In this document: one piece after another, positions 1 to 64,000 of the stretch
Layout: each line of letters starts with the position of its first letter
Position numbering within the stretch: the first letter of the stretch is position 1
Assembly (NCBI RefSeq): GCF_000149955.1
Contig: NC_030997.1
Coordinates: forward strand, 1,596,714 to 1,660,713
Direction: 5' to 3'
From: Fusarium oxysporum f. sp. lycopersici 4287
Lineage: Eukaryota; Ascomycota; Sordariomycetes; Hypocreales; Nectriaceae
DNA length: 64,000 nt
The notes under the pieces: model-generated
The model's input: only the letters and a program-made list of their open reading frames with translations
Databases searched by the model: none
What the model was told of the DNA's origin: nothing
Program-made: the position numbers and the translations under genes

Positions 1-228
1 AGCGGAATCATGAATTTTTAACAGCCACTATTTAAGCCGCATAGTAGCCATTCGCCCATGCCTCCGAGATTCGGCAAGCAATAGCGCTGCCCGGCCTTGG
101 AGTCACTAAGCAGAATTTCCAATGCCTGTCAACAGCGCCCTTCACATGATTTCACAAACATCGTCCTTGTGACTCTCCCTCCGTTCTAACATAAGATGTT
201 TCGTGTTTCATGGTAATCAAAGGCAAAC

Positions 229-1339
229 ATGTCGACCGATGAATGGCTGGATCGGGTGATGCTTATAGAACAAGCTGTCGCCAAGTGCCGCGGAGATGTT
301 GCGCACGCTCAATCAGCGCAAAATGAGGAGGAACTGCGGGCAGTTATCACCACGATGTGCCACGATATTATCGGAATAATCGGAAGGCCTCAGGTTGAGA
401 GATCATTGCAAGCATGGTCTGAAGTATACCCCGAGCAGGAGGGCGCCAGGTTGATAGAGAAGACGAGCATCTACCGCCATTTGGTCAGTGCTCAGACCCC
501 ACATACAGTATCTCTAAAGCTAATGGAATTCACAGAAGCAAAATAATACGGCTTGGGTCCCTATACCTGCGCAGGAAGACATAAGGTCTGAAGCCCAAGC
601 TGGCTCGTTGAGACCGACACCTGGAACATCATCTTCGCCTCCATCGGTACAAGAAATGGAGGTTCAGAACCGGGCGGAGAGACTTCGGGATGCTCTCTGT
701 CTACCACCTATTCGCCGCGCCTCTGCAGACAATATCAATCTATCGCATCCGAGATACGTATCTCACTTACCACCAAGCCATCAAAGGACACCACAAGATG
801 GTTACTATTCTCCTTTCACGACCTCTCCGACAACACGAAGTAACTGTTCAGAGTCTCCAAGGGTTCTTCCTCCAATCATATCATTTGGTGACGACATAGC
901 CGAGTCGCCTGTCTTTCATACTCCCCTGAGTAGTCGACGAGCAAGCCAGGTATCATACCCAGCCTCAGATAGAAGTCTAGACCCCTTCCAGCCTATTCAC
1001 TATGATCCAAACCCTCACGAGAAGGCAGCACCGAGTTTGAAGTCGTACCCCACTAACAACATGACAACTCATGGCGGCGTGGATCAGAATAATGGTACGT
1101 GTCGGATACCGAGTGACAAAAAGGCTGGCACTACATTCCATGAGATCCCAACGTCTTTAGCAGAGTATCTTGAGAGGATCCTTGCTGCAGGGGACATGCC
1201 GTTTACTCTGGCTGGCTTCAGGGATACAGATAATTATTACAACTGCCCATTCTGTAGCGAGAATGGGAAGAGGAATTATAAAAGGTCAGGACCTTTTGCG
1301 GACCATTTAGTAAGACACTGGAAATCACTACAGACATAA
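229..1339 (+). CDS. Hypothetical protein with C-terminal C2H2-like zinc finger
   Basis: Two exons. The ATG at 229 opens a frame that runs to a GT at 484; a 52-bp intron (484-535, branch-like gctaatg, cacag acceptor) joins it in frame to the long second exon, which stays open from 524 to the TAA at 1339. Splicing gives about 352 residues. The N-terminal third looks helical. The middle is rich in Ser, Pro and Thr and is probably disordered. The last 35 residues carry CPFC followed by HLVRH, a C2H2-like spacing. No signal peptide or membrane segment is seen, so a nuclear or cytosolic role is likely. I do not recognise the family beyond the finger. Confidence 0.7.
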
Positions 1340-1491
1340 TAGCAAGACGGACATGGTTAGAGGCCAGTCCCATTGTCGAAGAAGAAATAATCGACTCCAC
1401 TCATAATATTGGCTATTTACATAAAACATCTACTCATAACTGTCCTCCAATCCGAAGAAGAGAAAGCTTACTCGCGCTCGCAAGTCATAAT

Positions 1492-2538
1492 CTAAGGACG
1501 GTGAAGCAAGATCTTGCCGTTCTTGTCATACCAGATCTTCCTCGCCTTCACCTGTCGAAGGTAATCCTTACCAGACGTATGCGCATCAGCAAAGAAAAGC
1601 CACCACTGTCCCTTATACTCAACAATACTTCCATGAGTAGTCCACCCATCAACAGGATCAAGAATCTTGCCCCGGTAGGTATAAGGACCGTAGATGTTCT
1701 TGGAAGTAGCGTAGACAAGGAAGTGGGTATCACCGGTGGAGTACATGAGGTAGTAAAGCTTGCCGCGCTTGTGGATCCAAGGGCCCTCGAAGAATCGTCG
1801 CTTGTTGTCCTCAGCCTGAAGAGGCTTGCCTGTCTCGGGGGCGAGAATGACGAGATCGCGGGGTGTTTCGGTGATCTTGTGCATGTCCTTGCTTAGCTTG
1901 GCGATCTGAGGAGATAGGGCATTGGTGCCGTTAGGAGCAGCCTTGTCTCCAATCCACGACTCGTTAAAGTTCTTTTTATCCTGCCAGGCTTGGAGCTGGC
2001 CGCCCCAGATACCGCCCCAGATGAGGTAGGCCTCGTTATCAGTGTCGACGTAGCTAGCAGGATCGATACTGTACGTGCCAGGGATCCAGCTCTTGTCGGC
2101 CTTGAAAGGACCGCTGGGCTTGTTGGAGACAGCAACTCCAATTCTGAAGATCTCATCCTTGTCCTTGGCGGGGAAGTACAGATAATATTTGCCGTTCTTA
2201 TGAGCTGCGTCAGGAGCCCACATTTGCTGCTTCGCCCAGGGAACGTCATCGACTGAGAGAGCGACGCCGTGGTCGACAACGGGATCTTTACCATAGATGC
2301 TCTTCATGGAGTAGGTATGGTAATCCCTCATGGCGTATTGAGCGCCTCCTGTGCCGTTGACAACATTGGCTTCGATGTCGTGAGATGGGTAAACCCAGAG
2401 CTTGCCTTCGAAAACATGAGCCGAGGGATCTGCGGACCAGAGGTCGGTGATCAGGGGAGGAATGTCATTAGTGTCTTGCGCAGCGCATTTGCTGGTCAGA
2501 GAGAACAGCAATGCTGAAGACAGAAACTTGAGCTGCAT
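1492..2538 (-). CDS. Secreted glycoside hydrolase family 43 protein
   Basis: Single-exon 348-residue protein. The ATG at 2538 is followed by a clear signal peptide of about 20 residues ending in CAAQ. GH43 enzymes are five-bladed beta-propellers acting on arabinan, xylan or related plant cell-wall chains. The three expected acidic residues are visible: Asp37 in SADPSAHV (base), an Asp in YSIDPASYVD (pKa modulator) and a Glu in RRFFEGPW (acid). HGSIVEYKGQWWLFFAD is also typical of the fold. The protein has family length and no extra binding module. It is probably an exported arabinofuranosidase or xylosidase; the exact substrate cannot be read from sequence. It is transcribed toward the gene at 229-1339. 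Confidence 0.88.
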   Translation of the reverse strand: MQLKFLSSALLFSLTSKCAAQDTNDIPPLITDLWSADPSAHVFEGKLWVYPSHDIEANVVNGTGGAQYAMRDYHTYSMKSIYGKDPVVDHGVALSVDDVPWAKQQMWAPDAAHKNGKYYLYFPAKDKDEIFRIGVAVSNKPSGPFKADKSWIPGTYSIDPASYVDTDNEAYLIWGGIWGGQLQAWQDKKNFNESWIGDKAAPNGTNALSPQIAKLSKDMHKITETPRDLVILAPETGKPLQAEDNKRRFFEGPWIHKRGKLYYLMYSTGDTHFLVYATSKNIYGPYTYRGKILDPVDGWTTHGSIVEYKGQWWLFFADAHTSGKDYLRQVKARKIWYDKNGKILLHRP

Positions 2539-3706
2539 CTTAGCGAGCTGTAGAACCTAATGCTTGATTGACAAGATTGAACAAGAGCCTGATGAGTAGC
2601 AATTCTATGGATCGTGCCCATCTCTTTTATATCCAGTTTCTCGCTACTATACCAACTGCCGTGACGATGACCTCAGCTAAGTTTATCCCCTTGATAAATC
2701 AGCCTATTCCCCCTGGAAATACGGGGTTGCGGGGTATCTTCTTGGCACAGGATTGGCCCGCCGGATAAAACAATTTTAATAGAGTTTACTGGATGTTTTC
2801 TATATAAACTCTTTGTCATGCTGCACAGCGCCCTCAACTAAGCAGCTGGGGGCGATAAACACACCGCCAAGCGTAAGCAGATACGACGTCCATCACGGTA
2901 AGATTTGTGCCTAAATTGAGTTTCTATTATCCAGAATTACCCGTGTAGTATTTTGTTGATGTTAGTGAGAAAATAGTCTATTTGAGTTTATACTTGCCAG
3001 GGGATCGTCAGGAATATAGACTATTTCGGAATTCAGTGCATGCTTGGTCGTGTCATGGACTGGTGCGCTTAGCATTGGGCCCCGCAGAGTACCAGATTAC
3101 CGGTCCATTCAGCTTACAAGCAGGACATGGCCAAGGTGCACGATGCTACCTCATTGGATCTTGCCTTCCATGTTTGCGTAATGCATCTAGAACCTCAGAT
3201 ACATTGGACCCTGGGAGAACGAAAAGTCAAGCTCATGCTGTTTCACGGTCAAGGGCCGTTTAAGAACGTGCCGTCCTGCAAGATGCACCGACAGATCCGG
3301 CCGTACTAGCCGGTCGCTGATTGATGCCATGTGAAACATTCATCGAGTCTTAGCGCCAACGATGTTAGATGTAGTGGACCTGGGGCAAATGTTCCGAAAA
3401 CCAGGCATCGTATTCGCCCTAGCAAAGAGGATCAATAACTAAGGCACAGCATGCGGCGATTGCTTTTCTTTCGGCAAAATTACAATTATTGTAGTTACAC
3501 AAACATTAATTGGGGGCCAGCATGGATAATGGCAATATACATGAAGGCATAAGGGACGTGGTTTAGGCAGCCAACTAACATGGCGCCTGAGGTATCAACA
3601 TTAGCCTGATGGGCTGATGTCTTGCAGCAAAATGAAACACCTGTACGAAAAACAGAAGCAAAAGCAAAAGCAGAAATATCAACATTTCAGAGTTTGAGCC
3701 GAAATC
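2539..3706. other. Intergenic region, nothing recognised
   Basis: Short open frames occur on both strands, but none has splice partners, domain motifs or a convincing start. The left part must hold the promoter of the GH43 gene. Confidence 0.5.
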
Positions 3707-5013
3707 ATGGCAAGAATCATATACAGAAGTCGCCACATGATGACCCGCGGCTTTAAACCAATCCAATACTATTATTGCTTTGGAGGCCCATCCAGCCCCA
3801 ACTCTGCCAGCATCCCACCATATCGGCCTGACCGATATAAGCGCAGTGCAGAAGATGAAGCGCGAATCAAGGATTTGTATTCACACGGCTCACAGAACTG
3901 GAGTCAGGAGGATGTCCAGGCCTTCGAGGATATTGTCGGCAGAGACGACGCGAGGCAAGATGAGGCTAGAGAGCCATTGAGACTTATGATAAATTGCTAC
4001 TTTGAACACCTCAACCTTGTACCCTTACCTCCTCCTCTCCCAGCTTGTAGCTATTGGTTAGCCCACACTCGGGCCGAGAACTGCAAAAGGGAAAAGGTGA
4101 GGCCTTTTATGGTTGCATGTGATAAAGGATTGCTTGATCACGTCAAGGCTTGGACGCAAGATGGGGAACGGTTAGAAGCACTTCACCAGATGGGGCTCCA
4201 AGACGGCTTGGTCTTTGCAGCGAGAGCAAATCAGATTGAGGTGATCCGGTACCTGCTCGATGAAAGATGGACTTCTCTGAACGGTGAAGTGGTGAGGGAG
4301 GCTTGCGCTAACCTTTCCTTACNNNNNNNNNNNNNNNNNNNNNNNNNNNNNNNNNNNNNNNNNNNNNNNNNNNNNNNNNNNNNNNNNNNNNNNNNNNNNN
4401 NNNNNNNNNNNNNNNNNNNNNNNNNNNNNNNNNNNNNNNNNNNNNNNNNNNNNNNNNNNNNNNNNNNNNNNNNNNNNNNNNNNNNNNNNNNNNNNNNNNN
4501 NNNNNNNNNNNNNNNNNNNNNNNNNNNNNNNNNNNNNNNNNNNNNNNNNNNNNNNNNNNNNNNNNNNNNNNNNNNNNNNNNNNNNNNNNNNNNNNNNNNN
4601 NNNNNNNNNNNNNNNNNNNNNNNNNNNNNNNNNNNNNNNNNNNNNNNNNNNNNNNNNNNNNNNNNNNNNNNNNNNNNNNNNNNTTGAGTCACTGCCGCTG
4701 ACATCAACGCTGTAACCTATCTCATTGAGGCACAGCACTGTCGAGAGCAGTTCACCACCAAAACTGGGAGATTGTTGAGTTTCTTGTTGAGCAAGGGGCA
4801 GATCCGTTTGTGAAAGGGCCTGCTTCTAAGGAAGATTCATTCGACCCGGCGCTGAAATTTGAGGATCAGCCTTGGCAGAGGAGCGAGGAGGTGGAGAGTT
4901 ATCTACGAGGTTTGATGAGTGGATCAAAATTGGAGATTGGAGGAGAAACCCTAGAGGAGGCGAGGAAGAACCCACTGGTGCGCATTATCGAGAAAGTGAA
5001 GAGCAGAGACTGA
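3707..5013 (+). CDS. Ankyrin-repeat protein, interrupted by assembly gap and frameshift
   Basis: The reading frame from the ATG at 3707 encodes a hydrophilic N-terminus and then ankyrin-like helices (GLLDHVKAW, NQIEVIRYLL). It enters a run of N at 4323. On the far side ankyrin sequence resumes as ADINAVTYLIEAQ, but the continuing repeat EIVEFLVEQGADPF lies one frame over; the shift maps to an A4 run at 4760-4763. The frame then continues to the stop at 5013. The shift may be a base-call error beside the gap or a real mutation. The start codon is uncertain. Such proteins are usually cytosolic interaction scaffolds; no effector domain is visible in the sequenced part. Confidence 0.6.
4323..4683. 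other. Assembly gap (361 N)
   Basis: Run of N inside the ankyrin gene. It probably hides repeat units; its true length is unknown. Confidence 0.99.
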
Positions 5014-5432
5014 ACTAGGGAAGAGAGTACCTAAACCGGCGGTTTATTGTCTCCTTTGATCCTATTCACCTATAAAATATCGCCTGTCCTACGGAGATAT
5101 AGTTAAATGCTGGTAACAGAGCCTCAACTGGCTAGAGAAAGGTTATTCACCTAAATAGAAAAGCCAATGAAACCGCGACTGTTTGCCAGCTTCCTCAAAT
5201 AGCAGTTTCAGCCTTAGCAGACCCGCAGCTTCGGACGATCTACGTTTGTTTGATCTTAGTGTAACGCATTTTAATGGATCTAGACCCTCGGGCCGCCTCC
5301 GGGACGAAATTGGTTGGTCACAAATACGCAAGGCTACAGTCAGCTAGTTAGAGAACTAGTGACAACTCCTGCAAGCTCCTAACGCATGAATGTACTCCTT
5401 TCTCACGGAGCGGGGCTTCCATCGGTGGCTTC

Positions 5433-5444
5433 GATAAGGATAAA
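5433..5444 (+). promoter_or_regulatory. Tandem GATA sites upstream of permease
   Basis: Two adjacent GATA-factor sites (gataag then gataaa) lie about 100 bp before the permease ATG. Fungal nitrogen regulators of the AreA type bind such pairs in amino-acid permease promoters. Function is inferred from position and motif only. The rest of 5014-5539 shows no gene. Confidence 0.4.
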
Positions 5445-5539
5445 GCTCAATCTCTTCCCCTGTACGACCTAATAAATAGCCCTCGCCACCTAATTCCTAA
5501 ATTTCTCCTCATCCTCACTGCCCTTTTCCAGTCGTAAAA

Positions 5540-7215
5540 ATGGCCGACGATTCATCCAAATCATCGACAGACCCCTCCGCTGCCGTCGGTCCCTCGAAAG
5601 AAGCGAACAAACTGCTCCCCGAAGAAACAGAACTCGACCAAGATGGCTTTCACAACGATCACCAAGACCACCTGGACATGCAGCGCCTGGGCAAGAAACA
5701 GCAGTTCAAACGAACGTTTTCGCTGTGGTCGTCAATTGGCTTTGTAGCTATTTACATGGCGACGTGGGAATTTGTGCTGATTTCCCTTGCGCCGGGTTTC
5801 ACGAACGGTGGATATGCTGGTGTTTTCTGGTGTTTTGTTACCACGACCATTGCGTACTCTGCCGTCGTTGCGAGTTTGGCGGAGATGGCTTCTATGGCGC
5901 CTACTTCGGGTGGGCAGTATCATTGGGTTAGCGAGTTTTCACCGCCAAAGTATCAGAAGGTTCTCTCGTATGCTTCAGGCTGGATGACGACGCTGGGTTG
6001 GCTGGCTAGTTTTGCGAGTAGTTGCTACACTATCGCTTTTCAGGTGCAGGCTTGTATCAACGTTACGAAGCCTGATTTTGCATTTACAACGTGGCAGATT
6101 GCGTTGATCATGTGGGCTGTTATCATTGTTACCATCGCCTTCAACACCTGGGGTACTGCTTTCTTCCCTCAGCTCGAGACAGCGAGTTTGATTGGCCATC
6201 TTCTGGGATTTTTCGCGGTCATGATACCTCTTTGGGTTCTTTGCGACAAGAATGATGCGCACGACGTATTTCTGCAGTTTACTGACCAGAGCGGGTGGGA
6301 TAACATGGGCTTTGCCTATATATCATCTCAGATCTACGTTCTCTGGTGTTGTTTCGGTTCGGACAGTATTGTCCATCTATCAGAAGAGGTCAAGAATGCC
6401 TCAATCGTTGTGCCGCGTGCTATTTGGTGGTCATATGTCGGAAACGTCTTTTTCGGCTTCATCATGCTCATCACCATGCTCTTCTGCATTGGTCCGCTTG
6501 ATCCCATCATTGAGGCAGACTGGCCATTTATCGCCCTCTTCGATCGCACTGGATCTCAAGCTCTGAACTTGTTCTTCAATGTCATATTGTGGCTTTTGGT
6601 CTACCTTGGCAACATCACGACTCTTGCGACCTGTGCTCGTGAGACATGGGCGTTTGCGAGAGATAAGGGTCTCCCAGGTTCTCAGTGGATTGGACACATG
6701 CGAGTAGTTTCATTTATTGATCATTCAAGTCATGTACTAACTGCACCTATAGGGACAAGAAATGGCACATGCCGTTCAACGCAGTCTACCTAATGTCCAT
6801 TGGAGCCGCCCTCCTCAGCCTCATCCAGATCGGCTCCGACGTCGCCTTCACCGTTCTCGTTTCACTATCTACACTCGGAATCATGAGCACTTACCTCCTT
6901 AGTATTGGTTGCGTACTACTTAAGCGCATCAGAGGCGAGCAGCTTCCTTCGGCTCGCTGGAGTCTGGGTCGCTTTGGACTGGCGATTAATGCGTTTTCTG
7001 TGCTTTACAGCTTGTTCATTGTCATTCTCTGCTGTTTTCCACTGACCCTACCTGTTGACACAGCTTCAGCGAATTGGGCGCCTTTGATATGGGCTGGTGT
7101 TATTATCATTGCTGCCATTGCGTATGTGACACACGGAAGAAGGGCATATACACCCCCAGTGAGCTTTGTGGAGGGCTTCAAGTTGCAGGGTGTTGGTTTG
7201 CAGCAGTCCTCGTAA
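5540..7215 (+). CDS. Amino-acid/GABA permease, APC superfamily
   Basis: Two exons give about 540 residues, the usual size. After a hydrophilic cytosolic N-terminus of about 55 residues come about 12 hydrophobic segments. Family marks are the glycine/serine-rich first helix region, the segment MAPTSGGQYHWVSEF, the loop HLSEEVKNAS and the run FARDKGLPGSQWI. These place it with Uga4-like choline/GABA/amino-acid permeases of the plasma membrane or vacuole. The intron (6700-6752) has a GC donor (gcgagt), a ctaac branch site and a tatag acceptor. Only that donor gives the right phase and restores the motif leading into KKWHMPFNAVYL. Two GATA sites upstream suggest nitrogen control. Substrate specificity cannot be read. 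Confidence 0.88.
6700..6752 (+). other. GC-AG intron of the permease
   Basis: The 53-bp intron starts gcgagt and ends tatag with a tactaac branch point. The nearby GT at 6704 leaves the wrong phase. Confidence 0.7.
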
Positions 7216-7254
7216 GACAAGACGAAATGTTATTAAAACCAGTGTCTGGAACTC

Positions 7255-7680
7255 TCACTCTCTTGAACCCAACATACCAAGTCTTCTCATCACTGCGTCT
7301 AGGAACTCCACCTTTTTTGGATTCCGCCCGCATTCTGCCACCTCCCTTGGTGTTCTCCCGTCCTTATTCGTTTCGCCAAGCATGTCCTTGAGTACTGACA
7401 ACCCAAGAATCGTTTCAATCTTCTCTGTGACAAATTCCACTTTGTGCGAAAACTCAGCTGCTACACGTAGCAGATTATTACCATCCCGCCCTGTTGTCCT
7501 CATATCGGCTCCCAAGTCAACGAGGTATGAAAAGACTGCTTGCTTGTGGAGCAACCAGAGCGCGTTTTTTCCGACATGGTCAGTATATTTCAGTAAATTT
7601 TGCCGGATTTCTGGTCTCACGTTTTCCATAATGGCTTTTACGATATCAAGGCCGCCGTTGGCGCATCCTTTGGCACAAGG
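7255..7680 (-). pseudogene. Ankyrin-repeat gene remnant
   Basis: The minus strand holds about 140 codons of ankyrin-like sequence. GGLDIVKAIMENV precedes the first in-frame ATG, followed by KNALWLLHKQAVFSYLVDLGAD, split here across two repeats, and TNKDGRTPREVAE. Upstream the frame runs into an A-rich tract and stops, so the N-terminal part is missing or in unrecognised exons. It ends 40 bp from the permease stop, convergent with it. It is most simply a truncated relic of an ankyrin or NACHT-ankyrin gene; a short expressed protein starting at 7629 is possible. Confidence 0.5.
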
Positions 7681-8049
7681 ATGCTCTGGGGATCGAAACC
7701 AAGTTCGTTTTTTTTTTGTCTTATTTTATCGAATTCTATGGCACCACTTTCAAAAGTGCTAGACTTTTGGTACCTCTTCGGCAAACCTCCGCGGACAGGT
7801 ACATATCGCCTGTCTCGACGAGCTAAAAGAGAAAGCAACAAATTTCGCGCCAGTGTTGCTAGGTCCTAGTTAAAACATGGCGCTCTAGGAACAAGAGAAC
7901 GTAACGCATAAGCGCCTTGGCTCTTAGGTTCAGGCCGTTTCATAGTCTATTTAAATGTCTATAAGACCTTCTCTTTATATCAATCGTCCAGCTCATCATT
8001 TGGTCTTTCTATCCTCCCCATAGCTGGTTACAGCAAACGGCAAGATTTC

Positions 8050-8952
8050 TTAATCTGTTCCAACCAACGTTGCCGCCCAGACATCCATGGTCCGCACCTT
8101 TTTACCATCGAGTCCTTCAACAGCTCTTACAACCGCCTCTCTCCCACTCCTAAGCACAACCTTCATCTTACTGTCCGCAACATATTGCTCAATATCATCA
8201 AGAGAACTCTTGCTTTTCACATCCCCAACTTCCCAGCCACCATCTTGCAGTCCCTCATGCGGCACAATTTCCGTCTCTCGCTCAACTTTCCAGCCTGAGT
8301 CTCCTGCGATATTCTTGATGTCAATTGGGCTTAGCAGACATCGAATGTTCGCTTCGCTGTCCGGCCTTTGGGCCTCAAGTGTAGCTCGCGTCAAAGCAGC
8401 AAGAACGTGAGGGATGGCCGCTGGCTCAGATGCCTTCATAGCGTACTCAGCGATGCAGATTCTGTTCACCCTTCCCTTCAACGCTTTGAGCATGCGTGCG
8501 AGGGTTTCAGGTGCATCGAGATACCATAAGCAGTGCACAAAGACCGCATAATCCCATTTCTTGTCCCCCGTCTCTTTTAGAAAGTCTTCGAGCTGGGTCT
8601 GCCAAAACTTTACACTACCGCCTAAAGGGCCTTTGGTAATGTGTTCTTGTGCTTGGCCGAGGGTGTATGGTGCACCGTAATCAAGAGGTGCGGGGTCGAT
8701 GGCGTCAACGTGGCCATCTTCCCCAATGATATGTCCCAAGACAACAGTGCATGTTCCCTGGCCGCATCCAATCTCGAGAATACTAGAAGAAGCAGGAATA
8801 TGAAAGAAGTTGAGGAGCTCAAGCCGGTGAGTTGTTTGATCAATCTCAATTTGCAGGGACTCTGGCGTTGACAGGGAGTGAGACGCTATTGAAGGAGCGA
8901 TTGACAATGGCAAGGCTTGCCATGTCGCTTGAGAGTGTGTCGGGGCTGTCAT
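8050..8952 (-). CDS. SAM-dependent methyltransferase, class I
   Basis: Single-exon protein of 300 residues starting at the ATG at 8952. Motif I of the Rossmann-type methyltransferase fold is clear at residues 58-67 (ILEIGCGQGT), followed about 20 residues later by the acidic ribose-binding end of strand 2 (VDAIDPAP). WDYAVFVHCLWYL fits motif IV and the catalytic-site strand. No signal peptide or membrane segment is present, so it is cytosolic. The acceptor may be a small molecule, but no neighbouring biosynthetic gene shows what it is. The promoter lies in 8953-9233. Confidence 0.82.
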   Translation of the reverse strand: MTAPTHSQATWQALPLSIAPSIASHSLSTPESLQIEIDQTTHRLELLNFFHIPASSSILEIGCGQGTCTVVLGHIIGEDGHVDAIDPAPLDYGAPYTLGQAQEHITKGPLGGSVKFWQTQLEDFLKETGDKKWDYAVFVHCLWYLDAPETLARMLKALKGRVNRICIAEYAMKASEPAAIPHVLAALTRATLEAQRPDSEANIRCLLSPIDIKNIAGDSGWKVERETEIVPHEGLQDGGWEVGDVKSKSSLDDIEQYVADSKMKVVLRSGREAVVRAVEGLDGKKVRTMDVWAATLVGTD

Positions 8953-9233
8953 ATCGATGAGAATCTGCTAACAACAAATTTTTAGACGCAAGATTTGGGT
9001 AGATGATTATTCAAGGGATTCGACCTTCGCAACGTCAAGGGGTACAAGCTTACACTATTTATAAGCGACCAGCGATCTTACCTGTGACTCATTCGTTATC
9101 CCAGATCTCAAGCTCCTTCCTATACTGGTAATCATCATCCTGTGCTTACAACACGAATCCAAGTCGCCAACAGACCGTCTCGGTGGAAGCATAGTTGGGC
9201 AACAGCAAGAGTTATCAGTGACGTACAAGCTGC

Positions 9234-10063
9234 CTACGTCCTACGCTCACAATACGATGTTGGATCCTGCTGCTTATGCCGTGTCCTTACATGCCTTTCA
9301 AGGTTTGCTCTCCGTGCCGTGCCATCGCGCGCCATTTGATACGTACATCCCGGGAAGCTACAATACCATCGAATGGAGCCATGCTGTTCGTTGTCATGAC
9401 GGGTACGATCCTTCCTCAGTGCAAAGCTTGCGTTGCACCCAGTCTTGGTGCATTTGTGTGGACTTGTGTGAGTCTTGAGATGAGCACTGTTTGCATTTGT
9501 TAGCCTCGATACTCTCAAAGGTATCAGGGACTGAGAACTCACGTATACGGCTTTTTGATAGCAAAAACAGCTGGACACTCGGGACATTTGTGAGCGCCTG
9601 TAGTAGGTACGCCACCCTGACTGTTGTCATTTTCTGGAGAGTAGCGACTCTCAGTACCATGCTCTAGCCGTGAATCCTCCTCAACTTGTGCGCTCTGTCC
9701 AGCAGGCTGAGTAGTAATACTTGAACACCCCCAATCATAGGGAGGCAAAGGCCCAACATTTCCGGATTGAGTCCAGCTAGGGTCAATAAACTGGGGAGCT
9801 CGATGTTCGTGATAGTGTTGGTGAAATGACCTCTCTAGTTCCGGTGGCCCTGACTAGAAATAAAAGACCCCTACCTGGGATGGGGACTTGATGATGTTCT
9901 AACCTGCTGAAGAGAGATAACAGATGAAGACAGAATGCAACGGCTTAGATGTTGCAAAAGAGTGTCGACAGTTGGTGAAGGAAGTTGGTGCAATGAGTGA
10001 CTGCGGAAGCACCACCAGGGTCAACCGTGAAGAAGGAAGAGGGATGTCCAAGTATTCGCACAT
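9234..10063 (-). CDS. C2H2 zinc-finger protein (three fingers)
   Basis: Exon 9543-9849 ends inside finger 1 (CPECPAVFAIKKPY). A 56-bp intron (9487-9542: gtgagt, gctaac, aaacag) joins it to AHLKTH, completing a perfect C-x2-C-x12-H-x3-H finger. Finger 2 (C-x4-C-x12-H-x4-H) and a fungal-type finger 3 (CSFPGC to RHVRTRH) follow, with the stop at 9234. Upstream of 9849 a stop blocks the frame. An intron at 9850-9903 would link it in phase to an exon starting at the ATG at 10063, giving about 239 residues; that 5' exon is tentative. Three fingers and no other domain suggest a DNA-binding regulator. Its target is unknown. Confidence 0.72.
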
Positions 10064-10353
10064 TAAAAGAACTTTATGTAGGCAATTACACTCTAACGAC
10101 TGCCGCCAATCGGACGTGGCGGATTAATGTAGTTTGACTGATTGGCCAAACCCTTTGGCTAGGCCTCAGAATCTGCATGATGATGATAGTCGCATGCGGC
10201 TAGTCCGGCCAATCATAATAATACTAATGAGACGGCAGTTGATCGAATTCCACGAGACGGCCAGCTGGAAAGAGAAGTTAAATACTCAGCACTTCCTAGC
10301 ATTCTTCTTCAGTAATCCTCATACTTTCATCACTCCATCAACGCATAACCAAA

Positions 10354-10848
10354 ATGTCTACACTTTTCTGCTGTGATGCCATAGAGCCCTATCGCTCTCA
10401 GTACCTCTCCCATCAATCCAAGTTCAACAACTTTATGTCATGGGGATCTTTCCCCAAGGAATCTACTGTCGGTATTGGCGATGTCCAGCATGACCTCTCC
10501 CAGCTCAACCCTTCTTATGCAGTCCAGCTTGTTCGCCAAGTCAATTTTGGCCCACTTGAATCGAAGCGATACTTCATCCCTAAAGACTCGTCCGAGGGGC
10601 AATACATCGAAGTGTCTGAACAAGACTTGATTCAAGCCAACTTCAAGAAGGCCAACACGTAAGTAAACACTTCTGAATTAGGTCATGACACACAAGTCAA
10701 TGACACTAAGAGTCCTTTCAGCTATAAGAACTACAAGTGCCGCAGCCACAACAAGTTCTTTGAGGTGAACATCTACCAGAAGGACCCTGTCAACAAACAC
10801 CACTGGCGCGTTGATATCGCTAGACCAGCTGATTCAATTGACCTCTGA
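10354..10848 (+). CDS. Small hypothetical protein, 143 residues
   Basis: The ATG at 10354 sits in a good context (aaaATGtc). Exon 1 ends at 10658 at a textbook gtaagt donor; a 63-bp intron with a cactaag branch and tttcag acceptor leads to exon 2 (10722-10848). Joined coding length is 432 nt. The second exon is rich in Tyr, Asn, Lys and His (YKNYKCRSHNKFFEVNIY). No signal peptide, membrane helix or known motif is seen. I do not recognise the family. The clean intron and preserved frame make it a likely real gene rather than a chance ORF. Confidence 0.65.
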
Positions 10849-11954
10849 GCTAATTCCGGTGAGGGGCTCTCATTCGTGTAACCCTGCGCCACCCAAAGAG
10901 TTTCATCTCTAGGGGGCCATCGTTTGACTAGCACGTACTACCGCCCTCAATGATGATGTGATACGAGCGCCTAAGATGGTGGTAAAGCTGGAAGTATTGG
11001 CCTGCGGGGCCAGGTTGTATGTTACACGTTTTGGCTAAGGCATTTTTGTAATCTAGCAGAACAAACCAACTGTGACAGGATATGTAATGCACGTCGAGGC
11101 GAACTGCTTGCCTTTGTGGTTCCCTAATAGCGTCGCTAATGTCTGCTTCGCCACATATGCCAATCACAGCATTTGTCTTGTATCTCGACAAAGCATAATT
11201 GAAGCGCAAAGAGTGCCTAGCCTAGGCATATTCTATTCGTTTGTGATCATGATACTAGTGCCTGTACTAAGAGGCGTCTTTTTCAGTGCACGCTATTGTC
11301 AATTGTATGAAGGCTCGCCAGCATCTGCCCCTTTTTTGGAGCATCTTGGAGTGACGCCTCGCCAGCTTCAGATGAGATCTAAGTACCGAAGACTTTTTAC
11401 GAGCTTCATTCTATTATTGTCTTTTCGAATAGAATCTTATAAGCATCACTCGAACCCACGCCCGCTCCTTGGAAAGTCAAGAGTCCTTCCAGGCCCAACT
11501 GCTCAATGCGGGTAATTCAGTCCATTGTACAACCCGCACCCTGTCTTTTCGCTCAAAATTCGATGAAATAACTATTGGAGTCGGACATGCTCTTTACAAG
11601 TCCATTCAGGGCATCAGGCCCATTATGATAAAGGGAGACTACGGTTGTATAGTCTATAGATAGATTCTGTTTCACATGCAAGGGTTACAACTCGGTCACA
11701 TCTCATTTTTAGTCGAGACCTGTGGCCTTATAACCTCTACACAGAACTTAGTGCTTCACATCTACTTAAAGACAAGACAATGGTCAATTTAATCTCAATG
11801 TACTGTATTTTTCCCCCTTGATAAAAGCTAGTGTAATATGCCTGAGAAGACGCTTATATCAGGAGTGAAGACAAAGCACAACGAAACGGAATTCTTTTGG
11901 CGATGCGATATAATGAATGTCGGTAACGTACATACCTGAACTTAAGTTTTGAAA
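10849..11954. other. Intergenic region, nothing recognised
   Basis: An ORF of 147 codons on the plus strand at 11072-11515 has no domain and poor composition. A loose tRNA-like pair of boxes near 11447-11505 on the minus strand does not fold. Confidence 0.45.
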
Positions 11955-13882
11955 TCATGGAGGAGGTGACATTTTACTCACCCTTGCCATTGTAGACTTC
12001 ACGATCCAACCTAGTAAAAGCTTGAATGGTCTCAGACTCAAGAACCGACTTGTTCCAAGTCCTGAGGAGAGGTTCCTATGTCTCTTGTAGCGATAGACTC
12101 CGATATACCACCATGCTCCAACTGTGAAGGCTGTAAAGCCTGCAGCTAGGACCACGTAGATCCAGAAGGATTGAGATACAGATATAGAGCCACCGTCGGC
12201 TTTCCACTCAAAAAATCCCATTGAGAAGATACTCTACACTATATGTCAGTCTGTTATCAAGTGCTTTGAGCCATAACTTACTGCAAAGAATGTTCCAGGG
12301 AGGAATATCATGGTGACTAGTGCGATGGACCGCATATGACGTGAGTCCTGACTAGTCGCCAATGCTATCTCCACATTTGTTTCTCCTTGAGCCTTGACAC
12401 TATGAGCAAAGCTTTTGGAACAGAGTGAAAAAGGGGGTAGTTTACCCATTGTGTCGTCATGATCATTCCTTCGTAGCCCGTAGTGCACTCTCGGATCTTC
12501 TCGTTATATTCCTTCATAATTTCTCGTAGTCTCCATCGCATTTTAGCGCCCGTCCGTCTCATATAAGTCTTCATTAGTCGAACTGATGATACCTCCTGAT
12601 ACTTGTGAACCTGAAGCTCCGTAGAAACAACGTCCGCATGATGGCCGACTTCCTGGTTCTGCTGACCATGTACTAGAGAGATCTCGTCGATTGAGTCATA
12701 CCATTCTGTGTCAAGGTTCGAAGGGCTCGTGTCACAAAATATTGTTCGGTTGAGGTAATCCACATGCTCGTAAAAGGCTTCCAAGCAGGTACTCCAGCTC
12801 AGAAGTTGATTTCGGAGATACTGCATGTCTAACCAGGCTAATCTCCTTGCTTTTTTGCGAGAAACCTTTTCCGTCTCCGTTATATGTTGCAGGAACTCGG
12901 GATCCTCGTCCAGCTCCAGGATCCGCCCTTCGAGCTCGTCAAGAGTGTTGTTCACTATTGGCAGGTGGCGCTTTCTCTCAATTTCGATAAGCATGCTGGG
13001 AACCAGCAGTGGATGGCAAATCTCGTAAGTGGCCGTTCCAAGCCGTGTCAACATCTCTGCTTCGACTGGCAACGTGCAACCAAGCATGACTGCAAATGTT
13101 AGGTTACAATGCGGGAAATATGTCGATGATACCGCGAGATCGCCTTGCCAAGCATTCGAAGTGCGGGCGTTGTATACTTTAAACAGCATGAGAAGTGATC
13201 TATATCCAGTAATCAACAGAAACGAACCTTGTGCGGGTAGGCAAGGACCATTTTGCCTGCCCATGTCGAGCTTGACTGCTGAGAACTGTGAAACCTCTGC
13301 TTGGCTTACAACCCGATTGATCGAGTCGTGTATATAAAAATTCTTTGCGATATCCTTGAAGGACTGCTCTGAGAATGGCAATTCCCTGACATCGAGGAGG
13401 CCCGAAGTTTTGTGACGCGGGGTTTTGGATGCGTGGCTATTATGAGTGGTTGCTCTCTCGATAGCTTTGATCCAATCATTTGCCTCGATACCCTCCACCG
13501 GATCGATCTTGGGCTCGCCGCTTTTCCTTGCTAGACTAATAAAATCATCAGTTTCAGGGCGTCATAGTTGAGAGATGAGCATACATTAGAACAAGGCCAG
13601 CGTCTGATCCATCAAGCTTTGGATGCTGCTAAGGAAATAAGTTAGTCTCAGTAAACTTAAGACGTAAATAGTAACTACAACCTTATCGAACCATTTATTC
13701 CAATCAGTACTATTACTCATTGTCCATACCAAAGGCTTCTGGAATACTATTAGTAAGCTGCATCTGATTCCCTTACGGAATGCAAACCCTTGTGTCTGAA
13801 AACACTCGTACCACGCTGGTTGGTCTCTCATGATATTTAAATACTCTGCTAGTTTCATTTTCGCAGCATATCGCATTGTCAT
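11955..13882 (-). CDS. CorA-like membrane protein, multi-exon
   Basis: The minus-strand frames join into one fungal CorA-like protein. The first ATG is at 13882. Small exons lead through SDAGLVLI to LARKSGEPKIDPVEG and then the long central exon 12480-13500. That exon has a predicted helical stalk (MQYLRNQLLSW, YEHVDYLNR). Later exons give TSQDSRHMRSIALVT then FLPGTFFA. An intron ending tgtag joins this in phase to SIFSMGFFEW and a second transmembrane helix (FWIYVVLAAGFTAF). FLPGTF plus a second helix is the usual end of these proteins, which lack the classical GMN signature. The splice near 12450 and the small 5' introns are uncertain. Ion transport is not proven for this subgroup. Confidence 0.72.
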
Positions 13883-14605
13883 TTGCCCAGTTCATATCTT
13901 TCAGAGGTTGCAAAATCAAGATGATGTTTTTATCAAAAGATGTGAGTGAGGTGGCCTAGCCAACAAGTCTTTGACGGAGGAAATTGCCGCTTATTATCTT
14001 TCCTGACGGGGCTGTGTTTTGAATGCAATTCGGATTTTAGACTTTCTTGTCCTAGGGGAGACAAACCGTTGTTCATGGCTGTGTTGAGACATCACTATGT
14101 TGATCAACAGTGCAACGTGTGACAGGCCGTTGAAAAGCGTCGCATAAGTGATTAGGCGAATAGTGTGTAACAGGTCATTTTCCACATATGAGCAATATCA
14201 GAAATGGATGTGCGGCTCACTCTGTGCTTGTAGAATTAACATTCTGAGAAGTATCTTCGAAGAGAAATCGTCTCCAGAAGGCTATAAGAATCTACAAAAA
14301 GGCCAAGAATATTCGACTACTGCCTAGGCTATAACTATGAGTAAACTATTTGTAAGTGTATTTAGATACTGGATCACTTATACCTATCCTATCTGCTCAG
14401 AGCGGGTTGATTGTGCACAGCGCCGAAGACCGGACTTGTGTAGTAAAGGTGCCAATGGCAAAATACATATACCAGCGATGGACATGTGAGTAAATGCTAT
14501 AAGAGAATACTTAGTCTGGGGAGTATAAACAATCATGGTAAGTTGCTTTAGGATATCCTGGAATTAAACTTCTACGCACGTTGGTAAGTGCGTCTATTCA
14601 TAAGT

Positions 14606-14695
14606 ACGCTGCCGTGATATCAGCCATTTTACAAAGCAAGATTAGACAGCCAACAGCTGCCTGTCAGGATTCACAACACAGTCTGGCTTGCAGAG
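14606..14695 (+). repeat. Diverged dispersed repeat, copy 1
   Basis: It aligns by eye with 15481-15565. Both share a gct-gc core, then ccattttacaaag / gcattttgcaaag, and then a tcaggatt block. Differences are partly C/T and G/A changes, which would fit repeat-induced point mutation. Confidence 0.5.
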
Positions 14696-15270
14696 GTCGG
14701 TTGCAACCCCTTACTAAATACTACGAATACAGCCTGAGAAATCCCCAGGTAAAGAATTTGAAATCTGCAGCGTGTAACTGCTCAAGTAGAAGTTGAGCTG
14801 AAGTATTAGTCGTCAAATACTTATAGTTGTGGCCAAACAATCATAGGGCTATCCATCGTCACGGCTTCCTCCATTCTATTCTTTTCATCCTTTTCGTGTC
14901 AGATAAGAATCACAACCAGCTTAGGGCTCACTGACCTCAGTAAGACGTCTTGGAAGCTTACAATGAAATTTCCCCCGATCCCACTACATGTAATCAATAC
15001 CCTTGTACCTCTTGAACATAAGTTGGGAATATCGTACCTCTACCGTTACACTTCGTTGATCAAATATGGTGGTTAAAAACGTCTCTAGAGCCTTTTGCTC
15101 TGTTGAGGTCGCACGGACAATTTCAATTGCCATTATAGTATTGAGGGTAGTGATTTGTGATTGTAACGGAGAAGGTCAGCTGTTTGTAATGACGGAGGTT
15201 ATTCTGATTGAAATTTGAAACAGAAGGCTGCACTGGACCTTGATGTAAATACCTTGGCCGTTGCTGAATC

Positions 15271-15423
15271 CTTCTGCCAGTGATGCTAGACTCTTCTGCC
15301 AGTGATGCTGGACCCTCTGCCAGTGATGCTCGACTCTTCTGTCAGCAATGCTCGACTCTTCTAAGAGTGATGCTAGACATTTCTATTAGTGATGCCAGAT
15401 CCTGATGCCAGTGACGCCATAGT
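15271..15423 (+). repeat. 22-bp minisatellite, seven units
   Basis: Seven tandem units of 21-22 bp built on the pattern cttctgccagtgatgctaga. The first four are close to one another; the last three have drifted. A shorter two-unit version with the same flank occurs at 17332. Confidence 0.85.
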
Positions 15424-15480
15424 CTTATATTGCAGCTCTCGGCGAAGAGATAAGGTTTTCGCACTGCTCGTATGACAGGA

Positions 15481-15565
15481 ATGCTGCGGTAATGTTCGGC
15501 ATTTTGCAAAGACAGGATTCAACGACCGACAACTACCCATCAGGATTGAGAACAACCCGGTCTAT
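15481..15565 (+). repeat. Diverged dispersed repeat, copy 2
   Basis: Second copy of the element at 14606-14695, lying about 60 bp after the minisatellite. Confidence 0.5.
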
Positions 15566-15876
15566 TCTCCAACAGGACCTAATCTACCCATGGTGTGCGT
15601 GCTTCAAAGGCCGTAAGACCTCAGAGGGAAGAATATTTTGATTCATATCAATACAGAATTTAATAGACCATATTTTATCTTAACAGTGGACAATCCTTTA
15701 AGGGAACGCCAGCTACCTATATAAAGGCACTTGCAAACCGTAGCGTCAATCTCTCGAAACGCCATCACTCATATCAACCGCTATTGACAAGTGTAAGTAA
15801 CGAACCTGAGATTACCATTTTCCAGCCAATTGAAGCTGGCAGATCAAACACAACATCAACCTTTATCGTATAAAGT

Positions 15877-16857
15877 TTGCAATCAAGAACCTTCACAGCA
15901 CGGGCTATGGCAATAAGTCGAAATTACAGGAGAATTGGAAGGAAGATGCTCGAGCGTTTCAACGGACTCACGCATCCCCACCTAGTGATCCTCCTGTGTG
16001 CTTTTTCCTGCGCAGAAGAACGGAGTTTCATTTTCCCAAGCGCGATTTATAATCTCAGCGAGTAATTGGAAAAGAGTGAATCCCCCAAACACAAGGAGGC
16101 AACATTCTGGATATCTAATTAACTGGGAAGCTGATTGGTACACTCTAATCCATCCACAACCTAAAGCATCCAGGACTGGGAGCAAACAGTGACTACGGCA
16201 GACACCAGGACATCAATTTCAATACAATTATCTATTTTGAGAGATCAGGGAGTAAAGATGAAATAGTTCTTGTCATCTCTGACTTTAGCTTATCGACTTT
16301 TAACAGCGAAGAGTCGCTCTAACATTCTCAACCAAAAGGTGCCACCAGCTCCGGGATACCGCCCTGCTGAGTGCGATATCGAAGGCGAGACTGTATCAAG
16401 AGAATTTCATATTTGAACACTGGGGTGCTTGTTTCTGGAGCTAATACCCTGGTTCCTGGGAGGACCCCAGTATGTCGAACAGTTTGACCAGGCAAGAAAC
16501 ACGATGTGTATCAACGGTGCAAATAACAACACTTTTTTCACCTTTAAGAGAAAACCTAATAAAGAGAGTTATGCAGTTCAGGTAGAGCCGGAGGATATTG
16601 AGGTAAATTAATTTTGAAAGAATGTATCAAGCTTTGTTTATGCTCAATAGTGGATTGTCAAGTTACACCAACGCCCAGGCTGTTCTGACTTCTTGCACGA
16701 TGCTGTTGATGGCGTTTCAAATGAGATGCTAGTGGTCATCGCGCAAGGTAGAAGTCGATCGTGGTCCGGACAGACTTTCGATGCTTTCCAGATGTTATCT
16801 TCGAAATGCCCGAAGAAGGACGTCCATGTTGACAAACCATGGACAGGTGAAAAGATT
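15877..16857 (+). pseudogene. Decayed fungal protein-kinase gene
   Basis: Protein-kinase signatures can be followed in order across broken frames. MLERFNGLTHPHLV and a region like the N-lobe end lie near 15950. A degenerate catalytic loop (RHQDINFNTII where HxD..K..N is expected) is near 16200. A degenerate DFG (SDFSLSTF) is near 16285, then RPAECDIEGE and LGCLFLEL. After an intron (donor gtaaat at 16602, acceptor tcaatag) a clean final exon runs to the TAA at 16857. Stops interrupt the frame near 16063, 16320 and 16414. Loss of the key residues means no kinase activity. The changes are mostly G:C to A:T, as expected from RIP. Confidence 0.65.
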
Positions 16858-17604
16858 TAAACTGCTAGAACTTGAATAAGAAAGAATAATGTTGCGTTCG
16901 ATGCAGGTCATAGCCAGAGCACTCAGGCTCTAATTGATGCAGTTTAGCCAAGGATGGCTATCCGCCAGGGACATACCAGGAGATCATTAAGGCCCAAGGA
17001 GTTAAACAGTATGGATAGAACTTATTAATTTGCGAGCCTAAACTGTTTAATATAACCTATATTATACTCTAGGAATTCGAAAATTAAAATTATTAGTTCT
17101 TTATAATAGTTTAAGTAATGGCTAGTTATTTATGCCTATATGTGGCAGCTAATCTACCAGAACCCTAAGATTGTTCATAGTGCTCGACCATGTTCACTGT
17201 TTCCCCCATGTTTATGGATTTGATGTTGATTCTGGGATATAGAAATAGTAATACTGGGATATAATGTGGTGATTTACAATTCACCATGGTCTGTCAGTGG
17301 TTGGTGTTATTATTACTCACTGACATCTGTCGTTATGTCAGTGACGCTAGACTCTTCTTCTAGTGATGTTGGAGTCTTACGTTGCAATTTTCAGCGAAGA
17401 CATATAAAACAGAAACTCGAGACATCCTATTGGAAATTAAACGCACTTTGTGTATTCTTTTAGTGTCTAATCTATAAGTTATCGTAGAGGCCTGAATTCT
17501 TTTCAACTTGCAACTTCATGAGTCTTTTCCAAAGATATAATAGACTTATTTCTTATTCGAAACGTCTAGTAAAGACAGTCAGCATACAACAGAAGACCGA
17601 GGCA
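16858..17604. other. AT-rich intergenic debris
   Basis: Low-complexity AT-rich sequence follows the dead kinase (17035-17110 especially). It contains the short minisatellite copy and the 3' flank of the OLA1 gene. No gene was found. Confidence 0.5.
17332..17404 (+). repeat. Minisatellite-related copy, two units
   Basis: Two units like those at 15271 (gtcagtgacgctagact and tctagtgatgttggagt). They are followed by the same flank as the first array: cttacgttgcaattttcagcgaaga against cttatattgcagctctcggcgaaga, split across the unit boundary. Confidence 0.65.
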
Positions 17605-19189
17605 TCATGGGGAGTATTGCTTACTGAACTGGAAGTGGATGATATCTCCATCTTGAACAACCTGCAGAGAACAAGAGTGAGCTTTATGTGGTGTGAGTCG
17701 AGTTGCGTGCACTTACATATGATTTTCCTTCTTGACGGTACTTGCCAGCGGCTTTGATGGGACCCATAGACTTTTGTCCTTCGCAAAGATCATGGAAGTC
17801 TTGATAAGCGACAACCTCAGCCTTGATAAAGCCTCTCTCGAAGTCACTGTGGATAGCGCCAGCGGCTTGCGGTGCCAAGCAGCCCCTGGGAATAGTCCAG
17901 CATCGGATCTCCTTCTCACCAGCTACATCCAAGTCAGCGTTGACTGTACCCTGTCGGAAGGTTTGAACATACCTGTGAAGTAGTATTGTAGTCCGAGCTT
18001 TGTGAAGCCTTCGGTGATAATTTTATCCAACTTTGACTTGACCTTGATGTCCTTGAGGAACTCAGCCTGAGCGTCAGGGTCATCCTTCAAGCTGTGCAGC
18101 TTCTCTTCGAACTCAATCGAAAAGGGAATGATATCGCGGGGAGTACCACCATGCTCAGTAACCCACTTGGCAATACCAGGAAGGTACTTGCACTTCTGTC
18201 GAAGGTAGTCCTTCATTGTCAAGTTGACGAGATAAATGACTGGCTTGGTGGTGATGAGTTGGATCTTCTCGTTGATGAGGGCGATCTCAGCAGGTGTCCA
18301 GCTTCCATCTCGAACTGGTTGGTCCTTTTCCAGCATCTATTTCGTGTCAGTCTTCTTCCCATTTCCTCATTGTCATTTGCTTTCCACTGACTTCTTTGAT
18401 CTTGGTTGTTGTCTCAGTGAAAAGAGGCAACATCTTGTACTTGCCACCAGCTTTTTTGACGATCAGCTCCTCGGCGACGATTTGCTTCGCGAGAATGTCT
18501 AAGATCGGTGTTAGTTTTTATTTCGTTATCGAAGAGAAGGTACATACCGAGATCCTTTTTGCAGAGCTCGCTTTGAATGGTGTCTATATGAATCATTAGT
18601 CAGTTCAGTTACCTCGTCATGCTGTGCTGAACTAACCCAAGTCTCGAACAGGGTCAATCGAGTCGTCGACGTGCAAGACCTGATCGTTATCGAAAGCTCT
18701 GTTAATCGAGCCAAGTCAGCTGGTCCCCCCACGGCTCTGTTCGTCCCGAAGCGTACCTAACAATATGGAACATGCCGTCAACAGCCTGAATGTGTGACAA
18801 GAAGGCATTTCCAAGACCTTCTCCCTGAGAAGCACCCTTGATCAGACCAGCAATGTCGGTGACCTGAAGATAAGCAGGGTACATAGAAGGAGGCTTCCAG
18901 AGGTCACAAAGAAAGTCCTAAGTTCCAACCAATATTAGCCTTCCGCTCACCGTTATTTCGCAGCATCTCAACTTACATATCTCGCATCAGGAACAGCACA
19001 TCTCGCCTCATTAGGTTCAATTGTACAGAAAGGATAATTCTCCGCCGCAGCGCTCTGCTCCGTCAAGAGATTGAACAAGCTCGATTTTCCAACATTAGGA
19101 AGACCAACGCATCCCATCTTCAAGTTCTTGCGAACTCTGCCAAAGGCGACGACATTGTCGATAACGGGCTCGGCTTTCTTAGGAGGCAT
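17605..19189 (-). CDS. OLA1: Obg-like ATPase 1 (OLA1/YchF family)
   Basis: About eight exons encode a conserved YchF/OLA1 P-loop ATPase. From the ATG at 19189 the protein starts MPPKKAEP. The Walker A loop [12 protein letters not shown] follows, then switch and G3 features ([19 protein letters not shown]), the specificity region IYLVNL, and the TGS-type end ([30 protein letters not shown]). The last exon begins VVQDGDII and stops at 17605. The intron at 17932-17970 joins YYFT to AGEKEIRCW in phase. OLA1 is a translation- and stress-linked ATPase and a core gene in eukaryotes. It anchors this window to ordinary chromosomal sequence beside the decayed region. Confidence 0.93.
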
Positions 19190-19991
19190 GGTTTTCTTCG
19201 ATAGTTCCAAAGATTGTAGATGAGATGTTTTGGTTGGTGTTTTTGCTTGGAGAGTTCAAGGGATGGGATTGTGAGGAAGACTTTTCAGAAGTGGCCTGAT
19301 AGCCCACTTTAAAGACATGGGTGTAGAGTGTTCTGGCCAGTTAGTAAAAAGCCACGTTGATACGCTGTAACCTCAAGAAAATACGAGAAAACGCTATGTA
19401 TTGATACCCAGTGAGTTCATTTAATAGCGAATACAGTATGTTAGTTGTGATATCTACAGAGAGGTCCCAGCCTGGTCTATACCGGGTTTCATATCGCCCT
19501 GCGAGGGAAGAAGGTATTCGTGAGGGGTATCACGTGAAGGACCCTGAAGATTTAGTGTAGGGGTGGAGATACCGTTAACTGACAGGACTAAGCCTAACTC
19601 AGCTTCGGTTAGGAAGCGAGCCCACGTTGAAACGTTGTTAGCACGGCCACAGTATTATCTCCGACCACGGCCAAGCCACCTTTGGGTACTAAACTTAGAA
19701 TCTCTATCCAAAGAGATGAAAAGCTTTAGGTAAATTTAGTAGAGACTTAGAAGACCTTTAGATCAGGCATTAGGTGATTTACCAACAGGTCTCGCAACAA
19801 AGTTGAACCGAACTCTCTAGTCTTATTATTCTAACTAGCACTCTAATTACCAGAATCCATGGGCCAGCCCATTACTTCCAGCACCCCATCACTCCAAGCC
19901 AAGACATAATCTCTCCCCCTTCACCCCAACCATTACATGTCTTACTAATATATGTCCAAGTCTACGAGAAACTTTGATGAGTTTTATCTTC
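19190..19991. other. Intergenic region, nothing recognised
   Basis: It contains the OLA1 promoter (right of 19190) and the 3' flank of the repeat-peptide gene. No open frame with support. Confidence 0.5.
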
Positions 19992-20912
19992 TTAGTTGCA
20001 ACCAGCGGCTTGAGCGTTTTGCTTGCCCTGAGCTCCTTGGTGGTGACGGGCCTCAAGCTCTCGCTTGCACTTGGCATTGGCGGCGTTGTTCCCGTTAGCG
20101 GCGGCGGCAGCAGCGTTGTTGCGGTTCTGGCCATTGCGGTTGGCGCCGGCGGCCTGGGCTTTGTTGCCACCTTGAGCTCCTTGATGGTGACGAGCAAAGA
20201 GCTCCTCCCGCTTGTTGTTCTTGCCGTTGGCATTGCCGTTGGCGTTGCCGTTGTTGGCAGCGGCATTGTTGTTGTTGGCAGCGGCGTTGTTGTTGTTGGC
20301 AGCGGCGTTGTTGTTGTTGTTGCAGTCATTGGCAGCGGCAGCAGCTCCGTTACCATTGGCATTACCATTGGCATTGCCATTGGCGTTGCCGTTAGCATTA
20401 CCCTGGGCGTTGCCTCCCTGGTTGCCCTGGTGGTGACGAGCTACAAGTTCCTCATCTCGCTTGTTGTTGGCGTTGCATCCATTGGCGTTGGCATTGGCGC
20501 CAGCGTTAGCATTGTTGTTGGCGTTCTGACCCTGAGCCTGGTTGTTGTTCTGGTTGCCTTGAGCCTGGTTATTGTTTTGGTTGCCCTGAGCCTGGTTGTT
20601 GTTTTGGCCTTGGGCCTGGTTGTTCTGGTTGTTCTGTCCGCCCTGGTGATGAGGCTATGCTTGTTAGATGAAGTGCTACTAGTAGATATTAAGACTAACC
20701 TCTCGTTTCTCAACGCTGAAGATCGGGAGAGCGAGAGCGTCTGCTGGGAGAGCTGCAGCAGCCATCAAAGCCTTGCTCACGTTAGCTTTAAAGTATCATG
20801 ACCATGGTGAGCAACTTACAGCAACATGTCCAAAGCTTGAGCGAGGAACTCGGCTGTCTTGAGAGAAAGCCTGAGCGGCGAGGACAGTGACGACAACGTT
20901 GGAGAAATACAT
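19992..20912 (-). CDS. Secreted Kex2-processed repeat protein, candidate RiPP precursor
   Basis: Three exons give 275 residues: 20820-20912, 20700-20771 and 19992-20654. Introns are 48 bp (gtaagt, gctaac branch) and 45 bp, both in phase. A hydrophobic N-terminal signal (VVVTVLAAQAF) is followed by a proregion and then a tract extremely rich in Asn, Gln, Ala and Gly. Lys-Arg pairs at 53-54, 120-121, 203-204 and 252-253 are each followed by acidic residues and soon by HHQG (57, 129, 211, 259). Three share the form KR-(D/E)-E-x-L-x-ARHHQG in variants. This is the plan of secretory precursors cut by Kex2: mating-factor-like KEPs and UstA-type dikaritin precursors. Four mature peptides of roughly 22-83 residues are expected. 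A UstYa-like gene lies 1.1 kb away, transcribed in the opposite direction. No Tyr occurs in the repeats, unlike ustiloxin cores. Confidence 0.8.
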
Positions 20913-22047
20913 CTTGACTTGGAAGTGATGGAAAAGTGTAGAAGTGGTTTTCTGACCGGCAGGTAAAATAAGAGTGATGTAGAATAAGGGTAGGACTAGC
21001 CTTGAAAGTTGATTAGAAGAGAAGAACGTTTGCGTCAAGCAAAGCTAAGCTCAGATGATTGAAGAAGGAAATGTGAGTTGGTTGAAGAATTAAGGTTGTA
21101 GCTGAAGATGTCAAGCTTCTTATACTACTCGAATTGGGTATGTTGAGTCTAACTTGAGATGATAACCCCAGATTCTTTGAGTCTTAGAATAGATCTCCCC
21201 CTAGATCTCCCAAGTTCAGAGAATCGTCAAACGCAAGCGCCAAGACAAGACCGATAGCGTTTGAAGATTCGTTGGACATGATGCCGACATTGCCGCTTTG
21301 TTGAGTCAACAACGGAATAACCGCCGTGTACGAAAAAGGTTCTTCTCCTTGATACCCTCGTCGGCCTCCCACTAGGTAACTTTGGGTCAAGGTGTAGGGA
21401 CGGTTAGAGCGGCCAATCATGAAACTCCAGCCTCGGCCGAAACCCAAGACTCTGGTCGTTGTTTGCCCAAACGCGAAAACGCGAAGTGACATGCCAAAGT
21501 CGTTAGTGGCGCGCCATTGGTGGAAATAAAACTCAAACAAGTTTCGCTAGTTTCACATGATTGGTCTAGAAGACACGACCCCTGACGGCTACGACGTATA
21601 GTGCCTCACGTTGCCTGAGAATATTACTAACCCCTGTTACAGATATTGTCTGGGCCTATAATTCTCGGTGAGTAATGGTTTACTATTCCTGATTCGAGAT
21701 CTGTCAAACCCGTGAAGCTGGAACATTGTTTTAAGTGGGTTGTCTGGATGACTTGATGTAGGATTCTGTCGTCGCACAAACCATTTCACGTTTCGTCTTG
21801 GCGTTTGAAGAGTTGTTATTGGGAGCCGATTATCCGCTCACTGTAGAGACCCAAACGCCAAGTCAAAGAAGACCAATTATAGAATCAGGTTTCTGGGCAT
21901 TGATATATACATCATTGCTTCAAAACTTGTCGCACTTATTTAATTTTTTTCATCGCCCTGGAGGTTGACTTTCATTCTCTTTCTGCAGGCCAGTCATTTT
22001 CTTAAATTTTTCGAAGGTTTAGTCAATCATTATTACGTGCAGCAACA
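20913..22047. other. Shared upstream region of precursor and UstYa-like genes
   Basis: The divergent genes at 20912 and 22048 face away from this interval. A minus ORF from about 21490 to 21184 (about 102 residues from its ATG, ending near FDDSLNLGDLGGD) has no recognised motif. It may be chance or a small gene. Confidence 0.4.
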
Positions 22048-22943
22048 ATGGGTTCAAAGTATCGTCCAGTTCCTGACGATGAAGAGCAACAAACTCATGA
22101 GAAGAACGCTCTCTTATCACCTCTGCCCATCTACACCAACATCTCGCCATTCATTTCACAGCCAGGTGCACATCCAATCTTGATATGGATATGTCATGGT
22201 GTCTTACTCTCCTTCTCATTGGCGTTCTTCGCCCTTTCATTACTGCTTCGCGCCAGCCCTTTACAAAGTGGCGTTTGCAATCAGCCAAACTTTCCTTACT
22301 GTAAGTCTGTCGCTTTGAATTTTTGACCTCTCTTTGACACCAGATAGCTCCCGCAGAAAGCGTTGCAGAATTCCATACGGTCCGATACAATATTACTCCA
22401 GCCCTCGAGATGTCCGAGTTTGTCGGATACGGACCTGAAGTTGATAAAGCGTGGAACCATGTTACATACGACGTCGGTGATCAAATGATTTCACAAGCTG
22501 AGCTTGACAAACTGGGTCTTGACCCCAAATCTCTCAAGGTCAAGGATCCCAAGACAGGGCATACGGGCTATCGTGTTGGAATCCAAGTGTTCCATCAGCT
22601 TCACTGTCTGAACTTGCTTCGGCAAGAAACCTACAGGGATTACTACTCCAAGATGGGTGGTGATATTGAGGTTGAGCCTGAGGACTTGAGAGGACATCTT
22701 GGTAAGTCAGACCTTTTTCAGCCGGTTGCTTGATCAATGCTAATCTGATTTGTAGATCACTGCATCGAGATTCTGCGAAACAACATAATGTGCCAGAGCG
22801 ACACTGGTGTTTTCGCATTCAAGTATTACGATGGCTATGATGGTCACTGGCCTGATTTTAGCACGCTACATACATGTCGCAACTTTGATGCCATTCGAGA
22901 CTGGGCGTTTGAGCATGCTGTTGTATTTGGGGATGAGGATTGA
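22048..22943 (+). CDS. DUF3328 / UstYa-like protein
   Basis: Three exons: 22048-22300, 22348-22701 and 22756-22943; 264 residues. Introns of 47 and 54 bp use gtaagt donors, and the first resumes at gatag. A cytosolic N-terminus precedes one transmembrane helix (about residues 45-68, ILIWICHGVLLSFSLAFF). The DUF3328 body follows with both paired motifs: HQLHC at 167-171 and DHCIEILR with His204-Cys205. In ustiloxin-type pathways UstYa proteins are copper-dependent oxidases that crosslink or cyclise ribosomal peptides after secretion-pathway entry. Both HxxHC/HC motifs are intact, so the protein looks functional. It sits beside the Kex2-repeat precursor and is probably its modifying enzyme; that link is inference. 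Confidence 0.87.
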
Positions 22944-24262
22944 ACAGAGCGTGAAACTCATTTTAGATAGAAGTGTAAAACCAACTATAGAACCCTGGTG
23001 GTAAATAATGAGCCATTAACCTCGATCTTCATTCTCTTATGAACTTGGCTGCGCACGTCTTTAAGTGCAGCAAATTTATGACGTCGGCATTTTTCATGTG
23101 ATAAATGGTACCAAGCATTATGTGTACCAGAAGTGGTATTGATAAGAGTTCTGACCAATTTTCGACTTACATATGACAACTTCTTACTGGCTGAAATGAT
23201 GCGTGGAGTTTATATCTCAGCTGTCAATTACTCACAGAATGATTGTGTGCAGGCAAGCTGATAACGTCAGATGAAAAAGTCCCTGCAGAGTTCTCATTCA
23301 AGCTTAGCCAGGTATGTGTTTTAATTGGGCCGTCTAATTGGGATCTGGTTGAGATAAGATAAGATGAGCGCGATCAGATCTTCGACACTACCCTACAGAG
23401 GTAAATGTAAATAGTGAAGAACTATTACTGACGTTAAAAGACTAAGTATATACGTTTAATAATACTAAATCTATTCTCTGGAATTCCTGTTATCTTTTTC
23501 ATTATTCTTCTTATACGGTTTCCTCTCAGCTCTGAACAAATTGTCATCCTATTACTTAACACTTCTCACCAATGACTCAACCATCCTGAGACAAACAACT
23601 CTTCGCTCAAGATATTCCCTTCATCCGGGGTGACCCAATTGACTCGCCAAGCCGGCATCGGCTTGAACACCAGCATCACCTCCACAATCTATCAAGATAA
23701 TGTGATCAACTAACATAAGCTTAGCAAAAGTTCTCAACCTCCGGTAGTTAACCATAATGCTTCATTTTAAGCTTACAGGGATGACCCGCCAGATCAAGCC
23801 CGTGCGTCGGCAGAAGATCCTTCCAAGACGGGAAGGTCTCTTGGCGTCCGAAGTTCGGCTGTCTCGTATTTCCACGGCGGCCATTTCCTTTAACAGAAGG
23901 TCCAGGGGTCCATTTCCGAACACTAGCATAGGTACGGAATAGACACCGCGGCAAGCTGTCCACTCATGAGTCAATATGGCAGGTCAAATTAACGGAACAA
24001 CTTGTGCAGTTGCTCTTATGGGGAATTGGGATAGATAAGGATGGCGAGTTATGCTGTGATGGGATGGACCTTTGATCTGGATGAACGGAGAGATGGCATA
24101 ATTGGAAACGATCGCCATGAGATAGTAAGATGGATAGATTATGCCCGCTCTATATCGCTGCTGAGAGCATCAGAAGAACATTATAAGTATGAAGTGTAGT
24201 TGCATAGATTATAGTCGATATCCTCATCTTCATCTGTCTCTTCACAGCTCATTACCGCAACA
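22944..24262. other. Intergenic region upstream of M43 protease
   Basis: No supported gene. Short overlapping ORFs on both strands near 23750-23970 lack motifs. Several GATA hexamers between 24030 and 24230 (for example gatagataagg near 24030) are compatible with nitrogen control of the protease. Confidence 0.4.
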
Positions 24263-25141
24263 ATGGTTTCCAAGCTCGCTCTCGCTCTCTTCTTCGGCAA
24301 CGCCCTAGCTGGTCTGGCCGGACGTGCCATTCCTCCTCGCTGCGCCATCGCAGACCCTACCCCCGAGCAAGTCCAGCACGCTCAGAACCTCAAGAAGATC
24401 GAGTCCGTCTCCAAAGTCGCCGCTACTTCCATCACCGTCGACACCTACTTCCACGTTGTGTCTTCTTCCTCCTCAAAGTACATCACCAAGGCCAAGCTCC
24501 AAGCCCAGCTCAAGGCCTTGAACGACGCTTACGGTCCTCATGATGTTACCTTCAACCTCATCGATACCACTTTCACCACCAACTCTAACTGGGCTGCTGG
24601 AAATGGTGAGGTTGCTATGAAGAGACAGCTTCGCCAGGGTGATTACAAGACTCTCAACTTGTACTTCACTGATGTTGCTAAGCTTGACGGTCTTGACGCT
24701 CTTGGATACTGCTTCTTCCCTGAGCCTAATGTCTCAACTGGATCCTCGACCTTCATCCGTGACGGCTGCGTCATTGTCGCTGAGACCGTCCCCGGAGGTT
24801 CTATGGCTCCTTATAACCTCGGTGGAACTGCCGTCCACGAGGTCGGTCATTGGTTCAACCTCTTCCATACCTTCCAGGATGGTTGCACTGGTGGAGATCT
24901 GGTTAGCGATACCCCTGCTCAGGCTAGCCAGACCAGTGGATGCCCTGCTCGACGGGATAGCTGCCCTAACCAGGCTGGTGATGACCCCATCCACAACTTC
25001 ATGGACTACTCCGATGAGTAAGTTATTCCCGAAACATTGATTGATATAATTACTAATAGTTATTGTAGTGTTTGCTACGAGGAGTTTACCCCTGGCCAGA
25101 AGACCCGCATGCACAGTGCTTGGACCACTTATCGCAAGTAG
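24263..25141 (+). CDS. Secreted M43 (pappalysin-type) metalloprotease
   Basis: Two exons: 24263-25019 and a short last exon after a 51-bp intron (gtaagt to tgtag), ending at the TAG at 25141. The protein has a signal peptide (MVSKLALALFFGNALAG), a proregion and the catalytic domain. The zinc site HEVGHWFNLFH has the HExxH plus third His, and the Met-turn is NFMDYS. Paired cysteines near the end fit the MEP1-like fungal group. The length of about 275 residues is standard. These are extracellular proteases. It lies 1.3 kb after the UstYa-like gene; there is no sign that it belongs to that pathway, though RiPP loci can include peptidases. Confidence 0.9.
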
Positions 25142-25660
25142 ATTTGAAACGATGACATGACATGTATATAAATGTTTGTACATATTTCTGCATGGGAGCG
25201 ATGTGGAGTTTGCGAGTTGATGGGCATGACTGTATTGGTGTTATCTGGATAGCGAGTATGAGGTTAGATATGAAGAGATGAGTTGATCTGAAACGTTTCA
25301 CATGTTTTAGTGAACATTATACCCCGTACGGGGTATAGTGAAACCCCTGTTCCTTCGGTAGTCGCCGTGATGCCCTTTCAAATATCGGCCAGTCCCGAGT
25401 TCATTTAATTGGCTGCTTATACCACTCGGTTCTTATAGGTAAAATCGCTCTTGCATATTCAGAAAATCTAAAAGCTTCAGTCTCAATTACTAGAGGAACT
25501 TTAGGCAAGTTTAGTATAGTTACTCTTAATCTCATCATAAGTTTAGTCTAGTCACTTAAAGCTATGACCAAGCTTAGTGTAGTAAACCCTGAACTCTGAC
25601 TATTTATCTATTTTTCTTCAAGTTGGCGCTCATCATACCATTAGTTGCCTGGTTGGCGCG
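25142..25660. other. Intergenic, AT-rich
   Basis: Contains an AT-rich tract with repeated agtttagtatagt-like words near 25500-25590. No gene. Confidence 0.4.
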
Positions 25661-26090
25661 TTAATCCTTTGCTGATGGCTTTAAAGCCCGCACAGCAGCG
25701 AGGATCTCCTGACTGGTCTGAACAGTCGCAGGCCGAGAGATATCCTTACAGAGCCCATTGACCTTCTCAATCTCAAGTAAAATATTGGCTTGAGTCGTCT
25801 TCCCAACCTGGTACTCTTGCGGTAATTGATTGAGGCTTACAAGGGCCGCACCTTGCGAACTTTCAAAGGACTAAGGTTGGGTGATGAACCCGACAAGGGG
25901 ACTTGGTTGGTAGGAAAGGATGGTACTGGTGATGGTGCTGGTGGTCTTCGCGAAGGGGCTGGGGGCACGCGCTGTGTCTGGCGCTGACGCGACGAGGTAC
26001 TTGAGGACTGCGCACAGGATAAACCACGTGCTGTACCACGTGCCGTACCAAGTCACTGTCGGGCTGTAGTGCGCATTGCTGGTAATCTGA
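25661..26090 (-). pseudogene. Partial copy of an unknown gene, relic A
   Basis: A 3' exon (25661-25870) begins right after a ccttag acceptor and reads as a well-formed 69-residue helical end (PQEYQVGKTTQANILLEIEK, ALKPSAKD) before its TAA. Upstream, 25871-26090 reads TSNAHYSPTVTWYGTW and a hydrophobic run in one frame. It resembles the sequence at 26500-26600 (TSNAPLNKTVMWPGIW). No start or complete chain of exons can be drawn. It is probably half of a diverged tandem duplication. Confidence 0.4.
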
Positions 26091-26178
26091 TAAAAGAAAA
26101 ATAAAACGAAGGACAGGCGGCCACAGCTCTCAGAGTGTGATGTGACGGATGAGAGGTCTGAAATAAAGATATCAGAAC

Positions 26179-26700
26179 TTAGGGAAAAGTCCCCTGAACT
26201 GAGTATAGCCTTAGGGGTACCATTTCTAAAGGACCAGTTGGCAAGGCACGCGATATTTCTTGGTCCTCAATCAGATTCAACTCGGAATAACATTCAAGGA
26301 CCGTAGTGACTGGCGATCGACTCGGAGCTGGAGCTGAGGCTATAGCAGAAGGAAGAGCACGAGTAGGAGTAGGACTGGGAGTGACGGTGTGGCTGTACCC
26401 GGTATTGTGGTTGGTGATGGAGGAAGAGGGAGTGTTGCTGCTGTGGACCGGGAGGCAGGGACTGCTCTGGACTGACGCTGCCTTTGGCGCTGTCGAGAGG
26501 CGAAGGTTGATGATTGCGCACGTGGTATCCCAAATTCCAGGCCACATGACCGTCTTGTTGAGCGGCGCATTGCTGGTAAAGTAAAGGGGGGAAATGACAC
26601 AAAGAACAAACAGGCGGTAACTGTGCAATCTGAGGCCTGATGAGCGACGCGTGATATGGGCAGGGTCTTCATCCCTAGATGCGTGAATTAGATGCTTTTC
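26179..26700 (-). CDS. Unknown Ser/Thr/Pro-rich protein, relic or partial gene B
   Basis: An open frame reads through a hydrophobic stretch (YRLFVLCVISPLYFTS) and an N-glycosylation-like NKTV. It continues into a Ser/Thr/Pro-rich region (TVTPSPTPTRALPSA) and stops at 26179. There is no ATG at its 5' end, so an upstream exon or a lost start is needed. DNA around gcgcattgctggtaa and the flank caggcgg are shared with 25.9-26.15 kb, showing a tandem copy. No family recognised. Confidence 0.35.
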   Translation of the reverse strand, partial: EKHLIHASRDEDPAHITRRSSGLRLHSYRLFVLCVISPLYFTSNAPLNKTVMWPGIWDTTCAIINLRLSTAPKAASVQSSPCLPVHSSNTPSSSITNHNTGYSHTVTPSPTPTRALPSAIASAPAPSRSPVTTVLECYSELNLIEDQEISRALPTGPLEMVPLRLYSVQGTFP

Positions 26701-27048
26701 AGTCTCTCAAAATCTCTACTTGAGTAGCCTCCTTGGTTCAATCTTGTCTCCTAGCCTGAAAATTTTGGAAATAATGAAACTTCTCGATTACCGAGAGCAG
26801 CGCGATGATGAAGATGGATCATGATCACTTATTCGTCCAAGATGTAATAAAAATTAAAATTTAGTTTAAACGTAAGTATGCCAATGCTAACAGGCCATTG
26901 ATCATATGATAAGGTTTCAGCTTATCTTGGGCTGTTATGTGGGTAGTTGGCATGCTGCCTGAAGTATGTTTTTGAAAGTGTTATTTTGAGTTGGTTACCC
27001 TGATAGCTGATGCATCAGATACCAATCAGATTCTACTCAAGATAACGT
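26701..27048. other. Intergenic
   Basis: AT-rich with no gene; it includes the 3' flank of the CHAT gene. Confidence 0.5.
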
Positions 27049-30000
27049 TCAAGGACCATAATGAACCCAAGTTGCCCAGAACCTTGGATCGATCTCAGCT
27101 TGTCGCTGTTCCAGAACAGCTAGTCTCAACGCCCTCGCAGACCGATCTCCTGTAACACCTGGACCTTCTTTCAGTAAATCACCATAAAAGACCTTGGAGA
27201 CAAGACCGCAAGTTTCATCCTCGGCTTTCCACAAACTAGCCACTACACAGGGTACACCAGCCATTTGAAACCCAGCGGCAAGATGGATCGATTCCTGAGG
27301 GAGCATTGGGTCACCTGTGATAGCCGTCTCACATGCTGATACATAGATGAGAGAGCAGTTTAGCTTCTTTGGCGCTGACATCATGCTTTGAACGTCGAGG
27401 ACGTTTCCTCTCATGATTTCGCCATTTGCATCTTGGGTGTACCAGTCTCGAAGGAGGAGACCACTGCGCGCTGGGTTTAAGTTGTCCACTTCGCCGTGGC
27501 AGGCGAAGTGGGCGACCTGTGAGTTTAATAGGCCCATGAGTGCCTCTTTTCGAACTGGGCGGTCATGGATTACGGCGTCGTATCCTCCGCGAGTGAGAAT
27601 TGTGTCAATAGTGTCGATCTCGCTTGAGGCATGTTGCAGTGGCGCAAGGTGATCTGTGGTCTCCATCTTAACTAGCATCGCTTTCTGATGTCCACCATTT
27701 TGCATGATCTCTTTCTCACGATCTCTCACAAATGATAATCCTCGAAGGGTATTTGTATAGGATGGAACGCATCGATCGAGCACCGTGCAACGCTCTCCCG
27801 TCTCTACCGCACGTCGATGATCTCCAGCCGCATGAATGGGCCAAGCATTAATGCTGCTCGTCGTCAACCACCAGATCCTCGGCAAAATTGCGTCTTTAGG
27901 AGCCCCATCGTACCCCAGGCTGTGTAGAATCGGTTCTGCTACAACTTCCCAGAGCCATGTGAGTAGATAATGTAGAAGATCCCCACGCTGACCATCTCCG
28001 TCATTCGACATATCAATGGCTTCGCGAAAGAGTTGCTTGTGCTCCCTGATGTCATCGACAGTGAATTTGGGAAGTGAGATTTTCCGGATGTCAGTGGTGG
28101 TAATGGTGAGAGCGTAGCCCCCACTCAGAGGTTCCGTTTCGACAATGACGATTGGACCAGACTCAGCAAGTTCATAGAAGTGCGAGTCCTCGCGTGGAAG
28201 CCTGAGAAAATCCCGGAACCCATCCTTTGCTCGGATCTCGGCTATCAGTTCCTGAAACGAAGTCGACTTGTTGAAAGCCGCCTGACTCTGCAAAAACTTC
28301 TTATCAAGATCGAAGCGTGCCGCGCGTTGGCCCCTGACCTTCTCGGAGTTCCTCGCTTCGATGAACCGACTTGCCAAATCTGGGAACTTCTCCTTCAGCT
28401 GGTCCAGGCCAGAATCCACGCCCTTGTTGAGAATCTCCTCCCACAAGACACATCGACTTCTCTCATATAGTTGAAGTGCTTCAAACACTGAATCTCCAGC
28501 GGCAATCGAAAAGCAAAGAGCAAGTGTCGGCACGGCTTGAAACTTCTTCGCTTGTCGTAACTGATCAGCCCGCGTGGTACAAGCATATACCGCAAAAGGG
28601 AGATCCTCAGCTGCTTCTCGGATGTAGTTTCTTGCAGCTGTCGGGTCCTTTGCCACCACATGCGCAAACATAGATGCGTAGACTTTCATCCACGCGAGCG
28701 TATGACGAGCGATACCTGGTGCCGATGCGAATTGAGCCGTCATGATCAAGTATGCGTTTGCAGCGACGGTGCTCAATGGAGCGGGACTGACAGTATAGAT
28801 TGCGATGAGTAGTTCGGCTTGATTGATGAGCAGGCCTCCACGGTTAATGTCGTCCATACCACCCATCGAGATGCACTCTTGGAAGTTCACGAGCGCATCA
28901 CGAAGGTCTCGCAGGCTGAGTGTCTTCTTAGCTCTGTACTGCAACGCACGCGTCAAATTAACCCGCGCTGAGAATAAGTAAAACTTATCCATGCATCCAC
29001 AAGAGAGAGCCTTGTTGAAGTTATTCTCAGCTTGAGCAAGAAAACTTAGATCTTCTTCTCGGTGGTATTGGCGAAGATATGCTGTTCCCAGCATATTATG
29101 CAATGCCGAGATTTCGACCGGTGGGAGGTTGAGATTCCTGCCCAGAACCTCTTCAACAATCTGACCAGCTCTGATGACATCTCTGACATCCTCGGTATCG
29201 TCGTATCTGAGCTGAAGGGCGTGACTGAGGCTTCTTGTCCTCGACCCAGCTCGAACCTCAGTAGGCCCAGTTGCTTCGAGACACTTCTCAAAAGACTTGA
29301 TGGCTGTGTTGATATCTTCCAACCTCCCTGAGAACTTGAACTGATACATGGCTGTGTTTCCGAGGCCATGCGTCAGCATTATGTTCATAGTACCAGCAGA
29401 AGATCCCTGCTCTTTTGAGACGTCAAGGCCGTCCTGATATGCTTCAGTGGCCTGTGAAAGATACTTGACATCGCCGGTACATTGGCATTTGACGATGTAA
29501 GCGTTGCCGATGTCATTCGTAACAGTAAGATAAAAGGGATCTGTTCGTGACGCTAATTCTTTCGCTGCAACAAGTGCCGTTAAAGCACCATCGATGAATT
29601 GCTCTTGCCCCGGAATCTGAGCTGACACAAAAGCAGCCCTCCCAGAAGCTCTCAAACATCGAGCTTTCATAGGGTCTTCGAGGTCGTTGAGAAAAGGCAA
29701 GACATCGAGATTTGCCTGACACGCGTTACGTAAATCATCTTTGTCTCCATTAGCTTCGAACCTGAGGAGAAGTGCTATAGCGAGTTGTTGGTAACAGTTG
29801 ATCTGTTGGTGGCCTTGTAAATCTGGATGGTCGAGGGCGTCTTGTAAGCACTTAACAGCCTGGTCAATTTCTGAGAGCAGTCCGGTTTTGCTGAATTGCT
29901 CTTCATGAGCACCCGCTTCTCTGATGAGTCGTGCTGGTGGTTTTGGTGACGGGTCGATGATCTGGAGCTCATTCATCCGCTCGACAAGCTTGTCTGCTTC

Positions 30001-31077
30001 GATTTGCGTTTCTCGGTGATTGTTCTGTTCAGCCCTCTCACCCAGTGCATTCGCCAACTCTTCCAGTGCATCTGTCGAGTTTGGATGAACCCGAAGGGCC
30101 TGTCTCAGGTAGCCGATTTCTGCAGAAGGGTCTTTGGCATTCTCTTCTTCATTCAGCTTCTGCTGTAGCGACGCCAGGTTGATGAGACAATTAAAACGAT
30201 CTTTCGAACGCTTCTCTTCAGAAACTGCGAGGCCTCTATTGAGAGAAGCTTTTGCCTTTCTGAGGTTCTCGATATCCTGGTTCAGGTCGTATAAGTGAAC
30301 GAAACACGCGGCGCGAGCACGATAGATATCTGCAATGGTGTATCTGAAAGGCCTCGAGTCGAATTGGTTTGGGACCGAATCCTCGGCCAGCTGGAGAGTA
30401 GCCATACTTTCACGAAATAAGCTTTCCTGATTTTCCTTCTCATATAGGGCCCTCTCCTGTTGTAGCTTTGCCAAACCAAGATAGAAAATCGGCTTCCCTG
30501 GGAAATTAGTTGCCAACGCTTCATGGAAAGCCGTAGTCGCATCCTCAAAGTCGACGTCTTCGTGTGTTGCCTTGTACCTTTGTGTCAAAATATCGCCGAG
30601 GTCATCCAGATGCAATGCTCGGTTTGAATGATCCCGCGGTCCAAATTCAACAGCCTTTCTGAGATATTCCACTGCCCGATCCAGAGCTTCAGACTCATTA
30701 TCTGGAGCTGCAACCTCCCATTGTCTCCGCAGAACTCTTCCAAACATGCTGACAACGACCCCTCTCATAGGCTCGCTTTTGAGAACATTGAAAACAGCCA
30801 GAGCACCCAAAATAGCGGCATCCTTCAAGCCAGACGTATTGTTGCCGACGCCTCTCGTCATCAAGACTTCTTCACTTGCCATAGAGAATCGCCTTGCTCT
30901 CTCAGAGCGATCCGAAAGCATGACAGCATAAATATACTTGCATGTTTCCGGATCCACGTCCTTTAGAAAATCTTTACTACGGCAGAACTGACCGTCCGGA
31001 ATGAGCTCTTCATCTTGCTCTTGAGATGCAATCAATGTTGCCGCATGTTCAAGCTGACTTGTGAGATCTGATGCCAT
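27049..31077 (-). CDS. TPR-CHAT protein (caspase-like protease)
   Basis: Single-exon gene. The ATG at 31077 (MASDLTSQ) gives 1342 residues; the open frame upstream starts only with TTG. Residues from about 100 to 900 are tandem TPR-like helical repeats (HLDDLGDILTQRYKATHE, ALQLRYDDTEDVRD). The last about 350 residues are a CHAT domain of the separase/caspase clan. The dyad His1194 (VAHFACHGEVD) and Cys1249 (LIYVSACETAITGD) are both present, and LAAGFQMAGVPCVVASLW is typical of its end. CHAT proteins cut partner proteins, including gasdermins in microbial cell-death systems. The gene is head-to-head with a candidate gasdermin-like gene 478 bp away. The whole protein is intact. Confidence 0.9.
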   Translation of the reverse strand: MASDLTSQLEHAATLIASQEQDEELIPDGQFCRSKDFLKDVDPETCKYIYAVMLSDRSERARRFSMASEEVLMTRGVGNNTSGLKDAAILGALAVFNVLKSEPMRGVVVSMFGRVLRRQWEVAAPDNESEALDRAVEYLRKAVEFGPRDHSNRALHLDDLGDILTQRYKATHEDVDFEDATTAFHEALATNFPGKPIFYLGLAKLQQERALYEKENQESLFRESMATLQLAEDSVPNQFDSRPFRYTIADIYRARAACFVHLYDLNQDIENLRKAKASLNRGLAVSEEKRSKDRFNCLINLASLQQKLNEEENAKDPSAEIGYLRQALRVHPNSTDALEELANALGERAEQNNHRETQIEADKLVERMNELQIIDPSPKPPARLIREAGAHEEQFSKTGLLSEIDQAVKCLQDALDHPDLQGHQQINCYQQLAIALLLRFEANGDKDDLRNACQANLDVLPFLNDLEDPMKARCLRASGRAAFVSAQIPGQEQFIDGALTALVAAKELASRTDPFYLTVTNDIGNAYIVKCQCTGDVKYLSQATEAYQDGLDVSKEQGSSAGTMNIMLTHGLGNTAMYQFKFSGRLEDINTAIKSFEKCLEATGPTEVRAGSRTRSLSHALQLRYDDTEDVRDVIRAGQIVEEVLGRNLNLPPVEISALHNMLGTAYLRQYHREEDLSFLAQAENNFNKALSCGCMDKFYLFSARVNLTRALQYRAKKTLSLRDLRDALVNFQECISMGGMDDINRGGLLINQAELLIAIYTVSPAPLSTVAANAYLIMTAQFASAPGIARHTLAWMKVYASMFAHVVAKDPTAARNYIREAAEDLPFAVYACTTRADQLRQAKKFQAVPTLALCFSIAAGDSVFEALQLYERSRCVLWEEILNKGVDSGLDQLKEKFPDLASRFIEARNSEKVRGQRAARFDLDKKFLQSQAAFNKSTSFQELIAEIRAKDGFRDFLRLPREDSHFYELAESGPIVIVETEPLSGGYALTITTTDIRKISLPKFTVDDIREHKQLFREAIDMSNDGDGQRGDLLHYLLTWLWEVVAEPILHSLGYDGAPKDAILPRIWWLTTSSINAWPIHAAGDHRRAVETGERCTVLDRCVPSYTNTLRGLSFVRDREKEIMQNGGHQKAMLVKMETTDHLAPLQHASSEIDTIDTILTRGGYDAVIHDRPVRKEALMGLLNSQVAHFACHGEVDNLNPARSGLLLRDWYTQDANGEIMRGNVLDVQSMMSAPKKLNCSLIYVSACETAITGDPMLPQESIHLAAGFQMAGVPCVVASLWKAEDETCGLVSKVFYGDLLKEGPGVTGDRSARALRLAVLEQRQAEIDPRFWATWVHYGP

Positions 31078-31555
31078 GGTGAATGTTGTGAGAAGCCGGC
31101 ACTTGAGCAATCATTTAGTGACAGGAAAAGAGGGGAAAGATGACTTGCGCAAGCACTAAGGATCAGTAACAAGACATATGATCACTGGACTCTGATGCGG
31201 GGTTTTCATCCTAATGTATGTAAGAAATTTGAAACATTGGTTCCAGGTGACATAAAGATTGAAACAATGTTAGGACAATTTGCGGGCAATTTAAAGGCGT
31301 GGTAGACGAGTTTATTTTTCATCGATTATCGAACGGCCGAGACAATTGTGCAATTAGACCAGCTGATAGGGTACAGTATCACAAGCTGAAGCGCAATGTG
31401 ACATTGCGCGCATAAATATTGGCACACTATTAGCGCCACCTCGGCTAAATCGGGTTGAGATACGAGGTATTTGTGCTGCCTTGCGTTTACCCAAGATAAG
31501 AACTGACCTACTACCCCTCCATCATATAATAAAGTCTTCCAAATAACTAACAATA
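31078..31555. promoter_or_regulatory. Bidirectional promoter of CHAT and gasdermin-like genes
   Basis: 478 bp separate the two divergent start codons. No specific operator was recognised. The arrangement suggests co-regulation. Confidence 0.45.
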
Positions 31556-33191
31556 ATGGGCAAGGCTTTAGATCTCAAGTATGCCGAGCTCATGCGAGCG
31601 CATCCTTTCGGCACGGCGTTGTACCTACCAATTCCCTCGAGTCAGTTTCAGCCCGGATTCATCGGATACTTTGACTCGACTGGGGCCTGGAATCCTATCG
31701 GAGATCTCACATCTTCGTCAAGCTTGCCACCGGGTTTGTCATCCATCGACGGCACAACATTGAAGCGAGCGCCGTCTCAGAAACAAATGTGGGGACCAAA
31801 GCTGGGCAACGAGACAAGAGGTCGCGCCATTGATCTGAGTGTCGGCCTTGGAGCCATACCTATGCTGGCTGCAGCTGCACTGCCCTTCGAAGTTTCTGCC
31901 TGCTTCCGATTCCAGGCAGATAAAAATCGTGGAGCAGTTCTTCTGACCAGTGGTCCTGTTGTCCATGAGCGGTATTATCATAAAGAGCCTCTCCTTCAGT
32001 GGATGAAGCAAAACGCGAAAAGCATAGCGAAAACATATCCCGAGGTCAGAGAAAACGGCTTGTGGATTATCAGTTCCACGTGGACAGCAGAGAATGCATC
32101 GGTCAATTGCTGGAACTCTAAAGACAAAAGCGTTGATGTTGGGTTCAGCACAACGGCCCTTGAGTTTGGCGAAGTGGCTCCAAAGGGAAGTTACCTGCAC
32201 GGAGGGAGTGCAGAAGGATGGATAAGCACTCAGAGTGATGATGTAAGTTCCTATTTCCCTCTCTGCTGATTGCTTAATTAACAGGTACAGAACGACAAAG
32301 TAGGGTTCCGTCGAGGTAATTTACCGAACGGTAATTTACCTATCTGACCAAGGTTTTTGACGTCAGAAACCTCGAGGTATTTTGCATGTCAAAAACCTCT
32401 CATTGGCCAATGCCCATTTCATCTCCACTATTTTCCATATCGGTCTCTTCCCAACCCCAGCCATCCACAACAATGGAGTCTTGGAAGGCGTTTTCTATCT
32501 TTATCAGCCAAGCAACGTCAACTGTCTCCCAACCATTCGGTTCTGCCGGATTATCTTTGACCGTCTTGAGCCTCTTTAGCACCCGACTGTTCATATAGAT
32601 GAAAGTGACCTTATCGGTGCTAAGTGGACTAAGCCGATTCCGAAGCTTACAATGAAGGTAGTTCGTAGCACTAAAGGAACGCTGTGAAGGAACAGAGCGC
32701 AGAAGGGAATTTGGTGATAATTTGTGTGCTGCATCGGTTATTTGACGCGCTAAACCTATTCCGTACACCAGCTAATCCTAATATGGCCACTCACTAAGCC
32801 TAAAATGGGAGAGTTTTTGACGTAAATTACCGCCAAAAACCCCCTTTAGGAATTTGACGGTCAAGAACGGTTTTTGACGGTCAAAAACGGAACCCTACGA
32901 CAAAGGCCATGTTGTCTTCTTCCATGGCATCAGATTCACATGGGTTCCCATTCGCGGAGTGAGTCACCAAGCTGAACGGTGAAATGCATGAAAGCTAAAT
33001 AATTGCAGTTGACAGAGAAGAAGACCCCCAGACAATTTCGAGGAGAGGGTCCAACAACGCCCGCATCTCTGACAATATTTGAGGACGACTTGGGCAATGG
33101 GACTTTTGAAGTACGGTATGAAAACAAAACTGAGAAGGAGGAACTAGATGCAATGCACCAGAACGACGATGAGGAAGACGCGTGGGAGTAA
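31556..33191 (+). pseudogene. Candidate fungal gasdermin-like gene disrupted by a hAT element
   Basis: Exon 1 (31556-32242) encodes 229 residues with LPIPSSQFQPGFIGYFD near the start and the beta-rich stretch ENGLWIISSTWTAENASVNC. An intron (32243-32284) leads to exon 2. It is split by a 597-bp element at 32301-32897 and then continues as VVFFHGIRFTW. A 50-bp intron (32959-33008) and exon 3 finish at 33191. Without the element and one target copy, exon 2 is 69 nt and the whole frame is 939 nt, about 312 residues. With it, translation stops within about 20 codons of the junction. The C-terminal tail is acidic. The family call rests on my recognition of the pattern and on the CHAT neighbour, not on a search. 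Such proteins form plasma-membrane pores after protease cleavage. Confidence 0.55.
32301..32897 (-). mobile_element. Non-autonomous hAT-type element, 597 bp
   Basis: The ends are perfect 11-bp inverted repeats (tagggttccgt and its complement). The element is flanked by identical 8-bp direct copies, cgacaaag at 32293-32300 and 32898-32905. An 8-bp duplication is the hAT hallmark. The minus strand from 32768 encodes a remnant of the hAT C-terminal dimerisation region (QRSFSATNYLHCKLRNRLSP, then STDKVTFIYMNSRVL). The 5' transposase part is missing, so it is an internally deleted copy. Subterminal tttttgacg words repeat in both orientations. Identical duplications and TIRs imply a recent insertion. 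Confidence 0.88.
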
Positions 33192-33700
33192 ACGTTGCTG
33201 TGTGATGCTTAAATGTCAAAGGTTACTAAGTAATTATTTAACACCAAGCGGAAAGTGTCCTTATACTTTGATTTCTGAACCCATCATAATTGTAAGTTTT
33301 GAAGAGGCCAGGAGCGCAGTAATACAGCTCATGTTGTCAAGTCCTGACTTTTAAGCGAAACTTATACATCAGACCAGAGCCACTAGTAGAGCACTGCGTC
33401 TCATATAACACTGTGATGGGGATATGTACTTTCGTGAACAAATAAGCTTGAACGTTAAGGATTGGGTGTTTTGCCTTGAGCCTTTGCGCTAGAACATGTT
33501 TAACCTTTGACTTTTGTAATACAATTAAAGTATTTCTTTTCTTAGCACTAAGATGATTTATTTCTTTCATATAAGAGACTACGAACTAAGACCTACGTCT
33601 CAAGTTTTCTTTTCCTTTTCATTATCCATGTTTCACAAATCTTGCTACATTTCTTTATACAGGAGGCCGCCCTCCACAATCTCCATAACCACTCTGCTTC
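33192..33700. other. Intergenic
   Basis: 3' flank of the gasdermin-like gene and promoter of the F-box gene; AT-rich, nothing else seen. Confidence 0.5.
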
Positions 33701-35149
33701 ATGGTGATCTCGTTGGATAACCGAATAACCATAATGGATCTTCTCGACAAGCTGAAAAGCCTGACTGTCCGCAAGCCACATGGAAAGTCTATCCCCCCAA
33801 GCCAGATGCTGATACCAAAACCGGTCCAGAGCGGTCATGGCTCAGAAAGCAGCAAGAAGAGAGTTCGCCCCGCAAAGATACCAGCCGCTGTCATTGATAT
33901 GATGATCATGCCCAAACCAAAGTCATCACCACTGAAAACCCTTCAAAGCCTCCCTACAGAGCTTTTGATTCAAATCGCCACTCTCCTCGCCCCAATCGAC
34001 CGCGCAAGCCTTGCCTTCACATCAAGTTGGCTTCATGGGCTTTTCGGCAACGCCACAAAGCTTAACGGATTCGATCGTTGGAAACTTCTTAAACGGCTTG
34101 AACAAAGCAGCATGTGGCCTTCTGAAATCCTCTGCGAGATTTGCCGGAAATTCCATGAGCCTCGCAAGAGCCGCCGAACATTCACTGAAAAAGAAGGCCA
34201 GCGAGCCTGTATCCGTAATGGCGCTTCACATCTTCAGCGATTGTCCATATCTCCGTATCTTTCGAGGGAGATTCATTTCGATGTCATGGCGGCTATATCG
34301 AGGTCTCACCATCTCACGCCAAACGCGCTACTTCCAGGCGAGCCAAGTGTACAGTTTGTGGCACCGTATGTCAATGATGAGGACGAACTAGTTATACGGC
34401 TACAGCAGACTGTAAATTTCTCCCATCAGGGGCACGTCCTCATAAAGTCACAGAGGATACTGTTTCCCGGACGAGATGCGGGCCGCGAGGCGAATAAGAT
34501 CATTCAGGGTACCGGAACTCTCCACCGAGTTCTTCAGGAGACCTCCGAACTCGGTACGATCTGTGGCCATGCTAGGTGGGCTGACATTTATCCGTTCATC
34601 ACTCGCCCAGACGAGCAGTTTGGATGGCACCAAGGACAATGGTCATTCCGCCATTCATCATTACAAGAGTTTGACCTTCCCGGCGAAGAACTACAAGAGT
34701 GTCTATGGACTCACAAGGGAGATTGCTGGGTGAACTGTCAAGCAAGGGCAAGGCTTGACAGTGCCCTCGAAGGTCGCATATGGTCTTGTGGCGGTTGTTC
34801 AACTGACTACGCCGTCAACATCGTCCGATCAGAAAGCTCTTGCGCGAATTATATCGTTATGACATCGTGGAAAGACCTCGGGACTTGTATTAGAAGGGAT
34901 GATCCGCTGTGGAAGGAGCATATGAACTACGGTGTTCATGCGGGCCATAAACGCGAAGAATTTGGTAAAATCGCGGGTGAGATTGAGAAGTTGACGAGGG
35001 GCCCTGGGAGGCAAGTGTACTACTTCCCTCGCATTTCGAAGAAAAGGCTTCGGGAGATGTTCATTGATGAGGGAGGATGTGAGGAGAAGACGATCACAAG
35101 AGATTTAGAGGTAGATTCGGGAGGTTGTTTTCTTGCCTGTCACTCGTAG
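33701..35149 (+). CDS. F-box domain protein
   Basis: Single exon, 482 residues from the ATG at 33701; a second in-frame ATG at 33734 is possible. After a basic, probably disordered N-terminus, residues about 80-125 form an F-box (LQSLPTELLIQIATLLAPIDRASLAFTS as a split motif). The F-box binds Skp1 in SCF ubiquitin ligases. The rest has cysteine pairs (CEICRKFHEP near 145, WSCGGCSTDYA near 365) but no recognised substrate domain. Many fungal proteins share this F-box plus Cys-pair layout without a known target. Confidence 0.8.
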   Translation: MVISLDNRITIMDLLDKLKSLTVRKPHGKSIPPSQMLIPKPVQSGHGSESSKKRVRPAKIPAAVIDMMIMPKPKSSPLKTLQSLPTELLIQIATLLAPIDRASLAFTSSWLHGLFGNATKLNGFDRWKLLKRLEQSSMWPSEILCEICRKFHEPRKSRRTFTEKEGQRACIRNGASHLQRLSISPYLSREIHFDVMAAISRSHHLTPNALLPGEPSVQFVAPYVNDEDELVIRLQQTVNFSHQGHVLIKSQRILFPGRDAGREANKIIQGTGTLHRVLQETSELGTICGHARWADIYPFITRPDEQFGWHQGQWSFRHSSLQEFDLPGEELQECLWTHKGDCWVNCQARARLDSALEGRIWSCGGCSTDYAVNIVRSESSCANYIVMTSWKDLGTCIRRDDPLWKEHMNYGVHAGHKREEFGKIAGEIEKLTRGPGRQVYYFPRISKKRLREMFIDEGGCEEKTITRDLEVDSGGCFLACHS

Positions 35150-36596
35150 AGCAAGAACCGAGGGATGCAGAACACAGCGACCTCTGTGGCAGCTAGCTCA
35201 ACACTGGTTCAATATATCCATACACGGAGAAAAAGAGGAAGAAGGTTTTGTACGAGGCTGGCGAGTCTAGTCGATTAGCAAGGTTCTTATTTACTGGTCG
35301 TAAGAACTGACGACCTCACTTTGAGAGGCTTGACCTGGCATGCCCTGAACTGTTCATCATCAGTGACACGGATGACATGTGCCCCTTCAATGTGCATTTC
35401 ACTCCATTCAGCCCATGTCACAGAACCAGACTGACTGAATGAGCGACGGGGTCCACTTGGCCGATCTCGAGCGCCTCTCCCGACTTAGGTAAGATTAACT
35501 CTCCGTCTTATGTGAGATTGAGTTCACGGATGTAAGTGCCGAACGGGAGGCTTGGCAGGCAACATGTCGATCAAGGCCCAGCCAATCAGCAATAAAAAAC
35601 ACAGCTTAGGCAAGGATAGTATCTCCCTCTTCTTCCCGGCTCAGGAAAGGCGCGTGGTTGGCTGGCAGTTTAAGATGCGGCGCATGTGGCTATACTCCCT
35701 TTTCTGACACAGCCCTGTCAGATCGCCAGGTCATAAGGCCATCCTGCCGACAGACTCTGCAGGGCAACCGTAAGGTTAAATTTAGACTGCTGAGGGAAAG
35801 GTGGTCCTACTCATCCACCCGACCAATCTTGTGGCAAAAGCTGTTTGATAGGCTTGTTTCAACCGAGCGCAAGATGAGAAATGCGACCAAGAGAATAGTA
35901 AGACGTGAATCAATGCAAGACTTCTCTTTCATTATAATATTACGAAAACCGACTACAAACCTATAATGCGTTCATATGAAAACATTATTCTGGAGCGTGT
36001 TATGAGAAAGTCATCAAAACTCACTTGATGCAGATTTCACTACCGTCTTATCTTCTGATAGTCCCCAAGATCCAGAATCTCGGCCATTTATCCACTTTTA
36101 TCTAATTGAGATGCCGAGGTATACCATTAAGCTACAGTAAATGAAGTTTCACACGGAGACAACTGGAAGAAGAAGGAAGCAGTTCAAAGGTTCCGGCCAA
36201 ATTTGGTTGTTCTTGAGATGGGTGTGGAGTTGAGTAATCATATGGATACATCGCCATCCTTGTCTCGCTTGTGAGCAAGCCAATGATGCAAGGGCGTGAA
36301 CGAGCAACCCAATCATAGAGGGATCGGAACGGAGAATGCCAAGACTTGCGGTCCATAGATATGTTTATCTTAGTCAGACACAATGGTATGATGATCTCGA
36401 GTATTGTGGGATCTGAATCCTTTGAGGGTCGTATAATCACTCAGGCGCAGAAGCCGTACCATATTGAGAAATTTCGAGAGAGACCATATTGAGGAGGTCA
36501 TAATGGGTTTGGTATAAAACTGCAAAGCTTACATCTTCCATTTTCCAGAAATATCCTTTAAGCTTCTAGTTAAGCTAAGTGCATCGAGACGTGAAC
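35150..36596. other. Intergenic region, nothing recognised
   Basis: 1.4 kb between the F-box gene and the SGNH gene. A 102-codon ORF at 35658 has no domain and no good start context. It includes the promoter of the SGNH gene. Confidence 0.45.
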
Positions 36597-39500
36597 ATGC
36601 GGATACTTCGCAGCGGCCATGCCGCCGTCGCAATCATACTTGGCCTTCTTCTTTGCCCCCACACGAGTGTTTCTCATCCCACAGATCGTATCTCATCCCA
36701 TGGGAGCGACAATGCGCCTGATATCGATCGCCTGGACGTTCGAGGCCACGATTCTCGAGAGTCGTCAAGCTTTACTAACTTGGACCCGGACGGAGTCGAT
36801 AATTTGACCGCCACGGTTGATCAAACGTCCGGCCTTCATCGCAGAGCTGCCAAAGACTTTTACCTGAGAGTAATGCCACTTGGTGCTTCTATCACACAAG
36901 GCTACAAGTCAAGTGATGGCAACGGCTACCGCAAGTGGCTTCGATCTCAGCTCCGTTTCCATGGCTGGAAAGTCAATATGGTGGGATCGGAGAGGGATGG
37001 TACTATGGCAGACTCGGTGAGTTGAACAAGCTTGGAACTTTATGCAGAGGCAGAGCTAACACTCGTTAGGACAATGAAGGCCATCCTGGTTGGATGATCA
37101 ACTCCGTATTTGGCGCCTGGAAAGAAAGCAAGTGGATGAAACCCAATTTGGTCCTTATCAACGCAGGATTGTCAGTACATCATGCTGATATGTTCAATAT
37201 ACACAGCTGACATGGTTACAGGAATGACTGCAACAAGGGAGGTGATCCGAGCAAAGCAGGTGAGCGGACCAAAGAAATGGTAGATGACATATTCGCCAGC
37301 GTCCCTGGCGTAACAGTCATTCTATCTACCCTCCTCAGAAACGGAGATCCGGACCGAGATGCCTGCTCCAAAGACATCAGCAGGCAAATTAGGAGCGTGG
37401 CAAAGGGATACAAGAAGGGGACCCGCATCGGACTCGCTGATATACGCGATGTCATGAAGCTGAGCGACATTGGGCCGGACAACGATCACCCGACCGACGA
37501 TGGCTACAAGTGGTTTGCTGGAGTCTGGTGGGATGCCATCAGCCAGATCGAGGATCGCATCCAGCCACCGGCAGCAGTCAACGGTATCAACGATGCAGCC
37601 ACTGGACAGACCAACCAGTGCAAAAAGGTTGCTGGAAACTCGGGCCTTCCCGCTCAGTCTCAACTTGGGAGTGGCCACGATGATGGCAACTACGTTCATG
37701 CGAGCACTGCGCGCGGGACTCTCGACAGCGCCGTCATCGACAAGGGCAGTGACCCCAAATCAATCACCGATGCAATCCCTTGGCACATCTTCTTCGCCAA
37801 TATTGTCAAGGGCGACCCCAATGCGGCTCGCACAGCCGCTCTCGATGATTGGATCCGCGTTTACCACAATACCAAGGACAAGAACGCATACTGGTTCCGT
37901 CAAAACCTGGGAGGAGGCAAGTTTGACAAGTCCGTACAGTTTGACGTTGACATGAATTGTGATTTGGGCCCTCGTAAGTACTCTCAGGTGCTGCACAGTT
38001 CCGAAACGATGCTAATAGTGGTTTTGATCAGGCTATGCCTTCGCCGATCTTGTGAGCAGAACTAAAATAAGACGCTTTTGAGCTGGAAGAGACTGACAAA
38101 TGGTAGAACAATGATGGCCTGGATGACTTTTTCTGCATCAAGGAGAACGCTGTGTGGGCCTCACTCAATCGTGGCGGGAACCCTCCAAAGTTCGAAAGTA
38201 TCGGGCAAATTATTGGCGAGTTTGGTGGCTTGAAAGCAACCGATGTACGCATCGCAGGTCAGTGGTTGTTGCAATCATCCCCCTTGCCCTGTTACTAATT
38301 CGAGTTCCAGACATCGACGGCGATGGGAGAGCGGACTTTTGCCTCGTCAAGTCCGCAGGCGAGATTGGGTAAGCAATCTCTGATCACGGCAGGTTTGATA
38401 GCTGACAGTGCCAGATGCTCCCGGAATGGTGGCTGGGGTGATAAACCACAATGGCAGGGATTCAGCACAGTTGATGGAATCCGTGGCACTGTCTTTGACA
38501 TCGATCTCCCGGATAAGTCCGGTATAATCCTTGGTAAGTCCTATCCTGATATCACTTCTTGACCATGAAACTAACAGAAGCGGCAGCCGATATCAACGGA
38601 GAGTATGTCACTTTCACGTCCATATCTTGATGATCAAAGGCTGGCAATGCCTGGGCTGACATCTCTACACAGTTTTCGGAGCGATGTCCTATACATAGGC
38701 GGCAATGGCAATGTCCGGACATGGATCAACAATAGAGGAACCGGCAAGGGCATAGTGAGTCTAAGATACAAACAATGGTCAAGATTGAAAGGATTAGTTT
38801 ATTAACAACGGTCAATAGGTGCCCAATTGGAGATCTGCAGGTCTTACGCACGCCGGTCAAAGTTCCACTGGCGTCCAAGACAGCATAAAATTTGGGCGGA
38901 TCTACGGCTCCAACCGCCTCGACTATATTCTCCTCAAGGAACAGAAGGATACTTATGATGTTCTTGTCTGGGAGAACAAGGGAGAGGGCGGCACGAAACT
39001 CAAGGCCGACGGCAGCTATTACTGCGATATGCGCAACTCTGGGAGCGACGACCTCGTTTGGATCTATCAAGACGGTAGGGTCGATGAGATCAACGTCAAC
39101 ATCCACTCGCCGCCTGCATGGGGTCATGCTATCTCGTTTGACCTCAGGGTTCCTGGACCGAGAAACGGTATACATTTGGCCGATTGGACGGGCGATGGCA
39201 AATGTGACATCATTGTACAGGACAAGGCAACTGGGGCTCTGACTATCTATCAGAATACTTACCAAACGGCGTCTGGCCGCATGACGTTTGACAGCAATAC
39301 TCTTCATGCAGCGCCCGGTTGCAACCAAGGCTGGGGTGTCGGGATATTCGACCTGGGAATGAGGATTCACGACATTGAGTAAGTCCCCCATAGGCAAGAT
39401 CTTGTCCATGGCCCGACTCCAACTTAGCCATGTCGAGGACTAACAAATCTTACCAGCGGTGATGGGCGAGCTGACGTATTGTGCATTGAGAAGAACGGAC

Positions 39501-41763
39501 TCATTACGGGTTGGCTTAACAAGGCCTCCGGGTTAGAATCCGTTGGTCAAGTCAAGTTCTCAGAGGGATGGTAAGCTACAATTCCCGCACCTACGCCTGC
39601 TACTACTCACTACTCCTCAAGGGATCGAGCTAGCATACGGTTTGCCGACGTAGAAGCGTCTGGACGAGCTGATCTTCTACATGTCGACAAGTACACGGGA
39701 GCTGTCAATGTCTTTACCAACAATGGGCACAAAGCTCAAGGAGGGAGTTCCTTCTCTTGGACCAACCGTGGAATGCTCTACAACCCCATTGACCGAGGCG
39801 AGAACATGGTGGGTTGATACTTCTATGACTGATGCTTGCTGGCTGATCCATTATACTTAGCACTTTACCAACCAAGGCGGTTTAGGAAGAGCTGATATGG
39901 TCAAGCTTGATCCGTCAACGAACAAGGTTTGTTATTGATCTCAAAAGCTGCTCTTTGAAGATGGTGTAGGCGTGGCTGACACCTAGAAACCAGGCATGGA
40001 CGTACTGGAACAAATGTGGCTCAACTGGTGGAGACGATGCTCCTGCAGACAGTAAGTAATCATCACTCTGTACATGGCATTGTGTCTTATACTAATCTTA
40101 CATTACTAATTGCAGAGGACCCTGGTCTACCCAAGACAGGTGGCGGTTCCGTAGGCGATGACATCAAGGAAATCGATCTACCAGAGAAGGGCGTGGACAC
40201 CGACAAGATTTGCAAGATGAACTTTGACTCCAAGGACCAAGCCAAGATATCCGAGACATGGACCAAGAGCGGTGCGGCCCAGTGGTTCAAGGACTTCATC
40301 ACCAAGAACAAGGCCGAGAACTGGACAGATAAGTTCTTCAAGGCCGTCATAGCCGGTGGTCAGCAGGGCGGATCAACAATGGACTGTAAGGATCTCGGAT
40401 CGACAACGTGTGTTGGACCTGGCGCAACGGCTTGCACAACGTACACGCCGCCCGAAGCCTTTTATGTCCATGTGCAGATTTCCAATCTGTTCAGCGCTCT
40501 TCACAAGATCTGGACAAAGTCTGTCAACTTCAGTATTGACCAGCTATCAGGCGGTATCAAGGATATCGTCGATAAGTATGGTGAACCGCCCAGCGACGAC
40601 CGTGCTTTGATCCTCAACATGCTGGTTGGTATCCTTACCTCAGGCGCCGGCCTTGGAGCAAAAGCCCCCGGTATCTCAGGCTCCCTGACCTTCTTGTCGG
40701 GCGCCTTCGCCCAGGCGTCTGCCAACAGTGGAAGTTTCAGCAAGGTGGTCACCAAGGAAGATCTCAAGGACGACCTGGAGAACGCCTACGGTAAGGTTTT
40801 TGGTGCCATACTCAACGTTACCAACGGATATGTCGAGGGAGTCCTCTCAGGTAAGCTGCCTGATGAAATCAAGGACACTACCGCCGAGGACTTTGTTCTC
40901 GACAACTTTGATCAGGGCCAGTGGTTATCAGAGCCGGCTGTCACAGAGGCGATGAAGACATACGTCGAGGGCACGCATAAGAAATGGGTACGTTGCTGTT
41001 CTTTGTCGGCTGATTGTTTGTGTTCTTGTCGAACTGACCTTTATCGCAGCTCGAGTTTGCAAAAACGAGAGCGCTTATGAATGGCAATGGCAAAATTGAT
41101 GGGTGGTATGCTTTAATGGCGAGCCATGTATGTATTCGCTTCCCTTCCTCTTCAAAATGCTTCGCTGACTTGACTTCTCTCCCTGATAGCCCGACGACGA
41201 GTGCAGCCTGGTGCGTTTTCCTTACCTTCTTCTCCTTCCTAATATCACTCTGACTTTTATATGCGACAGCGAAGAACTGAGCCGAAAGATCCAACAGATT
41301 GGACGCAAAAGCTAACAGAGGAAGTCTGCACTAAGAAGTTGCCTGGATGTATCTGGCATGATAAGGTATGACTTTTGATGTTCATCCGTCAATGAAGATA
41401 CCCAGCTATACTAAACCCCCCTCCCCCAATCTTGCACCTCAACTAACAAGTCGTGTCGTTTTATAGCGCTGCATATGCTTCGGACATAGTGACCACCGTT
41501 ATCAGGGGGGAACGATTCGGCGGTTCGGAATTCTATATAACGACGACTTCGTTTCCGAGATCACTGAGATGGAAAACGTTGTGGACGACTACAAGGCCGC
41601 GCTTATCAACAATTACGAGTGCAATAATGGTGAGCCCTCGGTGCCCAGCCAAAAGGACTTGGACATCAAAAACCCTATCGCATACCCTAAATGCTTTATC
41701 TCATTTTATAGGCTGAAGGAAGATGAGAGATTCTATTGCGAGATTGCTAAGGAGCTTTGGTAA
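36597..41763 (+). CDS. Large secreted SGNH hydrolase with FG-GAP/VCBS-like repeats
   Basis: One gene of about 16 exons. The ATG at 36597 opens a signal peptide (AVAIILGLLLCPHTSVSH). The SGNH/GDSL esterase domain carries RVMPLGASITQGY (nucleophile Ser block I), LINAGLNDC (block III) and DNDHPTDDGY (Asp-x-x-His block V). A linker with a Trp/Tyr-rich module follows. Then come at least five FG-GAP/VCBS-like calcium loops (DGDGRADFC, DINGD, DWTGDGKCDI, DIDGDGRADV). The 3' third (from 40120) is a long unknown domain with several Cys and a glycine/alanine patch. Exons at 41000-41763 complete it, ending in CEIAKELW. Introns of 43-65 bp with clear acceptors link the frames. It is an exported esterase, probably acting on acylated plant or microbial polymers; the beta-propeller may bind substrate. 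Confidence 0.82.
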
Positions 41764-41967
41764 ATGCAGGTTACCACTTAGATCAACTCAGACTAGTATT
41801 TCATGGTATTGGTTAATCTCTCATCTCATTATCATTTTAGAAGGAATATATTGTATCGATAAGAAAAGATTCATTGTATAATCACGCATCCTGACAACAA
41901 ACGAAAGTCTTCTAGCAACCGCTCAGAAATATCTCCACCCAGGATACGGATAACATCCCAATCATCC

Positions 41968-43525
41968 TCAAAACTGATATCCCAAGCCTTCACCCGCCCT
42001 CTTCACCATCGACGCACCACGACACGCAGGCTCTTCTTCCGTCTCGGTTTCAGTAGGTGTCGGCAAAGTAGTCGTCACAGCAGTAACACCAGCGCTAGAG
42101 CACGCATCGTAATACTCCTCAGCCGAGTCACAATACGTAGCATAAGCGGGAGTCTTGCTTGGGAAGATGGTAGTAGCTTCAGGGTCTTGACGGCGAACAA
42201 GTTGTTTGTTGGTGGGTCTTGCAGTGGGCCAGCCTGTTGGGATGCGATATTCCCATCGCTTGGATAAAATGGTCTCGGTACTTTGACAGGCTTATTAGTC
42301 AATTGCTAATGGAATTTTTGGGATGTTTCATAGGACTTACACTGTGTATGGGCTGACGGTGATCACATTGAACTCTTCACAGTCATCGATACGATCTTGC
42401 AAGGGAGGTGAGCCTCCAACTGAGGTTATGCCTGCTACACAAGTGTCGACAGTAGTTGTTGGAGGCTCTGGAGTTGTAGTGGCCTCGAAGGTTGTTTCAT
42501 CCGCCGTGGTAGAGATTTCTGTGGCTGTGTCTAGAGCTGTATCTTCCGCAAGGTCAGTCGTTGTTCCTAAAGATGATGCCTCCGAGGACAAAGCGATGAA
42601 AGTATTGTCAGCAATAGTGGTGACTCGACCGGTTCAGATGAAGATACTTCCGAGGTTGATGTGACGGACTCAGAGGCTGAGTCATCTACCTCGAGGGACG
42701 TAGTTGAAGCTATGTTTTCAGTACTGGATAGTGTTTTGTAGGATGAGGTGAGATCGGGCTGGAGTGTTGTCAATTCCAAATTGGAGGTGGATAATTCGAC
42801 AGCTTCAGAAGAGAGGCTGGTAGCTTCTTCCGATACGACGCTGCTCTCTTTAGTTGTAACCATAGACGAAGTGGAGCTAAGGTCATCAACACCAACAAGC
42901 TTGCCATTCTGGCATCGAGAAACTAAAAGAAAGTTAGTAACGAAAGACCTCTGTATAACGAAGTAGCGTACCGTCATAAACACCAAGCGTGACTGAAGTA
43001 CATCCAGGCGGCGCAGATGTGAACGTGATATAGACCTGCCCATCAGATGTTTGACAGAAGCCTGCCTCTCCGTTCGGCAACTCATTACTTTGGAAGCTAA
43101 GCGATGTTCCAGTCGAGGCAAATCCCTTTGTTATTGCATCTGACGGCGGAAGCCCTTGACTTTCCAGCTCTTTATAGGCTTCACCAGAATAATAAATGGG
43201 ATTGCCACTCTTGAAGAGCTGACCCTCGGCGAGGTTAAAGCTGGAGGCAAAAGTGCAGGTATCAGGACTACCGTCGCCTACAAACCCCCCTACTTCTCGT
43301 TTGTTGATGCTGCGCTTTCGGTTGTCGTCAGGGAGTTGGATGAGGAAGATAACCGTTTGCCCTTCTGATTCAACGATACCATTTGTTGTAGAAGCCGCAG
43401 CTGTTGTTTGACCAAGGGACGTTTGGAAGGCCACAATATGTCTCTGCTTCCCTCGGCGCAAGATCGTTTTCGGGGGAAGCAGCTACGGCTTTCAGTAGAG
43501 CTGCGAAGGATATGTGTCTCTTCAT
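41968..43525 (-). CDS. Secreted Ser/Thr-rich protein, DUF7908-like
   Basis: The ATG at 43525 opens MKRHISFAALLKAVAAS, a signal peptide. The main domain reads EGQTVIFLIQLPDDNRKR, then REVGGFVGDGSPDTCTFAS and NGEAGFCQTSDGQVYITF. It resembles the fungal secreted domain I know as DUF7908. Introns then lead to a Ser/Thr-rich stalk, a second intron (branch ctgac near 42610) and a final Cys-containing segment (YCDSAEEYYDACSSAG) that stops at 41968. The step from the signal peptide to the main domain needs a frame change near 43430: an unusual 43-bp intron ending gaagcag would do it, otherwise the gene is frameshifted. Likely cell-wall or extracellular; function unknown. Confidence 0.68.
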
Positions 43526-44034
43526 CTCTAAGCTTGGTAGAGCTTCTGATGTGACGAAAGGTTACACAAGGTAAATGAAGAGAGGGATCATGGGGACTAC
43601 TTGAGGCACGAAAATAAGGAGCGGCCGATGTCTCAGCCGCCATAATGCGATCGAAGGAGGAGATGAGAGATCAGCTAGCCACTCAGAAGTGCCAAGAGAA
43701 AGTTTTCATCCCTACATTGCACAATTGTATTTTCATTCCACCTACCAACAGATTTCGGATTCGGAGGCTGGTGGTCTTGAATAACGCTTGAAGTTAAGGA
43801 AATGCTGGACGGCTGTGAGCCCCATCATGCTATGACATGTGCCAGTAGACATCGCGGGTGTGTTTGACAGATATTGTCATAAAATGAAGGATAATAGTAT
43901 CGTTCTGGGCACCACATGAGCATTATTTATCATCAAATCCCTATTAGAAAGAATCTCAGAATTGTAAATTCAACAATCTTTGTTCCCGCATGTTATCGCT
44001 GGCATCCGAACTTGCATCCGATCTGTTGGTTGCC
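43526..44034. other. Intergenic
   Basis: Contains the promoter of the 41968-43525 gene and the 3' flank of the NmrA-like gene. No gene seen. Confidence 0.5.
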
Positions 44035-44955
44035 CTACAAGGCATATGTCTCAGACACGGCATCCTTCTCGCGGACCAAAAACTCCTTGAAGCTACCCAA
44101 TCCAGTTCCCCACATCTTGACCCTCTCAGCATCAACGCATTTCTCTCCATCCCTCAAGAATACCTGCGATCCAATAAACGGGTTTGTATCCATAGCCTGA
44201 GCAACCTGCTCATCAGTGTAAAACTCGGCCTTCATGTCTCGCCCAGTCGCATCAGACAGAATCTCCATCATCTGCACGGCCGTCAACCTCTCGCTGACAA
44301 GGTCAATCCCTTCCCCGTTAAATCTTTCAGGCTCGTTAAAGGCGGCGAAAGCGAATTTAGCAATATCTTGCGGGTCGACGAGGTTGAGCTTGGTGTCGGG
44401 CTTTAGGGCGGTCAACCAAGCGTTGCGCTCGAATAAGTCGCTGTAGATCCGAGCTTTTGGGGCGAGAAGGTTGGACATGAAAAACCCTGGACGGATGATA
44501 GTCCAGTGCTTGAATCCAGCACGCTGAACAAGCCCTTCAATAACATTCTTGATGAAAAGGCTCTTGAAGAGAAAGTGACTAGGGGGAAGAAGCGTGCGCT
44601 TCTCAGGAGCATCGGCGCTAATAGAGCTCGAGTACACAACATCTTCAACGCCCGCCTTTTTAGCCAGTGCAATAATTCTCTGAGCCCAGATACGCTCATC
44701 GTCAAGATTGCTGTAATTGGGCCCAAGAGCGAGGAACAGCTTGTTGCAGCCTGTAAGACCGGCAGTAAGGGCCTCTTCATCGTCCCAATTGCCAGAGTTC
44801 AACACGACGCCGATCTTAGCGAGGGCTTGGGCTTGAGGGGACTCGATGTTTCGCACTGTAGCGCGGACAGACCAGTTTGATTGGCGGAGGTGGCGACATA
44901 CTGCTGAGCCTTGGGTGCCTGTAGCAGCGACGACGTAGACTGTTGGGAGAGACAT
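44035..44955 (-). CDS. NmrA-like NAD(P)-binding protein
   Basis: Single exon, 306 residues from the ATG at 44955 (MSLPTVYVV). A Rossmann fold opens at once with VVAATGTQGSAV, the glycine-rich dinucleotide loop of the NmrA/atypical SDR family. VRNIESPQAQAL follows at the NADP-ribose position. VVYSSSISAD and HWTIIRPGFFM fit the family core. The classical YxxxK catalytic pair is not evident, as in NmrA-type redox sensors. It starts 233 bp from a Zn2Cys6 regulator on the other strand. NmrA proteins can restrain transcription factors or act as reductases in secondary metabolism; which applies here is open. Confidence 0.87.
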   Translation of the reverse strand: MSLPTVYVVAATGTQGSAVCRHLRQSNWSVRATVRNIESPQAQALAKIGVVLNSGNWDDEEALTAGLTGCNKLFLALGPNYSNLDDERIWAQRIIALAKKAGVEDVVYSSSISADAPEKRTLLPPSHFLFKSLFIKNVIEGLVQRAGFKHWTIIRPGFFMSNLLAPKARIYSDLFERNAWLTALKPDTKLNLVDPQDIAKFAFAAFNEPERFNGEGIDLVSERLTAVQMMEILSDATGRDMKAEFYTDEQVAQAMDTNPFIGSQVFLRDGEKCVDAERVKMWGTGLGSFKEFLVREKDAVSETYAL

Positions 44956-45098
44956 GGTAATGGAGTGAATGTTTGCTTGACTATGATATAAAAATATTGC
45001 TTTTAATTGTTGGCGGTCAAGCTGTTTTATATCTCGTTGTTTTGAGGTACAGTACATCTGCTATGCGCTACTCCGTCGTCCATTTGTGGGGCTGATGA

Positions 45099-45110
45099 GC
45101 GGAATTCCGC
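45099..45110. promoter_or_regulatory. Perfect 12-bp palindrome in the NmrA/Zn2Cys6 promoter
   Basis: gcggaattccgc is a perfect inverted repeat with CGG and CCG half-sites four bases apart, the kind of site bound by Zn2Cys6 dimers. It lies between the two divergent starts, 79 bp before the regulator ATG. Autoregulation is an inference. Confidence 0.45.
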
Positions 45111-45188
45111 TGTTCTCTGGGTCCCTCAGCGCACTTCCACCATCTTACCTCCTCGCAAAACACCAAAATTCCATCTCACCCATCATCC

Positions 45189-46512
45189 ATGGAGCGCAGC
45201 GACCCGCCAGCCCGACGGAAGTCCTGTCAGGCCTGCAAAAAGGCGCGGCGGAGATGCGATCTAGCGCGTCCAACATGTCAGCGCTGCGCTCAGCGGAATA
45301 TCCACTGCCATTATCCTTATGCGCCTCCACAGCGCGTGGGCGTCAGCTGCATACAGCCCTTGATTCCAGTTTCTGGGATTGAGGGTTCGCTTACGCCATC
45401 ATGCCTTGGGATTTTTGATTCGATTCTGGAACCGACGGACGATTTTACAGACCAGCTGTTCCAAGGTTCGTTAGATTGCGATGCTTCCAATTGGTCTTCG
45501 CCACGGCTTTCAACCACGGCTCAAAATGCGTTGAATCGGTCTCAACTTGTTACTGTTCCTCAAGTTACAAGGGCAATTACGTCCCGGCTTCAGTATGCTA
45601 TGGATACAATATTAAAGGGCCCTTCTCAAATGGTTTCGGAGAATCAGACGCCCTGGTGCCATTCGCACTTGTATGATGAGGGAATGCCTAAATCTATGCA
45701 ACGTGAGTCGATTCCATGTCCCGCCAACGCATGCATAACACGTCAATATAGATGCGGTATCTTCTGCTGCACTCCATGCAGCAAAAAATCATCTCAACGC
45801 CAGAGTCATCCGCGACAACGTGGAAAGTCGTGTACAAGAACTTCTTTCCAGTTCTCCAGCAATGACACCACTAGAAACTCTGGCATATGCACAGGCCCTC
45901 TTCATATATCAAGTACTCCGCCTACAAGATAATGATTCCCGAACCTATGCCATCTACGAATCTACCATGCCTCACCTCGAAGAAGCATCCAACGCCCTCA
46001 TCCCCTACATCGCTTTCGATGAAACAGCAGACTCACCAGATCACACCGCAGATCTCATTCCCCTCTATCCTGCCTCTGCAGCACAAGCCTTCTGGACAAA
46101 CTGGATCTTCCAAGAATCAGCCAAAAGAACCCTCGGCATGATAAACTTTTTCATGTTGACATATTACTTCATGAAAGGCGAGTCAGGTAATAGATGCGGC
46201 CAGAATAAAAACATCGCTGTGAATCGGTCTGTCACTATGTCTGCGCATTTATGGAAAGCTCAAGATGCTGTTGACTTTGCACTGGCGTGGCGAAATAAGA
46301 AACACTTCGTGATAAATGTGAGCGCGTAAGTCAACATTGAGTTTTGTTTGTTGTTTCTTTAGCTGACGATGAACAGACTGAATTTCTTGGAGACGATAAT
46401 CCACGATGCCCAGAAGGATGACATTGATGCTTTTGGCAAGATATGTCTGACATCGTTGATGGGACTTACTGAGGCAAAAGGCTGGTTAGCTATGAAGGGG
46501 ATTGCTTTATAA
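45189..46512 (+). CDS. Zn2Cys6 transcription factor
   Basis: Three exons. The ATG at 45189 is followed at residue 13 by the binuclear cluster CQACKKARRRCDLARPTC with CQRC completing six cysteines. The first intron (about 45704-45751, gtgagt to aatatag) joins MQ to AVSSAALHAAKNHLN in phase. The second (gtaagt to gaacag near 46326-46376) leads to the last exon, ending at the TAA at 46512. Total length is about 400 residues, short for the class. A helical middle region lacks an obvious fungal_trans motif. It is divergent from the NmrA-like gene and may control it. Confidence 0.87.
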
Positions 46513-46678
46513 TCTTTCTATATATTCTTTCTGATTCCAGTCCACCTTGACAAGGTGACAGTGCGATGAGAATACCTGGGCAATAATTCTGATCGCATGC
46601 GTCTGCACCCTTCTGTATAAGAGGCTCCTGCCCCTCCTTTAATCACATCATCTTGAACTCTGATTCATCCTCCTTGTG

Positions 46679-46984
46679 TCATTCCTGCCGTATTAGAAAC
46701 TCTTTCTCGAACTCATCCTCCTGTTCCCAGTAGGCATCGGCCTTTGCGCTTGGCTTAAATCCACCAGATTTGACAAGTTCGTCAGATGGGTACTCGTAGA
46801 CATCCAGTTTGATGACTTGATTCCCTGGGTATAAATGGAGATACTGAGTCCCGGCCATTGTTTTCATAAACGCGTCGTAGCGCTCAAGATCATCAATGTG
46901 ATATGCATCTCGGGGAGAGAGAAATGCCATTGCTCTACAAATGAAGAATATGGCGAACTTGAAGATAAGAGCGAAAGGTGGCAT
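46679..46984 (-). CDS. Small hypothetical protein with N-terminal hydrophobic segment
   Basis: 101 residues from an ATG at 46984. The first 22 residues (PPFALIFKFAIFFICRAMAF) form a hydrophobic signal or anchor. The remainder is acidic (YPSDELVKSGGFKP, EQEDEFEKEF). No family recognised. The composition and the start look coding, but there is no splice or homology support. It is convergent with the Zn2Cys6 gene. Confidence 0.45.
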   Translation of the reverse strand: MPPFALIFKFAIFFICRAMAFLSPRDAYHIDDLERYDAFMKTMAGTQYLHLYPGNQVIKLDVYEYPSDELVKSGGFKPSAKADAYWEQEDEFEKEFLIRQE

Positions 46985-48728
46985 GACGCTGGAAATTCGA
47001 AAGCCTCGGGGTTCTAGTAAGAGCCGTTGGTGGTTTCAATTTATGGTTTGTTCCTGGTTTTCAATTTTAATGGCGCGTGCAGGTGAAGCTCAGCCGTGGT
47101 ATATATGCTCCACCAGGTATCAGATCATTTAGTTATCACATGATGATCGCTCTGAACCTTTATCCTGCCGCCCTTGCCGACTTCCCTTTATCGGGCATAT
47201 GGAGACAGACAGAACTCATTATTTGACAGATCGAGGGCCTGAAGAGAGAAGGTGTTTTCATGAAGGTCCTGTATTGGCCAGGTCGGATAATCCTGCCGAA
47301 AACCCCACCCACATTGCAATATTCCTCGCTAATCGGGTCTTTGCTTGGCAAGTTTCTCCTCTTGACAACTCTTCCACGCTGGCGCCAACGGGATACTCTA
47401 TAAATCATTGGAAGTGATAAGAAGGTAAAAGAATTATTGAGTGGAGATTCTATAGTGTGAACTTTGCTGTAATACGACTAAAATTCGAGTTGGTTTTGTT
47501 GACTTTGTAGATATTTTGTCGTCACGATATGGCGTGTATTAACAGGTTGTGACGGCTCAGTTGAAATGTCAGAATGAATACGCACAACTCGCCACTATGG
47601 CTTGTAGGCAGCGACTCAAAAACAGACACTAGTATTGTTCTCCATGCAGAGCATTAGCACTTTCTTACTATTATTTTTAGAGAGATCATTTTAATGCCTA
47701 AGATGCGGGTATAGGGTAATTATGAATATTCATCGCCTCTGCCCAAGACCTGAGACAGATGCTATGATAAAATTAGTACAGAATATCAGGTCCTCTTCTT
47801 TCGCCAAACCTGACTCCCACTTATGGACGGCGACGCCGAGGCAAAACCGGTGCGGCTGAGAAGCAAAAGCCCAGTCAAAGTAGGCGATGTCACTTCAATT
47901 CCACAGTATCATCTCCAAGCCCCAGTTATAAATAACCAAAATGAAACATGCCCTGCGTTTCGTTATCTTATCTCGTATTGATAAGCTTCTTATCGCCCGA
48001 AGCCAACAAGGACCTCAGCCTCGGGTTCTGACATTAAAACAAGGTGCCAAAATTAACTGGTCTAAAGATCTACTGAGATACAGTAAACTTACCTAAGCCT
48101 TTTCGTCACTTAGGAAAAAGGTCTTAACTTTCCTTGCCTCCCGTTGCCTGGAAGCTCGGCAAAAGTCCCTTAAGTAAGCTGCTGACAGACCAATAAGTGG
48201 GCCAGGTCTGCCGTGAAACAACTCCACCAAAGCGGCCGAATTTACAGCAGGAATACAGACCTGTGATAGGGTCATCAGCCGTAAACAGCACAATGGTGGT
48301 TAAAAATAAGCGAAAATACAAGCTTAGGAACAAGCTTCTGCCAAGCGTCAATGCCGAATCCTTGCCGCCCCCGGCAGTCGAGACCATTTAGAACTATATC
48401 CCCTGCCAAGAGCTGCTCAATTGAGAGGCTTTCACGATGCGGGATCCTGATTAGATGGAACGATATTTGTTTTAGTGCACTCTTAACCTAGCTTTTCGTG
48501 CGAAAAAGGAAAGTTGGATTATTAGACGTCAAGCTATGCTCAGCCTTGCACATGTCATGGCATTGCAATGGAAAGAAATTGAACAGGCTCGACAGCCGCG
48601 GTGAGCCTCGAGGACCGTGTATAAATACGTGGCTACTGCCCTTATTGACTTATTTCTTGTCCTCATCCTCAGACAATTTGACAACTCTCTCCTCTCTTAC
48701 GATAGCTCGATACCATTTCATCATCACA
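46985..48728. other. Long intergenic region, nothing recognised
   Basis: 1.7 kb. Several ORFs of 60-88 codons overlap on both strands without motifs. A TATA-like tataaata at about 48620 lies roughly 110 bp upstream of the secreted-protein gene. Confidence 0.45.
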
Positions 48729-49487
48729 ATGCTCGTCTCAACTGCCCTTCTCGCTCTGAGCTCAGTAGCCTTCGCAGCTGCTACGCCCGCTCCAGCTCAA
48801 AACCCCGTGACAGACTTCAGCTTCTGGCTTGGTGGTCCTATCCTTGAGAAATGTCTCGCTGAAAAGAATTGTGAGGACCGTCTCCTCGACAACCCTTACT
48901 ACGTCGAAGCCAAGAAGACCAACCATGCCAAGCGATACAGCTGCCACGGCTCTGGCATGCACACCGTCGTCACCAGCGGCAGGAACTTTGTCAAGTTTGG
49001 TTCTTTCAACCCCTACGATTTGTTCCATCACGTCTATGATCTGTGCCATGAAGGAGGATGCGATAGTGGTAGTGACTGGGCCCGAAGCACAAAGTACGTT
49101 ACTGCTACTGGTATCTATTCCAAGGATATCAAAGTCAGTGCTCAAGGCGTTTACTCAGGGTGGGACATGCGTAATGCTCTTGCTCAATCTCTCGCCGATG
49201 CGTCTGGGCGAAACCAAGTTTGGTCTGAGGAGGTTGCGTGCCCCAGTGGAGGACGAGCATGCTCTCGTGTCAAGGCCTGGCAGGGATATGCTCCCAACTT
49301 CCATCAGTCTGCCATCTTCAACAACTGCAATCAATATGGCTGGATGAATGCCAAGACTGATGGTCTTACTGGAATTACTTCGGGTGGAGATTGCAAGTCG
49401 ATTGTTGAGAAGCTTGGAGCAATTATCGGAGAGACGGTTCCCTTTGGAGCAGGAACTATCCCGCTTCTGGGTGCACTTTGTGGTTAA
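48729..49487 (+). CDS. Secreted cysteine-containing protein of unknown function
   Basis: Single exon. The ATG at 48729 gives 252 residues with a textbook signal peptide (LVSTALLALSSVAFAAATP). The open frame extends upstream to 48498, but only the inner ATG gives a signal. The mature part has about ten cysteines in pairs (CLAEKNCED, LCHEGGCDSGSDW, CPSGGRACSRV) and the segment CHGSGMHTVVTSG. A glycine/hydrophobic tail ends GTIPLLGALCG. No catalytic motif is seen. It may be a secreted effector-like or antimicrobial-type protein; I do not recognise the family. Confidence 0.78.
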   Translation: MLVSTALLALSSVAFAAATPAPAQNPVTDFSFWLGGPILEKCLAEKNCEDRLLDNPYYVEAKKTNHAKRYSCHGSGMHTVVTSGRNFVKFGSFNPYDLFHHVYDLCHEGGCDSGSDWARSTKYVTATGIYSKDIKVSAQGVYSGWDMRNALAQSLADASGRNQVWSEEVACPSGGRACSRVKAWQGYAPNFHQSAIFNNCNQYGWMNAKTDGLTGITSGGDCKSIVEKLGAIIGETVPFGAGTIPLLGALCG

Positions 49488-49622
49488 ACGGTACTGCATG
49501 GGAATTGAGACGGCAGCCAAGAGTGAGATGTATAGAATTATGAGCCTTTGGACCTTGCTGAGTTAGGGGGGTACTGGCTTAACCTAGCAAATATCGCCCG
49601 TAGCCGCGTGTCTATCTCAAAT

Positions 49623-50062
49623 TCATTCCCATTCCTTATCCAAAACAACAAGATTTTGATACCCCTTCTTCACAACCTCGGTATCAATCACCATGACCGC
49701 AATGAAGGTTGTGTGCTCAGTGTCGCTAGGGTTATCGCTGACAGTGTGATGGCAACCCGGAAACTCGCGGAAGCTCTCGCCTGCGTGATACACCTTGGGC
49801 GGGTTACCGTTCATCCCGCTGAGGAGTTGACCCTTAATCACAGTGGCGGCGACGGTCGCACCAGAGTGAGTATGCGGCGGCTTCCAGCCGTTAGGACCAT
49901 AGTGGACTTCGAGGCCAACGATGGACTTGCCGGGTGCGTTGGTGAGCTCGTAGTCATAAAGAATCTTGACGGTTTCGCGAGGGCGATTACTGGTACTGAT
50001 TAGCTGGATTCTGGACGAGGCAAATATTCAACTTACGACTTGTTCTCAACACTGTCTGCCAT
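49623..50062 (-). CDS. Cupin-domain protein
   Basis: Two exons. The ATG at 50062 gives MADSVENKS; a 47-bp intron (49990-50036, gtaagt to accag) joins in phase to NRPRETVKILYDYEL. The single cupin barrel shows the first metal-binding motif as PPHTHSGATVAATVIKG and the second around GCHHTVSDN. The stop is at 49623, for about 130 residues. Cupins of this size include small dioxygenases, isomerases and sugar-binding proteins. Head-to-head with an MDR oxidoreductase and near a Zn2Cys6 regulator, it may belong to a small catabolic or detoxifying group. Confidence 0.83.
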
Positions 50063-50297
50063 TTTGATGAAGTATATGTTGTACGATTATTGCGATGTGA
50101 TGGAGAAGACACAGGAGCAAGAGATAACAAGAGATGAGGAATATGATAGATACTATTTTTTACCGGAATGAACTACTTATACTGATAAGAAAGTCGTATT
50201 TTCTCGATTGATAGAGGACGATTATCCTACCCGTCGGCCTCCCGATTTCCGGGTGGGGATGAATAAGCCGGGCAATGGTCAATTACGGGGCTCACCC

Positions 50298-50308
50298 GGG
50301 TATCCGGG
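50298..50308 (+). promoter_or_regulatory. gggtatccggg motif upstream of the MDR gene
   Basis: An 11-bp motif, 173 bp before the MDR start and 236 bp from the cupin start. The identical word occurs 77 bp upstream of the Zn2Cys6 regulator at 53480. The surroundings (tcac-cgggtatccggg-yatyc) match as well. The wider 50220-50340 stretch is rich in CGG/CCG half-sites. Confidence 0.5.
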
Positions 50309-50480
50309 TATTCTCTTCTGTCCCCGAATCCCGGGCGCAATTGCCTACTACGACTATCAGCATATAAACAGTTCCTTCTTGGCAGAAAAAAGAGCTTAAA
50401 TGATATCAGCTCTTAGTGATATCATCCACTAGTCTATCACTGCACTTCATACGCCAGGAACAATTCCCCCAAACCTCAAG

Positions 50481-51419
50481 ATGAAAGCCGTTCAGATCCT
50501 CGGAAACATGTCTTCTCCAAAACTCACCACCAACTTCTCTATGGAGAAACCCGAACCTGTAAAGTCCGATATTCTGGTTCGTGTTCATGCCGCTGGAGTC
50601 ACTGGCGATGAAATTATGTGGCCAGAAACATATCGACGTCCATCCCGCGTTCCAGGCCATGACATATCCGGAGTCATCACCGCATTTGGCCCTGACTACT
50701 CTGGACCTCTGAAAATAGGCCAAGAAGTTTTTGCGTTTCTATCGGCGCACACGGGCGAGGGACAAGCTGACTATGTCCTTTGCTCTCTTGACGAGGTCGC
50801 CCCAAAGCCAACAGCGCTTTCACATGCCGAAGCATCTGCGTTGCCGATTCCGGTTCTGACAGCATGGGAAGTTCTCGATTATGCTGACATTGACGCTGGA
50901 ACGAGAGTTCTAGTGACTGGCGCGTCGGGTGCAGTTGGTCAGCAGTTTGTGCAGCTTGTCAAACATTTGACAGGTGCTCATGTGATTGCACTAGCATCTG
51001 CGACAAACAAGCAGCTACTGGGCGACGTACCTGACGAGATTATTGACTACAAAACTCCAAACTGGGAGAAGTATGTACAGGAAGTAGATGTTGTCTTTGA
51101 CACGGTGGGCGGAGAGGTTCTGGCAAAGACGTGGGAAACTGTCAAGTCTGATGGCATGATCATTACAATCGGTGATCCTGCGCCGTCGTGGGCCTTTGGA
51201 GGTGATGAACCTTTAGAGTCCTTGTCCCTACCAGGTGTCAGGTATAAGTATTTCATCGTATCGCCGAACGGAGAGCGCTTGGAAAAGATGGCTGGGCTGT
51301 TTGATGAGGGAGTGATCAAGCCACTGGCGGTCAAGACGTTTCCGTTTGATCAAGCGGTTGAAGCTTGGGAGCATGCAAGGCAGCGAGGAAAGGGTTACAA
51401 GGTCGTGATTGAGTTTTAA
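50481..51419 (+). CDS. MDR-family quinone/zinc-free alcohol dehydrogenase-like oxidoreductase
   Basis: Single exon, 312 residues from the ATG at 50481. The N-terminal GroES-like domain shows VRVHAAGVTGDE and PGHDISGVI. The Rossmann domain has VTGASGAVGQQFVQL and DVVFDTVGG. The zinc-ligand cysteines of classical ADHs are missing, which puts it with quinone-oxidoreductase-like NADPH enzymes (PIG3/RTN4IP1-type). A cytosolic or mitochondrial reductase of quinones or enones is likely. Its promoter faces that of the cupin gene, and it shares a motif with the adjacent regulator promoter. Confidence 0.89.
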   Translation: MKAVQILGNMSSPKLTTNFSMEKPEPVKSDILVRVHAAGVTGDEIMWPETYRRPSRVPGHDISGVITAFGPDYSGPLKIGQEVFAFLSAHTGEGQADYVLCSLDEVAPKPTALSHAEASALPIPVLTAWEVLDYADIDAGTRVLVTGASGAVGQQFVQLVKHLTGAHVIALASATNKQLLGDVPDEIIDYKTPNWEKYVQEVDVVFDTVGGEVLAKTWETVKSDGMIITIGDPAPSWAFGGDEPLESLSLPGVRYKYFIVSPNGERLEKMAGLFDEGVIKPLAVKTFPFDQAVEAWEHARQRGKGYKVVIEF

Positions 51420-51490
51420 GCTGTAAATAGATATCAAAAAGGAAGTCGGGAGTAGGGATTAGATAGATTATTGAGTATTCAACTTGTACT

Positions 51491-53403
51491 TCATTCAATC
51501 CAGCTAGAATCCAGCTCCACGCCCATGTTGATCCATCCGCATATATCCTCAAACGACCCCAGAGACGCAAAAACATTATCATCCTGGTCCATCGTCGGTA
51601 GAGAATCCATGCTTCCTTCTCCCTCGCTTTGCGTTAAACTCGGGACCTGATTCGACCCTGGAGTACTCCCGACATCCCCACTACTCCCTCCAAGTCCCAA
51701 AACATGGCGAGCGATAGTCTGTATCTCTTTCACATTCCTCGCCGTCCTTGGCCAAATCTCGCCTACGGCTTTGAGACATCCGATAGTCAAACGGATCTGA
51801 TCTCGCGCTACTGCCAAAGCTTGATCTTTGAGCAGGTAGGTACAAGCCGATAGAAGGGCGAGAGTCCCTTCGCTAACCATGCATGTCGTGAAAGGCGTGT
51901 GGTGGAATGGGCGGACCGGTAAAGCCAAGAGCTGGATCTGTGCATTGACTGACTTGAGAATTCTAGTTGTGTGTACGTTGATGAGATCTGGCTTCGGTGT
52001 ATCTGCTGGTGGTTCTCGAGCGCAACTGGATACTTTCTCAACGGGGTTGAATCTCAGATCCGATAACGGTCTGTGTATACCAATAGTTGCACTAAACAGT
52101 TAGTTCAGCTCTCATTGTTGGGAGGGAAGGACATACACATGAATAAGCAAGTGAGCTTGAAACATCAATTCATCAATAGTCCCGTCTTGCTTCAGCACTG
52201 GCTTTTTGTCTTTGGGCAGTAGCAGTAGCCAGGCATCGAATGCCGAGTCAGCGGATTGTATGATGGCCTCTGAATCTTCTCTTGTCGCCCTTTTTGGTGA
52301 CATGCAAATGACTTGTGCTGCACAGCGCACTGCACCGATGAGATAGGCGAAGGACGAGAATACCACGTCTTCGCTATCGAACTCGCGAGAATCAAAGTCC
52401 TGTAAAGTCTTTGGTGCAGGAACTGTCTATGGCTCGTATGTCAGTCTCTTGCACCAAGATCGTGTAAATTACTTACACCTGATTCATAATCTGACTCTTC
52501 ACAAGGAAGTTCCGCGGTAGGTTCGACATGTAATGTTTTGAAGTTCATCGTCCCCAGTGTTCCAGCGTAGGAAGCATCCACGATGAATAGCATCCACCAC
52601 GTTCGTCTCCAGCATTCAATCATGACCGGGTCTCTGAATCCGAATGTAACAGCGAACTCCTGCTTCTGCATTTCCAGTCCGACAGCAACATCAATTGCAG
52701 CATCCATCTGATCTTTTGCTTCAGCCTTAAAGGTATACCAAAACAAAGCGATGGAGTACAGCAGGCGAGCCTGGACTTGCACTGGATCTGATGGTTTAAG
52801 CTGTGATATTTGAGCCTTGACGGCGCTACTTAGTGATTCTGACCATTGGTGGGTGTCATAGATATGCCCAATCAGCCGCATGGAAGCTATGAGGGGATTA
52901 AAGTTGAAAGCCGATGTTTGGGATAGTTGGACCAAGTGCTTGAATGGGGGAGCGAAAGGGTGCAAGTGGTGAAAGTTGGTATAGTACGACTTGACCAGAG
53001 CATCATCGGTGAGACCGCCAAGGCCGAAATGCGGTGTTTCGCGGTTCTCTGGTACTGGCGTTGGGGCGGGTAAGCTCGCATGTTGAAAAACCTCCATGCA
53101 ATCCGCCCCAGTCGCAGATTCACCGCCCAAATTGATTCCCTCATCAGATACGGCCACAGATGTCTCTGACACAACATTCTCCAGCTGCGCATCAGCCTTA
53201 TTAGCCAGACGTCTTCGCCTTTCAGTCAAAGCAGCTCGATCAAGGCCACCGCGTCTTGAAGCTGTATACTGGCACGTCTTATCGTATGCCATGCACCGAC
53301 TGCATCGCGGCTGTTTAGCGTCGCATTTCACATGCTTTGTCCGACACTCGAGACAAGCTAGTGACGAGCGTGTATTGGCACGTGTTGAGACTAGTCGCTC
53401 CAT
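51491..53403 (-). CDS. Zn2Cys6 transcription factor with fungal_trans domain
   Basis: About four exons. The ATG at 53403 is followed by the binuclear cluster CLECRTKHVKCDAKQPRC and CSRC. A basic linker (TERRRRLANK) follows. The central fungal-specific regulatory domain includes YYTNFHHLHPFAPPF and CWRRTWWMLFIVD. Further exons (52110-52430 and 51491-52085) finish with an acidic tail rich in Ser and Asp (MDSLPTMDQDDN), a candidate activation region. The first splice uses gtgtaag at about 52488. It is convergent with the MDR gene and its promoter carries the shared motif, so it is the likely local regulator. Confidence 0.87.
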
Positions 53404-53479
53404 GGTGAATGGGTATTTTACGTGGAAGAGAAATATGGTTGATGCATGTCAAATCGAGGTAATACTAAAGTGGGGTCAC

Positions 53480-53490
53480 GGGTATCCGGG
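53480..53490 (+). promoter_or_regulatory. gggtatccggg motif upstream of the Zn2Cys6 gene
   Basis: Identical to the word at 50298-50308, 77 bp upstream of this regulator's start. It suggests autoregulation together with control of the MDR gene. Confidence 0.5.
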
Positions 53491-53865
53491 CATCCGGAAA
53501 TAGAGTGGGTATACGAGGTGTCAGCCAAGATGAGATTTCCATGGATGCCATGCTTTGTTTACGGTAAAGACTGCGTGATTATGGGAAACGAGGAGATAGC
53601 TTAACTAAAATTACACACTATTTGAATGCTTTCTTCTGTACCATACAATACTTCTTACGGATACCTTTGCTCCAGGTTGTCGAAAATTCGTCGCCCAAAC
53701 TGATCCATCATTTGAGACGTTGAATTTTCTTCTGACTAAATTCCCTGCTAGGCTCGTACAAGTGCCAATCAAGGACCTTGTAACCTCTTTGCTCGACGAT
53801 ACTAAAATCAGGCTGCAAATAATTAAAGGTTCGACAAGGCAAAGTGTTGATCCTCTCCGACTCAG

Positions 53866-54895
53866 CCTCCTCCTCATTAAACATCTTGACCCCACCGTGG
53901 CCACCACCGTGGCCAGTATCTTCGCTAGCGATAAAATTAGCACGTATACTGGTACCCTTGATATCGATATCCCATTTCTATTTAGTTTCCTATATATAGT
54001 TTTCTACTAGTCGCCAGTATTTACAACGCTGTTTAATCAGGCAGGTAGCAGGATTCAGGTAATAAAGAGTGAATTCCTAGGGGTAATACTGCTCTGGAAA
54101 GAAGGTCCTTATACAGAGGAAGTCCTTAAAGAAGGCTCTCTCGCCTACGCCTTCGAATTTAATAGATTCTAGAGTTAAGCTTTAGGGATATGACGGCGTA
54201 GCCTGTGGGGTCTATTGGTAGAGATGCCTTAATTGGTGAGGCTGAGGCTATCCTGCCGCTTGGTTATACTGCTCTGCTTCTCTCCTGCTCTAAATTTAAG
54301 CTGCTAGAGAAGCTTATATATAGAGAAGATTATGTAACTTATCAGTAAGGGCATATTTATATACTTAAACCTAGGCTAACTGTATTCTGATAATAGTCTT
54401 GCGATTAGTGAGATAGTTTATGCTGTTGGTAAAGGGTTAGTAAACTCTAGGTTAGATAGGATGTGATACTTTTAGTAGAATAGACAGTGGCTGGTAAAGT
54501 ATATTTAATCTTCTGTTTTACCTGCTTTTAAACTAATCTTATGTTGTCTTAAGAGTAAGGTTGTGATAACTATAATCTCTAGTATAAGTATGTTGCTGTC
54601 TGGGCTTGTATGCTCTAAGGTGGGATATATATAACTTCTTATAAGGATGTTATAATGGCCCAAGTTATACGACAGTGTATGTGACAAAACAGATAACGAG
54701 ATCCAAAACACCAGTTGTTCTCCAGGTTGATGAAATGTTTTATCTTTAGGGCACCTGTGTTCATCGGGACAGTATCTCGAGAGCAGCGTAGTGTAATCTC
54801 CTGTTCAAGTTTCACCTGTCATTCTTATCATTGCGGATTCGCCTTCAGATAGCAGGGTAGTGAGAAAATGCATGTTGAATGCTGGTGCTGACTTG
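53866..54895 (+). repeat. Segmental duplication, copy A
   Basis: About 1.03 kb that aligns by eye along its length with 57212-58265 in the same orientation. Shared blocks include agcgataaaat, tatatatagt-tttct, gcctgtggggtctat and caacagtgttcat-ggga. The 5' part carries an open frame (RQSVDPLRLSLLLIKHLDPT) that fades into stops. It lies just upstream of the intact F-box-like gene at 55120. No TIR or LTR was found. Confidence 0.7.
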
Positions 54896-55119
54896 CATGA
54901 GGAACTACGCCGAGAGTCGGACTCCTGCGATGTTAGCATTTCATTTTCTGCCCTCGTCGTCAACATCGACCGCCCATGGTTACACAGCGAGCTCTTCAGC
55001 GACACTGATTTCGGCGTGCAAAGAGCTGTCAAATCCAGCAACCGTCCAGTTGTGGATCATTTATAAACAGCGCCAATCCCCAATCTCTAGATCTCAGATT
55101 CTTTCTCAAGCCAACCAAA

Positions 55120-56709
55120 ATGGCTTCTTCAACGCCAGACATCTCTTGCATTCTCCCACGCCTTCCCCAAGAATTAAGCAAGGCTATTTCTCATTATCTA
55201 GAGGGCAGCGACCTCAAGGCCCTGCGCGAAACATGCTCAGCAATGGCATGGGCCATACCACTCCATTTCGATCGTGTATTCATATCCGCAAATTCCCTCA
55301 ATATCCAAGTCTTCAAAGCAATCGCAGCCAACGAAACCTTTCGTCATCAAGTCACTGAGATTATCTGGGACGACGCCCGTCTATTTACTGGACCGGAGCG
55401 CTGGCAATACAAAGATGAATGGGAGTATCACGGTCGGGAGCCAGATATGATTGTAACTGAGAATGGGTGTCCGAAGTGGTTTCAGAAAGGATCGAGTACA
55501 TCTGACGATGACTGGTGCCACCCCTACACTTTCCCTGTTGCTGATAATCATATGGGACTCGCAGAGTGCTGGGACTATTATAAGCCGTTGTTAGAAGACC
55601 AAAGGCAGATTCTGGCAGCTAATGCTGACATTAAAGCTTTCAAGTATGGTCTCCAGCGTTTCACATCCTTGAAAAGAATCACCATTACACCTGCGACTCA
55701 CGGGAGGCATGGGACCCCACTATACAGGACTCCTATGATTAGAGCATTTCCTCCCGGATTCGATTACCCAATCCCAAAGGCATGGCCTACTGCCCCAATG
55801 AATGATTCTGGAGAATGGCAGGACGAGCTTCCATGGATATCTGAGGAGGGCGATGCCCCGTATCAGTGGTTTTACGGTACCCACTGTACCGCTGAGAAAT
55901 ACAGAGAGAAGTGGCGAGGCTATCAACTCGTCAGCCGAGCCTTAATTGAGTGTGAGAATCAAGTCACAGAGCTCAGAATCAAGGGCCACGAGATCAAGTC
56001 TGGATTGAGCTGTCGTATCTTTGATCAGCCTTGCACCGAATACGAAGATATATGCACTCTACTCAGGCGTCCAGGGTTCCGATACCTCGATCTTGATCTT
56101 TTCACAGGTCTCATCGAGCACGACGACTGGGCAACATACAAGACGGGACTTTTGCACGACGCTTTAGCTCAAGCTAAAGACATAGAGCATTTATGCATAC
56201 GTGCTTCGACCCATATCGAGGATGCATTCCCTCAACAGCTTGATCCAGATGACCTCGAAAGGCCTGTATTTTCCCTACGCACGATATTTCCTGTCTATCA
56301 CTGGCCACGACTTCAGCATTTCAGTATTTCGAATTTCCTTGTAGAGCTAGATGATTTGATTGATATTCTATCCGCTTTGCCGTCCACATTGCGCTCCGTT
56401 GAGCTAATTAACTTGGCACTTCGAAATCCAGACCACGGCTATGACGATCTCGTTCGCCAGATGCGTGGTACTTTGGACTGGCGCTTACGCCTAACGGAAG
56501 AGAGACCGAAGGTGCATATGGTCTGTTCTAGGGGATCTAACATATGCACATTGGTGGACGATGAGTTGATTGAGGTAGATGATGCGGTATGTTCTTATCT
56601 GTATGGGGATGGTGAAAACCTATTCGAACCTGAGTCGAGGTACGTATCACGTGGAAGAGGGGCTGTACGGATAGATGTATTCGATTCAGCCTTCCGAGCT
56701 CCTTACTAG
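55120..56709 (+). CDS. F-box-like protein, intact paralog
   Basis: Single exon, 529 residues from the ATG at 55120 (MASSTPDISC). An F-box-like N-terminus (ILPRLPQELSKAISHYL, then LKALRETCSAM) leads to a long body. Landmarks are LHFDRVFISANSLNI, RHQVTEIIWDDARL, FKYGLQRFTSLKR, IRAFPPGFDYP and SGLSCRIFDQP. The body probably forms leucine-rich or solenoid-like repeats. A paralog on the opposite strand at 61169-62725 has the same landmarks but two stops. Likely a substrate adaptor of an SCF ligase; target unknown. Confidence 0.8.
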   Translation: MASSTPDISCILPRLPQELSKAISHYLEGSDLKALRETCSAMAWAIPLHFDRVFISANSLNIQVFKAIAANETFRHQVTEIIWDDARLFTGPERWQYKDEWEYHGREPDMIVTENGCPKWFQKGSSTSDDDWCHPYTFPVADNHMGLAECWDYYKPLLEDQRQILAANADIKAFKYGLQRFTSLKRITITPATHGRHGTPLYRTPMIRAFPPGFDYPIPKAWPTAPMNDSGEWQDELPWISEEGDAPYQWFYGTHCTAEKYREKWRGYQLVSRALIECENQVTELRIKGHEIKSGLSCRIFDQPCTEYEDICTLLRRPGFRYLDLDLFTGLIEHDDWATYKTGLLHDALAQAKDIEHLCIRASTHIEDAFPQQLDPDDLERPVFSLRTIFPVYHWPRLQHFSISNFLVELDDLIDILSALPSTLRSVELINLALRNPDHGYDDLVRQMRGTLDWRLRLTEERPKVHMVCSRGSNICTLVDDELIEVDDAVCSYLYGDGENLFEPESRYVSRGRGAVRIDVFDSAFRAPY

Positions 56710-56995
56710 AGTCCAAGATATATGTTATTGACAATCGTCTCTACTCTAGCAAGTCCTTTAGACTCGGCGAAAAGCTTAGGAGCCACGGATTTGATAGGGA
56801 AATTTTAAATGTACTATATAGAAGCTCATAAACCTTATTCTATTGTCAACGATGGCCCAGCAGCCGTCAGCGCATTTTGCCTTGTCAGAATAAAACCATG
56901 CCAACCTGGAACAGCTATTAATCTTCTCTAGTAGCGGAAACGTCTTTGTGAAAGCTGCAGACACTATCATGTACAAGCCTGAGTTATTTGCGTGT

Positions 56996-57209
56996 CGGTA
57001 AAGACTCATGTTGCGGTTTTGCTCTCGACCACCGGGCTTATCTCATGGGTCAAGCCACGTGATATGATCGTCATTAGATCATTTTCAACCCCTCCCAGGC
57101 TCCAACTCCAAGACTGAAAGCTTCTATCTCGGTCCCCTTTCAGCTATTTTATAATTTACTTCTCCAACGGTCTAGAAAATGAACATCCGTCGAGACGCCA
57201 AACCTCCGC
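56996..57209 (+). repeat. Truncated copy of the 2EXR gene promoter and first codons
   Basis: The segment matches 62738-62960: ggtaaagactcatgtt, cttatctcat, then ttcaacccctc-caggctccaactcc and gactgaaagcttctatctc. It runs through an ATG (57179) with the start NIRRDAKPP in place of HIPRDSKPP. It then joins repeat B within about 10 codons. The rest of the gene is absent. Confidence 0.75.
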
Positions 57210-57211
57210 AG

Positions 57212-58265
57212 GTTCGTCCTCATCAAATATCTTAACCTACTGAAGCTAGTCGCTCCGCCAGCGATAAAATCAGCATATATAGCAGTACCCTATATATTAA
57301 TGTCCTATTTCTCTTTACTTTACTATATATAGTCTTTTATTAGTTATTAGTATTTATGATTCTATTTAATTAGGTAGGTAGCGGTATTTAGGTGATAAAG
57401 AGTAAATATCTAGGGGAGATATTGCGATAGAAAGAAGAATACTATATGGAGAGAGTTTCTGGAGAAGGCCCTATCGCCTACAGGAGGTCCTCTGACTTGA
57501 TCGAATCTGGAATCAAGTGTTGGGGTTATGACTTCGTAGTCTGTGGGGTCTATCAGGAGATGAGCCTTGCTCGGGAGAGGGTCAGGCTGTTCTGCCGCTT
57601 GGTTGTACTGCTCTGTGTCTTCCTATATCTGAGACTAAGCTACTAGTAAATCTTGTACCTGTAGAACATCATCTAGCTCTTAAGTGAGAGCATCTTGAAG
57701 TTCCTGAGCCCGGGCTAACCGCATCCTAATGGCTGCCTCATAATCATCTGGATAGTCTATGGTATCATCGAGAGGCTTGGTAGACTCTGGGTTAGGATAG
57801 TTAGGATGCTATTGGTAGAATAGGCGGTGGCTGATAATATATAGATATTCGTCTGGTTTGCTTGCTATTTAGAGTAGAATTGTCTTATTTTGAGAGGGCA
57901 GTTATGGTGACTACAATCTCTAGGATAAGTGTGTTGCTACGTAGACTTATATACTCCTAGGTCGGAAACATAGATCTTTTTATAGAAGCATGTTCCGGTG
58001 TTTTAAGGTCTATGCAATGCATCACAGAACTTAGAATTGGGCCAAAGACAGAAGTTATTCTCGAGGACGATGAACTGGCCTATATTCAGGGCAACAGTGT
58101 TCATGGGGACAGCACCTCAAAAAGAAGATTGTAGAGTAGCCCAGTAGTGCAATCTCTTGTTCACTGTAATGTTTCGTCAGTTTTCACTTGTCATCCTTCT
58201 CATGGCGGATTCGCGTTCAGATAACAGGCTGAGAAGAAGGCGCTTGTTAAATGCTGTTGATAGTA
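57212..58265 (+). repeat. Segmental duplication, copy B
   Basis: Direct copy of 53866-54895 in the same orientation. It begins right where the truncated 2EXR copy stops. It is more AT-biased and rearranged than copy A. ORFs inside it are fragments. Confidence 0.7.
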
Positions 58266-58417
58266 AACTCGGCCAAAGCGGCGCCCGACATGGCTCCCGA
58301 GTAATGGCTCCTATGTGCGCGGTCTTATTGGTTCTATTCGGTGATCTCCATTGCTGAGATTGCACCAGCAACTAACAAACCACTAGGTAGTCGTGTCTGT
58401 GACAAGCATCCCCATAT

Positions 58418-59163
58418 TCAACGATGCTTCGTCCAGCAAACGTTCCCTGCCACAATAACAAAATCTTTATGTCCCTTAGTGTCATCATCATAATCAGAGG
58501 CGCCATGCTGCTTACCACTACAGCGATCATCAACAGAGCTGTTATGCAAGTCGTGATTGTCGCGGCATGGTGCCAGTAACTGGCCGCAGCTGATCGTCCA
58601 GTTCTCAGGCGACTCAGGCGTTGACGGTAGGTCTTCTTCAGTGACAGAACACAGATCATCTATAGCTTCGCGGCATTTCCTCTTAGGGACAGAGTCATCG
58701 GTCTTACTGCTTGAAGTCCTCTTGAGATTCGAGGCCTGAGCGCTGGGTGAATTGTCACGATTGATTGAGCTTTGTGATGAGTGCCCGCTAGATAATGGGT
58801 CTAAAGCCGGAAGGACATCGGTGGAATTAGGTATCCCAAAGCTCCCATCCCTATCGGGCACTCCAAGCTTCTCAAGTGAGGAAGAGACTTGGCAGTCGAG
58901 GCTCAGCCTCTGTTCCTCAAAACTGGCCATCTGGAAACGAGGGGTGATGAGCTCTGTTGGAAGAAAGCCTGGCTTTGAGACAGGCAGCGCTGGCTGTGAG
59001 AAGGGAGACACAGGTCGCTCGGGCTCATGAGTACCTTGGAAAACGTGAGTAAAGTTCAGATATCTGGGGAAAAGAACATACCACGATACGCATCCTCGGA
59101 CGACCAGTGGGAGAGGTCGAGAAAGACATTGACGTCGAAGTCTTCAGTGATAACATCACTCAT
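58418..59163 (-). CDS. Hypothetical Ser-rich protein with basic patch
   Basis: A long exon (58418 to about 59030) encodes a Ser/Pro/Asp-rich protein with a basic cluster VPKRKCREA and an acidic stretch SVTEEDLPSTPESPEN. An upstream exon from the ATG at 59163 (MSDVITEDFDVNVFLDLS) is likely, joined by an intron with a gtatgt donor near 59082; the exact junction is uncertain. The acidic, amphipathic N-terminus and the basic patch hint at a nuclear protein. No domain recognised. Confidence 0.55.
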
Positions 59164-60163
59164 GGCTGGAATATCGTGCCTGCGGTAAGTTGACAATAAC
59201 GGTGTTGTTTTGTTGAATTCGGATTGGAAGTGCCACGGAAAAGGAAGAGTATGCCTTCCGAGTCGTAAAAGGCTACAATGTTCATTATATATGTATTTAT
59301 TGAAACGATATACTTTTAAATGCGGACATTATCTCTTCTCACTTGGTTCGATCAGACGAGTAATGGACCATGAATAAGCTTATTATTAGGGGCTTTTTTA
59401 TAAACCTTAACTCCATTAACAATGCGATACTTTGAGTTATGAAAGCTTCGTCCATGTTATCTAAAGTATAAGTCAAAGTCTAGTTACAGCCCAGACTCTT
59501 GCATTTCTATCATGGTTCAGGGGGGCATCACTCGATCTGATGTCACTTCGAGTTCAAGTCATATCGTTATGCTGGAGGCCCGTAGACATCGCAGAATTAT
59601 ATGGCCAAAGGCTATGCGTTCGCAGTTGTTGGTGGCTGCGCTTGATAATGCTGTCATTCTGGTATACTTAGAATAAGTGGGATCCCGCTATCCGAACTGC
59701 TTCTTAATAGGATTTTCATTCTCTCTTGATGGCACTTTTAAGTTAAAGAAAGGCTTTAAGTAGGAATTGTGATTTCGAATGCTGTTTCACAAGTGATGCT
59801 CGAAATCTGACCTCTCAACTAGCTACTGTATGTAAGGCGCGCGACAACACTCAACTCGCACCCACTACTGACTCGAAAGCCCTGGAAACATATCTTAGAC
59901 GGTGCATGGGATTCCTCATACTTGAAATATCTGTGGAATCCTCCTATATAGAATGGGATACCCGAAGGTCTCAAACACAAGAATCCTAGACTCTAGACTT
60001 GTCCATGTTCTTACAGGTATTCGCTATCTTGATGTTGAAGTAGTTCCTGTAATGATTTTAGGCCCACATTCTGACGAGTTGCGGAGTAAGAAAACATCCA
60101 AAAACACCGCACCTGTTCACAAGAGGTTTGGCACGTAGCCCCAAGTGTCTTGTTCTAAAGAAC
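59164..60163. other. Intergenic, nothing recognised
   Basis: 1 kb, AT-rich, with one 61-codon ORF lacking support. It includes the promoter of the gene at 58418-59163. Confidence 0.45.
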
Positions 60164-60950
60164 TTACTCCTTGTTGTTGTACATCCAGATCTCGGTGTAT
60201 CTAGCGCTACGGACCATGGAGTCGAGCACTAAGCGGTTGTACTCCTTCCATTCTTTCAGTAGGCTTGGAATCGTGGTGCCTGCACCTTGCTGTGTGCTGT
60301 ACCAAGTATCGAAGTCACCCATATGGTCGTAAATCGCCTCGTAGACAGCACAGTACTTAGGCCATATATCCTTGTGATTTAGGTAGCTGAAGATCATTCC
60401 TAGCTCAACGCATTAGTATGTCTAAATAAAAGTGAGACGGGCTATGTCCTCTTCAAGTGACTCATATATGCTGGGATCATAGAGGATCTTACCCATTTCT
60501 TTGACTAATTGAAGCTGCTCATCTGAACTCGTAGTTTCATATTTAGTGGGCGAGGTAGGTTCGTTTCCGGTGTACATCTGTATTATTAAGTTAGACAAAT
60601 GGGCAACGTATATTCAAGGTAGATTAGACAAGTGCCACAATCATAAGCCGGGTGAAAAGAGAACAATAGCAGCCACTTACGCTCCCCTTTTTCAGGCTTG
60701 GCCTGAATTGGAAGATGGTCAACCGGTCCGGATGTTCTTCGCTGCCCAGTTCTGCCACTATGACTTCTCCAAAGCTTGCCCATCTAGTACCACTTGGATA
60801 AATCTTGATTATCCACATGGGATTCGTCTTGGCGGACTTTATCCACTGTCGTGTCCAAGAACATGGTACTTTCGGCGTCGGATTTGCGGGCATAGGCGAG
60901 TCAAACTTCAGTCTTAACTCGTCCAATGCACACTTCGTGTTCAGGTGGTA
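60164..60950 (-). CDS. Hypothetical protein, 3' part of a gene
   Basis: Three exons link in phase. The first, open from about 60950, reads VPCSWTRQWIKSAKTNP, then WIIKIYPSGTRWASFGEV and RLTIFQFRPSLKKG, to a gtaagt donor at about 60678. The second starts MYTGNEPTSPTKYETT after an atacag acceptor (about 60577). The third starts MIFSYLNHKDIWPKY after a tactaatg branch and gctag acceptor. It ends IWMYNNKE at 60164. No ATG is found for the first exon, so the 5' end is missing or in unseen exons. Sequence is cytosolic in style; no family recognised. It slightly overlaps a LysM fragment on the plus strand. Confidence 0.5.
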
Positions 60951-61141
60951 TCGTCACGCCGACGCTAACGCAAACTGGTATGGTCACAGGCTGCAAGTAT
61001 TTTTACCAAGTTCACGGTGGAGACGGCTACTGGGACATTGCGCATGATAACAATCTGGATGATTTTTATAAGTGGAATCCCGCTGTCAAAACGGATTTTT
61101 CTGGACTGCAGCCCGACTATAATATTTGTATTGGTATCTAG
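60950..61141 (+). pseudogene. LysM-domain gene fragment
   Basis: The frame reads PTLTQTGMVTGCKYFYQVHG, then GDGYWDIAHDNN, FYKWNPAV and SGLQPDYNICIGI before a stop. This is the C-terminal LysM of fungal secreted LysM proteins, which bind chitin. Several usually conserved positions are changed and the N-terminal part with signal peptide and other LysM repeats is absent. It is a broken remnant on the edge of the rearranged block. Confidence 0.6.
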
Positions 61142-61168
61142 ATAGTCCTTTGTATCATATTTAGCTAC

Positions 61169-62725
61169 TTAGTAGGGAGCCACATAGTCTGGGTTGAAGA
61201 TATCCCGCTGCACTCCGCCTTGACCAGGCCATATGACGTATTTGTCATCCTCAAATGGGTTATCACCGTTTTCGTACAGATACGAATGAACAACATCGTC
61301 GACCTCGACAAATTTTCCCTCTCCTTGTACATGGTCATGTAACGCAGAAACCACCATGTGTACCTTGGGCCTCTCTTGCGCCGGTCGTGAGGACCAGTCA
61401 AGTATATCACGCATTGCCCGAAGCAAATCGTCATAGCCTTGTTCTGGAGTCCCTAATGCCACGTGGATGAGCTCGATAGAGCGCAATGATGATGGTAAAG
61501 TGGCCAAGAGGTCAATAAAATCATCAAGATCCACAAGCATATGTCAAATGCCGAAATGCCTCAGATGTGGCCAGTGATCTATGGGAAAGATGGTCCGCAC
61601 TGGGAATACATGCCCTTCGACGTCCGGAACAAGCTGCTGTGGCGCTCCATGGGAAACTTCCATGCTGGTACGCAAGGAAAAGTGCTCAAGGTCAGTTGCT
61701 TGGGCCAAAGCATCGTGTAAATGTCCAGTGTTGTACGATACCCAGTCGTTGTCTTCAAGAAGGCCTGTAAAAAGATGTAGGCCGAGGTATCGAAAACCGG
61801 GACGTTTCAAGAAAGCAACAAAATCATCGTACTCGGTGGACCGTTGATCAAATATTCGGCAATTTAATCCAGATTGGATCTTGTTGACTCCGATGACAAG
61901 TTCTGTAATGGTACGATCTTCGCACTCCACTAAGGCTCGAGTGACGAGACGGAATCCACACCATTTAGCTCTGTATGCCTCAGCCGTACACTCGGCACCA
62001 TAGGTATTTTGGTAAGGGTCGTTGCCATCTTCAGAAACCCATGGGAGTGCGTCAATGAGCTTTTCATCGTCAAAGGAAGGCCATGCTTGAGGTAGAGGGT
62101 AGTCGAAACCGGGAGGAAATGCCCGGACCATAGGTGTCCTATACAGTGGCTGCCATAGCCTACCATGAGTTGCCTGCGTAACGGTAACTCGCTTTAGTGA
62201 AGTAAAGCGCTTTAGTCCGTATTTGAAGGCCTCGATATCGGCATTGGACGATAGAACCCGACGTTGGTCATCGGGTAGTCGTTAATAATAGGCCCACGAT
62301 TCTTCGATCCCAAGATAGATGTCGGGGTAAACATAAGGACTTGGATCACCGTAGTCATAGCGACCTTTTTTGAACCAAAATGGGCATACATTCTCCGCTG
62401 CCGCATCCTCAGGGTCGTTGCCATCCTCCTCATACTCTTGTCGCTCTTGTTCAAGCTCAGGTCCCATGCGTAAGCGTGCATCATCCCAAATAATTTCAGA
62501 GACTTGATGACGGAAGGTCTCGTGGCTTGCAATCTCGTTGAAGACATCGATATTGAGAGAATTGGCCGATATGAAGACACGGTCGAAATGAAGAGGAAGG
62601 GCCTCGTGGAATGCAGAGCATGTTACGCGGAGGTTTTTAATATCATCAGCCTCAAAAACAGAATAGATGTCATTTTGTATCTCCTGCGGTAACTGTAGCA
62701 AGATAGGCGGGGCTGGAGAACCCAT
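61169..62725 (-). pseudogene. F-box-like paralog with two nonsense codons
   Basis: The same frame runs from the ATG at 62725 (MGSPAPPILLQLPQE) to the TAA at 61169, 519 codons, broken only by a TAA at 62282-62284 after SWAYY and a TGA at 61544-61546 after FGI. All landmarks of the intact paralog at 55120 are kept (LHFDRVFISANSLNI, RHQVSEIIWDDARL, FKYGLKRFTSLKR, VRAFPPGFDYP). No indels break the frame, so inactivation is recent or the stops are read or edited. As annotated it would yield at most a 147-residue fragment. Confidence 0.8.
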
Positions 62726-62929
62726 TTTGACAAGTGTTGAGTTGGTAAAGACTCATGTTGAGAGTTTTGTTTACAACAAATACCGTGCTTATCTCATCAT
62801 TTGAACCACTTGATGCGTTCCCTATCACAGCACTTTCAACCCCTCTCAGGCTCCAACTCCGAGACTGAAAGCTTCTATCTCGATCCCATTTCAGCCATTT
62901 CATAGTTTGCTCTTCCAACTATTTATAAA

Positions 62930-63694
62930 ATGCACATACCTCGAGACTCCAAACCTCCGAGCAAGCTAGAGACCTCTCAATCGTTTCCTTTGTCACGATT
63001 CCCTCCCGAGATCCGTTGCATCATCTGGGGCTTCACTCTTCCCGAGCGGCAAGTTCACAAGGCAATCGTTAGACCACGCTGCGACTCAAAAATTCCCACC
63101 AATTCAATTCATGCCATCTCGCCCCCACTCCCTGCTGCTCTTTGGACATATCGGGAGTCTCGCGCAACAGCTCGCTTAACTTTGACACGCTTTCCGCGCT
63201 GCCAATGTGATCCAAACACAACAGTATTTGGGTATTTTAACCCAAAGAACGATATTCTACATATCGAAGCATCACATCGGCGCGATGGCTGGTGTGCTCC
63301 ATGGGTTGACTTTACGAACTTATACATGACGGTTATGTGTGAATTTGTTTTCCAGAAGTATATCCATCCTGCAGCGTCCAAGATGATCTCGTGTCGAACC
63401 GATATTACTTTATATCTAGCGTACCTGTACTTGGACGAGAAGATGGAGGTTATCTGTTGTAGGCACATGTTGCGTTACCCTCTCATGGACCTTATCAGGC
63501 ATACAGATTGTGTTCCTCTGCAGAATTTAAGACTCGGGTGTTCTCGACCTTCGAGGTATAAGAGGCTGAGAAAATTATCTGATAGAATTGTAAGTGGGGA
63601 AAATTCAGATTGTCCTTTTACGGTGGAGATTGCTGAAGTAAAGATGTATTGCTGTTGTCCGAGACCGCAGCCATCTAGTATGAAAGAAGCCTAA
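62930..63694 (+). CDS. 2EXR-family protein
   Basis: Single exon, 254 residues from the ATG at 62930. The 2EXR motif is clear near residue 20 (FPLSRFPPEIRCIIWGFTLP), a fungal-expanded domain of unknown role often found in accessory genes. The remainder shows YRESRATARLTLTRF and a Cys/Arg-rich end. No signal or membrane segment is present. It is divergent from the dead F-box paralog with about 200 bp between them. That stretch and the first codons are copied at 56996-57209. Confidence 0.8.
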   Translation: MHIPRDSKPPSKLETSQSFPLSRFPPEIRCIIWGFTLPERQVHKAIVRPRCDSKIPTNSIHAISPPLPAALWTYRESRATARLTLTRFPRCQCDPNTTVFGYFNPKNDILHIEASHRRDGWCAPWVDFTNLYMTVMCEFVFQKYIHPAASKMISCRTDITLYLAYLYLDEKMEVICCRHMLRYPLMDLIRHTDCVPLQNLRLGCSRPSRYKRLRKLSDRIVSGENSDCPFTVEIAEVKMYCCCPRPQPSSMKEA

Positions 63695-64000
63695 AGTTGA
63701 ACCTAATAGGAAGCAATCAGCTATGTAGATGGAGCGCTCTTTTTGGGTAGCGGAATATATAATGGGCAATATCTCGTCTGAAAAGCCATTCAGTCCAGGC
63801 CCTTTCTAATATCTAGTGCTGCCACAAATGGAAATGCCCGAAAGACTCCGCTCTCAAATGCTTTTCCCAACCAGCAATTGCAAGCGAGTCACTTGGCGGG
63901 CCGACTTTGAGTGGATATAAGCAGACCAACAGCATTATTTCAATGAGATGTATTTCGCTGTTTCCTTGTAAAAGACAATGGTCATGTTATCTCACTTCAT
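63695..64000. other. 3' end of window, no gene
   Basis: About 306 bp with no ORF of note. It may belong to a gene beyond the window. Confidence 0.5.

Follow-up and report, generated by a model that had tools for sequence, protein, structure and literature searches.

A candidate two-gene, dikaritin-like RiPP locus with tyrosine-free His-His repeat units in Fusarium oxysporum

Introduction

The dikaritins known as ustiloxins, phomopsins and asperipin-2a are produced by UstYa-family oxidases from repeat precursors that Kex2 cleaves. Tyrosine is the site of cyclisation in all three, and asperipin-2a has a single DUF3328 protein (PMC7329392). Tyrosine occurs in 65.6% of the repeats of Kex2-processed repeat proteins (KEPs) that are linked to a DUF3328 gene (PMC7329392), which leaves about a third of such repeats without it, and the feature that defines the dikaritin class has been stated to be the DUF3328 protein, not tyrosine (PMC12048977). 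A survey of ascomycetes counted 5.25 KEPs per strain and found that DUF3328 genes peak next to the KEP gene; its KEP types include two with di-histidine, G-3 (64 members) and G-8 (49 members), of which 57 and 45, respectively, have a DUF3328 gene no more than 15 genes away (Umemura 2020, PMC7329392). In these types, HH is accompanied by proline, and the genus lists for G-3 and G-8 in the accessible part of that survey do not include Fusarium (PMC7329392). The accessible part of a survey of Trichoderma RiPPs contains no HHQ, HHG or HHP (PMC7099791), and we found no description of an HHQG precursor family in the literature searched, which consisted of partial texts and excluded most subscription journals. 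DUF3328 enzymes are also active outside RiPPs, namely in the biosynthesis of cyclochlorotine (PMC12435403) and in polyketide and non-ribosomal clusters (PMC12048977).

Here we describe a gene pair from Fusarium oxysporum f. sp. lycopersici 4287, located in what we call the window, that is, the whole 64-kb stretch of DNA that was analysed (C12:1596714-1660713); the complete genome of 61.2 Mb in 71 contigs was also searched. Like the dikaritins, the pair combines units repeated between Lys-Arg (KR) sites with an adjacent UstYa gene whose product carries both HxxHC motifs, and like asperipin-2a, the locus has one DUF3328 protein. Unlike the dikaritins, its units lack the tyrosine core of ustiloxins, phomopsins and asperipin-2a and instead have a His-His head, one cysteine and a likely second processing site, LxAR; unlike the compact repeats of the ustiloxin, phomopsin and asperipin precursors, they are separated by long, variable Asn/Gln/Ala/Gly spacers. 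The pair resembles G-3 and G-8 in having HH in its repeats, a DUF3328 gene nearby and a proline beside HH in the first unit, and differs from them in occurring in Fusarium, a comparison based on the published descriptions of motif and neighbours.

Results

The HHQG precursor gene

The rebuilt model of the precursor gene comprises three exons on the minus strand (20912-19992) and encodes 275 residues. Exon 1 (20820..20912) encodes residues 1-31, which form a signal-like N-terminus and the start of a pro-region, and it ends at the same boundary as in a paralog on contig C7. Exon 2 (20700..20771) encodes residues 32-55, a hydrophobic pro-region that extends to the first KR (KRE), and exon 3 (19992..20654, including the stop codon) encodes residues 56-275, with four HHQG units and Asn/Gln/Ala/Gly-rich spacers. 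The N-terminus is hydrophobic, with an 11-residue Kyte-Doolittle mean of 2.24 from residue 6, and the protein matches no Pfam or NCBIfam domain at E <= 0.01. KR occurs at residues 53, 120, 203 and 252. The first HHQG motif (residues 57-60, 20640..20651) was placed by hand from the gene model; the second (residues 129-132, 20424..20435), third (residues 211-214, 20178..20189) and fourth (residues 259-262, 20034..20045) were located by the gene model together with a pattern match in the genome. All four KR-delimited parts of exon 3 contain HHQG, whereas three repeats set apart by dibasic sites are the minimum expected of a KEP; PMC7329392 applies a stricter rule, under which the repeats must emerge from self-alignment and be 8 aa or longer, and the long spacers may cause the precursor to fail it.

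After KR, the four units read EP-HHQG, DEELVAR-HHQG, EELFAR-HHQG and ELEAR-HHQG. The first-pass annotation of this DNA had described a 275-residue protein with four KR sites, each followed by acidic residues and HHQG; this description holds except that an acidic stretch precedes HHQG in three of the four units only, the first being introduced by KR-Glu-Pro. It had also stated that the units lack tyrosine, and indeed the sole tyrosine of the precursor is residue 2, tryptophan being absent altogether. The four motifs exceed chance: when the stretch of 221 residues behind the first KR was shuffled 200,000 times, one HHQG motif appeared in 813 shuffles and two in none. In the 61-Mb genome, the pattern Ala-Arg-His-His-Gln-Gly was found at five sites (three in the window precursor, one in the paralog and one in a frame with nearby stops), a count that is a lower bound because the pattern used CGN arginine codons only; the reversed control gave none.

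Predicted processing

HHQG directly follows LxAR in three of the four window units, and the two units of the C7 paralog read LEAR-DP-HHGG and LVAR-HHQG. Across the 15 His-His units that we collected from five proteins, every one follows LxAR, LxAR-Asp-Pro or KR-Glu-Pro. Exactly one cysteine is present in 13 of them, both exceptions belonging to the F. gaditjirri protein P0001, and one unit of the F. redolens protein P0003 has kept the cysteine and lost His-His. Kex2 is described as tolerating other residues at P2 and preferring leucine or another aliphatic residue at P4 (PMC8528282), which makes LxAR a likely second Kex2-type cut; the Glu-Pro behind KR in the first unit agrees with the Ste13 signature, given as XA or XP (PMC6339444). 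Judged from these sites, the mature peptides released by any of the routes would all begin with His-His, and the predicted mature peptides contain no Tyr, Trp or Phe. Cleavage at both KR and LxAR would give HHQG peptides of 17 to 74 residues.

Relatives of the precursor

The paralog (C7:558674-557888) encodes 229 aa with two His-His units and has the same exon boundaries as the window gene. In F. gaditjirri, the orthologue P0001 (FGADI_5762) has six HHQG units; between it and the window precursor, HHQG, KR and LxAR are retained amid spacers of differing length and sequence. The database model of this orthologue begins 82 residues upstream of MYFSN, and because the window stretch that matches those residues runs into a stop, we read the model as an over-long gene prediction. 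The F. austroafricanum protein P0002 and P0003 are both similar to the C7 paralog, whereas the likeness of the F. proliferatum protein P0004 to the precursor is confined to the N-terminus. P0004 has a counterpart in the present genome at C4:2809145-2809792, with a similar first exon and without His-His; this Asp/Gln/Gly-rich protein is the third member with the MYFSN N-terminus. The members without His-His suggest that the N-terminal module defines a small Fusarium family, only some members of which carry His-His units. Protein searches in which 7,991 and 1,088 candidates were scored returned four relatives, all from Fusarium; absence elsewhere is weak evidence, because repeat precursors change fast, are of low complexity and may be missed by gene models.

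The UstYa gene

The UstYa gene lies on the plus strand in three exons (22048-22943), and its 264-aa product matches PF11807 with E = 3.9e-54. Exon 1 (22048..22300) encodes an N-terminal tail and a transmembrane helix, exon 2 (22348..22701) the motif HQLHC and the start of HLDHC, and exon 3 (22756..22943, including the stop codon) the rest of HLDHC, as placed by the gene model, PF11807 and alignment. The protein thus has two HxxHC motifs, HQLHC (167-171) and HLDHC (201-205); the 'DHC' reported earlier beside HQLHC is the end of this second, complete motif, which spans an intron. In an alignment of 46 sequences, the window protein and 45 of its 102 homologues, both motifs are nearly or fully invariant. 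The AlphaFold2 model of P0005, a homologue with 97% identity (mean pLDDT 79.9), has a helix at 43-69 and places the motifs on two neighbouring helices, 164-179 and 195-216; no solved structure of a UstYa relative was found in the PDB by sequence. The model therefore suggests a likeness to CctR, a membrane-associated, binuclear copper DUF3328 hydroxylase of cyclochlorotine with an HxxHC motif (PMC12435403), in that a transmembrane helix is combined with paired HxxHC on two helices; the substrate of CctR is a non-ribosomal cyclic peptide, unlike the substrate proposed here.

At E <= 1e-60, we found 102 UstYa homologues in many Sordariomycetes and beyond. Their tree, in which 26 of the 44 inner branches have good support, mainly follows taxonomy as judged by eye, so that the enzyme looks old in the Sordariomycetes. 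The range found for the enzyme is far wider than that found for the precursor, for which it may or may not have evolved. We also considered tying the UstYa orthologue to type G-8 through genera common to both (Pseudogymnoascus, Sporothrix, Colletotrichum, Pyricularia and Grosmannia) and set this overlap aside because the tyrosine type G-6 overlaps too.

The pair and its intergenic region

The two genes are divergent, and their start codons are 1,135 bp apart, in agreement with the spacing of 1.1 kb given in the first-pass annotation and with the proximity of UstYa gene and precursor that marks such loci. Five colinear blocks are common to the intergenic region (20913..22047) and the promoter of the paralog on C7 (blastn E 5e-10 to 4e-5). 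The region also contains an inverted-repeat element, CTTGGCGTTT...AAACGCCAAG (21797..21862, found by pattern search), 185 bp before the UstYa start, a position from which it may control the UstYa gene. A search of the 61 Mb for the inverted pair CTTGGCGTTT...AACGCCAAG located it twice, each time in an HHQG promoter, and the control gave none; because both promoters stem from one duplication, this recurrence shows conservation. The 7-mer CGCCAAG is present in three copies in the 1,135 bp, against 11 in the remaining 62.9 kb of the window.

In F. gaditjirri, the precursor FGADI_5762 and the UstYa orthologue FGADI_5763 (86%) have consecutive locus tags, which suggest that they are adjacent, and the same longest contig, of 176,295 bp, is given for both. 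F. austroafricanum has the UstYa orthologue as well, and the sole precursor found there is of the C7 type and lies on another contig, so that the pairing expected in other Fusarium genomes is indicated in the first species and was not found in the second. Within the 19.8 kb around the C7 paralog (8.4 kb on one side and 10.6 kb on the other), no UstYa-like sequence was detected, a tblastn search of this stretch for a UstYa relic gave nothing better than E 4, and contig C7 is absent from the PF11807 matches listed. An HHQG precursor can therefore do without an adjacent oxidase gene.

Other UstYa loci in the genome

The genome contains at least 11 PF11807 matches at at least seven UstYa places, and for the six places outside the window we read the surrounding sequence, about 10 kb per place. 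A Kex2-repeat precursor lies within 2 kb of the UstYa gene at four of the seven (window included), always in divergent orientation. At C9:153906-155988, four NTYGKAYTLKMKDDGFEKR-like repeats are divergent from the UstYa gene, with 604 bp between starts, and this looks like an ordinary tyrosine-containing dikaritin pair. At the C12:1118988 place (C12:1117380-1119431), a precursor with three FFLQTDVGWFDGGDKKR repeats is divergent from its UstYa gene, whose start is approximate; the distance from the precursor start to the first UstYa exon recognised is 1.1 kb. Of the four pairs, the one at C1:595817-599499 is the weakest; there a multi-exon, tyrosine-rich precursor (YTTYGDYK, YPSYGSYG, YSSYGHYKR) with fewer Kex2 sites was recognised by eye, divergent and with 1,847 bp between starts.

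An automatic repeat scan caught three of these four precursors, missing the one on C1, and its three hits among 937 ORFs of 143 kb all lie beside UstYa genes, although this set is no random sample, because it consists mostly of the window and UstYa neighbourhoods; the same scan gave no hits among 321 ORFs from five random 9.9-kb stretches. No blastn similarity at E <= 0.1 was found between the window promoter and the other three loci with a UstYa gene and a KEP. No repeat precursor was found near the remaining three UstYa genes, a pair on contig C3 and a single one on C6. The three are closely similar (two have identical PF11807 scores and the third a shorter second match), and two of their neighbourhoods, L021 and L022, have long flanking ORFs in common that are oppositely oriented.

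Neighbourhood of the pair

For a cluster scan, we selected 22 long ORFs of the window in addition to the two gene models. The pair adjoins a GTPase exon (18968-19210), and beside the UstYa gene is an M43 metallopeptidase-like ORF (24263-25021), followed by a minus-strand open frame of 1353 aa (27049-31110) that contains a CHAT domain and also matches TPR. The nearest methyltransferase-domain ORF seen (8050-8967) is about 11 kb from the pair, and further off are a dehydrogenase ORF (50433-51419), an amino-acid permease, two Zn2Cys6 regulators and an NmrA-like ORF; F-box-like and GDSL lipase-like matches fell below the cut-off. Among the 22 ORFs, there was no match to a tyrosinase, an S41 peptidase or a peptide synthetase, and the repeat scan found no further Kex2-repeat ORF in the 64 kb. 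We considered a larger gene cluster and rejected it, as none of the scanned neighbours could be tied to the pair.

Discussion

How should this pair be understood? The first-pass annotation preferred a minimal locus to a chance pairing, and the consecutive tags in F. gaditjirri, the three comparable pairs elsewhere in this genome and the rare, conserved promoter element all favour that choice; from sequence, the pairing looks real. We consider it probable, at roughly two in three, that the precursor and UstYa genes together form a dikaritin-like RiPP locus of a tyrosine-free kind as yet uncharacterised, with a modified peptide different from the known tyrosine-based products. The earlier suggestion of a possible new RiPP needs to be narrowed: we found the HHQG family to be undescribed in the texts available, and di-histidine precursors beside DUF3328 genes have already been typed (PMC7329392), so the locus probably represents no new RiPP class and instead a newly described HHQG form within a known kind of locus.

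If the main reading is correct, the precursor would enter the secretory pathway by means of its signal-like N-terminus, Kex2 would cleave behind each KR and probably behind each LxAR, and the Glu-Pro of the first unit would be trimmed off by a dipeptidyl peptidase of the Ste13 type, so that all resulting peptides start with His-His-Gln-Gly and contain one cysteine. The membrane-anchored UstYa protein, whose paired HxxHC motifs would be predicted to bind two copper ions on the luminal side, as shown for CctR, might then oxidise the His-His head or link the peptide to another residue, such as the lone cysteine, and the modified peptide would be secreted. The second HHQG precursor, which has the same promoter element, may be processed in trans by the same enzyme. 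We speculate further that this is a tyrosine-free branch of the dikaritins in which a copper-dependent UstYa acts on His-His peptides with one cysteine, yielding, for example, histidine-oxidised or His-Cys cross-linked and possibly copper-binding products from two dispersed precursor genes with one promoter element and one enzyme; taken as a whole, this picture is tentative and rather unlikely.

A different possibility is that the His-His peptides remain linear and unmodified, with a metal-binding, surface or signalling role, and that the closeness of the UstYa gene is incidental or only regulatory. The paralog on C7 fits this view, as it matches the window gene in N-terminal module, promoter element and HHQG motif and yet has no UstYa neighbour, as does the absence of Tyr, Trp and Phe from the predicted mature peptides; moreover, the share of KEPs with HH in their repeats is similar with and without a DUF3328 gene nearby, at 5.7% and 3.9% (PMC7329392), so that HH alone is a weak marker. 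The consecutive tags of precursor and UstYa gene in F. gaditjirri and the three further UstYa genes of this genome that adjoin such precursors point the other way, and we regard unmodified peptides as a serious but unlikely alternative.

It is also conceivable that the UstYa enzyme serves an older substrate in trans, either another precursor or a non-ribosomal peptide, and that the HHQG gene arrived beside it. Such a history would accord with an orthologue that is widespread and mainly follows taxonomy while relatives of the precursor were found only in Fusarium, and with the activity of DUF3328 enzymes outside RiPPs. The restricted range is nevertheless weak evidence, since precursors change fast and are liable to be missed by gene prediction, no other Kex2-repeat ORF was found in the window, and no peptide synthetase is among the 22 scanned ORFs, though the methyltransferase-domain and dehydrogenase ORFs are; we therefore think this history improbable. 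That the precursor is a low-complexity open frame and no real gene, as its composition (Asn and Ala account for 72 and 65 of the 275 residues) and its single close orthologue among public proteins might suggest, is scarcely credible given the exon boundaries common to it and the C7 paralog, a dN/dS of 0.23 against that paralog over 58 aligned N-terminal codons, the conserved promoter blocks and the retention of HHQG while the spacers vary.

If the main reading is true, the locus would be a Fusarium case of the di-histidine types, which, in the text available, are known by motif and neighbour count (PMC7329392). With only two genes, the system is small enough for direct testing, and the pairing of a His-His precursor with a copper oxidase from this family would widen the range of peptides on which UstYa enzymes act.
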